Position numbers and translations under genes: made by a program. Shown piece by piece: positions 1 to 41,560 of a stretch of DNA of 41,560 nt (within the stretch, counting starts at the first letter, position 1; every line of letters starts with the position of its first letter). This DNA comes from Rhodospirillales bacterium (GTDB lineage Bacteria > Pseudomonadota > Alphaproteobacteria > Rhodospirillales > Casp-alpha2): assembly GCA_021775105.1 (NCBI GenBank), contig JAJFIJ010000112.1, positions 1-41,560 of the forward strand. Direction: 5' to 3'. Below the pieces are notes generated by a model. It worked only from the letters and a program-made list of their open reading frames with translations. It was not told the DNA's origin and searched no databases.

Positions 1-1
1 G

Positions 2-1906
2 CAGGGTAAGGAGCGGGCCGGAATTGAGCGGGCCATGGGTGGCGGCGGTTTCGGCGCGGGAAAATTCGCGCCGGTCATCTACAAAAAATTCATTGAACTG
101 ATTGCCCAGCAGCAAACCTTTTTTGGTGTTTTCAATATCTACGGCACGGAACCGCAAAAGGCTTTTTTCAAATCCACCATGGTTGGAGCGGACGTTGATG
201 ATGTTGAACGAATGAGAAAAATTGCCATCAGCAGCATTGAGACAAAAGACACCGAGGGGACTGAAGGCCCATACTGGTTCGCGACGATTACCAAAAAAAT
301 TGATCTGATGAAAAAGGTTGAAGACAAAGTTGCCAACGACCTGAATATGCTAACGACTGCGGTGCAGTCGGATGCCCAGAGCGTCTTTTATATTGCGAGC
401 CTGATCACAATTATCCTTCTGTTGGCAACGGCGGTACTGGTGTTTGTTGTCGTGCGGGGGATTACGCAACCCATTGCCGATATGACAAGTGCGATGTCTG
501 AACTTGCAGACGGTAACAAGACAATTGAAATAACCGGTTCTGATCGGGGAGACGAGATTGGATCAATGGCGACGGCAGTGGAAGTTTTCAAAGCGAATAT
601 GATCCGGGCCGATCAGATGGGCGAAGAGCAGCAACAGGCCCAAAAAGCCAGAGAACAACGCCAGATGCTTATCGATGAGTACATCAGTGATTTCGAATTG
701 ACGATGATGACGGTTCTGGAAGGTATGGAAAATGCGGACTCCACCATGAAAAGAACCGCCGACGAGATGAATGCGGGCGCGCAGGATACGACATCTCAGG
801 CGACAACTGTCGCCGCCGCTGCCGAACAGGCGTCCGTCAATGTGCAGACAGTTGCCGCTGCAACTGAAGAGTTGTCTGCATCGATCCGTGAAATCGCCTT
901 GCAGGTTAATCATTCAACCGAAATTACGGCGCAAGCAGTGAACAGTGCTAACAGTACAATGGAGGAGGTGCAGGAACTTGAAGGGTTGGTCGAGAAGATT
1001 GGCGATGTTGTTGAACTGATCTCCGATATCGCCGAACAAACCAATCTTCTGGCGCTTAACGCGACGATTGAAGCGGCAAGAGCAGGGGAGTCCGGCAAGG
1101 GCTTCGCCGTCGTTGCTTCCGAAGTAAAAAACCTTGCCAATCAGACGGCCCGGGCAACGGATGAAATCGGTCGTCAGATTTCCGATGTGCAGCAGTCGAC
1201 GGGGAAATCTGTAACTTCTATTCGGACGATTGCCGAGGTCATAAACAAGGTTAATGAAGTTGCAACCTCAATTTCGGCGGCAGTCGAAGAGCAGGATGCA
1301 GCGACACGCGAGATCGCCTCCAATGTTGAGCAGGCATCTGCCGGGACAACAGAGGTCTCTTCCTCAATTATCCTGGTTACGGAGTCAGCGAACAAGTCAC
1401 TTGAACTGGCAAAAGGGATAGAAGGATCATCTGAGACTCTTTCCGAGCAGACAGTGGCTTTGAACTTAAATGTTGAGCGGTTTCTGAACAATGTCCGTGC
1501 AGCCGACGGTGGTGACCCGGATCAACTTATCATCTGGAATCGTGAAATTGAAGTTGGGCATGAACTTATAGACGAGGAACATCAGAAAGTAATCGGTGTT
1601 ATCAATCAGCTATACACATCCGTAAGGTCCGGGGCGAACGAATCGACCATTGATAAAGCCTATAAGGAAATGAAGGACTATACGAACTATCACTTTACCC
1701 ATGAAGAGCAGGTTATGGAAAAAGTGAATTATCCGGAAACTGAACGGCACAAGACTCAGCACCGGCAGTTTATTGAACGGATGGAAACGGTCTACGACGA
1801 ATTCAAGTCAGGGAGTGATCCGTCTGGTAAATCACTTCTCAATCTGCTCGGCAGCTGGTGGACAACCCATATTAAAACGTTCGACACGAAGCTCGCCGAT
1901 TATTGA
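2..1906 (+). CDS. Methyl-accepting chemotaxis protein with NIT sensor and C-terminal hemerythrin domain (5' end outside window)
   Basis: Membrane chemoreceptor that would signal to CheA/CheW. The frame is open to the left edge: codons before the first ATG (position 35) read [11 protein letters not shown], typical of the nitrate/nitrite-sensing NIT domain, so the gene starts upstream and position 35 is not the true start. Counting from that ATG: rest of the NIT domain to about 110, one membrane segment 117-140, HAMP about 141-193, MCP signalling domain about 245-490 with the hairpin tip near [20 protein letters not shown], then a bacteriohemerythrin domain about 500-620. All hemerythrin iron ligands are visible: EEHQK, YHFTHEE, RHKTQH and HIKTFD. 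Hemerythrin binds O2 at a di-iron site, so the receptor probably senses oxygen or redox through the C-terminus in addition to a periplasmic ligand. The next gene has the same C-terminal domain. Confidence 0.93.
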
Positions 1907-1999
1907 AATTGGGAGTGTTGTTGATAGCCATAGGCCGGGATTTCAGATTTTTGTGGGATTTGGCCATTGTTATTGAATATCGCTAAGCGGGATTTTTTC

Positions 2000-4579
2000 A
2001 TGAGCCAAAGTTCAATCGAATTTCTTAAAACCCGATATATCCTGGTTCTATTCGTTCTCGGATTATTGGCTCTTGCCAATTATGTTCTGCTTGATGTTGT
2101 TATCGCCAGTCAGAAAACCGGGGCGGCAGAAGTCAATATCTCCGGGCGTCAGCGAATGCTGTCGCAGCGCATAGTTCTGTTGAGTCAACAACTCTATTCC
2201 CAGAGGGACCGGGAACCAAATCCGGAAATTCTCTTGGATCTGGGTCAGGCAATTGAACTCATGCGCAAATCGCACAGGACGCTCACGCTTGGTGACGCCA
2301 GTCTGGGAGTGATGCCTCCCGCGTCCGAAGAACTGAAAACCCTGTATTTTGGCCCCCGCATGTTTGTCAATTCCGAGGTTCAGTCATTTCTGGCGATGGC
2401 CGTCGTGCAGTACAATACAGCAGCGGCGGGTATACATGAGATGCACGGCTTTGATTTTGATGTTAAAAAATTTCTTGAAAATCTCGATTCTGTGGTCAGC
2501 CAATATCAGCTTGAAAGTGAAACCAGAATCGCCAAGCTTCAGTCTTATCAGGCTACGGCATTTTTTGTCACCATACTTGTTCTGATCGGAGCCGGGCTGA
2601 TGGTTTTTCGACCGATGGTCGCACGTGTTCGGAAATACATGCTCGAACTCACCGAGGCGGAGGAAAGGTTTCGGTCGATCACTAATTCTTCCACAGTGGC
2701 AATGGTTGTCGCCGTCGATTACAGCGGGATGATTATTTTCTGGAATCCTGCCGCACAAAGAATTTTTGGATATAGTGAAAAGGAAATTCAGGGTCGCCCG
2801 TTGACCGATATCATGCCCGAACGGTATCGCGATGCGCACTGTCGGGGATTTGAACGGGCCGCACATTCAGATGACCATTCCGTGATTGGCAAAACCATTG
2901 ATGTCCACGGACTTAAAAAAGACGGAACGGAATTTCCCATTGAATTGTCTCTGGGTATGTGGCGGCAGGATGGGAAGAAATACTTCAGCGCGATTATTCA
3001 CGATATAACCAAACGCAAACGGGCAGAGACGGCGCTGAGGGAAAGTGAAGAGCGGTTTCGGTCAATTACCAAATCATCTTCAAATGCGATGATTATTGCC
3101 GTTGACCAATCGGGCGCAGTGATTTCCTGGAATCCGGCAGCGGAAAAAGCGTTCGGATACAGTGAGGCGGAAATTCTTGGCCAGCCCCTGATTGATATCA
3201 TTCCCGAACGTCATAAAACCGCCCATGAACAGGGTTTCCGACGGGCGGCAAATTCCGGAGACTATCATATTCTGGGGAAATCGGTCGAAATTCACGCGCT
3301 TCGAAGGAACGGTGAAGAGTTCCCCATAGAACTGTCGCTCGGGACCTGGAAACAGGACGACAAGAAGTATTTCAGCGCGATTATTCACGATATTACGGAT
3401 CGCAAGCAGGCGGAGGCGCAGTTGCGCGATGCCAAAGACGATGCCGAAAAAGCCAACGAGGCAAAATCAGAATTCCTTGCCAACATGAGCCACGAATTGC
3501 GAACGCCTTTGAATGCCGTTCTCGGGTTTGCCCAAATGCTTCAGTATGATCCGAACAATCCGCTTTCACCGGCACAAGGGGAAAACATCGGACACATCAT
3601 GGAGGGTGGCAACCATCTTCTGGCACTGGTCAACGATATCCTGGATCTGGCGGGCATTGAGGCTGACAAGGTAACGTTTGCCCTGGAGGACATAAACATT
3701 AACGACGTCATGGTCGATTGTGTCGCTCTGACAACACCTTTGGGAGAGCCGCGCGGCATAACAATCATTGATCAATTCAATGACGGTCTTTCGACGTTCA
3801 TCAGAACCGACCGACGACGATGCAAGCAGATATTGCTTAACCTGCTATCCAATGCGGTCAAATTCAACACCGATGGCGGAACGGTGACGGTTGCTGGTGA
3901 AGAGGCGGAACCCGGTTTTTATCGTATGTCAGTTTCTGACACCGGGGTGGGTATCGCCAAAAAAGATTATGCCGATGTTTTCCAGATATTCCATCGCCTT
4001 GGGGCCAACTCGATGGTCGCCAGGGAAGGTACGGGTATCGGTCTGGCAGTGACCAAGTTGCTTGTTGAGAGAATGGCCGGACGGATTGGATTCGAGAGTG
4101 AGAAGGGAGTTGGCAGCAACTTTTGGGTGGAATTGCCGCTGGCGTCAAATCAGGATGTTTTCATCTGGACCGACGCCCTTCGCGTTGGGGTTGATGCCAT
4201 AGACAAGGACCACCAGGTTCTCGTCTCCCTGCTAAACAAGATTGCGTGTGAACCCGCTGGCGGCGAGGAATTGGGGTCGATTATCAACGAACTGGTTGAC
4301 TATACCCGCTATCACTTCGAGCGTGAAGAAATGATCATGCAGGTCTGTGACTATCCGGCCCTGGAGGAACATTGTGGGTTGCATCGCGATATTGCTGTCC
4401 AAATGAACAACATTGCTGAACAATGGTACAAAACCCGAGACCCGGTCATCCTTCAACGACTGCGTGCACTTTTGCGCCATTGGTTGTTCGATCACGTCGT
4501 AAACGCAGATACTCAGATTTCCCAATACGCCAATGGAAAGGATCAGGCGATACGGAATTTATTGGAGCCGCTTGGATAG
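2000..4579 (+). CDS. Membrane sensor histidine kinase: PilJ-type sensor, two PAS domains, HisKA/HATPase, C-terminal hemerythrin
   Basis: Hybrid-looking sensor kinase without a receiver domain. From the ATG at 2000: membrane segment about 12-34; periplasmic PilJ-type/type IV pili MCP N-terminal domain with the hallmark SGRQRMLSQR; second membrane segment about 187-206; PAS about 222-335; a closely similar second PAS about 348-462; HisKA with phospho-acceptor His about 498 in NMSHELRTPLN; HATPase with DTGVGIA and GTGIGLAVTK; and a bacteriohemerythrin domain about 720-850 with ligands in KDHQ, YHFEREE, EEHCGLH and FDHVVNAD. A TTG at 1967 is in frame, but the ATG at 2000 opens directly onto the first membrane helix and is preferred. 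The partner response regulator is not in the window. Oxygen or redox sensing through the di-iron domain is inferred from the family. Confidence 0.92.
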   Translation: MSQSSIEFLKTRYILVLFVLGLLALANYVLLDVVIASQKTGAAEVNISGRQRMLSQRIVLLSQQLYSQRDREPNPEILLDLGQAIELMRKSHRTLTLGDASLGVMPPASEELKTLYFGPRMFVNSEVQSFLAMAVVQYNTAAAGIHEMHGFDFDVKKFLENLDSVVSQYQLESETRIAKLQSYQATAFFVTILVLIGAGLMVFRPMVARVRKYMLELTEAEERFRSITNSSTVAMVVAVDYSGMIIFWNPAAQRIFGYSEKEIQGRPLTDIMPERYRDAHCRGFERAAHSDDHSVIGKTIDVHGLKKDGTEFPIELSLGMWRQDGKKYFSAIIHDITKRKRAETALRESEERFRSITKSSSNAMIIAVDQSGAVISWNPAAEKAFGYSEAEILGQPLIDIIPERHKTAHEQGFRRAANSGDYHILGKSVEIHALRRNGEEFPIELSLGTWKQDDKKYFSAIIHDITDRKQAEAQLRDAKDDAEKANEAKSEFLANMSHELRTPLNAVLGFAQMLQYDPNNPLSPAQGENIGHIMEGGNHLLALVNDILDLAGIEADKVTFALEDININDVMVDCVALTTPLGEPRGITIIDQFNDGLSTFIRTDRRRCKQILLNLLSNAVKFNTDGGTVTVAGEEAEPGFYRMSVSDTGVGIAKKDYADVFQIFHRLGANSMVAREGTGIGLAVTKLLVERMAGRIGFESEKGVGSNFWVELPLASNQDVFIWTDALRVGVDAIDKDHQVLVSLLNKIACEPAGGEELGSIINELVDYTRYHFEREEMIMQVCDYPALEEHCGLHRDIAVQMNNIAEQWYKTRDPVILQRLRALLRHWLFDHVVNADTQISQYANGKDQAIRNLLEPLG

Positions 4580-4602
4580 CTCCACTGTTTTACTGAACCC
4601 GG

Positions 4603-4692
4603 TCACTCATCAAACATCTTGTCGATTTTGTCCTGAGAAGTTCCCGGTCCGCCAATCACCGGCCTGTGCAATCTGATGTCGCCGTCAAGCCG
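4603..4692 (-). pseudogene. Detached C-terminal tail of the CheZ-like gene
   Basis: Directly after the TAG at 4693-4695 the same minus-strand frame continues for 29 codons to TGA (4603-4605). It ends in ...GTSQDKIDKMFDE, an acidic helix of the kind that ends CheZ and binds CheY. The continuity in phase and the family-like ending indicate that the TAG interrupts a formerly longer gene (4603-5142). Confidence 0.7.
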
Positions 4693-5142
4693 CTAGATGG
4701 ATTTGGTTTCTGCCGGCAGCGCCGCCACCCCGTCTTTGCCAAGGATAACGACCAGAGAATTCAGCGTTCCTTCGATCAGATTGATGGTCTTGGCGATTTT
4801 GGAGATTCGTAGGCCGGTAATATCGTGGAATGTGCAGGCATCGAAAATCCGGTTCACCTGCGCATCAATTTCCTCAAGCATGGGTTTGGCACCACCAAAC
4901 GTGATTTCCTTCAGAAGCCTGTTGTTGACGTTTTGGACAGCTTCTGTCGGACGCATGATTTCCTCGATCGCCGAGGTGGTTTCTTCGGCAATGGAGTTTA
5001 ATTGATCAGCCGCCGAGTCGAGCAGATTCGAATCACCGTCGGGATGATGAATTGAGACAAGCTCGGTTTTGATTTTCTGAATGGTTTCAAAGAGTCCGAC
5101 AATTTCGTGCTGTAATACGTCGAGATTTGAGTCGCCTTTCAC
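4693..5142 (-). CDS. CheZ-like chemotaxis phosphatase, truncated by an in-frame TAG and lacking the catalytic Gln
   Basis: Helical CheZ-family protein (CheY-P phosphatase in chemotaxis). The long helical bundle is recognisable (ADQLNSIAEETTSAIEE, RPTEAVQNVNNRL), as is the active-site helix ACTFHDITGLRISK. The Asp matching E. coli CheZ D143 is present, but the position of catalytic Q147 is Leu (codon CTA at 4810-4812, one base from CAA). Translation stops at TAG 4693-4695, yet the same frame stays open and CheZ-like to a TGA at 4603. GTG at 5142 is the preferred start because AAGGAG (5152-5157) lies 9 nt upstream; an in-frame ATG at 5193 is the alternative. The gene converges on the hemerythrin kinase, next to the MCP. 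Given both defects, phosphatase function is doubtful. Confidence 0.8.
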   Translation of the reverse strand: MKGDSNLDVLQHEIVGLFETIQKIKTELVSIHHPDGDSNLLDSAADQLNSIAEETTSAIEEIMRPTEAVQNVNNRLLKEITFGGAKPMLEEIDAQVNRIFDACTFHDITGLRISKIAKTINLIEGTLNSLVVILGKDGVAALPAETKSI

Positions 5143-5246
5143 TTGAAAGTACTCCTTCTGCCTGCCCACATTAGGGTAAGGACTGAACGACATGGTGTTC
5201 AAGTCTGTAAATGTGAATTCTGGAGGATCAGAAATGGAGGTGGGCG

Positions 5247-5642
5247 ATGGAAAAAATCACTAAAACGGATTCAGAGTGGCGTGAGCAGTTAACTGACGAA
5301 CAATACTACGTTTGTCGGGGCAAAGGGACGGAGCGGGCCTTTAGCGGGAACTATGATAACTGCAAGGACGCAGGAGTTTATCACTGTGTCTGCTGTGATC
5401 ATCCGCTGTTTTTATCTGATGCCAAATTTGATTCCGGTACCGGATGGCCCAGTTTTTATGCGCCGATATCCGAAGACGCCGTTCTGGAAGAAGAGGACAA
5501 CGGGTTCTTCATGCGCCGAACAGAAACGCTTTGTGCCAGATGCGACGCTCATCTGGGCCATGTCTTTCCGGACGGTCCACAACCCACCGGTCTGCGTTAC
5601 TGCATGAATTCAGCAGCACTGGTATTGAAATCGGAAACATGA
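5247..5642 (+). CDS. msrB: Peptide-methionine (R)-S-oxide reductase MsrB
   Basis: Repairs methionine-R-sulfoxide in oxidised proteins, recycled by thioredoxin. The 131-residue single-domain form shows both zinc-binding pairs (CVCC near 48-51, CARC near 97-100), the substrate motif [10 protein letters not shown], the [10 protein letters not shown] loop and the catalytic cysteine in RYCMNSAAL. The ATG at 5247 is preceded by GGAGGTGG; another ATG 13 nt upstream is out of frame. It is transcribed divergently from the CheZ-like gene and probably has its own promoter in the short gap. Cytoplasmic, since no signal peptide is seen. Confidence 0.96.
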
Positions 5643-5656
5643 CGGGATCTTTATTA

Positions 5657-6010
5657 TCAAACTCTGGAATTATGGTCAGGTGAATACAGGCTGATTCCAA
5701 ATATCTCCCGACCCTTTGCGTCAAAACATTGACCGTTCAGGCTGAGCACAAACGGCTGGCGAATCAGGCAGCGTGTCAGTCTTTCCGCCCCGTAAGGAGA
5801 GATGCCGTTCAGGTCCACGGAAATCCGCATTTCGGTGCCAATTAAGCCGATCAGGTGGCCGGGGTCGCCGGTGTGGCGTTCCAGCGTCTCTGACAGGTGG
5901 GCGAGAACCTGGCTTCCCGGTCGCACGACCAGATTCAACGTGAACCGTCGCAGTTCAATTATTTCAGAAGATGAAAACCGGGTTAATCGGTCAGGATTGG
6001 AGGAGGTCAT
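5657..6010 (-). CDS. Hypothetical protein, 117 residues
   Basis: No family recognised. The ORF converges tail to tail with msrB (14-nt gap). The product is soluble, mildly basic and without membrane segment or signal peptide; the middle (GTEMRISVDLNGISPYGAERL) and C-terminal half look like an ordinary folded domain. No clear Shine-Dalgarno sequence precedes the ATG. Plus-strand ORFs overlap this interval but have compositions typical of chance frames, so this is the best-supported reading. It could still be non-coding. Confidence 0.45.
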   Translation of the reverse strand: MTSSNPDRLTRFSSSEIIELRRFTLNLVVRPGSQVLAHLSETLERHTGDPGHLIGLIGTEMRISVDLNGISPYGAERLTRCLIRQPFVLSLNGQCFDAKGREIFGISLYSPDHNSRV

Positions 6011-6214
6011 TATACGTACTCATTGGGCAGACAAAAACAGGGGACGAGGTGGCGCGCAGCATCATCGCTATGCTGCGGGTCATTCGGCCCTTGATAATTC
6101 GTTTGTCCAAAGTACGCATGAGAGAGTGGGTAACACGGGGCTCGCAGACAGTCAAATCCGGAGCCTGGAAATTTCGGAAGGTTTTCGGGAATATGTTTGG
6201 TCGGGCCAGTCCTC
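6011..6214. other. No convincing gene
   Basis: Long open frames exist on both strands here (for example plus 5971-6390 and minus 6010-6522), but neither gives a recognisable product: the plus product is very basic and the minus product is rich in His/Pro/Cys. I see no tRNA, repeat or terminator. The interval may hold the decayed upstream part or promoter of the broken gene that follows. Confidence 0.4.
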
Positions 6215-6734
6215 ATGCTATGGGTAGTCAACAAGAATACATGGCAAAGAGTGGTTGGGGTGATAAGTGTCTGGGCATGGGTTGTCTTGATTGCAGCTAT
6301 TTCCTGTGCCGCCATCCTGTCGGAAGCGATGGCCGGGGATATGGTCCTGAAAATGTCGGGCAACTGGTGCGTGACCGCCTGTTCAGCTAAGACGAGCGGC
6401 AGCGCGTCCAGTTTGAAAACCATGTCACCGGACAGCGAACTGTAGAGATTTTTCGAGCTCCTTCGGAAGACGGCGATATGAAACCTATGCCCTGATCCGT
6501 GATGAAGTTGATGCCAAGCCAATGGAACCCATTCGTGTCAAGGGAATACAGCGAGATGTCAGGCCTTATGCCCTGCAAAACGTGCTCGCCGAACGCGACG
6601 AAAAAAATCGCTTTATTCGTACCGAGGATGAAGGAATACGACTGTTCCTTGATCTCGCCAAAATGAACAAACGCCAGCGTACCAAAGCTGCTAAAAACCT
6701 GGAAAAAGCCGCAGCAAAGCTTCGCGGCACCTAA
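6215..6734 (+). pseudogene. Frameshifted gene for a secreted or periplasmic protein
   Basis: Three consecutive segments in different frames read like one protein. Segment 1 (from ATG 6215) has a long hydrophobic signal-type sequence ending near SEAMAGDMVLKMSGNW (to about 6366). Segment 2, in another frame after TAA 6388-6390, reads DERQRVQFENHVTGQRTVE... to SEDGD (about 6391-6475). Segment 3, in the third frame, reads RYETYALIRDEVDAKP and runs through a charged Lys/Ala-rich C-terminus to TAA 6732-6734. At least two indels (about 6366-6390 and about 6475) would restore one frame. The family is not recognised. The ATG at 6522 could start a 70-residue remnant. Either a true pseudogene or sequence error. 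Confidence 0.55.
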
Positions 6735-6789
6735 AGGGCGAAACGACCTGCCGGGTGCTGATCACCAGTATTTCAGATTAGCCCTGATT

Positions 6790-7254
6790 TCATTCCAATG
6801 GCACAGTGAGGCCAATTTTGGTGGTACTCATGACGACGGATGTGCGAAAGCGTTTGACGTTTGCGTCCTCGAAAAAAAGGCGTTGGGTCAGGGTTTCAAA
6901 ATCCTGCATATCTTTTGCCAGCGCAACCAGGGCAAAGTCTGCTTCGCCCGTAATGTAATAACATTGCTGAACCTGTGGTTCTGCCCGGACTTTTCTGCGA
7001 AAGGCATCAATCTGGTCCAGTCGTTCACGTTCAAGTTCGACCAATATCAGGAAGGTCATGGCGTAGCCGGCGGCTTCAGGTGAAATCAGTGCAGACTCTC
7101 CGGTGATGGCACCGGTGCTTTTCAGATGTTTTATGCGGCGCTGCACCGTTGCCACGGAAGAGCCCGTTTCGTACGCAATGCTCTCAAGCCGTTCACGCGC
7201 GTTCTCCTGCAACATCCGTAAAATGATTATATCAGTGGTGGTCAGCTTGGTCAT
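6790..7254 (-). CDS. Lrp/AsnC family transcriptional regulator
   Basis: 154 residues, the usual length of the family. The N-terminal winged HTH (about 1-55) includes the typical AsnC pattern LDRLxxL-like DIIILRMLQENAR and a recognition helix around SSVATVQRRIKHLKSTGAI. The C-terminal RAM/AsnC ligand-binding domain (about 65-150) contains VQQCYYITGEADFALV and ends in a STTKIGLTVPL strand. Such proteins bind amino acids or related metabolites and act on neighbouring genes. It is divergent from the ABC importer at 7595, so it is the probable local regulator of the catabolic island, comparable in position to DoeX of ectoine-degradation clusters. AGGAAA precedes the ATG at 7254. Confidence 0.93.
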   Translation of the reverse strand: MTKLTTTDIIILRMLQENARERLESIAYETGSSVATVQRRIKHLKSTGAITGESALISPEAAGYAMTFLILVELERERLDQIDAFRRKVRAEPQVQQCYYITGEADFALVALAKDMQDFETLTQRLFFEDANVKRFRTSVVMSTTKIGLTVPLE

Positions 7255-7535
7255 GATTAGTTTCCTACAGCATCGTTCGGAGTTGCGGCGTTTTGCACGT
7301 TTCAGTCTGCATCAAACAGTTTGGTCGAATTTTGGGAAAGTTACTTTCAGAACTGTTCCAAATACATCTTCTTTTAGTTAAATAGACTCAATTTATGATC
7401 AATATCCATCATATACATGTCAAATTTTATAAATTTTTTCAAATAAACTAAAAATTTGACCACTGACAAACTGCCCACCACGATAAGCTTGTTGGCAATA
7501 TCGGGCACAAAAACTGCAATCCAAGGACCCCAGCG
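7255..7535. promoter_or_regulatory. Divergent regulatory region with a 10-bp inverted repeat
   Basis: AT-rich region between the Lrp-type regulator and the importer operon. It holds a perfect inverted repeat, GTCAAATTTT at 7419-7428 and AAAATTTGAC at 7451-7460, separated by 22 nt (about two helical turns, centre to centre about three). The right arm runs into TTGACC, a possible -35. Lrp/AsnC proteins commonly bind such AT-rich, phased repeats, so this is a candidate operator. The assignment is inference. Confidence 0.5.
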
Positions 7536-7598
7536 ATGACGGAACGTAGCTTTCAAGGCACCGCAACAGCGCCTTCAATTCGAGATATTCTGAAATGA
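7536..7598 (+). CDS. Putative 20-codon leader peptide coupled to ehuA
   Basis: ATG at 7536 with AAGGA (7523-7527) 8 nt upstream. The frame encodes MTERSFQGTATAPSIRDILK and stops at TGA 7596-7598, overlapping the ATG of the ABC ATPase gene (7595) as ATGA. The ATPase gene itself has no good Shine-Dalgarno sequence, so its translation may depend on ribosomes finishing this leader. An alternative is that this was the N-terminus of the ATPase gene and is now in another frame. Confidence 0.4.
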   Translation: MTERSFQGTATAPSIRDILK

Positions 7599-8371
7599 AC
7601 AAGATAATCGAGTTTCAGAATGTATCGAAATCCTATGGTGACCTGCAGGTCCTGAAAAATCTCGATATGCATGTTAAAAGCGGAGAAAAGTTGGCGCTTA
7701 TCGGTCCCAGCGGATCCGGAAAAACAACCATCCTCCGGATTTTGATGACTCTTGAAACTATTGACAACGGCCATGTGACCGTGGACGGCGACTATTTATG
7801 GCATCAGAAAGTGGACGAAAATCTGGTGCCTGCCAGTGAAAAACACCTGCACAAGATGCGGCAGAGTATTGGTATGGTTTTTCAGCAATTTAATCTGTTT
7901 CCCCACTTGACGGCCCTTGCCAATATCGAGCAACCGCAGATATTGATTAAGGAAAAAGATAAAACTGACGCAAAAAACAAGGCTCAGGAACTTCTCAATC
8001 TGGTCGGGCTTGAAGACAAACAGAGCCATTTCCCCCATCAGCTTTCCGGCGGTCAGCAGCAACGTGTTGCCATTGCCCGGGCGTTGGCCATGGACCCCAA
8101 AATAATGTTGTTTGATGAAGTTACTTCGGCCCTAGACCCCGAACTGGTTGATGAGGTGCTGACCGTTCTACGTGTGTTGGCCGCAAATTCGGACACAACC
8201 ATGTTGACTGTTACACATGAGATGAATTTTGCCCGTGAATTCGCCGATCGGGTGCTCTTCTTCGAAAAAGGCCAGATCGTTGAATCCGGCCCGCCAGAGA
8301 AAATTTTCACGACTCCGCAGGAACCCAGAACCAAGGATTTTCTCAAGAAATTTATCGGAGATATTGTTTAG
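7595..8371 (+). CDS. ehuA: EhuA-like ABC transporter ATP-binding protein (ectoine/polar amino acid family)
   Basis: ATPase subunit of a periplasmic-binding-protein-dependent importer. Walker A GPSGSGKTT (about 39-47), Q-loop VFQQFNLFPHL, signature LSGGQQQRVAIARAL, Walker B IMLFDE and the switch His in TVTHEM are all intact. The insertion between Walker A and the Q-loop (DGDYLWHQKV to HLHKMRQSIG) and the TTILRILMTLE helix resemble EhuA of ectoine/hydroxyectoine importers more than general GlnQ-type ATPases. Gene order ATPase-SBP-permease-permease matches ehuABCD. The weak ribosome binding site and the ATGA overlap with a short upstream ORF suggest translational coupling. The actual substrate is unproven. 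Confidence 0.85.
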   Translation: MNKIIEFQNVSKSYGDLQVLKNLDMHVKSGEKLALIGPSGSGKTTILRILMTLETIDNGHVTVDGDYLWHQKVDENLVPASEKHLHKMRQSIGMVFQQFNLFPHLTALANIEQPQILIKEKDKTDAKNKAQELLNLVGLEDKQSHFPHQLSGGQQQRVAIARALAMDPKIMLFDEVTSALDPELVDEVLTVLRVLAANSDTTMLTVTHEMNFAREFADRVLFFEKGQIVESGPPEKIFTTPQEPRTKDFLKKFIGDIV

Positions 8372-8461
8372 GTATCAAATATCAAAATACGAATGATGTA
8401 ATACGTCATCAAATGAGTTCGCGGCACAATAAACGGTAATTAAACAAGAAAGGGAAAGACA

Positions 8462-9313
8462 ATGATAGGGATTAACACTCGGAAGACATTACGGACACTT
8501 ACATTGGGGGTGATCACTCTGTCTGTATCTGCAGGATATGTATCTGCAGGAACACTGGATAAATTGAGAAAGCAGGGTTATGCAACGGTGGCCGTTGCCA
8601 ATGAACCGCCCTATAGCGACATCAAGGGAGATGGATATGTCAGCGGTGCCGCGCCCGATGTGGCACGCGCCGTTATGAAAAAGCTTGGCGTGCCCGACCT
8701 GAAAGCGAAAGTTGTAGGGTATGGGGCCATGATTCCGGCGCTTATGGCGCGTCGTGTGGATATGGCGACATCAGGGCTTTATATTAAGCCGAAACGTTGC
8801 GAATCAATTATCTATTCTGAACCTGATCTGTGCGGCGCTGAAGCTTTTGCTGTCGCCAAGGGTAACCCGCTGAACATTCGCACTTACGAAGACATTGGCA
8901 AAAACCCCGACGTCACGATGACGACCTGTGCAGGCTGTGCAGAGGAAGCCTATGCCCTTGAACGTGGAGTCAAACCAAGCCAGATCAAGGTTTTCACCGA
9001 TCCGCCAAGTGGTATTAAAATGCTCCAGCAGGGACGTGTTAACGTCTTCGCCCTTTCCGGACTGGGCACGGCAGATCTGCTCAAAAAGACCAACGACCCT
9101 AAAATTGAACTGGTTATGCCGGTCAAGGGCGTTCCCATGGGATGTGCTGGAGCCGCGTTCAATTCCGATGATAAGGAATTCAGGGCCGCCTATGACAAAG
9201 CCCTGACAGAACTCAAGGCCAGTGGTGAATTTGAAAAAATCATAACGCCTTATGGTTTTTCCGCTGAAGCGACTATGGCCGTTAAACGCGACGATTTTTG
9301 CCCGGGGAATTGA
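8462..9313 (+). CDS. ehuB: EhuB-like periplasmic substrate-binding protein
   Basis: 283 residues. Signal peptide about 1-29 (positively charged start, hydrophobic TLGVITLSVSAGYVSA). The mature part begins TLDKLRKQGYATVAVANEPP, as in family 3 polar amino acid/ectoine-binding proteins, followed by an RRVDMATSGLYIKPKRC segment typical of the EhuB branch. The mature protein has six cysteines (in KRCES, DLCGAE, TTCAGCAEE, MGCAG and DFCPG), unusual for this class and possibly forming disulfides. A 5' gap of 90 nt separates it from ehuA. AAGGGA precedes the ATG. It delivers ligand to the two permeases encoded next. Confidence 0.86.
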   Translation: MIGINTRKTLRTLTLGVITLSVSAGYVSAGTLDKLRKQGYATVAVANEPPYSDIKGDGYVSGAAPDVARAVMKKLGVPDLKAKVVGYGAMIPALMARRVDMATSGLYIKPKRCESIIYSEPDLCGAEAFAVAKGNPLNIRTYEDIGKNPDVTMTTCAGCAEEAYALERGVKPSQIKVFTDPPSGIKMLQQGRVNVFALSGLGTADLLKKTNDPKIELVMPVKGVPMGCAGAAFNSDDKEFRAAYDKALTELKASGEFEKIITPYGFSAEATMAVKRDDFCPGN

Positions 9314-9349
9314 GCTCCCGGATTTCAATCCGTTCGTTTAAATCTTGGA

Positions 9350-9374
9350 TGCTGCTCCCCTAGCGGGAGCAGCA
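9350..9374 (+). other. Intercistronic stem-loop between ehuB and ehuC
   Basis: A 10-bp perfect stem (9350-9359 with 9365-9374, core GCTGCTCCC/GGGAGCAGC) with a 5-nt loop, not followed by a T-tract. It lies between the binding-protein and permease genes. At this place stem-loops usually stabilise the upstream mRNA and give an excess of binding protein over membrane subunits. The role is inferred from position. Confidence 0.6.
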
Positions 9375-9390
9375 GTTCAAAAGGATCAAA

Positions 9391-10059
9391 ATGAAAGACG
9401 TTCTCGAATATACGCCGATATTGGTCGATGGAACCCTGATCACTATCCAGCTGACTCTGGCGAGTGCTGTGGTCGCACTGGTTCTTTCATTTGTCGTTGG
9501 CTTGTCCCGGTTCTCAAGCTACGGATTTGTGAGATGGCTGGCGATCGGGTATCTCGAGTTTTTCCGGGGCACCTCGGCGATCGTGCAGATGTTTTTTATG
9601 TTTTATGTGCTGCCATTGTTGGGGGTGACGTTATCACCATTGGCCGCCGGCATCGCCGCTTGCGGTCTCAACCTTAGCAGTTATGGATCGGAAGTCGTCC
9701 GTAGCGCTGTTCAGTCTGTCAATCGCGGACAGCATGAAGCCGCCATCGCCCTTAACTACACGACCTATCAAAGATTTCGTTACGTCCTGATCCCCCAGGC
9801 AATACCGGTGATGATTCCAACGTTTGGCAATCTACTGATTGAATTACTCAAACTGACGGCGGTTGCCTCGCTGATTACAATTTCCGATCTGACGTTCATG
9901 GCACAAATCATTCGGGTTCAGACAGCGCTCACACTGGAACCGTTCCTGGTGATCCTGATCATCTATTTTGTCCTGGCATCGGTGCTGGTTGGGTTCACCA
10001 ATTATCTGGGTCGTAAGTTTTCCAGGGGCCGCCATACCATTGAAGTGAAGGGCGCATAG
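9391..10059 (+). CDS. ehuC: EhuC-like ABC transporter permease
   Basis: 222-residue integral membrane permease of the HisM/GlnP type. About five hydrophobic segments; the sequence EFFRGTSAIVQMFFMFYVLP and the EAAIALNYTTYQRFRYVLIPQAIP stretch (EAA loop that docks onto the ATPase) place it in the polar amino acid group, with the RGTSA version characteristic of EhuC. Start ATG 9391 with AAGGA 6 nt upstream. It ends 3 nt before the second permease, so the two are co-translated and probably form a heterodimeric channel. Confidence 0.88.
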   Translation: MKDVLEYTPILVDGTLITIQLTLASAVVALVLSFVVGLSRFSSYGFVRWLAIGYLEFFRGTSAIVQMFFMFYVLPLLGVTLSPLAAGIAACGLNLSSYGSEVVRSAVQSVNRGQHEAAIALNYTTYQRFRYVLIPQAIPVMIPTFGNLLIELLKLTAVASLITISDLTFMAQIIRVQTALTLEPFLVILIIYFVLASVLVGFTNYLGRKFSRGRHTIEVKGA

Positions 10060-10062
10060 ATC

Positions 10063-10731
10063 ATGGAATGGAGTTGGAAAGTTGCCTTTGATGTCTTGCC
10101 TAAAATGGCCGAAGGCCTGCTGATTACGGTAGAAGCTACGCTTGTTGGCGCTTTGCTGGCGTACATTCTTGGTCTCGCGCTTGCCATTTTGAAGATGTCG
10201 AAAACCAGGTCCGTGGCATTCAGTTTCTACTGGATATCCGAATTCATTCGCCGGACGCCGTTGCTGGTCCAACTGTATTTCCTGTTCTATGTCCTTCCGG
10301 ATCTCGGTATTTTCCTTTCCCCGTTTGTTGCCGGTGTTATTGGCCTTGGACTTCATTTCAGCACGTATACGTCAGAAGTTTTCCGGGCTGGGATTGAAAA
10401 TGTTCCAAGGGGACAGTGGGAAGCTTCTAAATCGCTGAATTATAATGCTTATCAAACCATGCGATATGTGATCCTGCCGCAGGCCATACCGCCGATGATT
10501 CCACCGCTGGCGAATTATCTGATCACGATGTTCAAGGAGACGCCCCTGCTGTCAGCGATCACGGTTGTGGAATTGTTTAATGCGGCAAACATTTATAGCA
10601 ACAGCAACTACAAATACCTGGAACCCATGACACTGGTTGGCGTGTTTTTCCTGCTGGTATCGGTCCCCGCTGCTTACGCCGCCATGCGACTGGAAAAGAA
10701 GTTTCAGCTTAAAAACACGGGAACAATCTGA
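10063..10731 (+). CDS. ehuD: EhuD-like ABC transporter permease
   Basis: Second permease subunit, also 222 residues and homologous to EhuC. It opens with MEWSWKVAFDVLPKM, as EhuD proteins do, and contains IRRTPLLVQLYFLFYVLP, the EAA loop (GQWEASKSLNYNAYQTMRYV) and MFKETPLLSAITVVEL. Near-contiguous with ehuC. The downstream gap of 156 nt holds a palindrome and probably a fresh promoter. Confidence 0.88.
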   Translation: MEWSWKVAFDVLPKMAEGLLITVEATLVGALLAYILGLALAILKMSKTRSVAFSFYWISEFIRRTPLLVQLYFLFYVLPDLGIFLSPFVAGVIGLGLHFSTYTSEVFRAGIENVPRGQWEASKSLNYNAYQTMRYVILPQAIPPMIPPLANYLITMFKETPLLSAITVVELFNAANIYSNSNYKYLEPMTLVGVFFLLVSVPAAYAAMRLEKKFQLKNTGTI

Positions 10732-10887
10732 AGTTATTTCTGTCCTCCGACAAAAACAATTCAGGTCTGCTGGAAAATATGCGGCCTTGGCGAATTTACG
10801 ATAAAAAATCATAATATTTGAAATTTTTTATCAGAATTTTCTAAAATCAAATGTTTTTTTTGCGAATGTGAAGGCTATTGTGCAGGC
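10732..10887 (+). promoter_or_regulatory. AT-rich regulatory region with 10-bp inverted repeat before the lyase gene
   Basis: Contains a perfect inverted repeat, GATAAAAAAT (10800-10809) and ATTTTTTATC (10823-10832), with a 13-nt spacer, followed by a short palindromic ATTTTCTAAAAT and T-runs. There is no GC-rich stem, so it does not look like a terminator. Like the repeat upstream of ehuA it is an AT-rich dyad suited to an Lrp/AsnC protein and may put the second half of the cluster under the same regulator. Confidence 0.45.
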
Positions 10888-11946
10888 ATGACTATATTTA
10901 ACTTACCCTCTCACAAGAGCGGCACTGAACCCCGTCAGTTCCGGGTTGCGGCAGACCGCCCGCTCGCCATGCTAAAGCAGTGCCCTGTATATACGCCGAC
11001 CCCTCTTATGCGCCTCCCATCACTGGCTGCTGACCTCGGAGTTGCAGAACTATTCTGCAAGGATGAGTCCCAGAGAATGAGGCTCGGCAGTTTCAAGGCG
11101 CTGGGTGGGGCCTTTGCCGTTGCACAGATGATTTCCGATGCCTCGGATGAAACCGATTTGCTGAGTGAAAAAGCCAGGGATGTTGCCGAAGGCATGACCT
11201 TCATTACGGCCAGTGCCGGAAATCATGGCCTTTCGGTTGCCGCTGGTGCGCGGGTGTTTGGTGCCCGTGCTGTTATTGTCCTCTGTTCTTCAGTCCCCGA
11301 AGGGTTCGCCAACAGAATACGCGCGTTGGAAGCCGAAGTCGTTCGGGTTGATGGCACATACGAAGATAGCGTCGCACATGCGATTTCTGCGGCCAGCGCA
11401 TACGGCTGGTACTTGCTGGCGGACGGGTCCTGGGAAGGTTATACCGAGCGCCCGGCACTGGTGATGGAAGGTTACACGGTACTTGCCGAAGAATGCCGCA
11501 CTGAATTTGCGGCAGGCGGTCAATGGCCATCACATGTCTTTTTGCAGGCCGGTGTCGGCGGATTGGCGGCTGCTGTCGCCGGACATATCCGGGAATTCTG
11601 GGCCGAACAGCCACAGATAATTGTCGTTGAACCGGAAGCCGCACCCTGTTTGATGGAAAGCGTCAAGGCTGAACAGATGACAAGGGTTGATGGTTCGGTT
11701 TCAAATATGGGTCGATTGGACTGCAAGGATGCATCGCTGATCGCCTACCTGTCCTTGCGGCAGGATGCAGATACTTTCATTACGGTCTCTGACCATGATG
11801 CTTTGGCGGCCGTCGCCACGCTGGCAAAACATGGTATCGCAAGCACCCCAAGCGGGGCCGCCTCGCTTGCGGCGTTGAAAAATCTGGCTCCCGGAATGAG
11901 CAGCCGTTGTATGTTCATTGTGACAGAAGGGCCCGAAGGGGATTAA
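10888..11946 (+). CDS. Diaminopropionate ammonia-lyase-like PLP enzyme
   Basis: Fold type II (tryptophan synthase beta-like) PLP enzyme, 352 residues, cytoplasmic. The motif RLGSFKALGGAFAVAQ near residue 65-80 carries the PLP lysine and the FKALGGA form that separates diaminopropionate ammonia-lyases from threonine dehydratases. The phosphate/cofactor loop is ITASAGNHGLSVAAGA, and a Gly-rich QAGVGGLAAAVAGH segment follows. Known family members convert 2,3-diaminopropionate to pyruvate and two ammonia. It is somewhat shorter than typical 400-residue DpaL. Context (amino acid importer upstream, hydrolases downstream) suggests a catabolic role on an alpha,beta-diamino acid or relative. Hydroxyectoine-cluster EutB is also a dehydratase-type PLP enzyme, but this sequence is of the DpaL type. 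Confidence 0.82.
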   Translation: MTIFNLPSHKSGTEPRQFRVAADRPLAMLKQCPVYTPTPLMRLPSLAADLGVAELFCKDESQRMRLGSFKALGGAFAVAQMISDASDETDLLSEKARDVAEGMTFITASAGNHGLSVAAGARVFGARAVIVLCSSVPEGFANRIRALEAEVVRVDGTYEDSVAHAISAASAYGWYLLADGSWEGYTERPALVMEGYTVLAEECRTEFAAGGQWPSHVFLQAGVGGLAAAVAGHIREFWAEQPQIIVVEPEAAPCLMESVKAEQMTRVDGSVSNMGRLDCKDASLIAYLSLRQDADTFITVSDHDALAAVATLAKHGIASTPSGAASLAALKNLAPGMSSRCMFIVTEGPEGD

Positions 11947-12116
11947 CGGGCCCAAATTTTTTAAACCTGTCAGTCGGAGTCGGATCAGTCCGGATGTGTT
12001 CGCGGCTTCTCACTCGGAACTGCATCACTGACTAAAAAATTACTATGATCTCATCAAGGCCCGCTATGAAAGATGCTCGCGATATTACCGGAAATGACAA
12101 CGCAGGTGAGGCGCCA

Positions 12117-14441
12117 ATGCCATTGACAGTCGCGCACTGGGGAGCTTACCGGGTCGTCATGAAGAAAGACAAACCGGTAGCGTTGAGCGGGTTTGAAGAT
12201 GATCCCGATCCATCGGCCATTGGCGACGCCATGCTGGATACGCTGGAAGGTCCTTGCCGTATCGGCAATCCGATGGTGCGTCGGGGATTTCTGGAACAGG
12301 GCACCGCCGGTGACCGCAGCTTGCGCGGTTGCGACAGTTTTGTCGAGGTGGATTGGGAACAGGCTCTCGATCTGGTTGCCCGGGAGCTTGACCGGGTTCG
12401 TGATGGCTGGGGCAATCAGGCGATCTATGCCGGGTCTTATGGCTGGGCCAGCGCCGGACGCTTCCATCACGCGCAAAGCCAGTTGCGCCGTTTCATGAAC
12501 CTCTATGGGGGTTGTACCGTAGCGCGCGATTCCTACAGTTACGCCGCTGCCGAAGTGATCTTGCCGCATGTCGTTGGCCCAATGGCCCAACTGTTACTTG
12601 AGCATACATCCTGGAAATCGATCACCGAAGGGGCGGGGCTGGTGGTTGCATTTGGCGGCATGGCGATACGTAACGCCCAGGTGAATTCCGGTGGTACCGG
12701 CCATCATAGTCAGCGGCACGATATGATGACGGCAAGGCAGGCGGGGGTGGAGTTCGTCAATATCAGCCCGACTGCAGACGATACGATGGACGGGCTGGAA
12801 GCAAAATGGTTGCCGATACGCCCCAATACCGACGTCGCCCTGATGCTTGCGCTGGCCCACACTCTGGTGAGTGAAGGGCTGCACGACAAGGCGTTCCTGA
12901 AACAATACTGTACGGGATTTGAGCGCTTTCTGCCCTACCTGATGGGAAAAGTTGACGGAATTGCTAAAAATGCAAACTGGGCGGCGCAAATAACCGGTAT
13001 TCCCGCCGACACCATTTGTGGTCTGGCGCGGCGCATGGCAAACACGCCGACCATGATTTCGGCAAGCTGGTCATTGACCCGTCAACAACACGGTGAACAG
13101 CCCTACTGGATGCTGGTTGTACTGGCAGCGATGCTGGGCGGGATCGGGGGCACCGGCACCGGATTCGGTTTGGGGCTTGGTGCCGTCAATGGGGTTGGCA
13201 ACCATCGCACCCACTTGCCGTGGGCGGCTCTGCCGACAGGGCGCAATCCATTGGACAGCTTTATCCCCGTCGCCCGTATCGCCGACATGCTGCTGCATCC
13301 GGGAGAACCCTTTCAGTATAACGGTCAGCATCGCCAATATCCCGATATCCGTCTGGTGTATTGGGTGGGTGGAAACCCCTTTCACCATCATCAGGATCTG
13401 AACCGCCTGCGCCGGGCGTGGCGAAAGATTGAAACCGTTGTCGTTCATGAGCCGTTCTGGACCCCACTCGCCCGGCACGCAGATATTGTCCTCCCGGCGA
13501 CAGTCGCCCTTGAACGCAACGATCTTTCCGGTTCGCCTCGTGACAATTACATGTTTGCCATGCGTCAGGCGGTAAAACCCTATCGGAACGCCCGAAATGA
13601 TCATGATATTTTTGCCACACTGGCCCGCCGCCTGCGACCGGCAGATAGCGACAAGATTGATTTTGAAGAAACTTTTACGGAAAGCCGCGACGAACAACAA
13701 TGGTTGCGCGAATTATATCGGGAAACCCGAAGTCGCGGTGAGCAACGAGGGCACCATTTGCCTGAATTTGACACCTTTCTGGAGGCCGGTGTGTTACGTC
13801 TGGATGTCCCCGACGATGCACAGGCGATGCTACAGGGTTTCCGGGATGATCCCGACGCTCACCCCCTGGCAACACCTTCCGGGCAGATAGAAATTTTCAG
13901 TGAAACCATTGCCGGGTTTGGTCTTGAACACAATCCGGGACATCCGGTGTGGTATGAGCCCGAAGAATGGCTGGGGTCGCCACGGGTTGAGACGTATCCT
14001 TTGCATCTGATCTCTCATCAACCGGCACGCCGCCTGCATAGCCAGCTTGATCACAGTGCTCATAGCAGGGCTGGAAAAATCAGTGACAGAGAACCCTGTC
14101 GGTTGAACCCGGATGATGCGGTCGAGCGTCAGTTAAAGGAGGGCGATCTGGTGCGTATTTATAACAACCGCGGATCGTGTCTGAGTGCCGTGCAGCTTGA
14201 TAGCGGTGTCCTGCAGGGCGTTGTAATGATTGCCACCGGGGCTTGGTATGACCCGGACTGGGACAACGACCCGACTTGCTGCAAGCACGGTAATCCCAAT
14301 ACCCTGACGGCGGATGTGCCAACGTCCGCCCTGGCTCAGGGACCGGGGGCCATGACCTGTCTGGTCGAGATTGAGCGGTTGTCGGGAAACGTGCCTGAGG
14401 TGACCGCATTTGTTCCACCAACGATCAATTCTGAATTGTGA
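12117..14441 (+). CDS. Molybdopterin-dependent oxidoreductase, BisC/TorA type (S- or N-oxide reductase)
   Basis: DMSO-reductase family enzyme of the biotin sulfoxide/TMAO reductase branch. Visible features: no N-terminal Fe-S cysteine motif and no Tat signal, hence cytoplasmic like BisC; YAGSYGWASAGRFHHAQSQL; the molybdenum-ligand Ser in RDSYSYAAAEVILPHV; MGD-binding stretches such as VYWVGGNPFHHHQDLN and the HADIVLPAT motif; and the C-terminal barrel (LISHQPARRLHSQLDH, EGDLVRIYNNRGSC). ATG 12117 has AGGTGAG 6 nt upstream and begins at the conserved TVAHWG; an in-frame ATG at 12045 would add 24 unconserved residues. Family members reduce S-oxides (biotin, methionine) or N-oxides. Its place between a PLP lyase and an amidohydrolase suggests that the imported compound or an intermediate carries such an oxide, which is inference. 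Confidence 0.88.
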   Translation: MPLTVAHWGAYRVVMKKDKPVALSGFEDDPDPSAIGDAMLDTLEGPCRIGNPMVRRGFLEQGTAGDRSLRGCDSFVEVDWEQALDLVARELDRVRDGWGNQAIYAGSYGWASAGRFHHAQSQLRRFMNLYGGCTVARDSYSYAAAEVILPHVVGPMAQLLLEHTSWKSITEGAGLVVAFGGMAIRNAQVNSGGTGHHSQRHDMMTARQAGVEFVNISPTADDTMDGLEAKWLPIRPNTDVALMLALAHTLVSEGLHDKAFLKQYCTGFERFLPYLMGKVDGIAKNANWAAQITGIPADTICGLARRMANTPTMISASWSLTRQQHGEQPYWMLVVLAAMLGGIGGTGTGFGLGLGAVNGVGNHRTHLPWAALPTGRNPLDSFIPVARIADMLLHPGEPFQYNGQHRQYPDIRLVYWVGGNPFHHHQDLNRLRRAWRKIETVVVHEPFWTPLARHADIVLPATVALERNDLSGSPRDNYMFAMRQAVKPYRNARNDHDIFATLARRLRPADSDKIDFEETFTESRDEQQWLRELYRETRSRGEQRGHHLPEFDTFLEAGVLRLDVPDDAQAMLQGFRDDPDAHPLATPSGQIEIFSETIAGFGLEHNPGHPVWYEPEEWLGSPRVETYPLHLISHQPARRLHSQLDHSAHSRAGKISDREPCRLNPDDAVERQLKEGDLVRIYNNRGSCLSAVQLDSGVLQGVVMIATGAWYDPDWDNDPTCCKHGNPNTLTADVPTSALAQGPGAMTCLVEIERLSGNVPEVTAFVPPTINSEL

Positions 14442-14448
14442 TTTTGCC

Positions 14449-15621
14449 ATGAACGAACATCCAACCCTCGCCAACGACTTGCATGAAGAAATGGTCCAGT
14501 GGCGGCATAATTTTCATCAACACCCGGAACTGGGTTTTGCCGAGCATCGCACATCAGCCAAGGTCGCGGAATTGCTGCGCAGTTTCGGGGTTGAGGTTCA
14601 TCAAGGTGTCGGCGGAACAGGTGTCGTGGGTGTGCTGAAGCGTGGGTCCAGCCCCAGGGCAATTGGCTTGCGCGCCGATATGGATGCCCTGACCATCACC
14701 GAAGAAAACACATTCGCGCACAAATCAAAACACCAAGGCCGGATGCACGCCTGTGGGCACGATGGTCACACGACGATGTTGCTGGGTGCGGCAAAGGTGC
14801 TGGCAAATACGGATGATTTTGACGGTACTGTGGTCATGATTTTCCAGCCTGCCGAAGAACATGGACGCGGCGCGCTGGCGATGATTGACGACGGATTGTT
14901 TGAGCGCTTTCCCATCGATGCGGTTTATGGAATTCACAACATGCCTTCGTTGGCAACCGGAAGCATTGCTGTTCGTCCGGGCCCAATTATGGCCTGTGAA
15001 GACAATTTCGATATTACGATTTTCGGCAAGGGTGGGCATGCCGCTTTGCCTCACCTGAGTATCGATCCGATCGTTATCGCTTCTGAAATTGTCCTGGCGT
15101 TGCAAAGCATTGTTTCTCGGACTCTCAATCCTGTCGACAACGCTGTTCTGTCGATCACAGATTTCGCCATCGAATCGACCCGGAATGTGATTCCGGAAAA
15201 GGTAACCCTGCGTGGCGATACGCGGGCGTTTACGTCTGATGTTCAGACCCAGATCGAGGCAAAGATTGGGCGACTGGTATCGGGGATATGTGCAGCACAT
15301 GGCGCGACCCATGAATTTTCCTATTCCCGTGAATTTGCGGCGACCATCAATTCTGAAAAGGAGGCAGGAATAGCTGCCGAGGTTGCCCGAGAATTGATCG
15401 GAGACAGCAAGGTCAATGTCGCCTGCATGCCGGTAATGGCGTCGGAGGACTTCGGATATATGCTGCAACGCAAACCAGGCTGCTATCTGTTTTTGGGAAA
15501 CGGCGGCGATGGACCGGGTGGTTGCGGACTTCACAATCCGCGTTATGATTTTAATGATGATATTCTGAGCACCGGGGCCGCGTTCTGGGTCCGTCTGATT
15601 CAGTCTCAACTCAACGTCTAG
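14449..15621 (+). CDS. M20-family amidohydrolase (hippurate/N-acyl amino acid hydrolase type)
   Basis: Zinc-dependent amidohydrolase, about 390 residues. Metal-site motifs are intact: RADMDAL, HACGHDGHTTML, QPAEEHGRGALAMI, GIHNMP and a C-terminal GLHNPRYDFND. The dimerisation/lid domain starts near FGKGGHAALPH. Family members remove acyl or carbamoyl groups from amino acids. Start ATG 14449, 7 nt after the molybdoenzyme stop; a TTG further upstream would overlap that gene. Same-strand spacing on both sides (17 nt to the next gene) indicates one operon. Likely role: deacylating an N-acyl amino acid made or imported by the cluster. Confidence 0.9.
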   Translation: MNEHPTLANDLHEEMVQWRHNFHQHPELGFAEHRTSAKVAELLRSFGVEVHQGVGGTGVVGVLKRGSSPRAIGLRADMDALTITEENTFAHKSKHQGRMHACGHDGHTTMLLGAAKVLANTDDFDGTVVMIFQPAEEHGRGALAMIDDGLFERFPIDAVYGIHNMPSLATGSIAVRPGPIMACEDNFDITIFGKGGHAALPHLSIDPIVIASEIVLALQSIVSRTLNPVDNAVLSITDFAIESTRNVIPEKVTLRGDTRAFTSDVQTQIEAKIGRLVSGICAAHGATHEFSYSREFAATINSEKEAGIAAEVARELIGDSKVNVACMPVMASEDFGYMLQRKPGCYLFLGNGGDGPGGCGLHNPRYDFNDDILSTGAAFWVRLIQSQLNV

Positions 15622-15638
15622 GGCTGGAGAATCCACTT

Positions 15639-16808
15639 ATGTTTGCCGTACCGGACCGTGGTTTCACCCCGTCAGAATTCGAATCCCGTATGCAGCGCGT
15701 TCAGGACCGTATGCAGGCCGGAAAAATGGATGCCATTCTGTTGACCACAGAACCCGATGTCCGTTATTTCACCGGTTTTTTGACCCAGTTCTGGGAAAGC
15801 CCGACCCGGCCGTGGTTCGTTCTGCTGCCCCTGAGCGGAAAGCCGGTCGCCGTTATTCCGGAAATCGGTGCCGCCGGAATGGTGGGCACATGGGTTGAGG
15901 ATATTCATACTTGGCCTGCCCCGAGGCCGGAAGATGACGGTATATCGTTATTGCACGATGTCATTGAAAGGCTGCCCCGGAAATTCGGATGCCTTGGTGT
16001 TTCTCTCGGGCATGAGAGTTATCTCCGTATGCCGGCGGCAGATTATCAGCGATTATTGAGCGGGTTGAGCGCCCACGAAATTACCGACGCCTCTGTCCTT
16101 CTTCATCAGCTAAGGTATGTGAAATCCGCCGCCGAGATCGAAAAAATTCACTATATTTGCGACCTCACGTCTGACGCCTTTGAAGCCCTGCCGCGATCAT
16201 TGAAAATGGGTGAAAGCGAGCGCCAGAATTGCCAGCGGTTTCGCATCGATCTTCTTGAGCGTGGTGCAGACAACTCCCCCTATCTGATTTCAGGTTCCGG
16301 ACCTGGCGGGTACGACAGTATTATCATGGGACCGACGGACCGGGTTCTTGAAGACGGCGACGTACTGATCATTGATACCGGCACCACGTTTGACGGATAT
16401 TTCTGTGACTTTGATCGCAACTTTGCTTTTGGTCATGCCGATGATGCGCTGCTGCGTGCCTACGATGTGGTTTACGCCTCAACGGATGCCGGGTTTGCCG
16501 CCGCCCGTCCCGGAGCGACGACCAGTGATGTCTGGGCAGCAATGTGGCGGGTGCTGGAGAAAGGCGGCGCGCTTGGCAACAGTGTCGGACGTCTGGGCCA
16601 CGGGCTTGGCATGCAGTTAACCGAGTGGCCGTCCAACACCCCGGACGACATGACGCCACTAGAACCGGGTGTCGTTCTGACCCTGGAACCCGGAATGGAA
16701 TTTGCGCCCGGTAAACAGATGGTACACGAAGAAAATATCGTCATTACCGAAGATGGGGCCTGCTGGTTAAGCCGCAGGGCACCTGCTGAACTCCCCGTCG
16801 TTGACTGA
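15639..16808 (+). CDS. M24-family metallohydrolase (Xaa-Pro peptidase/creatinase type)
   Basis: 389 residues with the creatinase N-terminal domain (DAILLTTEPDVRYFTGF) and a pita-bread catalytic domain. Metal ligands: Asp in IIDTGTTFDGYF, Asp in CDFDRNF, His in GRLGHGLGMQLTEW, Glu in LTLEPGM and Glu in VHEENIVI. Ectoine hydrolase (DoeA/EutD) belongs to the same superfamily, but this sequence lacks the DoeA-type N-terminal region, so I do not assign it to ectoine. GGAG lies 9 nt before the ATG. Last gene of the island; it converges on another M24 gene. Confidence 0.87.
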   Translation: MFAVPDRGFTPSEFESRMQRVQDRMQAGKMDAILLTTEPDVRYFTGFLTQFWESPTRPWFVLLPLSGKPVAVIPEIGAAGMVGTWVEDIHTWPAPRPEDDGISLLHDVIERLPRKFGCLGVSLGHESYLRMPAADYQRLLSGLSAHEITDASVLLHQLRYVKSAAEIEKIHYICDLTSDAFEALPRSLKMGESERQNCQRFRIDLLERGADNSPYLISGSGPGGYDSIIMGPTDRVLEDGDVLIIDTGTTFDGYFCDFDRNFAFGHADDALLRAYDVVYASTDAGFAAARPGATTSDVWAAMWRVLEKGGALGNSVGRLGHGLGMQLTEWPSNTPDDMTPLEPGVVLTLEPGMEFAPGKQMVHEENIVITEDGACWLSRRAPAELPVVD

Positions 16809-16852
16809 AGCCAGCATCTTGGGTGAGAAGATCAGCCCGGATGACAAAACAA

Positions 16853-18661
16853 TCAATTTAACGGTTCAGTCGCCTGGGTAATCCACTTCGATGTTTCATC
16901 ATCGACCAGAGAACCGATTTGATCACGGACGTGTTGGTGGTAGGCGTTAACCCAGGCGAGTTCTCCGGCGTTCAGCAGCTCTGTGTTGATAACGTTGCGG
17001 TCAAACGGGGCCAGCGTCAGGGTTTCAAACTCCAGCATTTCCTTCCCTGTATCCGCTCCGGCATCTGATGTTGTGACGGCAACCAGATTTTCGATCCTGA
17101 TTCCGTAGGCATCGGTTTTGTAATAACCGGGCTCGTTAGAGATGATCATACCGGGCAGCAGGGCGACAGAATTGGGCATTTTTGAAATGCGTTGCGGGCC
17201 TTCATGGACGGAGAGATACGCACCGACGCCGTGGCCGGTGCCGTGATCGTAATCGAGACCTGCCTGCCAAAGCGGCATGCGGGCGAGGGTATCGAGTTGC
17301 GAGCCGGTCGTGCCTATTGGAAATCTCGCGGTTGCCAGGGCGATATGACCTTTAAGAACCCGGGTGAAATTGTCGCGCATCTCCGGGCTTGGCGTGCCAA
17401 TGGCGATGGTCCGGGTAATGTCCGTCGTGCCATCAAGATATTGCCCGCCGGAATCGACAAGCAGCAGGGAGTCCGGATCAAGTCGTCGGTTGGTTTTTTT
17501 GGAAACCCGGTAATGAACGATCGCGCCGTTCGGCCCGGATCCGGATATGGTTGGAAAACTGAGCCCCCGAAAATGTTCGTTTTCGGAACGCATTTTTTCC
17601 AGATACGCGCCAATCGAGATTTCGCTTTCCTGCCCGGTCGGAGCCGCTTTGGATAACCATGCAAGAAACCGGCAAACGGCAACACCATCACGTACATGGG
17701 CCGCACGAATGCCATCAAGCTCAACCTGATTTTTCTGTGCCTTGGCCAGTTGGCAGGGGTCTTCGCCTTTCGCAATGGTGGCTCCGCCCGCTTTCAGACG
17801 CAGGTAAATCCAGTTCGGGGTATCCACCGGGTTCAAGTGAACCGTTTTGTCGTCTTCTGCCAATTGGTCGAGGTGATCTCCCAATTGGTCCGGCTGATGA
17901 AGCCGCACGGCATCACCCAGAAGTTCAGCCAGACCATCGACCGGTTTGCGGGCATCGACAAACCAGTCGACGGTAGCATCCGCATGAAGCACGGCAAAGG
18001 ACAGGGTGAACGGTGTAAAGGGAACATCGCTGCCGCGAATGTTGAGCAGCCAGGCGATTGAATCAGGTGCCGAAAGGATCAGGGCACCGATCTCCTGATC
18101 GCTCAGGTCTTTTGCGATCCGGCGACGTTTGTCTGTCGACGTTTGTCCGGCAAAGTCATCGGGTTGAGCAACAGCTGGAGACAGCGGCGCATCGGGCTGA
18201 TCAGGCCAGACAGTATCGATCGGGTTGTTGTCGAGAGCGACCAGTTCAGCGCCTGCCTTGTCGCAGGCCGCTTGCAGGCGCGAAATCTGGGTTGGCGTAT
18301 GTAGCCAGGGGTCATACGCAAGGCGTTGACCGTCTGTCATGTGTGCTGAAATCCAGTCCGTCTGCGGCTCGCTGGTCAGGTGGCGGGGCTCGAACAGCTC
18401 GACATCCACTTCGTCTCTGGCTTGCAGGGTATAGCGACCGTCAACGAATATGGCTGCACGTTCCGCCAATACGATGGCCGATCCGGCGGAGCCGGAAAAA
18501 CCGGTCAGCCATTGCAGGCGTTCCGAACGCGCAGCGACGTACTCTCCCTGATGCTCGTCGGCTTTGGGGATTACAAATCCATCTAATTTCTGACTGGAAA
18601 GCTCGCGTCGTAAATCGGCCAGACGGGCTTTGTCGGGGGGCTCTGAAGAAGGGCTGGTCAT
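16853..18661 (-). CDS. Aminopeptidase P family protein (Xaa-Pro aminopeptidase, M24B)
   Basis: 602 residues, the long three-domain form common in alphaproteobacteria and eukaryotic cytosol. Two creatinase-type N-terminal domains precede the catalytic domain. Ligand motifs: LLVDSGGQYLDGTTDITRT (two Asp), YDHGTGHGVGAYLSVHEGP (His), SNEPGYY (Glu) and GIRIENLV (Glu). Removes N-terminal residues before proline; cytoplasmic. No signal peptide. It is a stand-alone minus-strand gene, tail to tail with the M24 gene of the catabolic island, and is probably housekeeping. Confidence 0.93.
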   Translation of the reverse strand: MTSPSSEPPDKARLADLRRELSSQKLDGFVIPKADEHQGEYVAARSERLQWLTGFSGSAGSAIVLAERAAIFVDGRYTLQARDEVDVELFEPRHLTSEPQTDWISAHMTDGQRLAYDPWLHTPTQISRLQAACDKAGAELVALDNNPIDTVWPDQPDAPLSPAVAQPDDFAGQTSTDKRRRIAKDLSDQEIGALILSAPDSIAWLLNIRGSDVPFTPFTLSFAVLHADATVDWFVDARKPVDGLAELLGDAVRLHQPDQLGDHLDQLAEDDKTVHLNPVDTPNWIYLRLKAGGATIAKGEDPCQLAKAQKNQVELDGIRAAHVRDGVAVCRFLAWLSKAAPTGQESEISIGAYLEKMRSENEHFRGLSFPTISGSGPNGAIVHYRVSKKTNRRLDPDSLLLVDSGGQYLDGTTDITRTIAIGTPSPEMRDNFTRVLKGHIALATARFPIGTTGSQLDTLARMPLWQAGLDYDHGTGHGVGAYLSVHEGPQRISKMPNSVALLPGMIISNEPGYYKTDAYGIRIENLVAVTTSDAGADTGKEMLEFETLTLAPFDRNVINTELLNAGELAWVNAYHQHVRDQIGSLVDDETSKWITQATEPLN

Positions 18662-18841
18662 ATTGCAAACCTAAGAGGCAGGACACACCCTGACAAGGCA
18701 TTTCGGGTTATGCGATTTCAGCAATGCTGCGGTGCAACAATTGCGCTACAAAAAGTTGGAAATAGGAGTAAATAAAAGAGGAGCCCGGTGCTGGGCAGGC
18801 TTTGAAAGGTCAAAGCCATGAAATGTTAGAGGACACAAGAA
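18662..18841 (+). promoter_or_regulatory. Hairpin-rich 5' leader of the DUF1127 gene
   Basis: Two hairpins lie just upstream of the gene: a small GCCC/GGGC stem (18783-18796) and a perfect 8-bp stem GGCTTTGA/TCAAAGCC (18798-18805 with 18810-18817) with an AAGG loop. The ribosome binding site AGAGGA follows within 15 nt of the second stem. Such structure near the start codon could influence translation or mRNA stability. DUF1127 mRNAs in other alphaproteobacteria are sRNA- and stress-regulated, so a post-transcriptional role is plausible but not shown. Confidence 0.45.
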
Positions 18842-19396
18842 ATGTGGAACGCAAAAGCCGATGGGCTTCAATCATCAGTTTTCCTGAGTCATGCAGGACT
18901 TACCCAGGACGACATCCTGCGTGCTGAACAGCATGCTTATGAACTCCGCAGCAAGGCCTTCGCAGATATGACACACGCCTTGGTCAGCTCTGTAAAAGGC
19001 TGGTTTGCTGCACGTCGTAACCGGCGGGCTTTGCTTGAGCTCGACAACCACATGCTCGAAGATATCGGCCTGACACGCTATCAGGTTTACGATGCCTATC
19101 AGGTAACTTCCTTCGGTGCGTCGGGTCTTTTCGCCCCCCTGACCAATCTTGTTGTCGGCATTGTTGAGTTTGTCAAAGGCTGGCAAGCACGTCGCGATGC
19201 CTATCAGCAACTGTCCGGTCTTGATGACCATATGCTTGAAGATATCGGCGTGCGGCGTGACGAAATTGAAGCCATCGCATTCCGCGGCAAGATTCGTAAA
19301 CCGATCATGCATGCCCCGGTCAGTGTCGACACGCTCCGCACGCATGCGTTTCCGGGAGTTGCTCCGGAGAAACGCGGAAAACATCTCGCTGCATAA
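18842..19396 (+). CDS. Protein with two DUF1127 (YjiS-like) motifs
   Basis: 184 residues. Two copies of the DUF1127 core occur at about 51-83 and 111-145; both read VKGW-x-ARR... LD-[N/D]-HMLEDIG-[L/V]-xR, separated by a hydrophobic linker (FGASGLFAPLTNLVVGIVEF). Most DUF1127 proteins are 45-95 residues with one motif; small family members in alphaproteobacteria affect phosphate/carbon metabolism and RNA turnover through their Arg-rich helix. The duplication suggests an internal repeat of an RNA- or protein-binding unit. ATG preceded by AGAGGA. Followed by a strong terminator, so monocistronic. Confidence 0.88.
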   Translation: MWNAKADGLQSSVFLSHAGLTQDDILRAEQHAYELRSKAFADMTHALVSSVKGWFAARRNRRALLELDNHMLEDIGLTRYQVYDAYQVTSFGASGLFAPLTNLVVGIVEFVKGWQARRDAYQQLSGLDDHMLEDIGVRRDEIEAIAFRGKIRKPIMHAPVSVDTLRTHAFPGVAPEKRGKHLAA

Positions 19397-19422
19397 ATCA
19401 ATTGCGGTTCAATACGTTATCT

Positions 19423-19452
19423 AAGGCGGCTCTCGAACGGGTCGCCTTTTTT
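19423..19452 (+). terminator. Rho-independent terminator of the DUF1127 gene
   Basis: Stem of about 10 bp starting AAGGCGGC and closing with GTCGCCTT (some G-T pairs inside), 6-nt loop TCGAAC, then a run of T. It overlaps the end of the convergent lipoprotein gene and may also slow transcription from that side. Confidence 0.8.
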
Positions 19453-19780
19453 ATTTCTCTGATTTGGCCGGAGTGTAGCCCAGCCGTCTGAGGCAGGTTT
19501 CGTAGATATCCTGACGCCTGCGGCGATTGTCGAAGGTTCGCATGTTTCTGGAATAGTCAGCGGTGAACTCATCATCGCGGTTCGTGCTGCCGTAATTTTT
19601 TTCGGAAGCGTACTCTTTTTCGCTGATGTGCCTGGCCCGACTTCGGCAATTGGCCTTGTCGACCGCCCATTGGTCTTCGTTGGCGCCAGGGTGGTTCCAT
19701 TTCGTCACTGGCGAGGCGCAGCCGCCAATCACGGAGAGGACGACAAAAGAGATCACCAGCAGCGAAATTCTATTGACCAT
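19451..19780 (-). CDS. Small putative lipoprotein
   Basis: About 109 residues from the ATG at 19780. Signal sequence MVNRISLLVISFVVLSVIGGC with a lipobox-like IGGC, then a polar, Arg/Asp/Tyr-rich mature part (WAVDKANCRSRARH, RRRRQDIYETCLRRLGY) carrying two further cysteines. The layout (Cys-x(n)-Cys with an ending similar to CLRRLGY) resembles small outer-membrane lipoproteins of alphaproteobacteria without known function. A longer reading from 19864 would put 28 residues before the signal sequence and is rejected. Divergent from the sodium channel gene. Confidence 0.75.
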   Translation of the reverse strand: MVNRISLLVISFVVLSVIGGCASPVTKWNHPGANEDQWAVDKANCRSRARHISEKEYASEKNYGSTNRDDEFTADYSRNMRTFDNRRRRQDIYETCLRRLGYTPAKSEK

Positions 19781-19946
19781 GAGCCATGCTAACGCGTTCC
19801 GCCGGGCGAGAAAACGACTTACTTGATTCTGAACTCTCATCTCCCAGGTTGGAATTTGCAACAATTTTGGTTATGACACGCTGGGGGCAGCCCTTGCGGT
19901 GGCGGCTTTGCCGGTATTGCCCGGAAACATGAAGGAGGCCAGGCCT

Positions 19947-20744
19947 ATGGGCGTGAGAAAACGGATCGGGGAATTTGTTGAAACCCCCGTGGTGCAAAAT
20001 GCTATATTGGGACTGATCATATTCAATGCAATCACGCTCGGGCTGGAGACATCAAAATCCATTCATGCCGAATATGGTGCGGTTCTGTCTGTCCTTGACC
20101 GTGTTGTCCTGGGAGTTTTTGTCGTTGAAGTAGGGGCCAAGTTGTTTTATCGCGGCTTTGGTTTTTTCAGAAGCGGCTGGAACGTGTTTGATTTTGTGAT
20201 CGTCGGCATTGCCCTGTTCCCGGCCAGTGGACCTCTTGCGGTTCTCCGCGCACTCAGGATTTTGCGGGCCTTCAGATTGATGTCGATGATCCCGCAAATG
20301 CGCACGGTCGTTCAGGCCCTGATCGCGGCTATCCCCGGAATGCTCTCTATTGTTGCCCTGATCTCGCTTATTTTTTATGTCAGTGCGGTTTTGACGACCA
20401 ATCTTTTTGGTGGAAATTTTGACGTCTGGTTTGGCTCGATTGGACGGTCGATGTATTCCCTGTTCCAGATTATGACACTGGAAAGCTGGTCAATGGGTAT
20501 CGTCCGTCCGGTGATGGAGATTTATCCTTATGCCTGGACGTTTTTCGTTCCGTTCATCCTGATTACCAGTTTTGCCGTTATCAATCTGTTCATCGGTGTG
20601 ATAGTTGATTCCATGCAGACCCAGCACCGTGAAATTACAGCGGAAGTGCTGCAAGAAACAGTGAGCATCGAACACAAGATCGATACGGTTGAACGCGAAC
20701 TGAACGACTTGCGACAGCTGCTTCGTCAAGCCCATCCCAAATGA
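19947..20744 (+). CDS. Voltage-gated sodium channel of the BacNav (NaChBac) family
   Basis: 265 residues, one six-helix subunit that forms a homotetramer in the inner membrane. S1 about 18-36, S2 about 48-68, S3 about 78-91, S4 about 97-115 with four regularly spaced arginines (101, 104, 107, 110), S5 about 130-150, pore with selectivity filter TLESWSM at 177-183, identical to NavAb-type channels, then S6 about 198-222 and a C-terminal coiled coil 228-262. Start chosen at ATG 19947 because GAAGGAGG (19931-19938) sits 8 nt upstream; earlier in-frame starts are before that site. In marine bacteria such channels are linked to motility and pH homeostasis, consistent with the chemotaxis genes in this window. 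Confidence 0.93.
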   Translation: MGVRKRIGEFVETPVVQNAILGLIIFNAITLGLETSKSIHAEYGAVLSVLDRVVLGVFVVEVGAKLFYRGFGFFRSGWNVFDFVIVGIALFPASGPLAVLRALRILRAFRLMSMIPQMRTVVQALIAAIPGMLSIVALISLIFYVSAVLTTNLFGGNFDVWFGSIGRSMYSLFQIMTLESWSMGIVRPVMEIYPYAWTFFVPFILITSFAVINLFIGVIVDSMQTQHREITAEVLQETVSIEHKIDTVERELNDLRQLLRQAHPK

Positions 20745-20826
20745 CGCATAAACGGGCAGGTGCCGCGGTTAGCTGCATGCGCGGACAGGCCTAAATTTTA
20801 GAAGGTGTGATGAGGCTGTCGAGGTC

Positions 20827-20904
20827 TCAGTCGGTCAGGCGAATCAATCCGAAAAGCGCGCCGCCAGCAACAACCATCAGGCCGGAAATAAGATAAATAG
20901 TCAT
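20827..20904 (-). CDS. Putative 25-residue single-span membrane peptide
   Basis: Minus-strand ORF with ATG 20902-20904 and TGA 20827-20829. A very good ribosome binding site (AAGGAG) precedes the ATG by 8 nt. The product begins MTIYLISGLMVVAGGALFG and ends IRLTD: one hydrophobic helix of about 19 residues with a charged C-terminus. Family not recognised; the size recalls small subunits or regulators of membrane complexes (for example KdpF- or CydX-sized proteins), but there is no such complex next to it. Strong translation signal plus membrane-helix composition argue against chance. Confidence 0.5.
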   Translation of the reverse strand: MTIYLISGLMVVAGGALFGLIRLTD

Positions 20905-21120
20905 GTGTTTGTACTCCTTGACATTCTGTCTAGCGATCAGCAAAGCACACAGACCCTTAACAAAACGTAAATTCAGGACCGGCTAATCCGGATCCGGGTG
21001 TCGGGTTCCCTGAACAAGCTGAAGAGCCTGAGGCAACGCACAAACTTGATTTAAATCAATGCAAAACACCTGAATTTGTATAAACTCAAGCGGAGCGGTA
21101 ATTTTGCATTGAAGGATCTG
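20905..21120. other. Intergenic region between the small membrane peptide and bacteriohemerythrin
   Basis: Apart from the FNR box and -10 element listed separately at its right end, I see no gene, repeat or terminator. It must also hold the promoter of the minus-strand small peptide. Confidence 0.4.
21046..21084 (+). promoter_or_regulatory. FNR/Anr box and -10 element of the bacteriohemerythrin gene
   Basis: TTGATTTAAATCAA at 21046-21059 matches the FNR/FixK/Anr consensus TTGAT-N4-ATCAA perfectly. TATAAA at 21079-21084 gives a -10 box; a start site around 21092 would place the FNR centre near -40, the class II activator position (about -41.5). This predicts activation of the downstream gene at low oxygen by an FNR-type [4Fe-4S] or FixK-type regulator. 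Confidence 0.75.
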
Positions 21121-21549
21121 ATGGTATTTTTCGAATGGACAAAAAAGTATGCAACCGGCATTGCCGGAATTGATGCCGATCACGAAAATCTTTTCATGAT
21201 TATCAATGTACTTCACGACAATGTTGAAAAAAACGGCCCGGAAGCAGAAATAACACCTGTCCTGACGGCCCTTGGTGAATATGTCAAAAGGCATTTCTTG
21301 TCAGAAGAAAAGGAAATGCGGCGTGCCGGTTACCCGGAAATTGCCAAACACATTGCTGAGCATCGAGCGATATCGCGGCGGATACAGGCATGTATTGATC
21401 AGGGTAATGAGCATCCGAATAGCATCAATGCCCTGGAATTGCTGGATTTTCTGAAAGACTGGCTGGCGAACCATGTCCTAAAAAGCGATATGGAATATGT
21501 TCCCTATGTAAATAGGGCAAATGAACCTCCCGCCACAAACGGCCCCTGA
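21121..21549 (+). CDS. Bacteriohemerythrin
   Basis: 142-residue single-domain O2-binding protein with a di-iron site in a four-helix bundle. All ligands are seen: His in GIDADHENL, His and Glu in KRHFLSEEKEM, two His in AKHIAEH, and His and Asp in LANHVLKSDM. The opening FFEWTKKYATGIAGID is typical. ATG 21121 with GAAGGA upstream is preferred over a TTG at 21076, which lies too close to the predicted promoter. Likely role: binding, storing or delivering oxygen, or shielding O2-sensitive enzymes, under FNR-type control. Confidence 0.93.
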   Translation: MVFFEWTKKYATGIAGIDADHENLFMIINVLHDNVEKNGPEAEITPVLTALGEYVKRHFLSEEKEMRRAGYPEIAKHIAEHRAISRRIQACIDQGNEHPNSINALELLDFLKDWLANHVLKSDMEYVPYVNRANEPPATNGP

Positions 21550-21561
21550 TCACTTCACGGG

Positions 21562-22182
21562 CTATTTTTTCGGAACCAGACAATTTCTCAGAAAGTCGAC
21601 GATCTCAATCGAATCCCATTCGGCGATGCCTGTCACACGACCAATTTCCTGCCCTTGTGGGTTAATCAGGATTGTTGAGGGCAATCCTTTGATTTTCAGG
21701 GCGCGCAACAGGCCGGACTTTTGATCGACCAGCACCGGCAGATCATTGAGTTTGTTTTTTTTATAGAATTTTGGTGCCAGTTCCATGCCCTTGCGGTCTT
21801 CCGAAATCGCCAGCACATCAATCCCGTTGCCCCGAACCAGCGCTGCCAGCCGGTCAAGTTGCGGCATTTCACGGACGCAGGGTGCGCACCAGGTTGCCCA
21901 GAAATTAAGCACAATTCCTTTGCCCAGATAGTCGGAAAGTGAGCGCTCTGACCCATCTTCGGCAAGGAACTTTGTATCCGGTACGGGAGGTTTCGACCGT
22001 GTGGACTGGAAATTTTTGAAGACCTGCCCGGATGCCAAACAGGCATCCGCTCCATCAGAGCTGGCTTCCGAGTGGCCGATATCAGTTGCGATGATAATTG
22101 CTGCGAACCACAGCAGGCGTAAAAAAACACGTTTTTTGCTTGCGAAAACGAATCGTTTCGGTGTTGATGCTGCGGAGCTCAT
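21562..22182 (-). CDS. TlpA-like membrane-anchored thiol-disulfide oxidoreductase
   Basis: 206 residues. An N-terminal anchor or signal (about 17-35, [18 protein letters not shown]) is followed by a periplasmic thioredoxin fold with the redox motif [20 protein letters not shown] and the cis-Pro region [13 protein letters not shown]. TlpA/ResA-type proteins reduce periplasmic disulfides, often for cytochrome c or copper-centre assembly. Divergent from argH with a 56-nt gap, an arrangement common in alphaproteobacteria. It ends close to the bacteriohemerythrin gene (tail to tail, 12 nt). Confidence 0.92.
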
Positions 22183-22238
22183 GCTTATTTCTCGCTTGGA
22201 TTCCTTTTATGCAGGCCGGCTTCACTGCCGGGAACATT

Positions 22239-23651
22239 ATGAACAACAAAATACCAAAATCGGGCTCTGATGCCAGTTCAATTTGGGGCGGGCGGTTTTC
22301 CGGCGGCCCCGGTGAAATCATGGAAGAGATCAATGCTTCCATTGGTTTTGACCAGCGCTTTTATAATCAGGATATAACCGCGTCGCAGGCGCATGCGGAA
22401 ATGTTGGCGGCGCAAGGCGTCATCAGCGACGAAGATGCCAAATCCATCGTTGACGGCCTGGACACCGTTCGCAAGGAAATAGAAGATGGTAGTTTCCCGT
22501 TCAAACGCGAACTTGAAGACATTCACATGAACGTCGAAGCCCGGCTTCGCGAACTGATTGGCGACGCGGCGGGGCGACTGCATACAGCCAGGTCGCGTAA
22601 TGACCAAGTGGCAAATGACTTCAAAATCTGGGTGCGCGATGCGTTTGATATTCTGGATGGGGCGGTCAGGGGAATGCAGGCGGCGTTGATCGCTGTGGCC
22701 GAGGAACACGCTGGCAGTGTGATGCCCGGATTTACCCATTTGCAGACAGCACAGCCGGTCACTCTTGGTCACCATATGCTGGCTTATGTGGAAATGCTGG
22801 GTCGTGACCGCAGCCGTATTGCCGATTGACGCAAACGCATGAATGATTGCGCACTTGGAACGGCGGCACTGGCCGGAACGTCTTTCCCGATTGACCGCGA
22901 GATGACGGCAAAGGCACTTGGTTTCGAGCGCCCGGCGGCGAATTCCCTGGATGCCGTGGCGGACCGGGATTTTGTCCTGGATTATCTGTCGACGGCGTCC
23001 ATAATTTCAGTGCACCTTTCGCGTCTTGCAGAAGAATACGTGATCTGGTGTTCTCAGCAGTTCGGTTATGCGCGATTGGGTGACGGGTTTTCGACCGGCA
23101 GTTCGATTATGCCGCAGAAACGTAATCCGGACGCAGCGGAACTGGTCCGTGCCAAGGCGGGCCGCGTGATCGGTGATCTCAGTACACTGCTGATCGTTAT
23201 GAAGGGTCTGCCGATGACCTATGGCAAAGACATGCAGGAAGACAAGGAGCCGGTGTTCGATGCGCATGATACCCTGATGCTTTGTCTTGCGGCGATGACA
23301 GGCATGCTGGGTGATACAGTTTTTAACAAGGATCGTATGGCAGCGGACGCCGGTAACGGTTTCTCAACGGCCACCGACCTTGCGGACTGGCTGGTTCGGG
23401 TATTGGGTTTACCATTCCGCGATGCCCATCATGTAACCGGGGCCATCGTCAAATTGGCAGAAGACAGGGGTGTCGGACTGGAAGATCTGGAGCTTGCCGA
23501 TATGCATACTGTTGAACAACGGATCACTGAAGATGTCTTTGATGTCCTTGGCGTTGAGAATTCAATTCGCAGCCGGACCAGTTTTGGCGGCACGGCACCG
23601 GATAATGTTCAGAAATCATGCGCTGAGGCGCGCAAAAGGTTTCTCGATTAA
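22239..23651 (+). pseudogene. argH: Argininosuccinate lyase, interrupted by one in-frame TGA
   Basis: Last step of arginine biosynthesis (argininosuccinate to arginine plus fumarate). The reading frame from ATG 22239 ([20 protein letters not shown]) is normal ArgH, with [13 protein letters not shown] and [15 protein letters not shown], up to [11 protein letters not shown] at 22827-22829 follows, and the same frame then continues with [20 protein letters not shown] to the stop at 23651, including the signature [12 protein letters not shown]. Homologues have Cys or Ala where the TGA stands (AD-[C/A]-RKR), so a TGC to TGA change is enough. Total length (471 codons) is normal and no other lesion is seen. 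Either a recent nonsense mutation, readthrough, or a sequencing error. The ATG at 22839 could restart a C-terminal fragment. Confidence 0.88.
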
Positions 23652-23674
23652 CTTGGACAGGGTATGCTGGGCGT

Positions 23675-23917
23675 ATGACACAGCCGAACGGAAATGTCTG
23701 GAATAAAACGGGACTGGCATTGGTGCTGGCACTGAGTATTGCCGGATGTGGCGTCAAATCGCAACCGACAGCTCCTGAGGGCGGAACCTATCCGAGACAG
23801 TACCCGACGGCTTTGCCAGCGCTAGAAACAGTGCCCGAAGAGAAAAAAGGCCAGCAGGTACCAGGATACAACCCGGATAATTTCTATCAGTATCCCAATC
23901 AGCCTCCCAAACAGTAG
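23675..23917 (+). CDS. lptM: LptM-like small lipoprotein
   Basis: 80 residues. Signal sequence WNKTGLALVLALSIAGCG with lipobox IAGC, directly followed by GVKSQPTAPEGG, matching the short LptM/YifL pattern CGxKGxPxxP. The remainder is Pro/Tyr/Gln-rich and ends in YPNQPPKQ. Known LptM assists oxidative maturation of the LptD-LptE LPS translocon. Placement between argH and lysA is the usual alphaproteobacterial position for this lipoprotein. The extension is longer than in E. coli. Confidence 0.75.
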   Translation: MTQPNGNVWNKTGLALVLALSIAGCGVKSQPTAPEGGTYPRQYPTALPALETVPEEKKGQQVPGYNPDNFYQYPNQPPKQ

Positions 23918-23963
23918 CCCAACAGGCTTTGTTAGCAGAAATTATCACATCAGGAACCAGATC

Positions 23964-25235
23964 ATGGACCATTTCGACTACCGGGACGGCGAACTCTTTG
24001 CAGAGGACATCCCGCTCAGCCGGATCGCCAAAGAGGTAGGCACCCCGTTTTACTGTTATTCGACGGCAACGCTTGAACGTCATTATCAGGTTTTTGCCGA
24101 TGCCGTGGCACCGCTTGGTGGCGACGTCTGCTATGCCGTTAAAGCCAATTCCAACATTGCCGTCATTGCTACGCTGGCCAGATTGGGCGCCGGCGCGGAT
24201 GTGGTTTCCGGTGGCGAATTGCGCCGTGTCCTCGCCGCCGGGGTGAGTGCGGACAAGATTGTTTTTTCGGGTGTTGGCAAGACGCCCGAGGAACTGGCGA
24301 AAGCTCTTGAAGCAGGCGTCAAGCAAATCAATGTCGAATCTGAACCGGAATTTCTCTCGCTTTCTGATGTTGCCGTCGCGCACGGGCTTGAAGCCCGCGT
24401 TGCCGTTCGTGTAAACCCGGATGTAGACGCTGGCACGCATGAGAAAATCACCACCGGTAAATCAGAAAACAAGTTCGGTATCGACCTCGCTCTGGCCCGT
24501 GATGTCTACGCACGCGCCGCCGAATTACCAGGTATCAAATTGATTGGTGTCGCCCTTCATATTGGCTCGCAATTGACCGACCTTGAACCTTATCGCATCG
24601 CCTATAGCCGGGCTGTTGATTTTGTTCACCTGCTTCGCAGTGATGGTCATAATATCCGCCATCTTGATCTCGGAGGCGGGCTCGGTATTACCTATGATCA
24701 GGAGAATGCACCATCACCGGAAGCCTATGGAAAGATGGTCAGCGAAGTGATTGGCGATCTTGATATCAGTGTGACATTCGAGCCGGGGCGCATGATTTCC
24801 GGAAATGCGGGTGTGCTGGTAACGAAGATAATTTTCGTAAAGGACGGGGTTGGTCGGCAGTTCTGTATTATTGACGGAGCCATGAACGATTTAATCCGGC
24901 CAACGCTATATGACGCCTATCACGCCATCATTCCGGTCAAAGAACCGGACGCGGGCGTTGAAAAGATGGAAATGGACATCGTTGGCCCTATATGTGAATC
25001 GGGAGATTATTTTGCCAAGAACCGCGCCATGCCTCCGGTAAAGGATGGTGATTTGCTGGCGGTCAGAACAGTCGGGGCCTATGCAGCGGTTATGGGTTCC
25101 ATGTATAATAGCCGGGCGTTGGCTCCTGAAATTCTGGTCAATGGCGCGCAATATTCGGTTGTTCGCAGACGGGTCGAGATTGATGATATGCTGAAGTTTG
25201 AAATTTTGCCTGAATGGATGGATACTGAGCGTTAG
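23964..25235 (+). CDS. lysA: Diaminopimelate decarboxylase
   Basis: Final step of lysine biosynthesis: meso-DAP to L-lysine plus CO2. 423 residues, fold type III PLP enzyme. PLP lysine in CYAVKANSN (about 58), HIGSQLTDLEPY, the Gly-rich phosphate-binding LDLGGGLGITY, FEPGRMISGNAG, and the second-subunit active-site Cys and Tyr in GPICESGDYFAKNR and GAYAAVMGSMYNSR. The ATG is preceded by AGGAA. Same strand and close spacing with argH, lptM and the next gene. Confidence 0.97.
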   Translation: MDHFDYRDGELFAEDIPLSRIAKEVGTPFYCYSTATLERHYQVFADAVAPLGGDVCYAVKANSNIAVIATLARLGAGADVVSGGELRRVLAAGVSADKIVFSGVGKTPEELAKALEAGVKQINVESEPEFLSLSDVAVAHGLEARVAVRVNPDVDAGTHEKITTGKSENKFGIDLALARDVYARAAELPGIKLIGVALHIGSQLTDLEPYRIAYSRAVDFVHLLRSDGHNIRHLDLGGGLGITYDQENAPSPEAYGKMVSEVIGDLDISVTFEPGRMISGNAGVLVTKIIFVKDGVGRQFCIIDGAMNDLIRPTLYDAYHAIIPVKEPDAGVEKMEMDIVGPICESGDYFAKNRAMPPVKDGDLLAVRTVGAYAAVMGSMYNSRALAPEILVNGAQYSVVRRRVEIDDMLKFEILPEWMDTER

Positions 25236-25252
25236 GAGAAGGCTGAACCCGG

Positions 25253-27871
25253 ATGACAATGTCCGCTGATCCAAACCGACCATCTGCCCCGAATGCAAGG
25301 GGGAGCAATCGTATGCTTGGCTTGGCGGCGGCGGCACTTTTCTGGGAGCAAATTTGGCCGCGCCTCTGGCCCGTAACGGCGATCGGCCTGATATTTGTTT
25401 CCGTCGCCCTGTTCGACGTACTGCCACAGCTTCCCTTTTTACTGCACTGGCTGATTTTGCTTGGGTTCGCGGTTGTCCTGCTGGTTCGTTTGCGCCCGTT
25501 GCTGGGCGGTGATTATCACATCAACGATGACCAGCGCCGCCAGCGCCTTGAACGTGATAGCGGACTTCTTCATCGACCCCTAAGTGCCCTTGATGATAAA
25601 CCCCTGTCAGAACAGAACGACGGTCCGGGGATACATATCTGGCAGGCGCACCAGCGCCGCATGCTGGAAAAGCTGAACGCGCTCAGGGTCCGTGCACCGG
25701 CACCGGGAATGGCTGCCAAAGATCCGTTTGCCGTTCGTATGGTTGTTGTCCTGGTTTCTGTACTGGCGATTGGCACGGGCTGGAATGACGCGGGCTCGCG
25801 TCTGGCCCGGGCGGTGATGCCGCATGCGGAAGGAACGGTGTCGGCTGACCTGAAGCTTGATGTCTGGATAACGCCACCGACCTATACCGGACTGGCTCCG
25901 GTTTTTCTGGAAAGGGCGATCCATAAGGAACCCGTCGCAGGGACGGCAGAACCGGCCGTCAAAAATGATCTGGAAATTCCCGTCGGCAGCACCATTCTTG
26001 CCCAGGTCAGCGGCAGCCAGGGGGTTCCGGAAATCGATCTTGCTGGGCGGCGGATCACACTGCCGATTGTCGGCAAGACCGCCGAAGGGGGAGGATACAG
26101 GGGAGAAGCGGAAGTCATTGATGCTGATCGCAAAGCCGACACTCTGAGCATTATGATTGAGAGCAGGGTGCTGGCCAGTTGGCCGGTCCGCATTGCTGTT
26201 GATCGACCGCCGGTAGTGGAATTCGTCGATCCGCCCAAACGTATAGGTCAGGCAAATCTGGCGCTGCGGTTCGAGGCCCGCGACGACTTTGCGCTGAAAG
26301 ACGTGTGGGCGACAATTCAGGAATCGGGCGCGCAGGTGAATTCACAAGGCAATAATCAAATTCGTATTGAATTGCCGGCCTCGGGACTGGGAACGGCACT
26401 CGCGAAAGGCCAGAGCCGACACGATTATTCGGCTCATCCCTGGGCCGGAACAGAGGTTCTGATCAGTCTGATTGCCGAAGATGCCAAGGGTCAGGTTGGA
26501 AAAAGCGATCCGTTCAAAATGGTCTTGCCGGAGCGCACGTTCAATCACCCGGTTGCCCGGGCATTGGTCGAGCAGCGGAAAAAGCTTAACACCCCTGACG
26601 AACGTACCGTCGCTCGCGTGATTTATGAACTGGACATGATCAACACCAACCCGGCCCACTATTTTCACGATACCGTCGTTTTCCTGAATATTGCGGTCGC
26701 CAGAGCCCGCCTTCAGCATGACCGCGAACCGGGGGCTGTTGGCTCAGTGCAAAAACAGCTTTGGGAAACGGCGCTGCGTATCGAAGACGGGGAATTTGCC
26801 GTTGCCGACAAGGACCTGCGTGATGCTCAGGAACGATTGGCAAAAGCCATGCGTGATGGCGCAACTCCTGAACAACTGGATCGTCTGATGGCGGAGTTGC
26901 AGGCTGCCCTCGATAAATATATGAGCGCACTGGCCGAACACCTGCAGCGACAGGGATTAAGCGAGATGCCGATGAACCCGTCCGCACGGGCCATGGAAAG
27001 CGGAGATCTGCAACGGATGATCGAGCAGACCCGGGATTTGGCTAAAACCGGGGCGATGGATGCGGCACGTGAAATGCTGGCCCGACTGAACCGGATGCTG
27101 GACAGCATCAGGGATGGTGTGCGAATGGCACCGCCCAATGGAAAGATGGCAGAAGCCCGCAAGATGATGGATGAATTGCGTGGTCTCGCACAGCGCCAGC
27201 AGCAGCTTCTTGATCAGACTTTCCGAGAAATGCAGAAACAAGACGACGACTCCGGACCTTTGCCGCAATTGGGTAACGGGGCGATGCCTCCTATGGGCAA
27301 TCAGGGACAGCAAGGGCAACCTTCTGATGAGGGGCAGAGATCACAGGGGGCCGGGAAGAGTGGCGGACCACTTCAGGGCATGGCCCGCCAACAGAAGGGA
27401 TTGCGCGGTGAACTGGGGCGGCTGATGTTGCAGATGGACAAGATGCTGGGTTCTATCCCGGGCGGCCTCGGAAAAGCCGACCGGGCGATGAAAGGGGCCG
27501 GGAAAGCGCTTGGTGAAGGCGATGCAGGTACAGCGGTTCCCAACCAGACTGAAGCGCTGGATCAGTTGCGCAAGGCGACCAATCAGGCAGCCGAACAATT
27601 GGCAAAACAGATGCAGGGACAGATCGGACTGGCCCCCGGAATGCCGGGTCAGCGTCCGGGGCAACGCCGGGAGCAGGGTCGCGATCCGTTTGGTCGTCCC
27701 GGCGGCGGGGCACATGGCGGACTGACTGACGATGGCGCGGTCAAGGTCCCGAGCGAACGTGATATCCTCCGCGCCCGGGAGATTCTTGATGAACTTCATC
27801 GTCGGGCTGGCGAACAATCGCGCCCCCAGATGGAGCGCGAATTCATAGACCGGCTGCTGCGACGGTTTTAG
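25253..27871 (+). CDS. TIGR02302/DUF4175 family membrane protein
   Basis: 872 residues. Two hydrophobic segments near the N-terminus (about 35-80: WPVTAIGLIFVSVALFDVLP and LHWLILLGFAVVLLV) and a third near 160-177, then a large extracytoplasmic part, a long alpha-helical section (about 440-690) and a Gln/Met/Gly/Pro-rich region (about 670-840, for example GMPGQRPGQRREQGR). The alphaproteobacterial TIGR02302 family has this architecture and lies next to lysA; its function is unknown. It starts 17 nt after lysA, so the two are probably co-transcribed. A good terminator follows. Confidence 0.9.
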   Translation: MTMSADPNRPSAPNARGSNRMLGLAAAALFWEQIWPRLWPVTAIGLIFVSVALFDVLPQLPFLLHWLILLGFAVVLLVRLRPLLGGDYHINDDQRRQRLERDSGLLHRPLSALDDKPLSEQNDGPGIHIWQAHQRRMLEKLNALRVRAPAPGMAAKDPFAVRMVVVLVSVLAIGTGWNDAGSRLARAVMPHAEGTVSADLKLDVWITPPTYTGLAPVFLERAIHKEPVAGTAEPAVKNDLEIPVGSTILAQVSGSQGVPEIDLAGRRITLPIVGKTAEGGGYRGEAEVIDADRKADTLSIMIESRVLASWPVRIAVDRPPVVEFVDPPKRIGQANLALRFEARDDFALKDVWATIQESGAQVNSQGNNQIRIELPASGLGTALAKGQSRHDYSAHPWAGTEVLISLIAEDAKGQVGKSDPFKMVLPERTFNHPVARALVEQRKKLNTPDERTVARVIYELDMINTNPAHYFHDTVVFLNIAVARARLQHDREPGAVGSVQKQLWETALRIEDGEFAVADKDLRDAQERLAKAMRDGATPEQLDRLMAELQAALDKYMSALAEHLQRQGLSEMPMNPSARAMESGDLQRMIEQTRDLAKTGAMDAAREMLARLNRMLDSIRDGVRMAPPNGKMAEARKMMDELRGLAQRQQQLLDQTFREMQKQDDDSGPLPQLGNGAMPPMGNQGQQGQPSDEGQRSQGAGKSGGPLQGMARQQKGLRGELGRLMLQMDKMLGSIPGGLGKADRAMKGAGKALGEGDAGTAVPNQTEALDQLRKATNQAAEQLAKQMQGQIGLAPGMPGQRPGQRREQGRDPFGRPGGGAHGGLTDDGAVKVPSERDILRAREILDELHRRAGEQSRPQMEREFIDRLLRRF

Positions 27872-27936
27872 GCCAGGTCAAATTCAGAGGCACCCATAAG
27901 ACCTGTCCGCCGGAAACTTCCAGAAAGTACAAGATT

Positions 27937-27975
27937 ATCCCTGACGGGATTATCACCTCAGGGATTTTATTTTTT
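27937..27975 (+). terminator. Rho-independent terminator after the TIGR02302 gene
   Basis: Perfect 8-bp stem ATCCCTGA (27937-27944) and TCAGGGAT (27958-27965) with a 13-nt loop, then TTTATTTTTT. An alternative inner pairing of GATTATCCC with GGGATTATC is also possible. It ends the argH-lysA-TIGR02302 transcription unit and abuts the end of the convergent zinc-ribbon gene. Confidence 0.8.
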
Positions 27976-29151
27976 GCCGCGACCGTCTTCTTCGCCTTCG
28001 GCGGCAGCAAAGGTCACTTCCAGACGACGGGCCAGCGGTGAGGGTTCAATCAGGCGGGCCTTGAAACTGATGTTGGCTTTCGGTTGGAGTCTATTTTTCA
28101 CCGGTGCGGCCACTGCGTTCTGGATCGCTTGGCCTTCTCCGTCAAACAACAGAACCTTGATCATGGGAACGCCGCGTTCGACGTCAGAGATATTGGCGAC
28201 AATCCCGCGAACAACCAGGACCTCCTGACCCTGCTCGTTTGTACGTTCTGATTTGACTTTCTGGATGGCCAGCCCGGCACCCAGTTCCTCGCCGCCAAGG
28301 CCAATCATTTCATAAATACCTGCGGCTGCCGGAACCAGCCCGACGACGGTATCCTTCAGGAATACAGTGGCGACCAGCAGGCCGACAATCAGAACCCCGA
28401 CAGCGATACCGATGAGTTTACCGATGTTATGCTCTTTCGGCTGGCCATCTTCATCATCGCCGGACTCTTCGGCTGTAAAGACCTGCGGAATGGGATCGGG
28501 GTCCGGCAAATCATCAAGCTCGTCCGGATCGATAAGTTCCGGTTCAAAATCATCGTTGCCGCTGTCGACCATCGACGTGATGGCTTCCGGTTCATCGTCG
28601 TCGCCGAACATTTCATCCAGTTCAGCCGCGGTCAGTCCGCCATCATCGTTGTCTACCGATTCGGGCTCCGGTTCGGGCTCCGGTTCGGGTTCGGGCTCCG
28701 GTTCGGGCTCCGGTTCGGGCTCCGGTTCGGGTATGGGTTCCGGTATGGGTTCCGGTTCGGGAACAGGTTGAGGTGGCGGCTCCATGCCGGGCGGCACAGC
28801 ACCCGGCGGAAGGGGCTGCCCATAAGCCATCTGCTCCGGGGTCTGGGGATAAGGGGCTGGTCCACCCTGGGGTGGGTAGGGCGCTGGCGCACCCGGATAC
28901 ACTGGGGGATAACCTGGCTGACCATAGGGTTGCGGCGGGTATCCCGGTTGTGGCGGATAACCCGGTGGTAGCGGAGGCGGGTACATTGCCGGTGCCTGCA
29001 TTGATCGCGCCTGAGGGGCCGGTTGTGGCGAACTGACCGGTTGCTGAAACCAGCTATGTCCGCAATTCGAACAACGCGTCGTCTTCCCCGCACCCAGAGA
29101 GGCTGAATTGACGTTATAACTCGTCGAGCAATTGGGGCAGGTGATTATCAT
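27967..29151 (-). CDS. MJ0042-type zinc-ribbon protein with Pro-rich and Glu-Pro repeat regions (DUF3426-like C-terminus)
   Basis: 394 residues. The N-terminal zinc ribbon MIITCPNCSTSYNV... CSNCGHSWF has two CxxC pairs. Then comes a Pro/Tyr/Gly-rich stretch (about 40-130, YPPQPGYPPQPYG type), an alternating Pro-Glu tract (about 130-165), an acidic region, one membrane helix about 245-270 (IGIAVGVLIVGLLVATVFL), and a C-terminal beta-rich domain (VVRGIVANISDVERGVPMI) like DUF3426. Proteins of this design sit next to ftsE in many alphaproteobacteria. The extended Pro-Glu segment could act as a stiff spacer, as in TonB. Function unknown. Confidence 0.9.
   Translation of the reverse strand: MIITCPNCSTSYNVNSASLGAGKTTRCSNCGHSWFQQPVSSPQPAPQARSMQAPAMYPPPLPPGYPPQPGYPPQPYGQPGYPPVYPGAPAPYPPQGGPAPYPQTPEQMAYGQPLPPGAVPPGMEPPPQPVPEPEPIPEPIPEPEPEPEPEPEPEPEPEPEPEPESVDNDDGGLTAAELDEMFGDDDEPEAITSMVDSGNDDFEPELIDPDELDDLPDPDPIPQVFTAEESGDDEDGQPKEHNIGKLIGIAVGVLIVGLLVATVFLKDTVVGLVPAAAGIYEMIGLGGEELGAGLAIQKVKSERTNEQGQEVLVVRGIVANISDVERGVPMIKVLLFDGEGQAIQNAVAAPVKNRLQPKANISFKARLIEPSPLARRLEVTFAAAEGEEDGRGKK
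28661..28770 (-). repeat. Tandem repeat encoding the Glu-Pro tract
   Basis: Imperfect 6/12-bp repeats, CGGTTCGGGCTC in plus-strand orientation, repeated about seven to nine times with variants GGTATGGGTTC. On the minus strand they encode alternating Pro-Glu (and Pro-Ile) dipeptides inside the zinc-ribbon protein. Such repeats can vary in length by slippage while keeping the frame. Confidence 0.9.
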
Positions 29152-29470
29152 ACAGGGTTGATCATCATCAGTTTTTTTAATTTATAGGATTTCCACGGTG
29201 TGAACGCAAGTTGCACCAACCTTCTAAAGATAAACCAGCACAGTTTTTTTTGGCAGCGAAAAAAGTCACTGGAATCAATCTGTTGCCGGAATCGTTCAGA
29301 ATCTCCCGATTTTGCATCGAATGTCTGTCGCTGCGATGGTTTGCGGAACGTGAGCTATATACTTGACGGGTGATTCGCGTCTCATGGGAGAACCGCAACG
29401 CTGGACGCAAGCGGAGCGGCGTGGCATTGTTCGATGCAACGTGACAATTCCTTGAAGGAGCGCATCGAAC
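29152..29470. other. Divergent intergenic region upstream of ftsE
   Basis: 319 nt between the zinc-ribbon gene and ftsE. No tRNA, terminator or strong dyad seen. It should carry promoters in both directions. A possible 23-codon ORF (29384-29455, starting MGEPQRWTQAERR) ends just before the ftsE ribosome binding site, but its own ribosome site is weak, so I do not call it. Confidence 0.4.
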
Positions 29471-30334
29471 GTGACTCGCCAAGACGACGAACCCATCGTC
29501 CGTTTTGAAAACGTCGGTCTGCGTTATGGGCTGGGTCCGGAAGTTTTGCAGGACGTGAGTTTTTCCCTGCAGCCGGGTTCTTTCCATTTTCTGATCGGAG
29601 AAAGTGGTGCCGGTAAATCGTCCCTGCTGAAGCTGATTTACCTTGCCTTCAAACCATCACGCGGCATGATTTCGTTGTTTGGTCGGGATATTGCCATGAC
29701 ATCACGCGAAGATCTGCCGGCGCTTCGTCGCAAAGTCGGTGTGGTTTTCCAGGAATTCAGGCTTCTCAATCATTTATCGACTTTTGATAATGTCGCCTTG
29801 CCGCTTCGGGTCGCCGGAACCAGAGAAAGCGATGTTCGCAAACATGTCAGCGAACTGTTGGCTTGGGTCGGCCTCAAGGATCATATGCAGGCACGTCCAC
29901 CGACCCTGTCAGGCGGACAGCAACAACGTGTGTCGATTGCCCGTGCTATTATTGGCAGACCCCGCCTGCTGCTGGCTGATGAACCGACAGGAAATGTTGA
30001 CGACGATATGGGATTTCGTCTGATGCATCTGTTCGAGGAACTGAACCGGTTGGGGACGTCTGTTGTTATTGCCACGCACAATATGCATTTGGTCGAGCGC
30101 CTGGGGCATCGTCAGCTTCGGCTGGACGATGGCCGCCTGAACATCAGGGAGGCGGTTGCCAGTCCGGCGCAAACGGCAAAGCCCTCTGCTCCTGACCAGC
30201 GCCCGGCCAGTGAGTCGGTGAGCGAACGAACCGGTCAGAAGCAAGCGGCTCCGGCCAAATCTTCCTTTGATGATGATTACAGGGGCAGCGGTGAAACTTT
30301 TGGCGATCCCGCCAGCCTTGAGAATTTTCTGTAA
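29471..30334 (+). CDS. ftsE: Cell division ATP-binding protein FtsE
   Basis: ATPase partner of FtsX; the complex activates septal peptidoglycan hydrolases during division. Walker A GESGAGKSS, signature LSGGQQQRVSIARA, Walker B LLLADEPTGNVD and switch His in ATHNMH are intact. Start is GTG 29471: GAAGGAG lies 10 nt upstream and an in-frame TGA at 29453 excludes earlier starts. 287 residues against about 220-230 in E. coli; the extra C-terminal 60 residues are Ala/Ser/Pro-rich, then acidic (SSFDDDYRGSGETFGDP), probably disordered. The stop is 3 nt before ftsX. Confidence 0.96.
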   Translation: MTRQDDEPIVRFENVGLRYGLGPEVLQDVSFSLQPGSFHFLIGESGAGKSSLLKLIYLAFKPSRGMISLFGRDIAMTSREDLPALRRKVGVVFQEFRLLNHLSTFDNVALPLRVAGTRESDVRKHVSELLAWVGLKDHMQARPPTLSGGQQQRVSIARAIIGRPRLLLADEPTGNVDDDMGFRLMHLFEELNRLGTSVVIATHNMHLVERLGHRQLRLDDGRLNIREAVASPAQTAKPSAPDQRPASESVSERTGQKQAAPAKSSFDDDYRGSGETFGDPASLENFL

Positions 30335-30337
30335 GCC

Positions 30338-31228
30338 ATGAGGGTATTGTTTTCCGGACGCTCTGACCTGGCCCTGGATCGTGATGCTCATAGCCGCTTT
30401 CTGCCCTGGCTGATCGCTTTCATGGTTTTTCTGGCCGTCCTTGCACTGGCCGGGATGCTTGTCCTCAAGGAGGTTGCCGGGCGCTGGGACAAGGGCGTCA
30501 GCGGCACGTTGAGCATTCAGGTGTCGCCGGCGGAGAATCCGGAAAATGATGAACTGCGTCTGGCTGAGGCGTTGAAAGTTCTGGCCGAGACAGAGGAAAT
30601 CGAGCGCTATGAAGTGATTGCGGACGAACGCATGAAGGGTTTGCTGAAACCCTGGCTTGGTGATATCGGCGACATGTCAGAACTTCCGTTACCGCAGCTG
30701 ATTGACGTCGAGCTGAAATCCGGACTGCGTCTCGATACCAAGGTGCTGGAAAACCGCCTGGCGGTGAATGTGCCCGGTGTCAGCGTTGATGATCATCAGG
30801 TCTGGCTGGAACGGCTGGTCAATCTGATCCGCACTGTTCAGGGTGTCGCTGTACTGGTTTTGCTGTTCATTGCCTTCGCGACAGTTGGCACCGTCATCTT
30901 TACAACCCGCACCGGGCTTGCCATCCATCGTGAAGCGATTGAGGTGTTGCATCTGATCGGTGCGCAGGACACCTATATCGCCAGCCAGTTCTCCAGACGC
31001 GCGCTGATGCTTGGCCTGAAAGGCGGGGTGTTTGGATTGCTGCTCGGGGTGCCGACGGTCGCTGGAGTTGGGTATCTCGCCCGGCGAATGGACGGGTTCC
31101 TTCTGCCCAATATGCAAATGCAGCCGGAACACTGGGTTGTCGTTGTTATCCTGCCCCTGCTGGTCGCGGGAATTGCCATGGTTACAGCACGAGCGACAGT
31201 CATGCGGACATTGGCGAGGATGCTTTAG
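30338..31228 (+). CDS. ftsX: Cell division protein FtsX
   Basis: 296 residues, four membrane helices: about 24-46 (FLPWLIAFMVFLAVLALAGM), then a periplasmic loop of about 120 residues that in other species contacts the hydrolase activator, then helices about 167-190, 215-240 and 262-285. The FtsX-type segment FATVGTVIFTTRTGLAIHREAIEVLHLIGA is recognisable. Translationally linked to ftsE and ending 3 nt before the next gene. Confidence 0.94.
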   Translation: MRVLFSGRSDLALDRDAHSRFLPWLIAFMVFLAVLALAGMLVLKEVAGRWDKGVSGTLSIQVSPAENPENDELRLAEALKVLAETEEIERYEVIADERMKGLLKPWLGDIGDMSELPLPQLIDVELKSGLRLDTKVLENRLAVNVPGVSVDDHQVWLERLVNLIRTVQGVAVLVLLFIAFATVGTVIFTTRTGLAIHREAIEVLHLIGAQDTYIASQFSRRALMLGLKGGVFGLLLGVPTVAGVGYLARRMDGFLLPNMQMQPEHWVVVVILPLLVAGIAMVTARATVMRTLARML

Positions 31229-31231
31229 GTT

Positions 31232-31906
31232 ATGGCCAGACGCCGGATTAGAGTTCGTGGTCCAATGCTCGGCAACTTGTTGCTGTTTCTGATCGGTGTT
31301 GCCGGGTTGTGGTGGATCGGTCTGTTCCGGTTTGTCGAAGCGATTCCGGTTGAAATTGTCGACAGGGAAACCGGATCCGACGCCATCATTGTTCTGACGG
31401 GAGGGAGTGGGCGTCTGGATGCCGGGCTTGATCTGCTGGAGGCGAACAATTCATCGCGCCTGTTTGTCTCCGGCGTTTACAAAGGCATGGAAGTCAGGCG
31501 ATTGCTGAACCTCTCTGAAAAGGGCCGGGCCCATCTGGAATCACGAATCGCCATTGGCAACGCAGAAAACACCCTTGAAAACGCCACCGAGACGGCAAGC
31601 TGGATTGCCGGTAAGGATATCAAGACATTGCGACTGGTTACGGCGGCCTACCACATGCCGAGAAGCCTGCTGGAATTTAACAACGCCATGCCGGGAGTGC
31701 GGGTGATTTCCAATCCGGTGTTTCCCAATCATGTGAAGCAGGAACGCTGGTGGCTGTATCCGGGGACAGCCATGCTGATTGCCAGCGAGTTTAACAAGTT
31801 TCTGTTCGCCTGGGCGAGAAACTGGTTCAATCATCTGTTTCTTGGGCAGGGGTTTGGCGGCAGTCTGAGCAGTCTGTTCGGAATAAACGGAAAGACATCT
31901 GGCTGA
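31232..31906 (+). CDS. YdcF/SanA-family (DUF218) membrane protein
   Basis: 224 residues. N-terminal membrane helix (about 13-30, LGNLLLFLIGVAGLWWIGLF) and a DUF218 domain: DAIIVLTGGSGRLDAGLDLL, LFVSGV, NAENTLENATETASW and RLVTAAYHMPRS. Related ElyC/SanA proteins take part in envelope biogenesis, possibly in lipid-carrier or peptidoglycan precursor metabolism. In this operon it links division (ftsEX) to phospholipid synthesis (plsC). The stop TGA overlaps the plsC start as ATGG within CTGATGG. Confidence 0.9.
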   Translation: MARRRIRVRGPMLGNLLLFLIGVAGLWWIGLFRFVEAIPVEIVDRETGSDAIIVLTGGSGRLDAGLDLLEANNSSRLFVSGVYKGMEVRRLLNLSEKGRAHLESRIAIGNAENTLENATETASWIAGKDIKTLRLVTAAYHMPRSLLEFNNAMPGVRVISNPVFPNHVKQERWWLYPGTAMLIASEFNKFLFAWARNWFNHLFLGQGFGGSLSSLFGINGKTSG

Positions 31907-32682
31907 TGGCTGTTATTCGATCGTTGGTCTTCAATATTTTCTTTTTTTCGTGGACCGCTGTATCCGTTCTGGTGATGGCATTGTTGTTGCCGTTTCACCG
32001 CGACGCCATGGCCAGGGTCGTCGACATCTGGGCACGGGTACTCAGTGCGGCCCTGAAAGGGCTGGTTGGGCTTGGCTTCGAGGTTCGCGGGCGGGGAAAT
32101 ATCGTCGATGGTCCAGCCATTTATGCAGCCAAACACCAGTCGGCCTGGGATACTTTTGTCTATTTTCTGATTCTTAAAAATCCCAGTTACGTCCTCAAAA
32201 AAGAACTGCTGTCGATTCCGGTCTGGGGCTGGGCGGCGACCAAATACGGGGCCGTGGCCGTTGACCGCGACGGCGGTGGGGCGGCGCTGAAAAAAATGAT
32301 TATGGACGTTAAGGATCGTCTTGATCACGAGATGGCCATCGTCATCTTTCCCGAAGGAACGCGCACCCAGCCCGGAGCCCGTCAGCCCTATCATCCGGGC
32401 ATTGCCGCTATTTATGGTAATGTCGATGTGCCGGTTATTCCGGTGGCGCTGAATTCCGGCCTGTTCTGGGGGCGCAGGAACTTTGCCAAGCGTCCCGGCG
32501 TGATTACCGTTGAGTTTCTGCCGGTGATCGAACAAGGCCTGCGCCGGCGTGAATTTATGGCCCAGCTTGAAACGACGGTTGAAACCGCCAGCGACCGGTT
32601 GATCGAAGAGGCTGTCGGCAAGGATTCACGTTTGGCGGCGGCACTTGCCAGCCCAGTTCCCGAGCCGTCCGCAGACACATAG
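31906..32682 (+). CDS. plsC: 1-acyl-sn-glycerol-3-phosphate acyltransferase
   Basis: Second acylation step of phospholipid synthesis (lysophosphatidate to phosphatidate) at the inner membrane. 258 residues. N-terminal hydrophobic segment about 8-28; motif I HQSAWDTF (HX4D), motif II around AVDRDGGGAALKKM, motif III FPEGTRTQPG, motif IV VPVIPVALNSGLFW. One-nucleotide overlap of its ATG with the preceding TGA indicates translational coupling. Last gene of the ftsE operon; a palindrome follows 6 nt after its stop. Confidence 0.95.
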   Translation: MAVIRSLVFNIFFFSWTAVSVLVMALLLPFHRDAMARVVDIWARVLSAALKGLVGLGFEVRGRGNIVDGPAIYAAKHQSAWDTFVYFLILKNPSYVLKKELLSIPVWGWAATKYGAVAVDRDGGGAALKKMIMDVKDRLDHEMAIVIFPEGTRTQPGARQPYHPGIAAIYGNVDVPVIPVALNSGLFWGRRNFAKRPGVITVEFLPVIEQGLRRREFMAQLETTVETASDRLIEEAVGKDSRLAAALASPVPEPSADT

Positions 32683-32688
32683 TTATCT

Positions 32689-32706
32689 TAACCTGTGCAC
32701 AGGTTA
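32689..32706. promoter_or_regulatory. Perfect 18-bp palindrome
   Basis: TAACCTGTGCACAGGTTA, a perfect dyad with no spacer, between plsC and nrdJ. It could be an operator for a dimeric regulator of nrdJ or a hairpin at the 3' end of the plsC message (no T-run follows). Its right half overlaps the DnaA box. Confidence 0.7.
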
Positions 32707-32712
32707 TCCACA
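32704..32712 (+). promoter_or_regulatory. Consensus DnaA box
   Basis: TTATCCACA, an exact match to the strongest DnaA box (R1/R4 type), about 190 nt upstream of nrdJ. DnaA-ATP controls class I nrd transcription in E. coli, so a replication-linked control of this class II enzyme is conceivable. A single 9-mer can occur by chance. Confidence 0.55.
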
Positions 32713-32817
32713 CCCTGTTATTTGCGGGGATTCAAATGCGTACCCGTTGATCAATCAGGCGAAATTTTGATTGCCAATCGGGGGTAAAATGTGGAAACAT
32801 ATAGGGAACATTTCCCT

Positions 32818-32846
32818 TTGACGGGAATAATCCGGCCCCCTAGATT
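32818..32846 (+). promoter_or_regulatory. Sigma70-like promoter of nrdJ
   Basis: -35 TTGACG (32818-32823), 17-nt spacer, -10 TAGATT (32841-32846), giving a start near 32853 and a leader of about 50 nt. Just upstream is a small dyad GGGAACATTTCCC (32804-32816) that would touch the -35 region and might be a repressor site. Confidence 0.5.
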
Positions 32847-32902
32847 AAACACCTGAATTTTGACGGCACTGGCTGTCATGAGACGTAACAGGAGAATAAG
32901 AC

Positions 32903-35900
32903 TTGGCGCAGGTATCACCGGTTTCGCAACAGATTTGGGACATGAAATACCGCCTGAAGACGCAGGATGGTATCCCTGTCGACAAATCGATTGCCGACAG
33001 CTGGCGGCGGGTCGCCCGCGCGCTGGCCCAGCCGGAACAGGACGCAGCGCACTGGGAGCAACGGTTCTTTGAGGCGCTGGATGATTTCCGTTTTTTACCG
33101 GCGGGCCGGATTTTGGCCGGTGCCGGTGCCGAGCGGCAGGTGACGCTGTTTAACTGTTTTGTTATGGGTGATATCCCGGATGACATGGCGGGCATTTTCG
33201 ACAGTCTGAAAGAAGCCGCCCTGACCATGCAGCAAGGTGGCGGCATCGGCTATGATTTCTCGACGCTCCGCCCGAAAGGGGCACGTGTTTACAAGGTCGG
33301 CGCCGATGCGTCGGGGCCATTGTCATTTATGGATGTCTGGGATTCCATGTGCCGCACGATCATGAGTGCCGGGTCGCGGCGCGGCGCGATGATGGCGGTG
33401 ATGCGGTGTGATCACCCAGATATTCTTGATTTCATTGAGGCCAAGCAGGAAGCCGGGCGCCTGCGCATGTTCAATTTGTCGGTTCTGGTGACGGACGCCT
33501 TCATGCAGGCGGTCAAGGAAGATGCGGCCTGGGAATTGCAATTTGACGGGGTGACTTACCGGAGCCTGCCGGCGCGGGAAATCTGGGACAAGATCATGCA
33601 GGCAACCTATGCCTATGCTGAACCCGGTGTCATTTTCATTGATCGCATCAACGCCAAAAACAACCTGCATTACTGTGAAACCATTCACGGCACCAATCCC
33701 TGCGTAACGGAGGATACCTGGGTAATGACCGGCGATGGGCCAAGGCAGGTGCATCAATTACTGGGGAAATCTTTTGATGCGCTGGTTAACGGGCAATTGC
33801 ACAAATCTACCAGCGCCGGGTTTTTCAAGACCGGGGAAAAACAGGTGTTTTGTCTTACTGCCAGCGAAGGGCAAAAACTGAAATTGACAGCGGATCATCC
33901 GGTGCGGCGTGTTGTCCGAAAAACCCGTAAGTCATTGGAAACGGAATGGACCCCTGCCGGTGAAATCAATGTGGGCGATATGATCATGATTCATGATCAT
34001 CGTTCGGAGGCCGGATGGGCAGGAGACTATACCCGCGAACAAGGGTATTTGATGGGCCTGCTTATCGGTGACGGTACGCTGAAGCAGGACAAAGCCGTTC
34101 TCTCCGTCTGGCCCGGTCAACTGGCGGGAAATGGCGGGAGCTGCATATCTGGTGTTTCAGGTGTGATGAATGAAGCCGAAATGGCGGCCCGCCATCTTGA
34201 TCATAGAAGCGATTTTGCCGGCTGGCTTGAGGTGCCGGGGCGTGGCGAATATCGCCTGTCAACCGGGGCAATCAAAAAGCTGGCGCTTGAACTCGGTATG
34301 CTGCCGGGCAACAAGTCAATCACGGCAAAAACCGAAAATGCATCAAGCGAGTTTTCGATAGGGTTTTTGCGCGGTTTTTTTGATGCCGATGGTTCGGTTC
34401 AGGGATCGCAGGAAAAGGGTGTAAGTATTCGCCTCAGCCAAAGTGACCTTGAACGTCTTCAGGCTGTCCAGCGTATGTTGGCACGGCTCGGAATCATCTC
34501 CGTCATCTATCAGGAACGGCGGAGTGCAGGTAAACGTTTGTTGCCGGATGGTAAAGGTGGGGCGGCCCTTTATCCAACAAAAGCGTCCCACGAACTGGTT
34601 ATTGCCAATGAAAATGTCGGGCGTTATGCAGAATATATCGGTTTCGCCGATACAGAAAAATCTACCCGGCTGAAAGTGTTGCTGTCGTCCTACAAGCGCC
34701 CGCCCAATCGAGAGCGGTTCACTGTCGTTGTGTCAGAGATCGAATGTCTGGGCGTCGAGCCGGTCTTTGATGTTCAGGTTCCCGGCGTCAATGCCTTCGA
34801 TGCCAATGGATTTTATGTTCATAACTGCGGAGAACAGCCGTTGCCGCCCTACGGGGCGTGCCTGCTGGCGTCGGTCAATCTGGCCAGACTGGTCAATGAT
34901 CCGTTTACGCCTGAAGCGGCGCTTGATCTGGATGAGCTTGATCATCTGGTAACGACCGCCGTTCGCATGATGGACAACGTCATTGATGTATCGAACTTCC
35001 CGCTTGATGAACAGCGTCAGGAAGCGGAAGCCAAACGGCGCATCGGTCTCGGTATTACCGGGCTTGCCGATGCGCTGATCATGTGTGAAGCGCGCTACGG
35101 GGGTGCACGGGCGGTTGAATTGACGGAAAGTTGGATGTCCCGACTGGAGCGTGCGGCTTATCTGGCATCTATCGACCTCGCCCGGGAGAAAGGTTCTTTC
35201 CCGTTGTTCGACCGGGAAAAGTTCCTCGAAGGTGAAACCGTTCGGGGACTTGATCAGGATATCCGCGATGGCATCGCCGAACATGGTATCCGCAACGCGT
35301 TGCTGACCTCCGTCGCTCCGACAGGCACGATTTCCCTGTTTGCCGACAACGTTTCTTCGGGGCTGGAGCCGGTATTCAGCTTCAAATATTCGCGCCACTT
35401 GCTGATGCCGGACGGTACGCGCCGCGAAGAGGATGTCACGGACTACGCCTACCGTCTGTACCGTCGCCTGAAGGGCGAAGACACCCCCCTGACGGATGCC
35501 TTTGTCGATGCCCAGGGCCTCAGCCCGAACGATCATCTGGTGATGCAGGCGGTGGTGCAGAAACATATCGACAGTTCCATTTCGAAAACGATCAACGTTC
35601 CGGAGCAGATCTCGTTTGACAGTTTCAAGGACATCTACATGCAGGCCTACGATCTTGGCTGCAAGGGCTGCACGACTTATCGACCGAACGATGTCACCGG
35701 CGCGGTTCTGGAAGTTAAAGGCAAAACCAGACAACAGATTGCCGAACCGGAATTGCCGCTTGAAGCCCCGTCGGTGACGACAATGCCAAAGGATCAGGGC
35801 GATTCGGGGGCTGTCGTGCAGATGTTCCGCCCGCTTGACCGTCCCGGCGATCTGCAAGGCAAGACGTACAAGATCCAGTGGCCGGACAGCGATCATGCGA

Positions 35901-36400
35901 TGTATATCACGCTGAATGATATTCTTGATGATTCCGGACGTATTCGCCCGTTCGAGATATTTATCAACTCGAAAAACATGGAACATTTCGCCTGGACGGT
36001 GGCGCTGACACGTATGATTTCCGCTGTTTTTCGCCGCGGCGGCGATGTTTCGTTTGTTGTTGAAGAGCTGAAAGCCGTGTTTGATCCGCGTGGCGGGCAG
36101 TGGATGAAAGGACGCTACGTTCCGTCCTTGCTGGCGGCAATCGGCGAAGTTATCGAGCAGCACATGATCAGTGTCGGGTTTCTCAAGGCGCCGGGACAAC
36201 TGGCGGATGGCGAACACCCCCAGCGCGCCATTGTTAACATGGGCAATCCGCATGTCGATGATGTCGCAGACACCGAGCAAACCGGCCCGAAATCGTCAGG
36301 CCCCGGTTTCCGGCAATGTCCCAAATGCGCCCAGCTATCGCTCATACGTCAGGAAGGTTGCGACAGCTGCACCAGCTGTGGTTACTCGAAATGCGGATAA
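32903..36400 (+). CDS. nrdJ: Adenosylcobalamin-dependent (class II) ribonucleotide reductase NrdJ, containing an intein
   Basis: Makes deoxyribonucleotides using a B12-generated thiyl radical, independent of O2. 1165 residues before splicing, about 790 after removal of the 375-residue intein (residues 267-641). Extein features: first redox Cys in TLFNCFVMGD (about 85), active-site NPCGEQPLPP restored only by splicing, GITGLADALIM, APTGTISLFADN, and a C-terminal zinc-ribbon-like CPKCAQL...CDSCTSCGYSKCG with the shuttle cysteines. The start is TTG 32903 with AGGAG (32890-32894) 8 nt upstream; the next ATG (32942) lacks such a site. Own promoter and possible DnaA/palindromic control upstream. 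A VOC gene follows at 11 nt. Confidence 0.95.
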   Translation: MAQVSPVSQQIWDMKYRLKTQDGIPVDKSIADSWRRVARALAQPEQDAAHWEQRFFEALDDFRFLPAGRILAGAGAERQVTLFNCFVMGDIPDDMAGIFDSLKEAALTMQQGGGIGYDFSTLRPKGARVYKVGADASGPLSFMDVWDSMCRTIMSAGSRRGAMMAVMRCDHPDILDFIEAKQEAGRLRMFNLSVLVTDAFMQAVKEDAAWELQFDGVTYRSLPAREIWDKIMQATYAYAEPGVIFIDRINAKNNLHYCETIHGTNPCVTEDTWVMTGDGPRQVHQLLGKSFDALVNGQLHKSTSAGFFKTGEKQVFCLTASEGQKLKLTADHPVRRVVRKTRKSLETEWTPAGEINVGDMIMIHDHRSEAGWAGDYTREQGYLMGLLIGDGTLKQDKAVLSVWPGQLAGNGGSCISGVSGVMNEAEMAARHLDHRSDFAGWLEVPGRGEYRLSTGAIKKLALELGMLPGNKSITAKTENASSEFSIGFLRGFFDADGSVQGSQEKGVSIRLSQSDLERLQAVQRMLARLGIISVIYQERRSAGKRLLPDGKGGAALYPTKASHELVIANENVGRYAEYIGFADTEKSTRLKVLLSSYKRPPNRERFTVVVSEIECLGVEPVFDVQVPGVNAFDANGFYVHNCGEQPLPPYGACLLASVNLARLVNDPFTPEAALDLDELDHLVTTAVRMMDNVIDVSNFPLDEQRQEAEAKRRIGLGITGLADALIMCEARYGGARAVELTESWMSRLERAAYLASIDLAREKGSFPLFDREKFLEGETVRGLDQDIRDGIAEHGIRNALLTSVAPTGTISLFADNVSSGLEPVFSFKYSRHLLMPDGTRREEDVTDYAYRLYRRLKGEDTPLTDAFVDAQGLSPNDHLVMQAVVQKHIDSSISKTINVPEQISFDSFKDIYMQAYDLGCKGCTTYRPNDVTGAVLEVKGKTRQQIAEPELPLEAPSVTTMPKDQGDSGAVVQMFRPLDRPGDLQGKTYKIQWPDSDHAMYITLNDILDDSGRIRPFEIFINSKNMEHFAWTVALTRMISAVFRRGGDVSFVVEELKAVFDPRGGQWMKGRYVPSLLAAIGEVIEQHMISVGFLKAPGQLADGEHPQRAIVNMGNPHVDDVADTEQTGPKSSGPGFRQCPKCAQLSLIRQEGCDSCTSCGYSKCG
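33701..34825 (+). mobile_element. LAGLIDADG-endonuclease intein in nrdJ
   Basis: 375-residue in-frame protein intron. First residue Cys in CVTEDTWVMTGDGPRQV; block B Thr-x-x-His in LKLTADHPVRR; two dodecapeptide endonuclease motifs, LMGLLIGDGTL and FLRGFFDADGSVQG; block F/G VFDVQVPGVNAFDANG then FYVHN; +1 extein residue Cys. This is a complete class 1 set (Cys1, penultimate His, Asn, Cys+1), so splicing should work. Both acidic DOD residues are visible, so the homing endonuclease may be active. Insertion is between NP and CGEQ of the RNR active site. Confidence 0.94.
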
Positions 36401-36411
36401 GGGTTTGAGAC

Positions 36412-36843
36412 ATGGAACAGAGATTGAGTATGGTCTCATTGGGCGTCGAAAATGTCGCCGAGAGCACGGCATTCTACGACCGGCTGGGATGGAAAAAATC
36501 TGAAACCGCGAGCAACGACGCGATCACCTTTATTCAGTTGGGCGGGATCATGCTTGGGCTCTACGGTCGTGGACCATTGGCGGAGGATATTGGCATAGAG
36601 GATTCCGCGCGCACAGATTTTTCGGGCATAACCCTTGCCCACAACACCCGCAGCAAGGAACAGGTTGATGACGTTCTGTCGTTGGTCGTCAACGCCGGAG
36701 CGAAGTTGCTGAAACCGGGACAGGATGTGTTCTGGGGCGGGTATTCGGGATATTTTGCCGATCCCGATGGTCACATCTGGGAGGTTGCCTGGAATCCGTT
36801 TCTTGAAATCTCCGAAAATGGCGCGATCATCCTGCCGGACTGA
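36412..36843 (+). CDS. VOC-superfamily (glyoxalase/bleomycin-resistance type) protein
   Basis: 143 residues forming two beta-alpha-beta-beta-beta modules: MVSLGVENVAESTAFYDRLGW at the start and GGYSGYFADPDGHIWEVAWNP at the end, the latter with the metal-ligand Glu typical of the superfamily. The substrate cannot be told from sequence. Close spacing to nrdJ suggests co-transcription, although no functional link is known. Confidence 0.88.
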   Translation: MEQRLSMVSLGVENVAESTAFYDRLGWKKSETASNDAITFIQLGGIMLGLYGRGPLAEDIGIEDSARTDFSGITLAHNTRSKEQVDDVLSLVVNAGAKLLKPGQDVFWGGYSGYFADPDGHIWEVAWNPFLEISENGAIILPD

Positions 36844-36866
36844 CGGGCCAGAGTTCAGGGCAATCG

Positions 36867-37943
36867 TCAGGCTTCCGGGATCGGCACGCCATCATTCAGC
36901 ATCTCACCGGCAACTTTACGCAGGTGCTCGACGTGTTCTTTTTTGGCGAAGATGACTTCACAGAGTTCACAATTAACCGAATAGTCAGACGGCAGGTCAA
37001 AGTGTTTGCTGAGTTCCTTGTGCATGTCGCGCAACGGAACATGGGTCAGGTAACGATTGACCAGATTGGTGCTGGCGTTGGTGATGATCTCGGAAACCGA
37101 ATGATCATAAATGCTGCCAAGAGACAAACCTTCGATGTAACGGTTAAATCCACAACAGGGGACAACATAGCCTTCTGGCTGAACAACAAAACGCCCGATT
37201 GACGGACAGATGCCGAAAGCCTCAAGCGGTTTGGTTTCCATCGTCTGTTCTTCAATTTCCTTGCCACGACCGAGCTTGGCAATAATCGTTCTGGGCCGAA
37301 TTTTATACGTGTCTTCGGCAATGCCCTGACTGGCCAGGTATTCATTGAACTCGGCGACCAGATGCTCCTTGTCCTTGGAATATTCAAAATCGATGGTGAA
37401 GGGCAGACCAAACTGTTTGTAATAGGCGTCGATGATGTTGCGGGCGTTGGATAGTTCGATCCATTCCTGATGATATTCGCCGGCACTCATGCTCAGCATG
37501 TCTTCTGGTGGCGCAAACCCGGCGTCTGTCAGCAGATTGAGAACATTGCGGGTCGATTGTCTGGATTTTCCCCAGAACCCGTTACTGACAATACTGACAC
37601 TTTCATAGCCGATCCGCTTCGCCAATTTGATGATTTTAGCCATCGACTTGGCATATAGAAAAGCCTCGCCGCCACTGATTCCAAGGCGAACAAAACCGGC
37701 CTCACGCCCTTCACGGACCATGTCGAGCATGCGGTCTTCATCAAGCGCTGTTTTGTTGTCGAGGTCCGCGCCCTGATAACAGAATTTGCAGCGAATATTG
37801 CATTTATAGGCAATCCGGATGGTTAGCGATTCAGGATCAAAAATATTCGGAACTTCATTGTCTGCGGACGTAACAGGCGATGGCGGTTCGACCGACAATG
37901 AGACAGGCGGTTCAACAGATAGTGATGGTGCTGAATAATTCAC
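36867..37943 (-). CDS. Radical SAM/SPASM-type protein of unknown substrate
   Basis: 358 residues. Radical SAM [4Fe-4S] motif CNIRCKFC (about 49-56), SAM-binding LGISGGEAFLY, and a C-terminal cysteine set (CPSIGRFVVQPEGYVVPCCGF and SVNCELCEV) fitting a SPASM/twitch auxiliary cluster. Such enzymes modify peptides, carbohydrates or other small substrates; many are RiPP maturases. No precursor-peptide-like ORF with a good ribosome site is visible in the adjoining gaps. The N-terminal leader is odd: two copies of LSVEPP before the catalytic domain. Start is GTG 37943 with GGGGAG 7 nt upstream. No neighbouring gene obviously shares its pathway. Confidence 0.85.
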   Translation of the reverse strand: MNYSAPSLSVEPPVSLSVEPPSPVTSADNEVPNIFDPESLTIRIAYKCNIRCKFCYQGADLDNKTALDEDRMLDMVREGREAGFVRLGISGGEAFLYAKSMAKIIKLAKRIGYESVSIVSNGFWGKSRQSTRNVLNLLTDAGFAPPEDMLSMSAGEYHQEWIELSNARNIIDAYYKQFGLPFTIDFEYSKDKEHLVAEFNEYLASQGIAEDTYKIRPRTIIAKLGRGKEIEEQTMETKPLEAFGICPSIGRFVVQPEGYVVPCCGFNRYIEGLSLGSIYDHSVSEIITNASTNLVNRYLTHVPLRDMHKELSKHFDLPSDYSVNCELCEVIFAKKEHVEHLRKVAGEMLNDGVPIPEA

Positions 37944-38069
37944 AATACCACTCCCCGGTCCGAGGACCCTAAATTAACGGTATAATGATAAATCAAATGC
38001 CAACAATATGATAATATTATTAGAGTCCTTCTAATTCACTTGACGCGCAAAGTGGTTTGTATGGTTTGT

Positions 38070-39110
38070 CTAACCTCGAAGGATGTCGCCGAGCACGTCG
38101 GCGGCTTCATCGACCATGGCGCGCGATATATCCAGATGGGTTACGGCGCGCATCCGCGTATCGTCACGTGCGCCGATCTGGATGCCGTGCTCCAGCAGCC
38201 GCGAAATAATTTCCGGCGCGGTAAATGGCGTGTGTGAGACATCAAAGAACACAAGATTCGTCTCGACGGTTTCCGGGTCCAGTCTGATGCCGGGTATGTC
38301 ACGAAGCCGGGATGCCAGATGGCGCGCGTTCTCGTGATCTTCTGCCAGTCGTTCAACGTTGTTTTCCAGCGCGTATACACCGGCGGCGGCGATGATCCCG
38401 GACTGGCGCATGGCACCGCCCAACAGGTGTTTAAGGCGAAACGCCTGTTCAATGAAATCACTGTCGCCGGCAATAACGGCACCGACCGGACAGCCCAGCC
38501 CTTTCGAAAGATCAATCCACAGGGAATCCTGGGTGGCGGCATAATCGGTCGCCGGGGTGCCGCTCTCGACAACGGCGTTTAGCAGTCTGGCTCCGTCCAT
38601 GTGGCATTTGATGCCGACATCGCGGGTCCGTTGAAATATGCTTTGCAGCGTTTCCACCGGCCACACCGTACCCCCACCGAAATTGCAGGTGTTTTCCACT
38701 GAAACCAGCGCCGATCTCGGGACGTTGCGCTTGGATGGGCGCAGCGCCGCCTCAATCTGGTCTGCCGTGAAAATGCCGCGTTTTCCATCTACCGTGCGCA
38801 TCATTGCCCCGGCGATGGCTGCCGGTCCGCCGGTTTCCGAATGAATGGTATGGGCGGTTACATCGGCGATGATCTCGTCACCGGGCTGACACCAGATGCG
38901 GTAGGCAATCTGGTTGCACATTGTCCCGGACGGCAAAAAAAGGGCGGCCTGCTTACCTAGAAGTTCGGCGACCATATCTTGCAGGAGGTTGGTCGTCGGG
39001 TCCGTACCGTGCTGCTCGTCACCAACTTCAGCAGACGCGATGGCCTCGCGCATGGCTGGGCCGGGTTGGGTATGAGTGTCGGAATATAGGTCGATACGAA
39101 CCTTGCTCAT
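38070..39110 (-). CDS. Low-specificity threonine aldolase family protein
   Basis: 346 residues, PLP fold type I. It opens with DLYSDTHTQPGPAMREAI, as threonine aldolases do, contains LFLPSGTMCNQIA, the HMDGARLLNA cofactor Asp, and the PLP lysine in WIDLSKGLGCPVGAV. Such enzymes cleave L-threonine/allo-threonine to glycine and acetaldehyde, or act on other beta-hydroxy amino acids. The gene follows the secretion genes on the same strand (21 nt after the membrane-fusion gene), probably in the same transcript without functional connection. Confidence 0.9.
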   Translation of the reverse strand: MSKVRIDLYSDTHTQPGPAMREAIASAEVGDEQHGTDPTTNLLQDMVAELLGKQAALFLPSGTMCNQIAYRIWCQPGDEIIADVTAHTIHSETGGPAAIAGAMMRTVDGKRGIFTADQIEAALRPSKRNVPRSALVSVENTCNFGGGTVWPVETLQSIFQRTRDVGIKCHMDGARLLNAVVESGTPATDYAATQDSLWIDLSKGLGCPVGAVIAGDSDFIEQAFRLKHLLGGAMRQSGIIAAAGVYALENNVERLAEDHENARHLASRLRDIPGIRLDPETVETNLVFFDVSHTPFTAPEIISRLLEHGIQIGARDDTRMRAVTHLDISRAMVDEAADVLGDILRG

Positions 39111-39131
39111 GCGCCTGCCTGCCTGTTTTGC

Positions 39132-40607
39132 CTATCTTTCACGGAAGGCTTCGTTGAAGGCTTTATAAATAGGTTTCAGCAGGTATTCGGCCAGGGTTTT
39201 TTCGCCGGTCTTGATATCCGCCATAACCGTCATGCCCGGCACCACCAGATTTCGGTCCGGTTGGTCGCCGACATAATTTTTCTCCAGGCGAATATGGGCC
39301 CGGTAGAAAGGTTTGCCTTCTTCGTCTTCCAGCGTGGTTGCCGAAATGCGTTCGATCACGCCGTTGATCTGACCATAACGGGTATAGTCATATGTCAGAA
39401 CCTTGACCGTCGCGGTCTGTCCCTTGAATACAAAACCGATGTCGTCCGTGGTTATGCGTGCTTCGACAACAAGCTCCGCATCGGTTGGAATAACCTCAAC
39501 AACAACTTCCCCCGGCGCCAGAACGCCGCCAACGGTTTCTGTTTGCAGGTTCTGGATGACGCCCGTCACCGGCGACCTGATCTGCAACCGCGCGACCTTG
39601 TCTTCGACCTGGGCAATCGATTCTTCCAGTTCGGCAATTTCCGCATAGATTTTGCCGAGGCTTTCAGAGGCTTCAACAACCATGCGCGTGCTAATCTCGT
39701 CTTTACGACTCTCCAGTTCGGCAATGGTCTTCCTGACCAGTCGTTGCTGGCCTTTGTTCTCGGCCATCTGACCTTCGGTACGGGCCAGTTCTCGCTGATT
39801 GTCGAGCATCACCAGTTTGGGCTGAAGTCCCTTGCGCATCAGTTCCATGCGCATGCCGATCTGTTCGTTGAGCAGGGCTATCTGATCTTTGATGGATTGT
39901 TCCTGCCCACGCAGCAACTGAATCTCCGACTGTTTCTGGGCGACCTGCTTTTCGATAACGTTAATCTGGGCATCAACCGACATGCGCTTGGCTTCGAAAA
40001 TCCGGGCCTGTGAATTGACCAATTGCTGATAGCGTTCATCAACTTCCTTGTGATCAACGGACTGACCAGATGCAAAGGCCCGCAACTGTTCGGCTTCCAG
40101 TTTAAGACCGGTCAAACGGGTTATCAGCTGATCGCGCTCAGGCATCGCACCGGTCGGTTCCAGGTCCATGACGACGTCACCTTTTAGGATGATATCGCCA
40201 TCCTTGACGTTGATTTTCTTGATGATGCCGCCTTCAAGATGCTGGATTTTCTTGACCGACCCGACCGGTGAAACTTCACCGGAACTGACGACGACTTCGG
40301 TAATACGTGTGTAGGAAGACCAGGTTATAAACGCACCAACGAATATAATGATCACGAACGCCGCCAGCCGGACAATGCCGCCGGGGCCTTCTTCTTCCAG
40401 CATCAGAGACTGCGCAAGGCGCTTTTTGCCGACTGCGTAGCTGTCTTCGGCCGGGGCAGAATGATCATCCCGGCGCTGTTTCTTCTTGATTGGTTGCAGG
40501 GATTGTTGTTTGTCGTCCATGTCCATTTCCCCTTGCGCTCCCGGTCCCCTTTTTCCCGTGTCATCGAGAAAACCCGGAACCCGTTCACGCTCCATATTTT
40601 CCGCCAT
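39132..40607 (-). CDS. Type I secretion membrane-fusion protein (HlyD/PrtE family)
   Basis: About 491 residues from ATG 40607. Cytoplasmic N-terminal 80 residues (charged, KKKQRRDDHSAPAED), one membrane helix (IVRLAAFVIIIFVGAFITW), a lipoyl-like half (GSVKKIQHLEGGIIKKINVKDG), a long coiled coil, the second lipoyl half (LQIRSPVTGVIQNLQTETVGG) and a beta-barrel with the family's C-terminal signature (VVPGMTVMADIKTGEKTLAEYLLKPI). It bridges the inner-membrane ABC exporter and an outer-membrane TolC-type channel. A longer reading to 40652 would overlap the ABC gene; ATG 40607 follows that stop by 1 nt with GGAAGG/AAAGAG upstream. Confidence 0.93.
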   Translation of the reverse strand: MAENMERERVPGFLDDTGKRGPGAQGEMDMDDKQQSLQPIKKKQRRDDHSAPAEDSYAVGKKRLAQSLMLEEEGPGGIVRLAAFVIIIFVGAFITWSSYTRITEVVVSSGEVSPVGSVKKIQHLEGGIIKKINVKDGDIILKGDVVMDLEPTGAMPERDQLITRLTGLKLEAEQLRAFASGQSVDHKEVDERYQQLVNSQARIFEAKRMSVDAQINVIEKQVAQKQSEIQLLRGQEQSIKDQIALLNEQIGMRMELMRKGLQPKLVMLDNQRELARTEGQMAENKGQQRLVRKTIAELESRKDEISTRMVVEASESLGKIYAEIAELEESIAQVEDKVARLQIRSPVTGVIQNLQTETVGGVLAPGEVVVEVIPTDAELVVEARITTDDIGFVFKGQTATVKVLTYDYTRYGQINGVIERISATTLEDEEGKPFYRAHIRLEKNYVGDQPDRNLVVPGMTVMADIKTGEKTLAEYLLKPIYKAFNEAFRER

Positions 40608-40608
40608 C

Positions 40609-41560
40609 CTACTCTTTCCTTCCCATGGTCGCCAGATCGCCCGGTGAGCCATCGAAAACGACGCGTCCCGCTCTCAACGCAATAACCCGGTCCGCCAACT
40701 GGACGTAGTCCGGGCGGTGGGTAACCAGCAACGTGGTTTTCCGTCCCTTGAAGGATTCGATTTCCTTTTTCAGCATTTCATCTGATTCAATATCGAGACC
40801 GACGCTTGGTTCATCGAACAGCATGATATTTGATTTTGACAACAATGTTCGGGCAACGGCGATGCCTTTTTTGAAGCCGGTTGAAACCTGCTTCACCGTC
40901 TGTTCGGTGAGAGCCGTATCAAGACCGTGCGGCAATAGATAGACATCATCCAGAATACCCGCCCGGTAACATGCATCTTCGACTTCAGCACGCGTTGCCA
41001 CCGGATTGGCAACCTTCAGATTTTCGGCAATGGTGCCGGCGAACAGATCGGCTTTCTGCGGCAGGTAAGCCAACGCCTGGCGAAGATCAAGAAGATTGAT
41101 CTGGCGGGTATCGACGTCATCGATAAAGACCGATCCGGCCTGCGGTTTATAAAGATCGGCTATCAGTTTCAGAATGGTCGATTTTCCCGACCCGTTGGCA
41201 CCGATAATCGCTACCACTTCGCCGGGCTGAATATCAAAGGAGACACCGCCAAGTGCCGGTTCAGTTGCCGCCGAATAACGCAGCACGACGCGCGAGAAAC
41301 TGACTTTTCCTTCAAATTCCTGTTCGCGGGCGACGGTTTCGCCGGATGTCGGGATTTGGGTTTCCGACGGGATCATCATCAATTGATCGATACGGGTGAT
41401 GCCGTTATTCACTTCGTGCAAACGGGTGAACGTCAGAAACAGGGTTTGCAGCGGTGCCAATACCCGCCAGACAAGGGCCATACAGGCAATCAGGGCACCG
41501 GGGCTGAACTGTCCATCAATGGCAAACACGGCACCGACAGACAGTGTCGCGGCTCCGGCA
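40609..41560 (-). CDS. Type I secretion ABC transporter, C-terminal part (gene continues beyond the window)
   Basis: Fused membrane/ATPase exporter. The visible part starts inside the last transmembrane helices (AGAATLSVGAVFAIDGQFSPG; frame still open at position 41560) and includes the whole ATPase domain: Walker A IGANGSGKST, Q-loop YLPQKADLF, Walker B NIMLFDEPS, D-loop SVGLD and switch His in LVTHRPDYV. The signature normally reading LSGGQ is VSTGFKKG here. The GTG at 41529 is internal, not the start. Substrate unknown; no RTX-type protein is in the window. Coupled to the membrane-fusion gene. Confidence 0.9.
   Translation of the reverse strand, partial: AGAATLSVGAVFAIDGQFSPGALIACMALVWRVLAPLQTLFLTFTRLHEVNNGITRIDQLMMIPSETQIPTSGETVAREQEFEGKVSFSRVVLRYSAATEPALGGVSFDIQPGEVVAIIGANGSGKSTILKLIADLYKPQAGSVFIDDVDTRQINLLDLRQALAYLPQKADLFAGTIAENLKVANPVATRAEVEDACYRAGILDDVYLLPHGLDTALTEQTVKQVSTGFKKGIAVARTLLSKSNIMLFDEPSVGLDIESDEMLKKEIESFKGRKTTLLVTHRPDYVQLADRVIALRAGRVVFDGSPGDLATMGRKE

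Follow-up and report, generated by a model that had tools for sequence, protein, structure and literature searches.

Inteins that sit at the catalytic sites of their hosts, ribonucleotide reductases included, are a known pattern (sampled parts of PMC5874633 and PMC8772380). The closest described system is the rir1-b allele, which the sampled text of PMC4071816 defines with 15 copies from Halobacteria, 55 from Bacteria and 5 from other Euryarchaeota, and for which wide horizontal spread is described. Its species include Halomonas anticariensis, through which the allele shares host enzyme and insertion site with the locus presented here. The sampled species table of that paper marks no alphaproteobacterium, whereas the present copy is alphaproteobacterial, and a discussion of the thiyl cysteine was not found in its sampled text.

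Other reductase inteins are more distant. The Aquifex aeolicus R2 intein, also of LAGLIDADG type and also placed at reductase catalytic residues, spliced when expressed, but it interrupts the small subunit between iron ligands and was proposed to aid iron loading (PMC8772380, sampled part). The NrdJ-1 intein, with its nrdJ-derived name, has the same splicing fold as the model of the present intein (8ubs, Z 19.1), yet it is split and ultra-fast, its +1 residue has to be Ser, and Pro at -1 impairs it (PMC13123727, sampled part). Class Ib reductases (phage SPBc2, a Miltoncostaea plasmid, an uncultured phage record) carry distant inteins before the equivalent cysteine (SNL/C; the slash marks the junction). 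Among them, the 385-aa SPbeta BnrdE intein (NC_001884) resembles the present one in lying directly before that cysteine, at SNL/CSE, and differs from it in its sequence (about 23% identity), in Leu at -1, in its class Ib host and in a gene that has a group I intron as well. The Miltoncostaea oceani plasmid gene (764-4642 of locus L062), a class Ib NrdE, apparently holds two inteins, a short one at VS/C...HN/CF and an endonuclease-bearing one at SNL/CSE. Mth RIR1, an archaeal reductase mini-intein without an endonuclease, has a natural Pro(-1) like the present intein, to which it is likened by description; Evans, Benner and Xu are said to have found in 1999 that replacing the proline relieved its poor splicing in E. 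coli.

Against this background, the locus described below is best explained (probability about 0.93) as a rir1-b intein of full length and probable activity, one of a widespread allele, residing in a class II reductase. Its anatomy, insertion site, family and patchy occurrence are shown below, as is selection in relatives, and from these we infer splicing and cleavage in this organism.

The interrupted reductase gene

The window, i.e., the whole stretch of 41,560 nucleotides of Rhodospirillales DNA that was analysed, contains an nrdJ gene with an intein in frame (Table 1). Its TTG codon is the first start past an in-frame stop at 32897, and the 1165 codons form a single continuous frame free of stops. 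The reductase barrel, Intein_splicing and LAGLIDADG_3 profiles all score above their cut-offs in this frame (Pfam, NCBIfam), and the NrdJ_Z profile (TIGR02504) reaches 552 bits against a cut-off of 399.95, which assigns the host to the class II reductases; the C-terminal Cys-rich tail of the host, CTSCGYSKCG, is present. The G+C content of the intein (52.4%, third positions 53.1%) is lower than that of the exteins (56.9% and 66.1%), which is consistent with a foreign origin and is no proof of one.

Table 1. Features of the interrupted nrdJ gene, in window coordinates.
Feature	Position	Strand	Basis or remark
nrdJ precursor gene for a class II (B12-dependent) ribonucleotide reductase, interrupted by an intein	32903..36400	+	1165 aa, TTG start
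Intein, class 1, with LAGLIDADG endonuclease, 375 aa	33701..34825	+	motifs, profiles, model, shared junction
Asn(-2)-Pro(-1), N-extein side of splice site	33695..33700	+	Pro(-1) invariant in parsed relatives
Cys1, first splicing nucleophile	33701..33703	+	invariant in alignments A1 and A3
Block B TADH, intein residues 63-66	33887..33898	+	T63 and H66 invariant in A1
Endonuclease motif 1 GLLIGDGTL, intein residues 119-127	34055..34081	+	sequence, alignment A1
Endonuclease motif 2 GFFDADGSV, intein residues 225-233	34373..34399	+	sequence, PF14528, A1
His374-Asn375, C-terminal cleavage residues	34820..34825	+	sequence, alignment A1
Cys+1 codon TGC, catalytic thiyl cysteine, spliced residue 267	34826..34828	+	alignment to 1xje

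Elsewhere in the window, a chemotaxis receptor (35-1906; NIT, HAMP and MCP domains) ends in a hemerythrin domain, and so does the PAS histidine kinase of the adjoining gene (1967-4579). Two M24 peptidases of creatinase/prolidase type lie end to end on opposite strands (15639-16808, plus; 16853-18661, minus).

Anatomy and class of the intein

An intein in this class II reductase gene is confirmed, far beyond chance. The sequence-only reading had placed it at 33692-34837; it does lie within that interval, the true extent being 33701-34825 and the rest flanking codons. The proposed split between NP and CGEQPL was exact (NP/CGEQ), the Cys1, His-Asn and Cys+1 residues and both endonuclease motifs were all found whole, as that reading had them, and the joined exteins computed from the boundaries give the 790-residue protein that it had predicted.

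Three alignments were made: A1 with 19 whole inteins of the order, A2 with 25 of 30 suitable genome loci and A3 with 63 of 80 genome loci. In A1, block F D357 and C376 (+1) are invariant together with Cys1, T63, H66, H374 and N375. A class 1 intein is recognised by Cys, Ser or Thr at position 1, by T-x-x-H in block B and Asp in block F, by its penultimate His and terminal Asn and by a nucleophile at +1, all of which are present here; class 3 inteins have no nucleophile at position 1, where Cys1 is present here, and split inteins lie on two separate genes, whereas this one is read from one continuous frame. The endonuclease is of the LAGLIDADG homing type, as indicated by two motifs with acidic residues, by PF14528 (83.7 bits against a cut-off of 22.5) and by the fold.

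The AlphaFold model of the intein (64 sequences) has a mean pLDDT of 92.6, and its top structural match is the endonuclease-bearing TliVMA intein (Z 26.8 over 318 residues); PI-PfuI and I-DmoI are also matched, and the splicing part matches DnaB mini-inteins with Z about 20. In the model of the full precursor (pLDDT 72.1), values drop below 50 at 260-266 and 629-652, that is, at both splice junctions, so that no geometry was read from it.

Insertion at the radical cysteine

That the splicing nucleophile Cys+1 would be the thiyl-radical cysteine of the reductase had been the central claim of the sequence-only reading, and an alignment that placed the radical cysteine elsewhere was to count against it. 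The spliced protein aligns with Thermotoga maritima NrdJ (PDB 1xje, E 1.3e-81) with TNPCGE on TNPCGE, which places Cys+1 on C322 and so bears the claim out; counted along the same alignment row, the Asn falls on N320 and the Glu on E324. Host C85 is matched by C134 and host C278 by C333. In this enzyme family, C322 of T. maritima is established as the thiyl cysteine, with C134 and C333 as the redox pair. The ranges of the alignment to E. coli R1 start at 259 and 431, and Cys+1 would fall on C439 if that stretch is ungapped. It can be soundly inferred that the reductase is inactive before splicing. In partial coverage of the literature, no publication was found that points out the identity of Cys+1 with the thiyl cysteine or the proline at -1 of reductase inteins, which is a weak negative.

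The following course of events would fit the locus. Translation would yield an inactive 1165-aa precursor, from which the intein would excise itself by an N-S acyl shift on Cys1, transfer to Cys+1, cyclisation of Asn375 and an S-N shift, leaving a 790-aa enzyme in which the newly joined Cys267 would act as the thiyl-radical residue. The LAGLIDADG domain would cut empty nrdJ alleles at TNP/CGEQ and so spread the intein between strains and lineages. By using the most constrained residue as its site, it would have a nearly invariant target, and inexact loss would be costly to the gene.

Distribution and assignment to rir1-b

The survey of empty sites in relatives that had been proposed shows the insertion to be patchy. 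Among 317 genomes of the order, 23 (in 21 of 115 genera) carry the intein, 208 carry the uninterrupted site pattern and 86 have neither, and no genome belongs to both the intein-bearing and the empty-pattern set. Within the family of the window genome the figures are 3, 39 (uninterrupted TNPC[GA]EQP pattern in DNA) and 6 of 48. Nineteen of the 24 loci of the order could be read as whole inteins, the remaining five being contig-end pieces or the divergent copy of G111. In two members of the order, G110 and G111, the intein lies in an nrdJ visibly different past the junction (CGEQPLPPNG and CGEVPGPANG, respectively). The G111 intein (L057) is 44% identical, and the NrdJ-like gene that it interrupts at this very site is unusual (CGEVPGPANGVCC); upstream, the reading frames are broken and the sequence contains a stretch of N.

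At least 535 related stretches are present in genome contigs, and the best 80, which are the top-scoring ones, all have Cys1, HN and the junction TNP/C[GA]EQ; since they were chosen by score, near relatives are favoured among them. Most belong to alpha-, beta- and gammaproteobacteria; a few bear the names of other groups, two of them being labelled Chloroflexota (L085, L133). Of 54 loci in uncultured viral contigs, 28 could be parsed with the same NP/C-x-E site, the other 26 being fragments, other frames or other junctions; one viral copy (L165) has GN in place of HN at the intein site, and L188 and L190 are chance junctions.

The assignment to rir1-b follows from the genome of Halomonas anticariensis (L121). 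Of its two large-subunit genes, one is continuous and the other holds this intein at the window's site. As this is its only interrupted reductase and the species is listed for rir1-b, the site is that of rir1-b. The present intein immediately precedes the catalytic Cys of N-x-C-x-E, and its kinship to the allele is drawn through that one listed species, whose L121 intein is 57.9% identical to it over 375 residues. Judged from these comparisons, the insertion site was known before, as that of the catalogued rir1-b allele, common to hundreds of bacterial loci.

Mobility

The sequence-only reading had raised the possibility that the intein is mobile, which is likely in view of the patchy occupied and empty sites, the conflicting trees and the purifying selection on the endonuclease of relatives. 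Intein and extein trees reject each other (p-AU 7e-50 and 1e-83; 88 rows, left from 99 after removal of 7 with short exteins and 4 identical copies). Over ten loci, identity to the window intein stays flat at 58-64% while extein identity ranges from 80% in the same family to 39-40% in the copies labelled Chloroflexota. The inteins of these two, L133 and L085, are 58-60% identical to that of the window, pointing to a probable spread between phyla. The intein tree groups beta- and gammaproteobacterial copies; such class structure suggests that much of the spread took place within classes. For the three inteins of the same family, separate acquisitions were considered and are unproved, since a single clade was not rejected (p-AU 0.225).

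Median dN/dS was 0.108 for the endonuclease, 0.123 for the splicing part and 0.118 for the extein, taken from 91 of 96 close pairs of relatives that are not independent of each other and that exclude the window copy, whose nearest intein is 64% identical, no closer relative having been found. As estimated from these ratios, the endonuclease in relatives is under purifying selection, with constraint as strong as that on the host enzyme. In the relative G174 both endonuclease motifs are gone and the splicing ends persist, a decay of the kind that the homing cycle predicts.

Proline at the splice junction

Pro(-1) occurs in all 127 parsed copies (19/19 from the order, 80/80 from genomes, the best of at least 535, and 28/28 viral), a total that counts four copies twice, because identical sequences stand in both the order and the genome set, and that comes from a junction parser favouring NP upstream, through which junctions without NP could still pass. 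In other inteins, Pro at -1 is reported in the sampled sources to compromise or block the first splicing step. Its invariance could therefore be seen as a sign that the intein serves as a regulatory switch, in which slow or conditional splicing, due to Pro(-1) or to a Cys1-Cys+1 disulfide, would tune NrdJ activity to redox state or stress; a disulfide of this kind inhibits the PolII intein of P. abyssi (PMC5874633, sampled part). No regulatory reason is needed for the proline, however, because it is supplied by the host motif NPC, with Pro in 27 of 27 parsed empty alleles, and the patchy presence of the intein speaks against a general benefit to the host. The cysteines of the window intein are at 1, 51, 148 and 349, and in A1 only Cys1 is in an invariant column, none of the other three being even nearly invariant. 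The host Cys at -9 is kept in all 27 parsed empty alleles and is thus not an adaptation to the intein. The redox form of the switch, which the sequence-only reading had raised as a possibility, gained no support and was set aside on these two grounds, which leave to it the generic Cys1-Cys+1 disulfide that may form in any such intein. On balance, a regulatory role is improbable, and a mobile element of the rir1-b allele, taking its proline from the host, is preferred.

Is splicing needed?

The sequence-only reading had further claimed that inexact removal of the intein would cost the cell its DNA synthesis. In the window genome this claim is not supported, as a second class II reductase, an open frame of 1227 aa whose NASNPCSEYMF site is uninterrupted, lies on another contig (C100); essentiality of the interrupted gene was rejected there on this ground. 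A similar second gene is present in most of the family members listed, which makes contamination unlikely as its source. Neither NrdB nor NrdD was found in the window genome.

The uninterrupted second gene also opens the way to regarding the insertion as dead or dying, with splicing lost and the cell living on the second enzyme, and the decayed endonuclease of G174 would agree with this. The window gene itself argues otherwise: its 1165 codons are free of stops, all splicing and endonuclease motifs and the host catalytic cysteines are intact, and its exteins are as much as 82% identical to those of intein-free relatives. Loss of splicing is accordingly rated even lower than a regulatory switch. 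The idea that assembly or binning joined an intein gene to foreign flanks, suggested by 389 contigs and 5.3% contamination, can practically be dismissed, as the continuous frame lies amid ordinary chromosomal genes, the extein is closest to those of same-family genomes and the same structure recurs across many unrelated assemblies, cultured isolates among them.

The reading as a full-length rir1-b intein that probably splices gains from relatives less well provided with reductases. A further PF02867 gene was present in 46 of the 51 intein-bearing genomes examined; the five without one were the uncultured G159 (65% complete), G342, G343 and G344 and the cultured Halospina denitrificans (G322). 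The latter has one PF02867 gene, which bears an intein 58% identical to that of the window, and NrdD, NrdB and an RTPR-type gene were all not found in its genome. As the sole reductase found carries the intein, splicing should work in this species, the DNA synthesis of which appears to depend on exact intein removal if the draft is complete.

Invariant Pro(-1), taken together with this sole reductase, implies that a splicing path tolerant of the proline should exist in nature, which is likely as far as the sequences tell. It may be that this class 1 family has solved splicing after an obligatory Pro(-1), via host folding or a distinct geometry of the N-terminal active site, and possibly the proline limits the rate of reductase maturation, so as to form a post-translational brake on deoxynucleotide supply where the reductase is the only one; this proposal is doubtful as a whole, and the brake is speculation. 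A Pro(-1)-tolerant intein, if real, would be a tool for ligation after proline. The intein of the window is a clean example of an element that has settled at the residue its host enzyme can least afford to lose.
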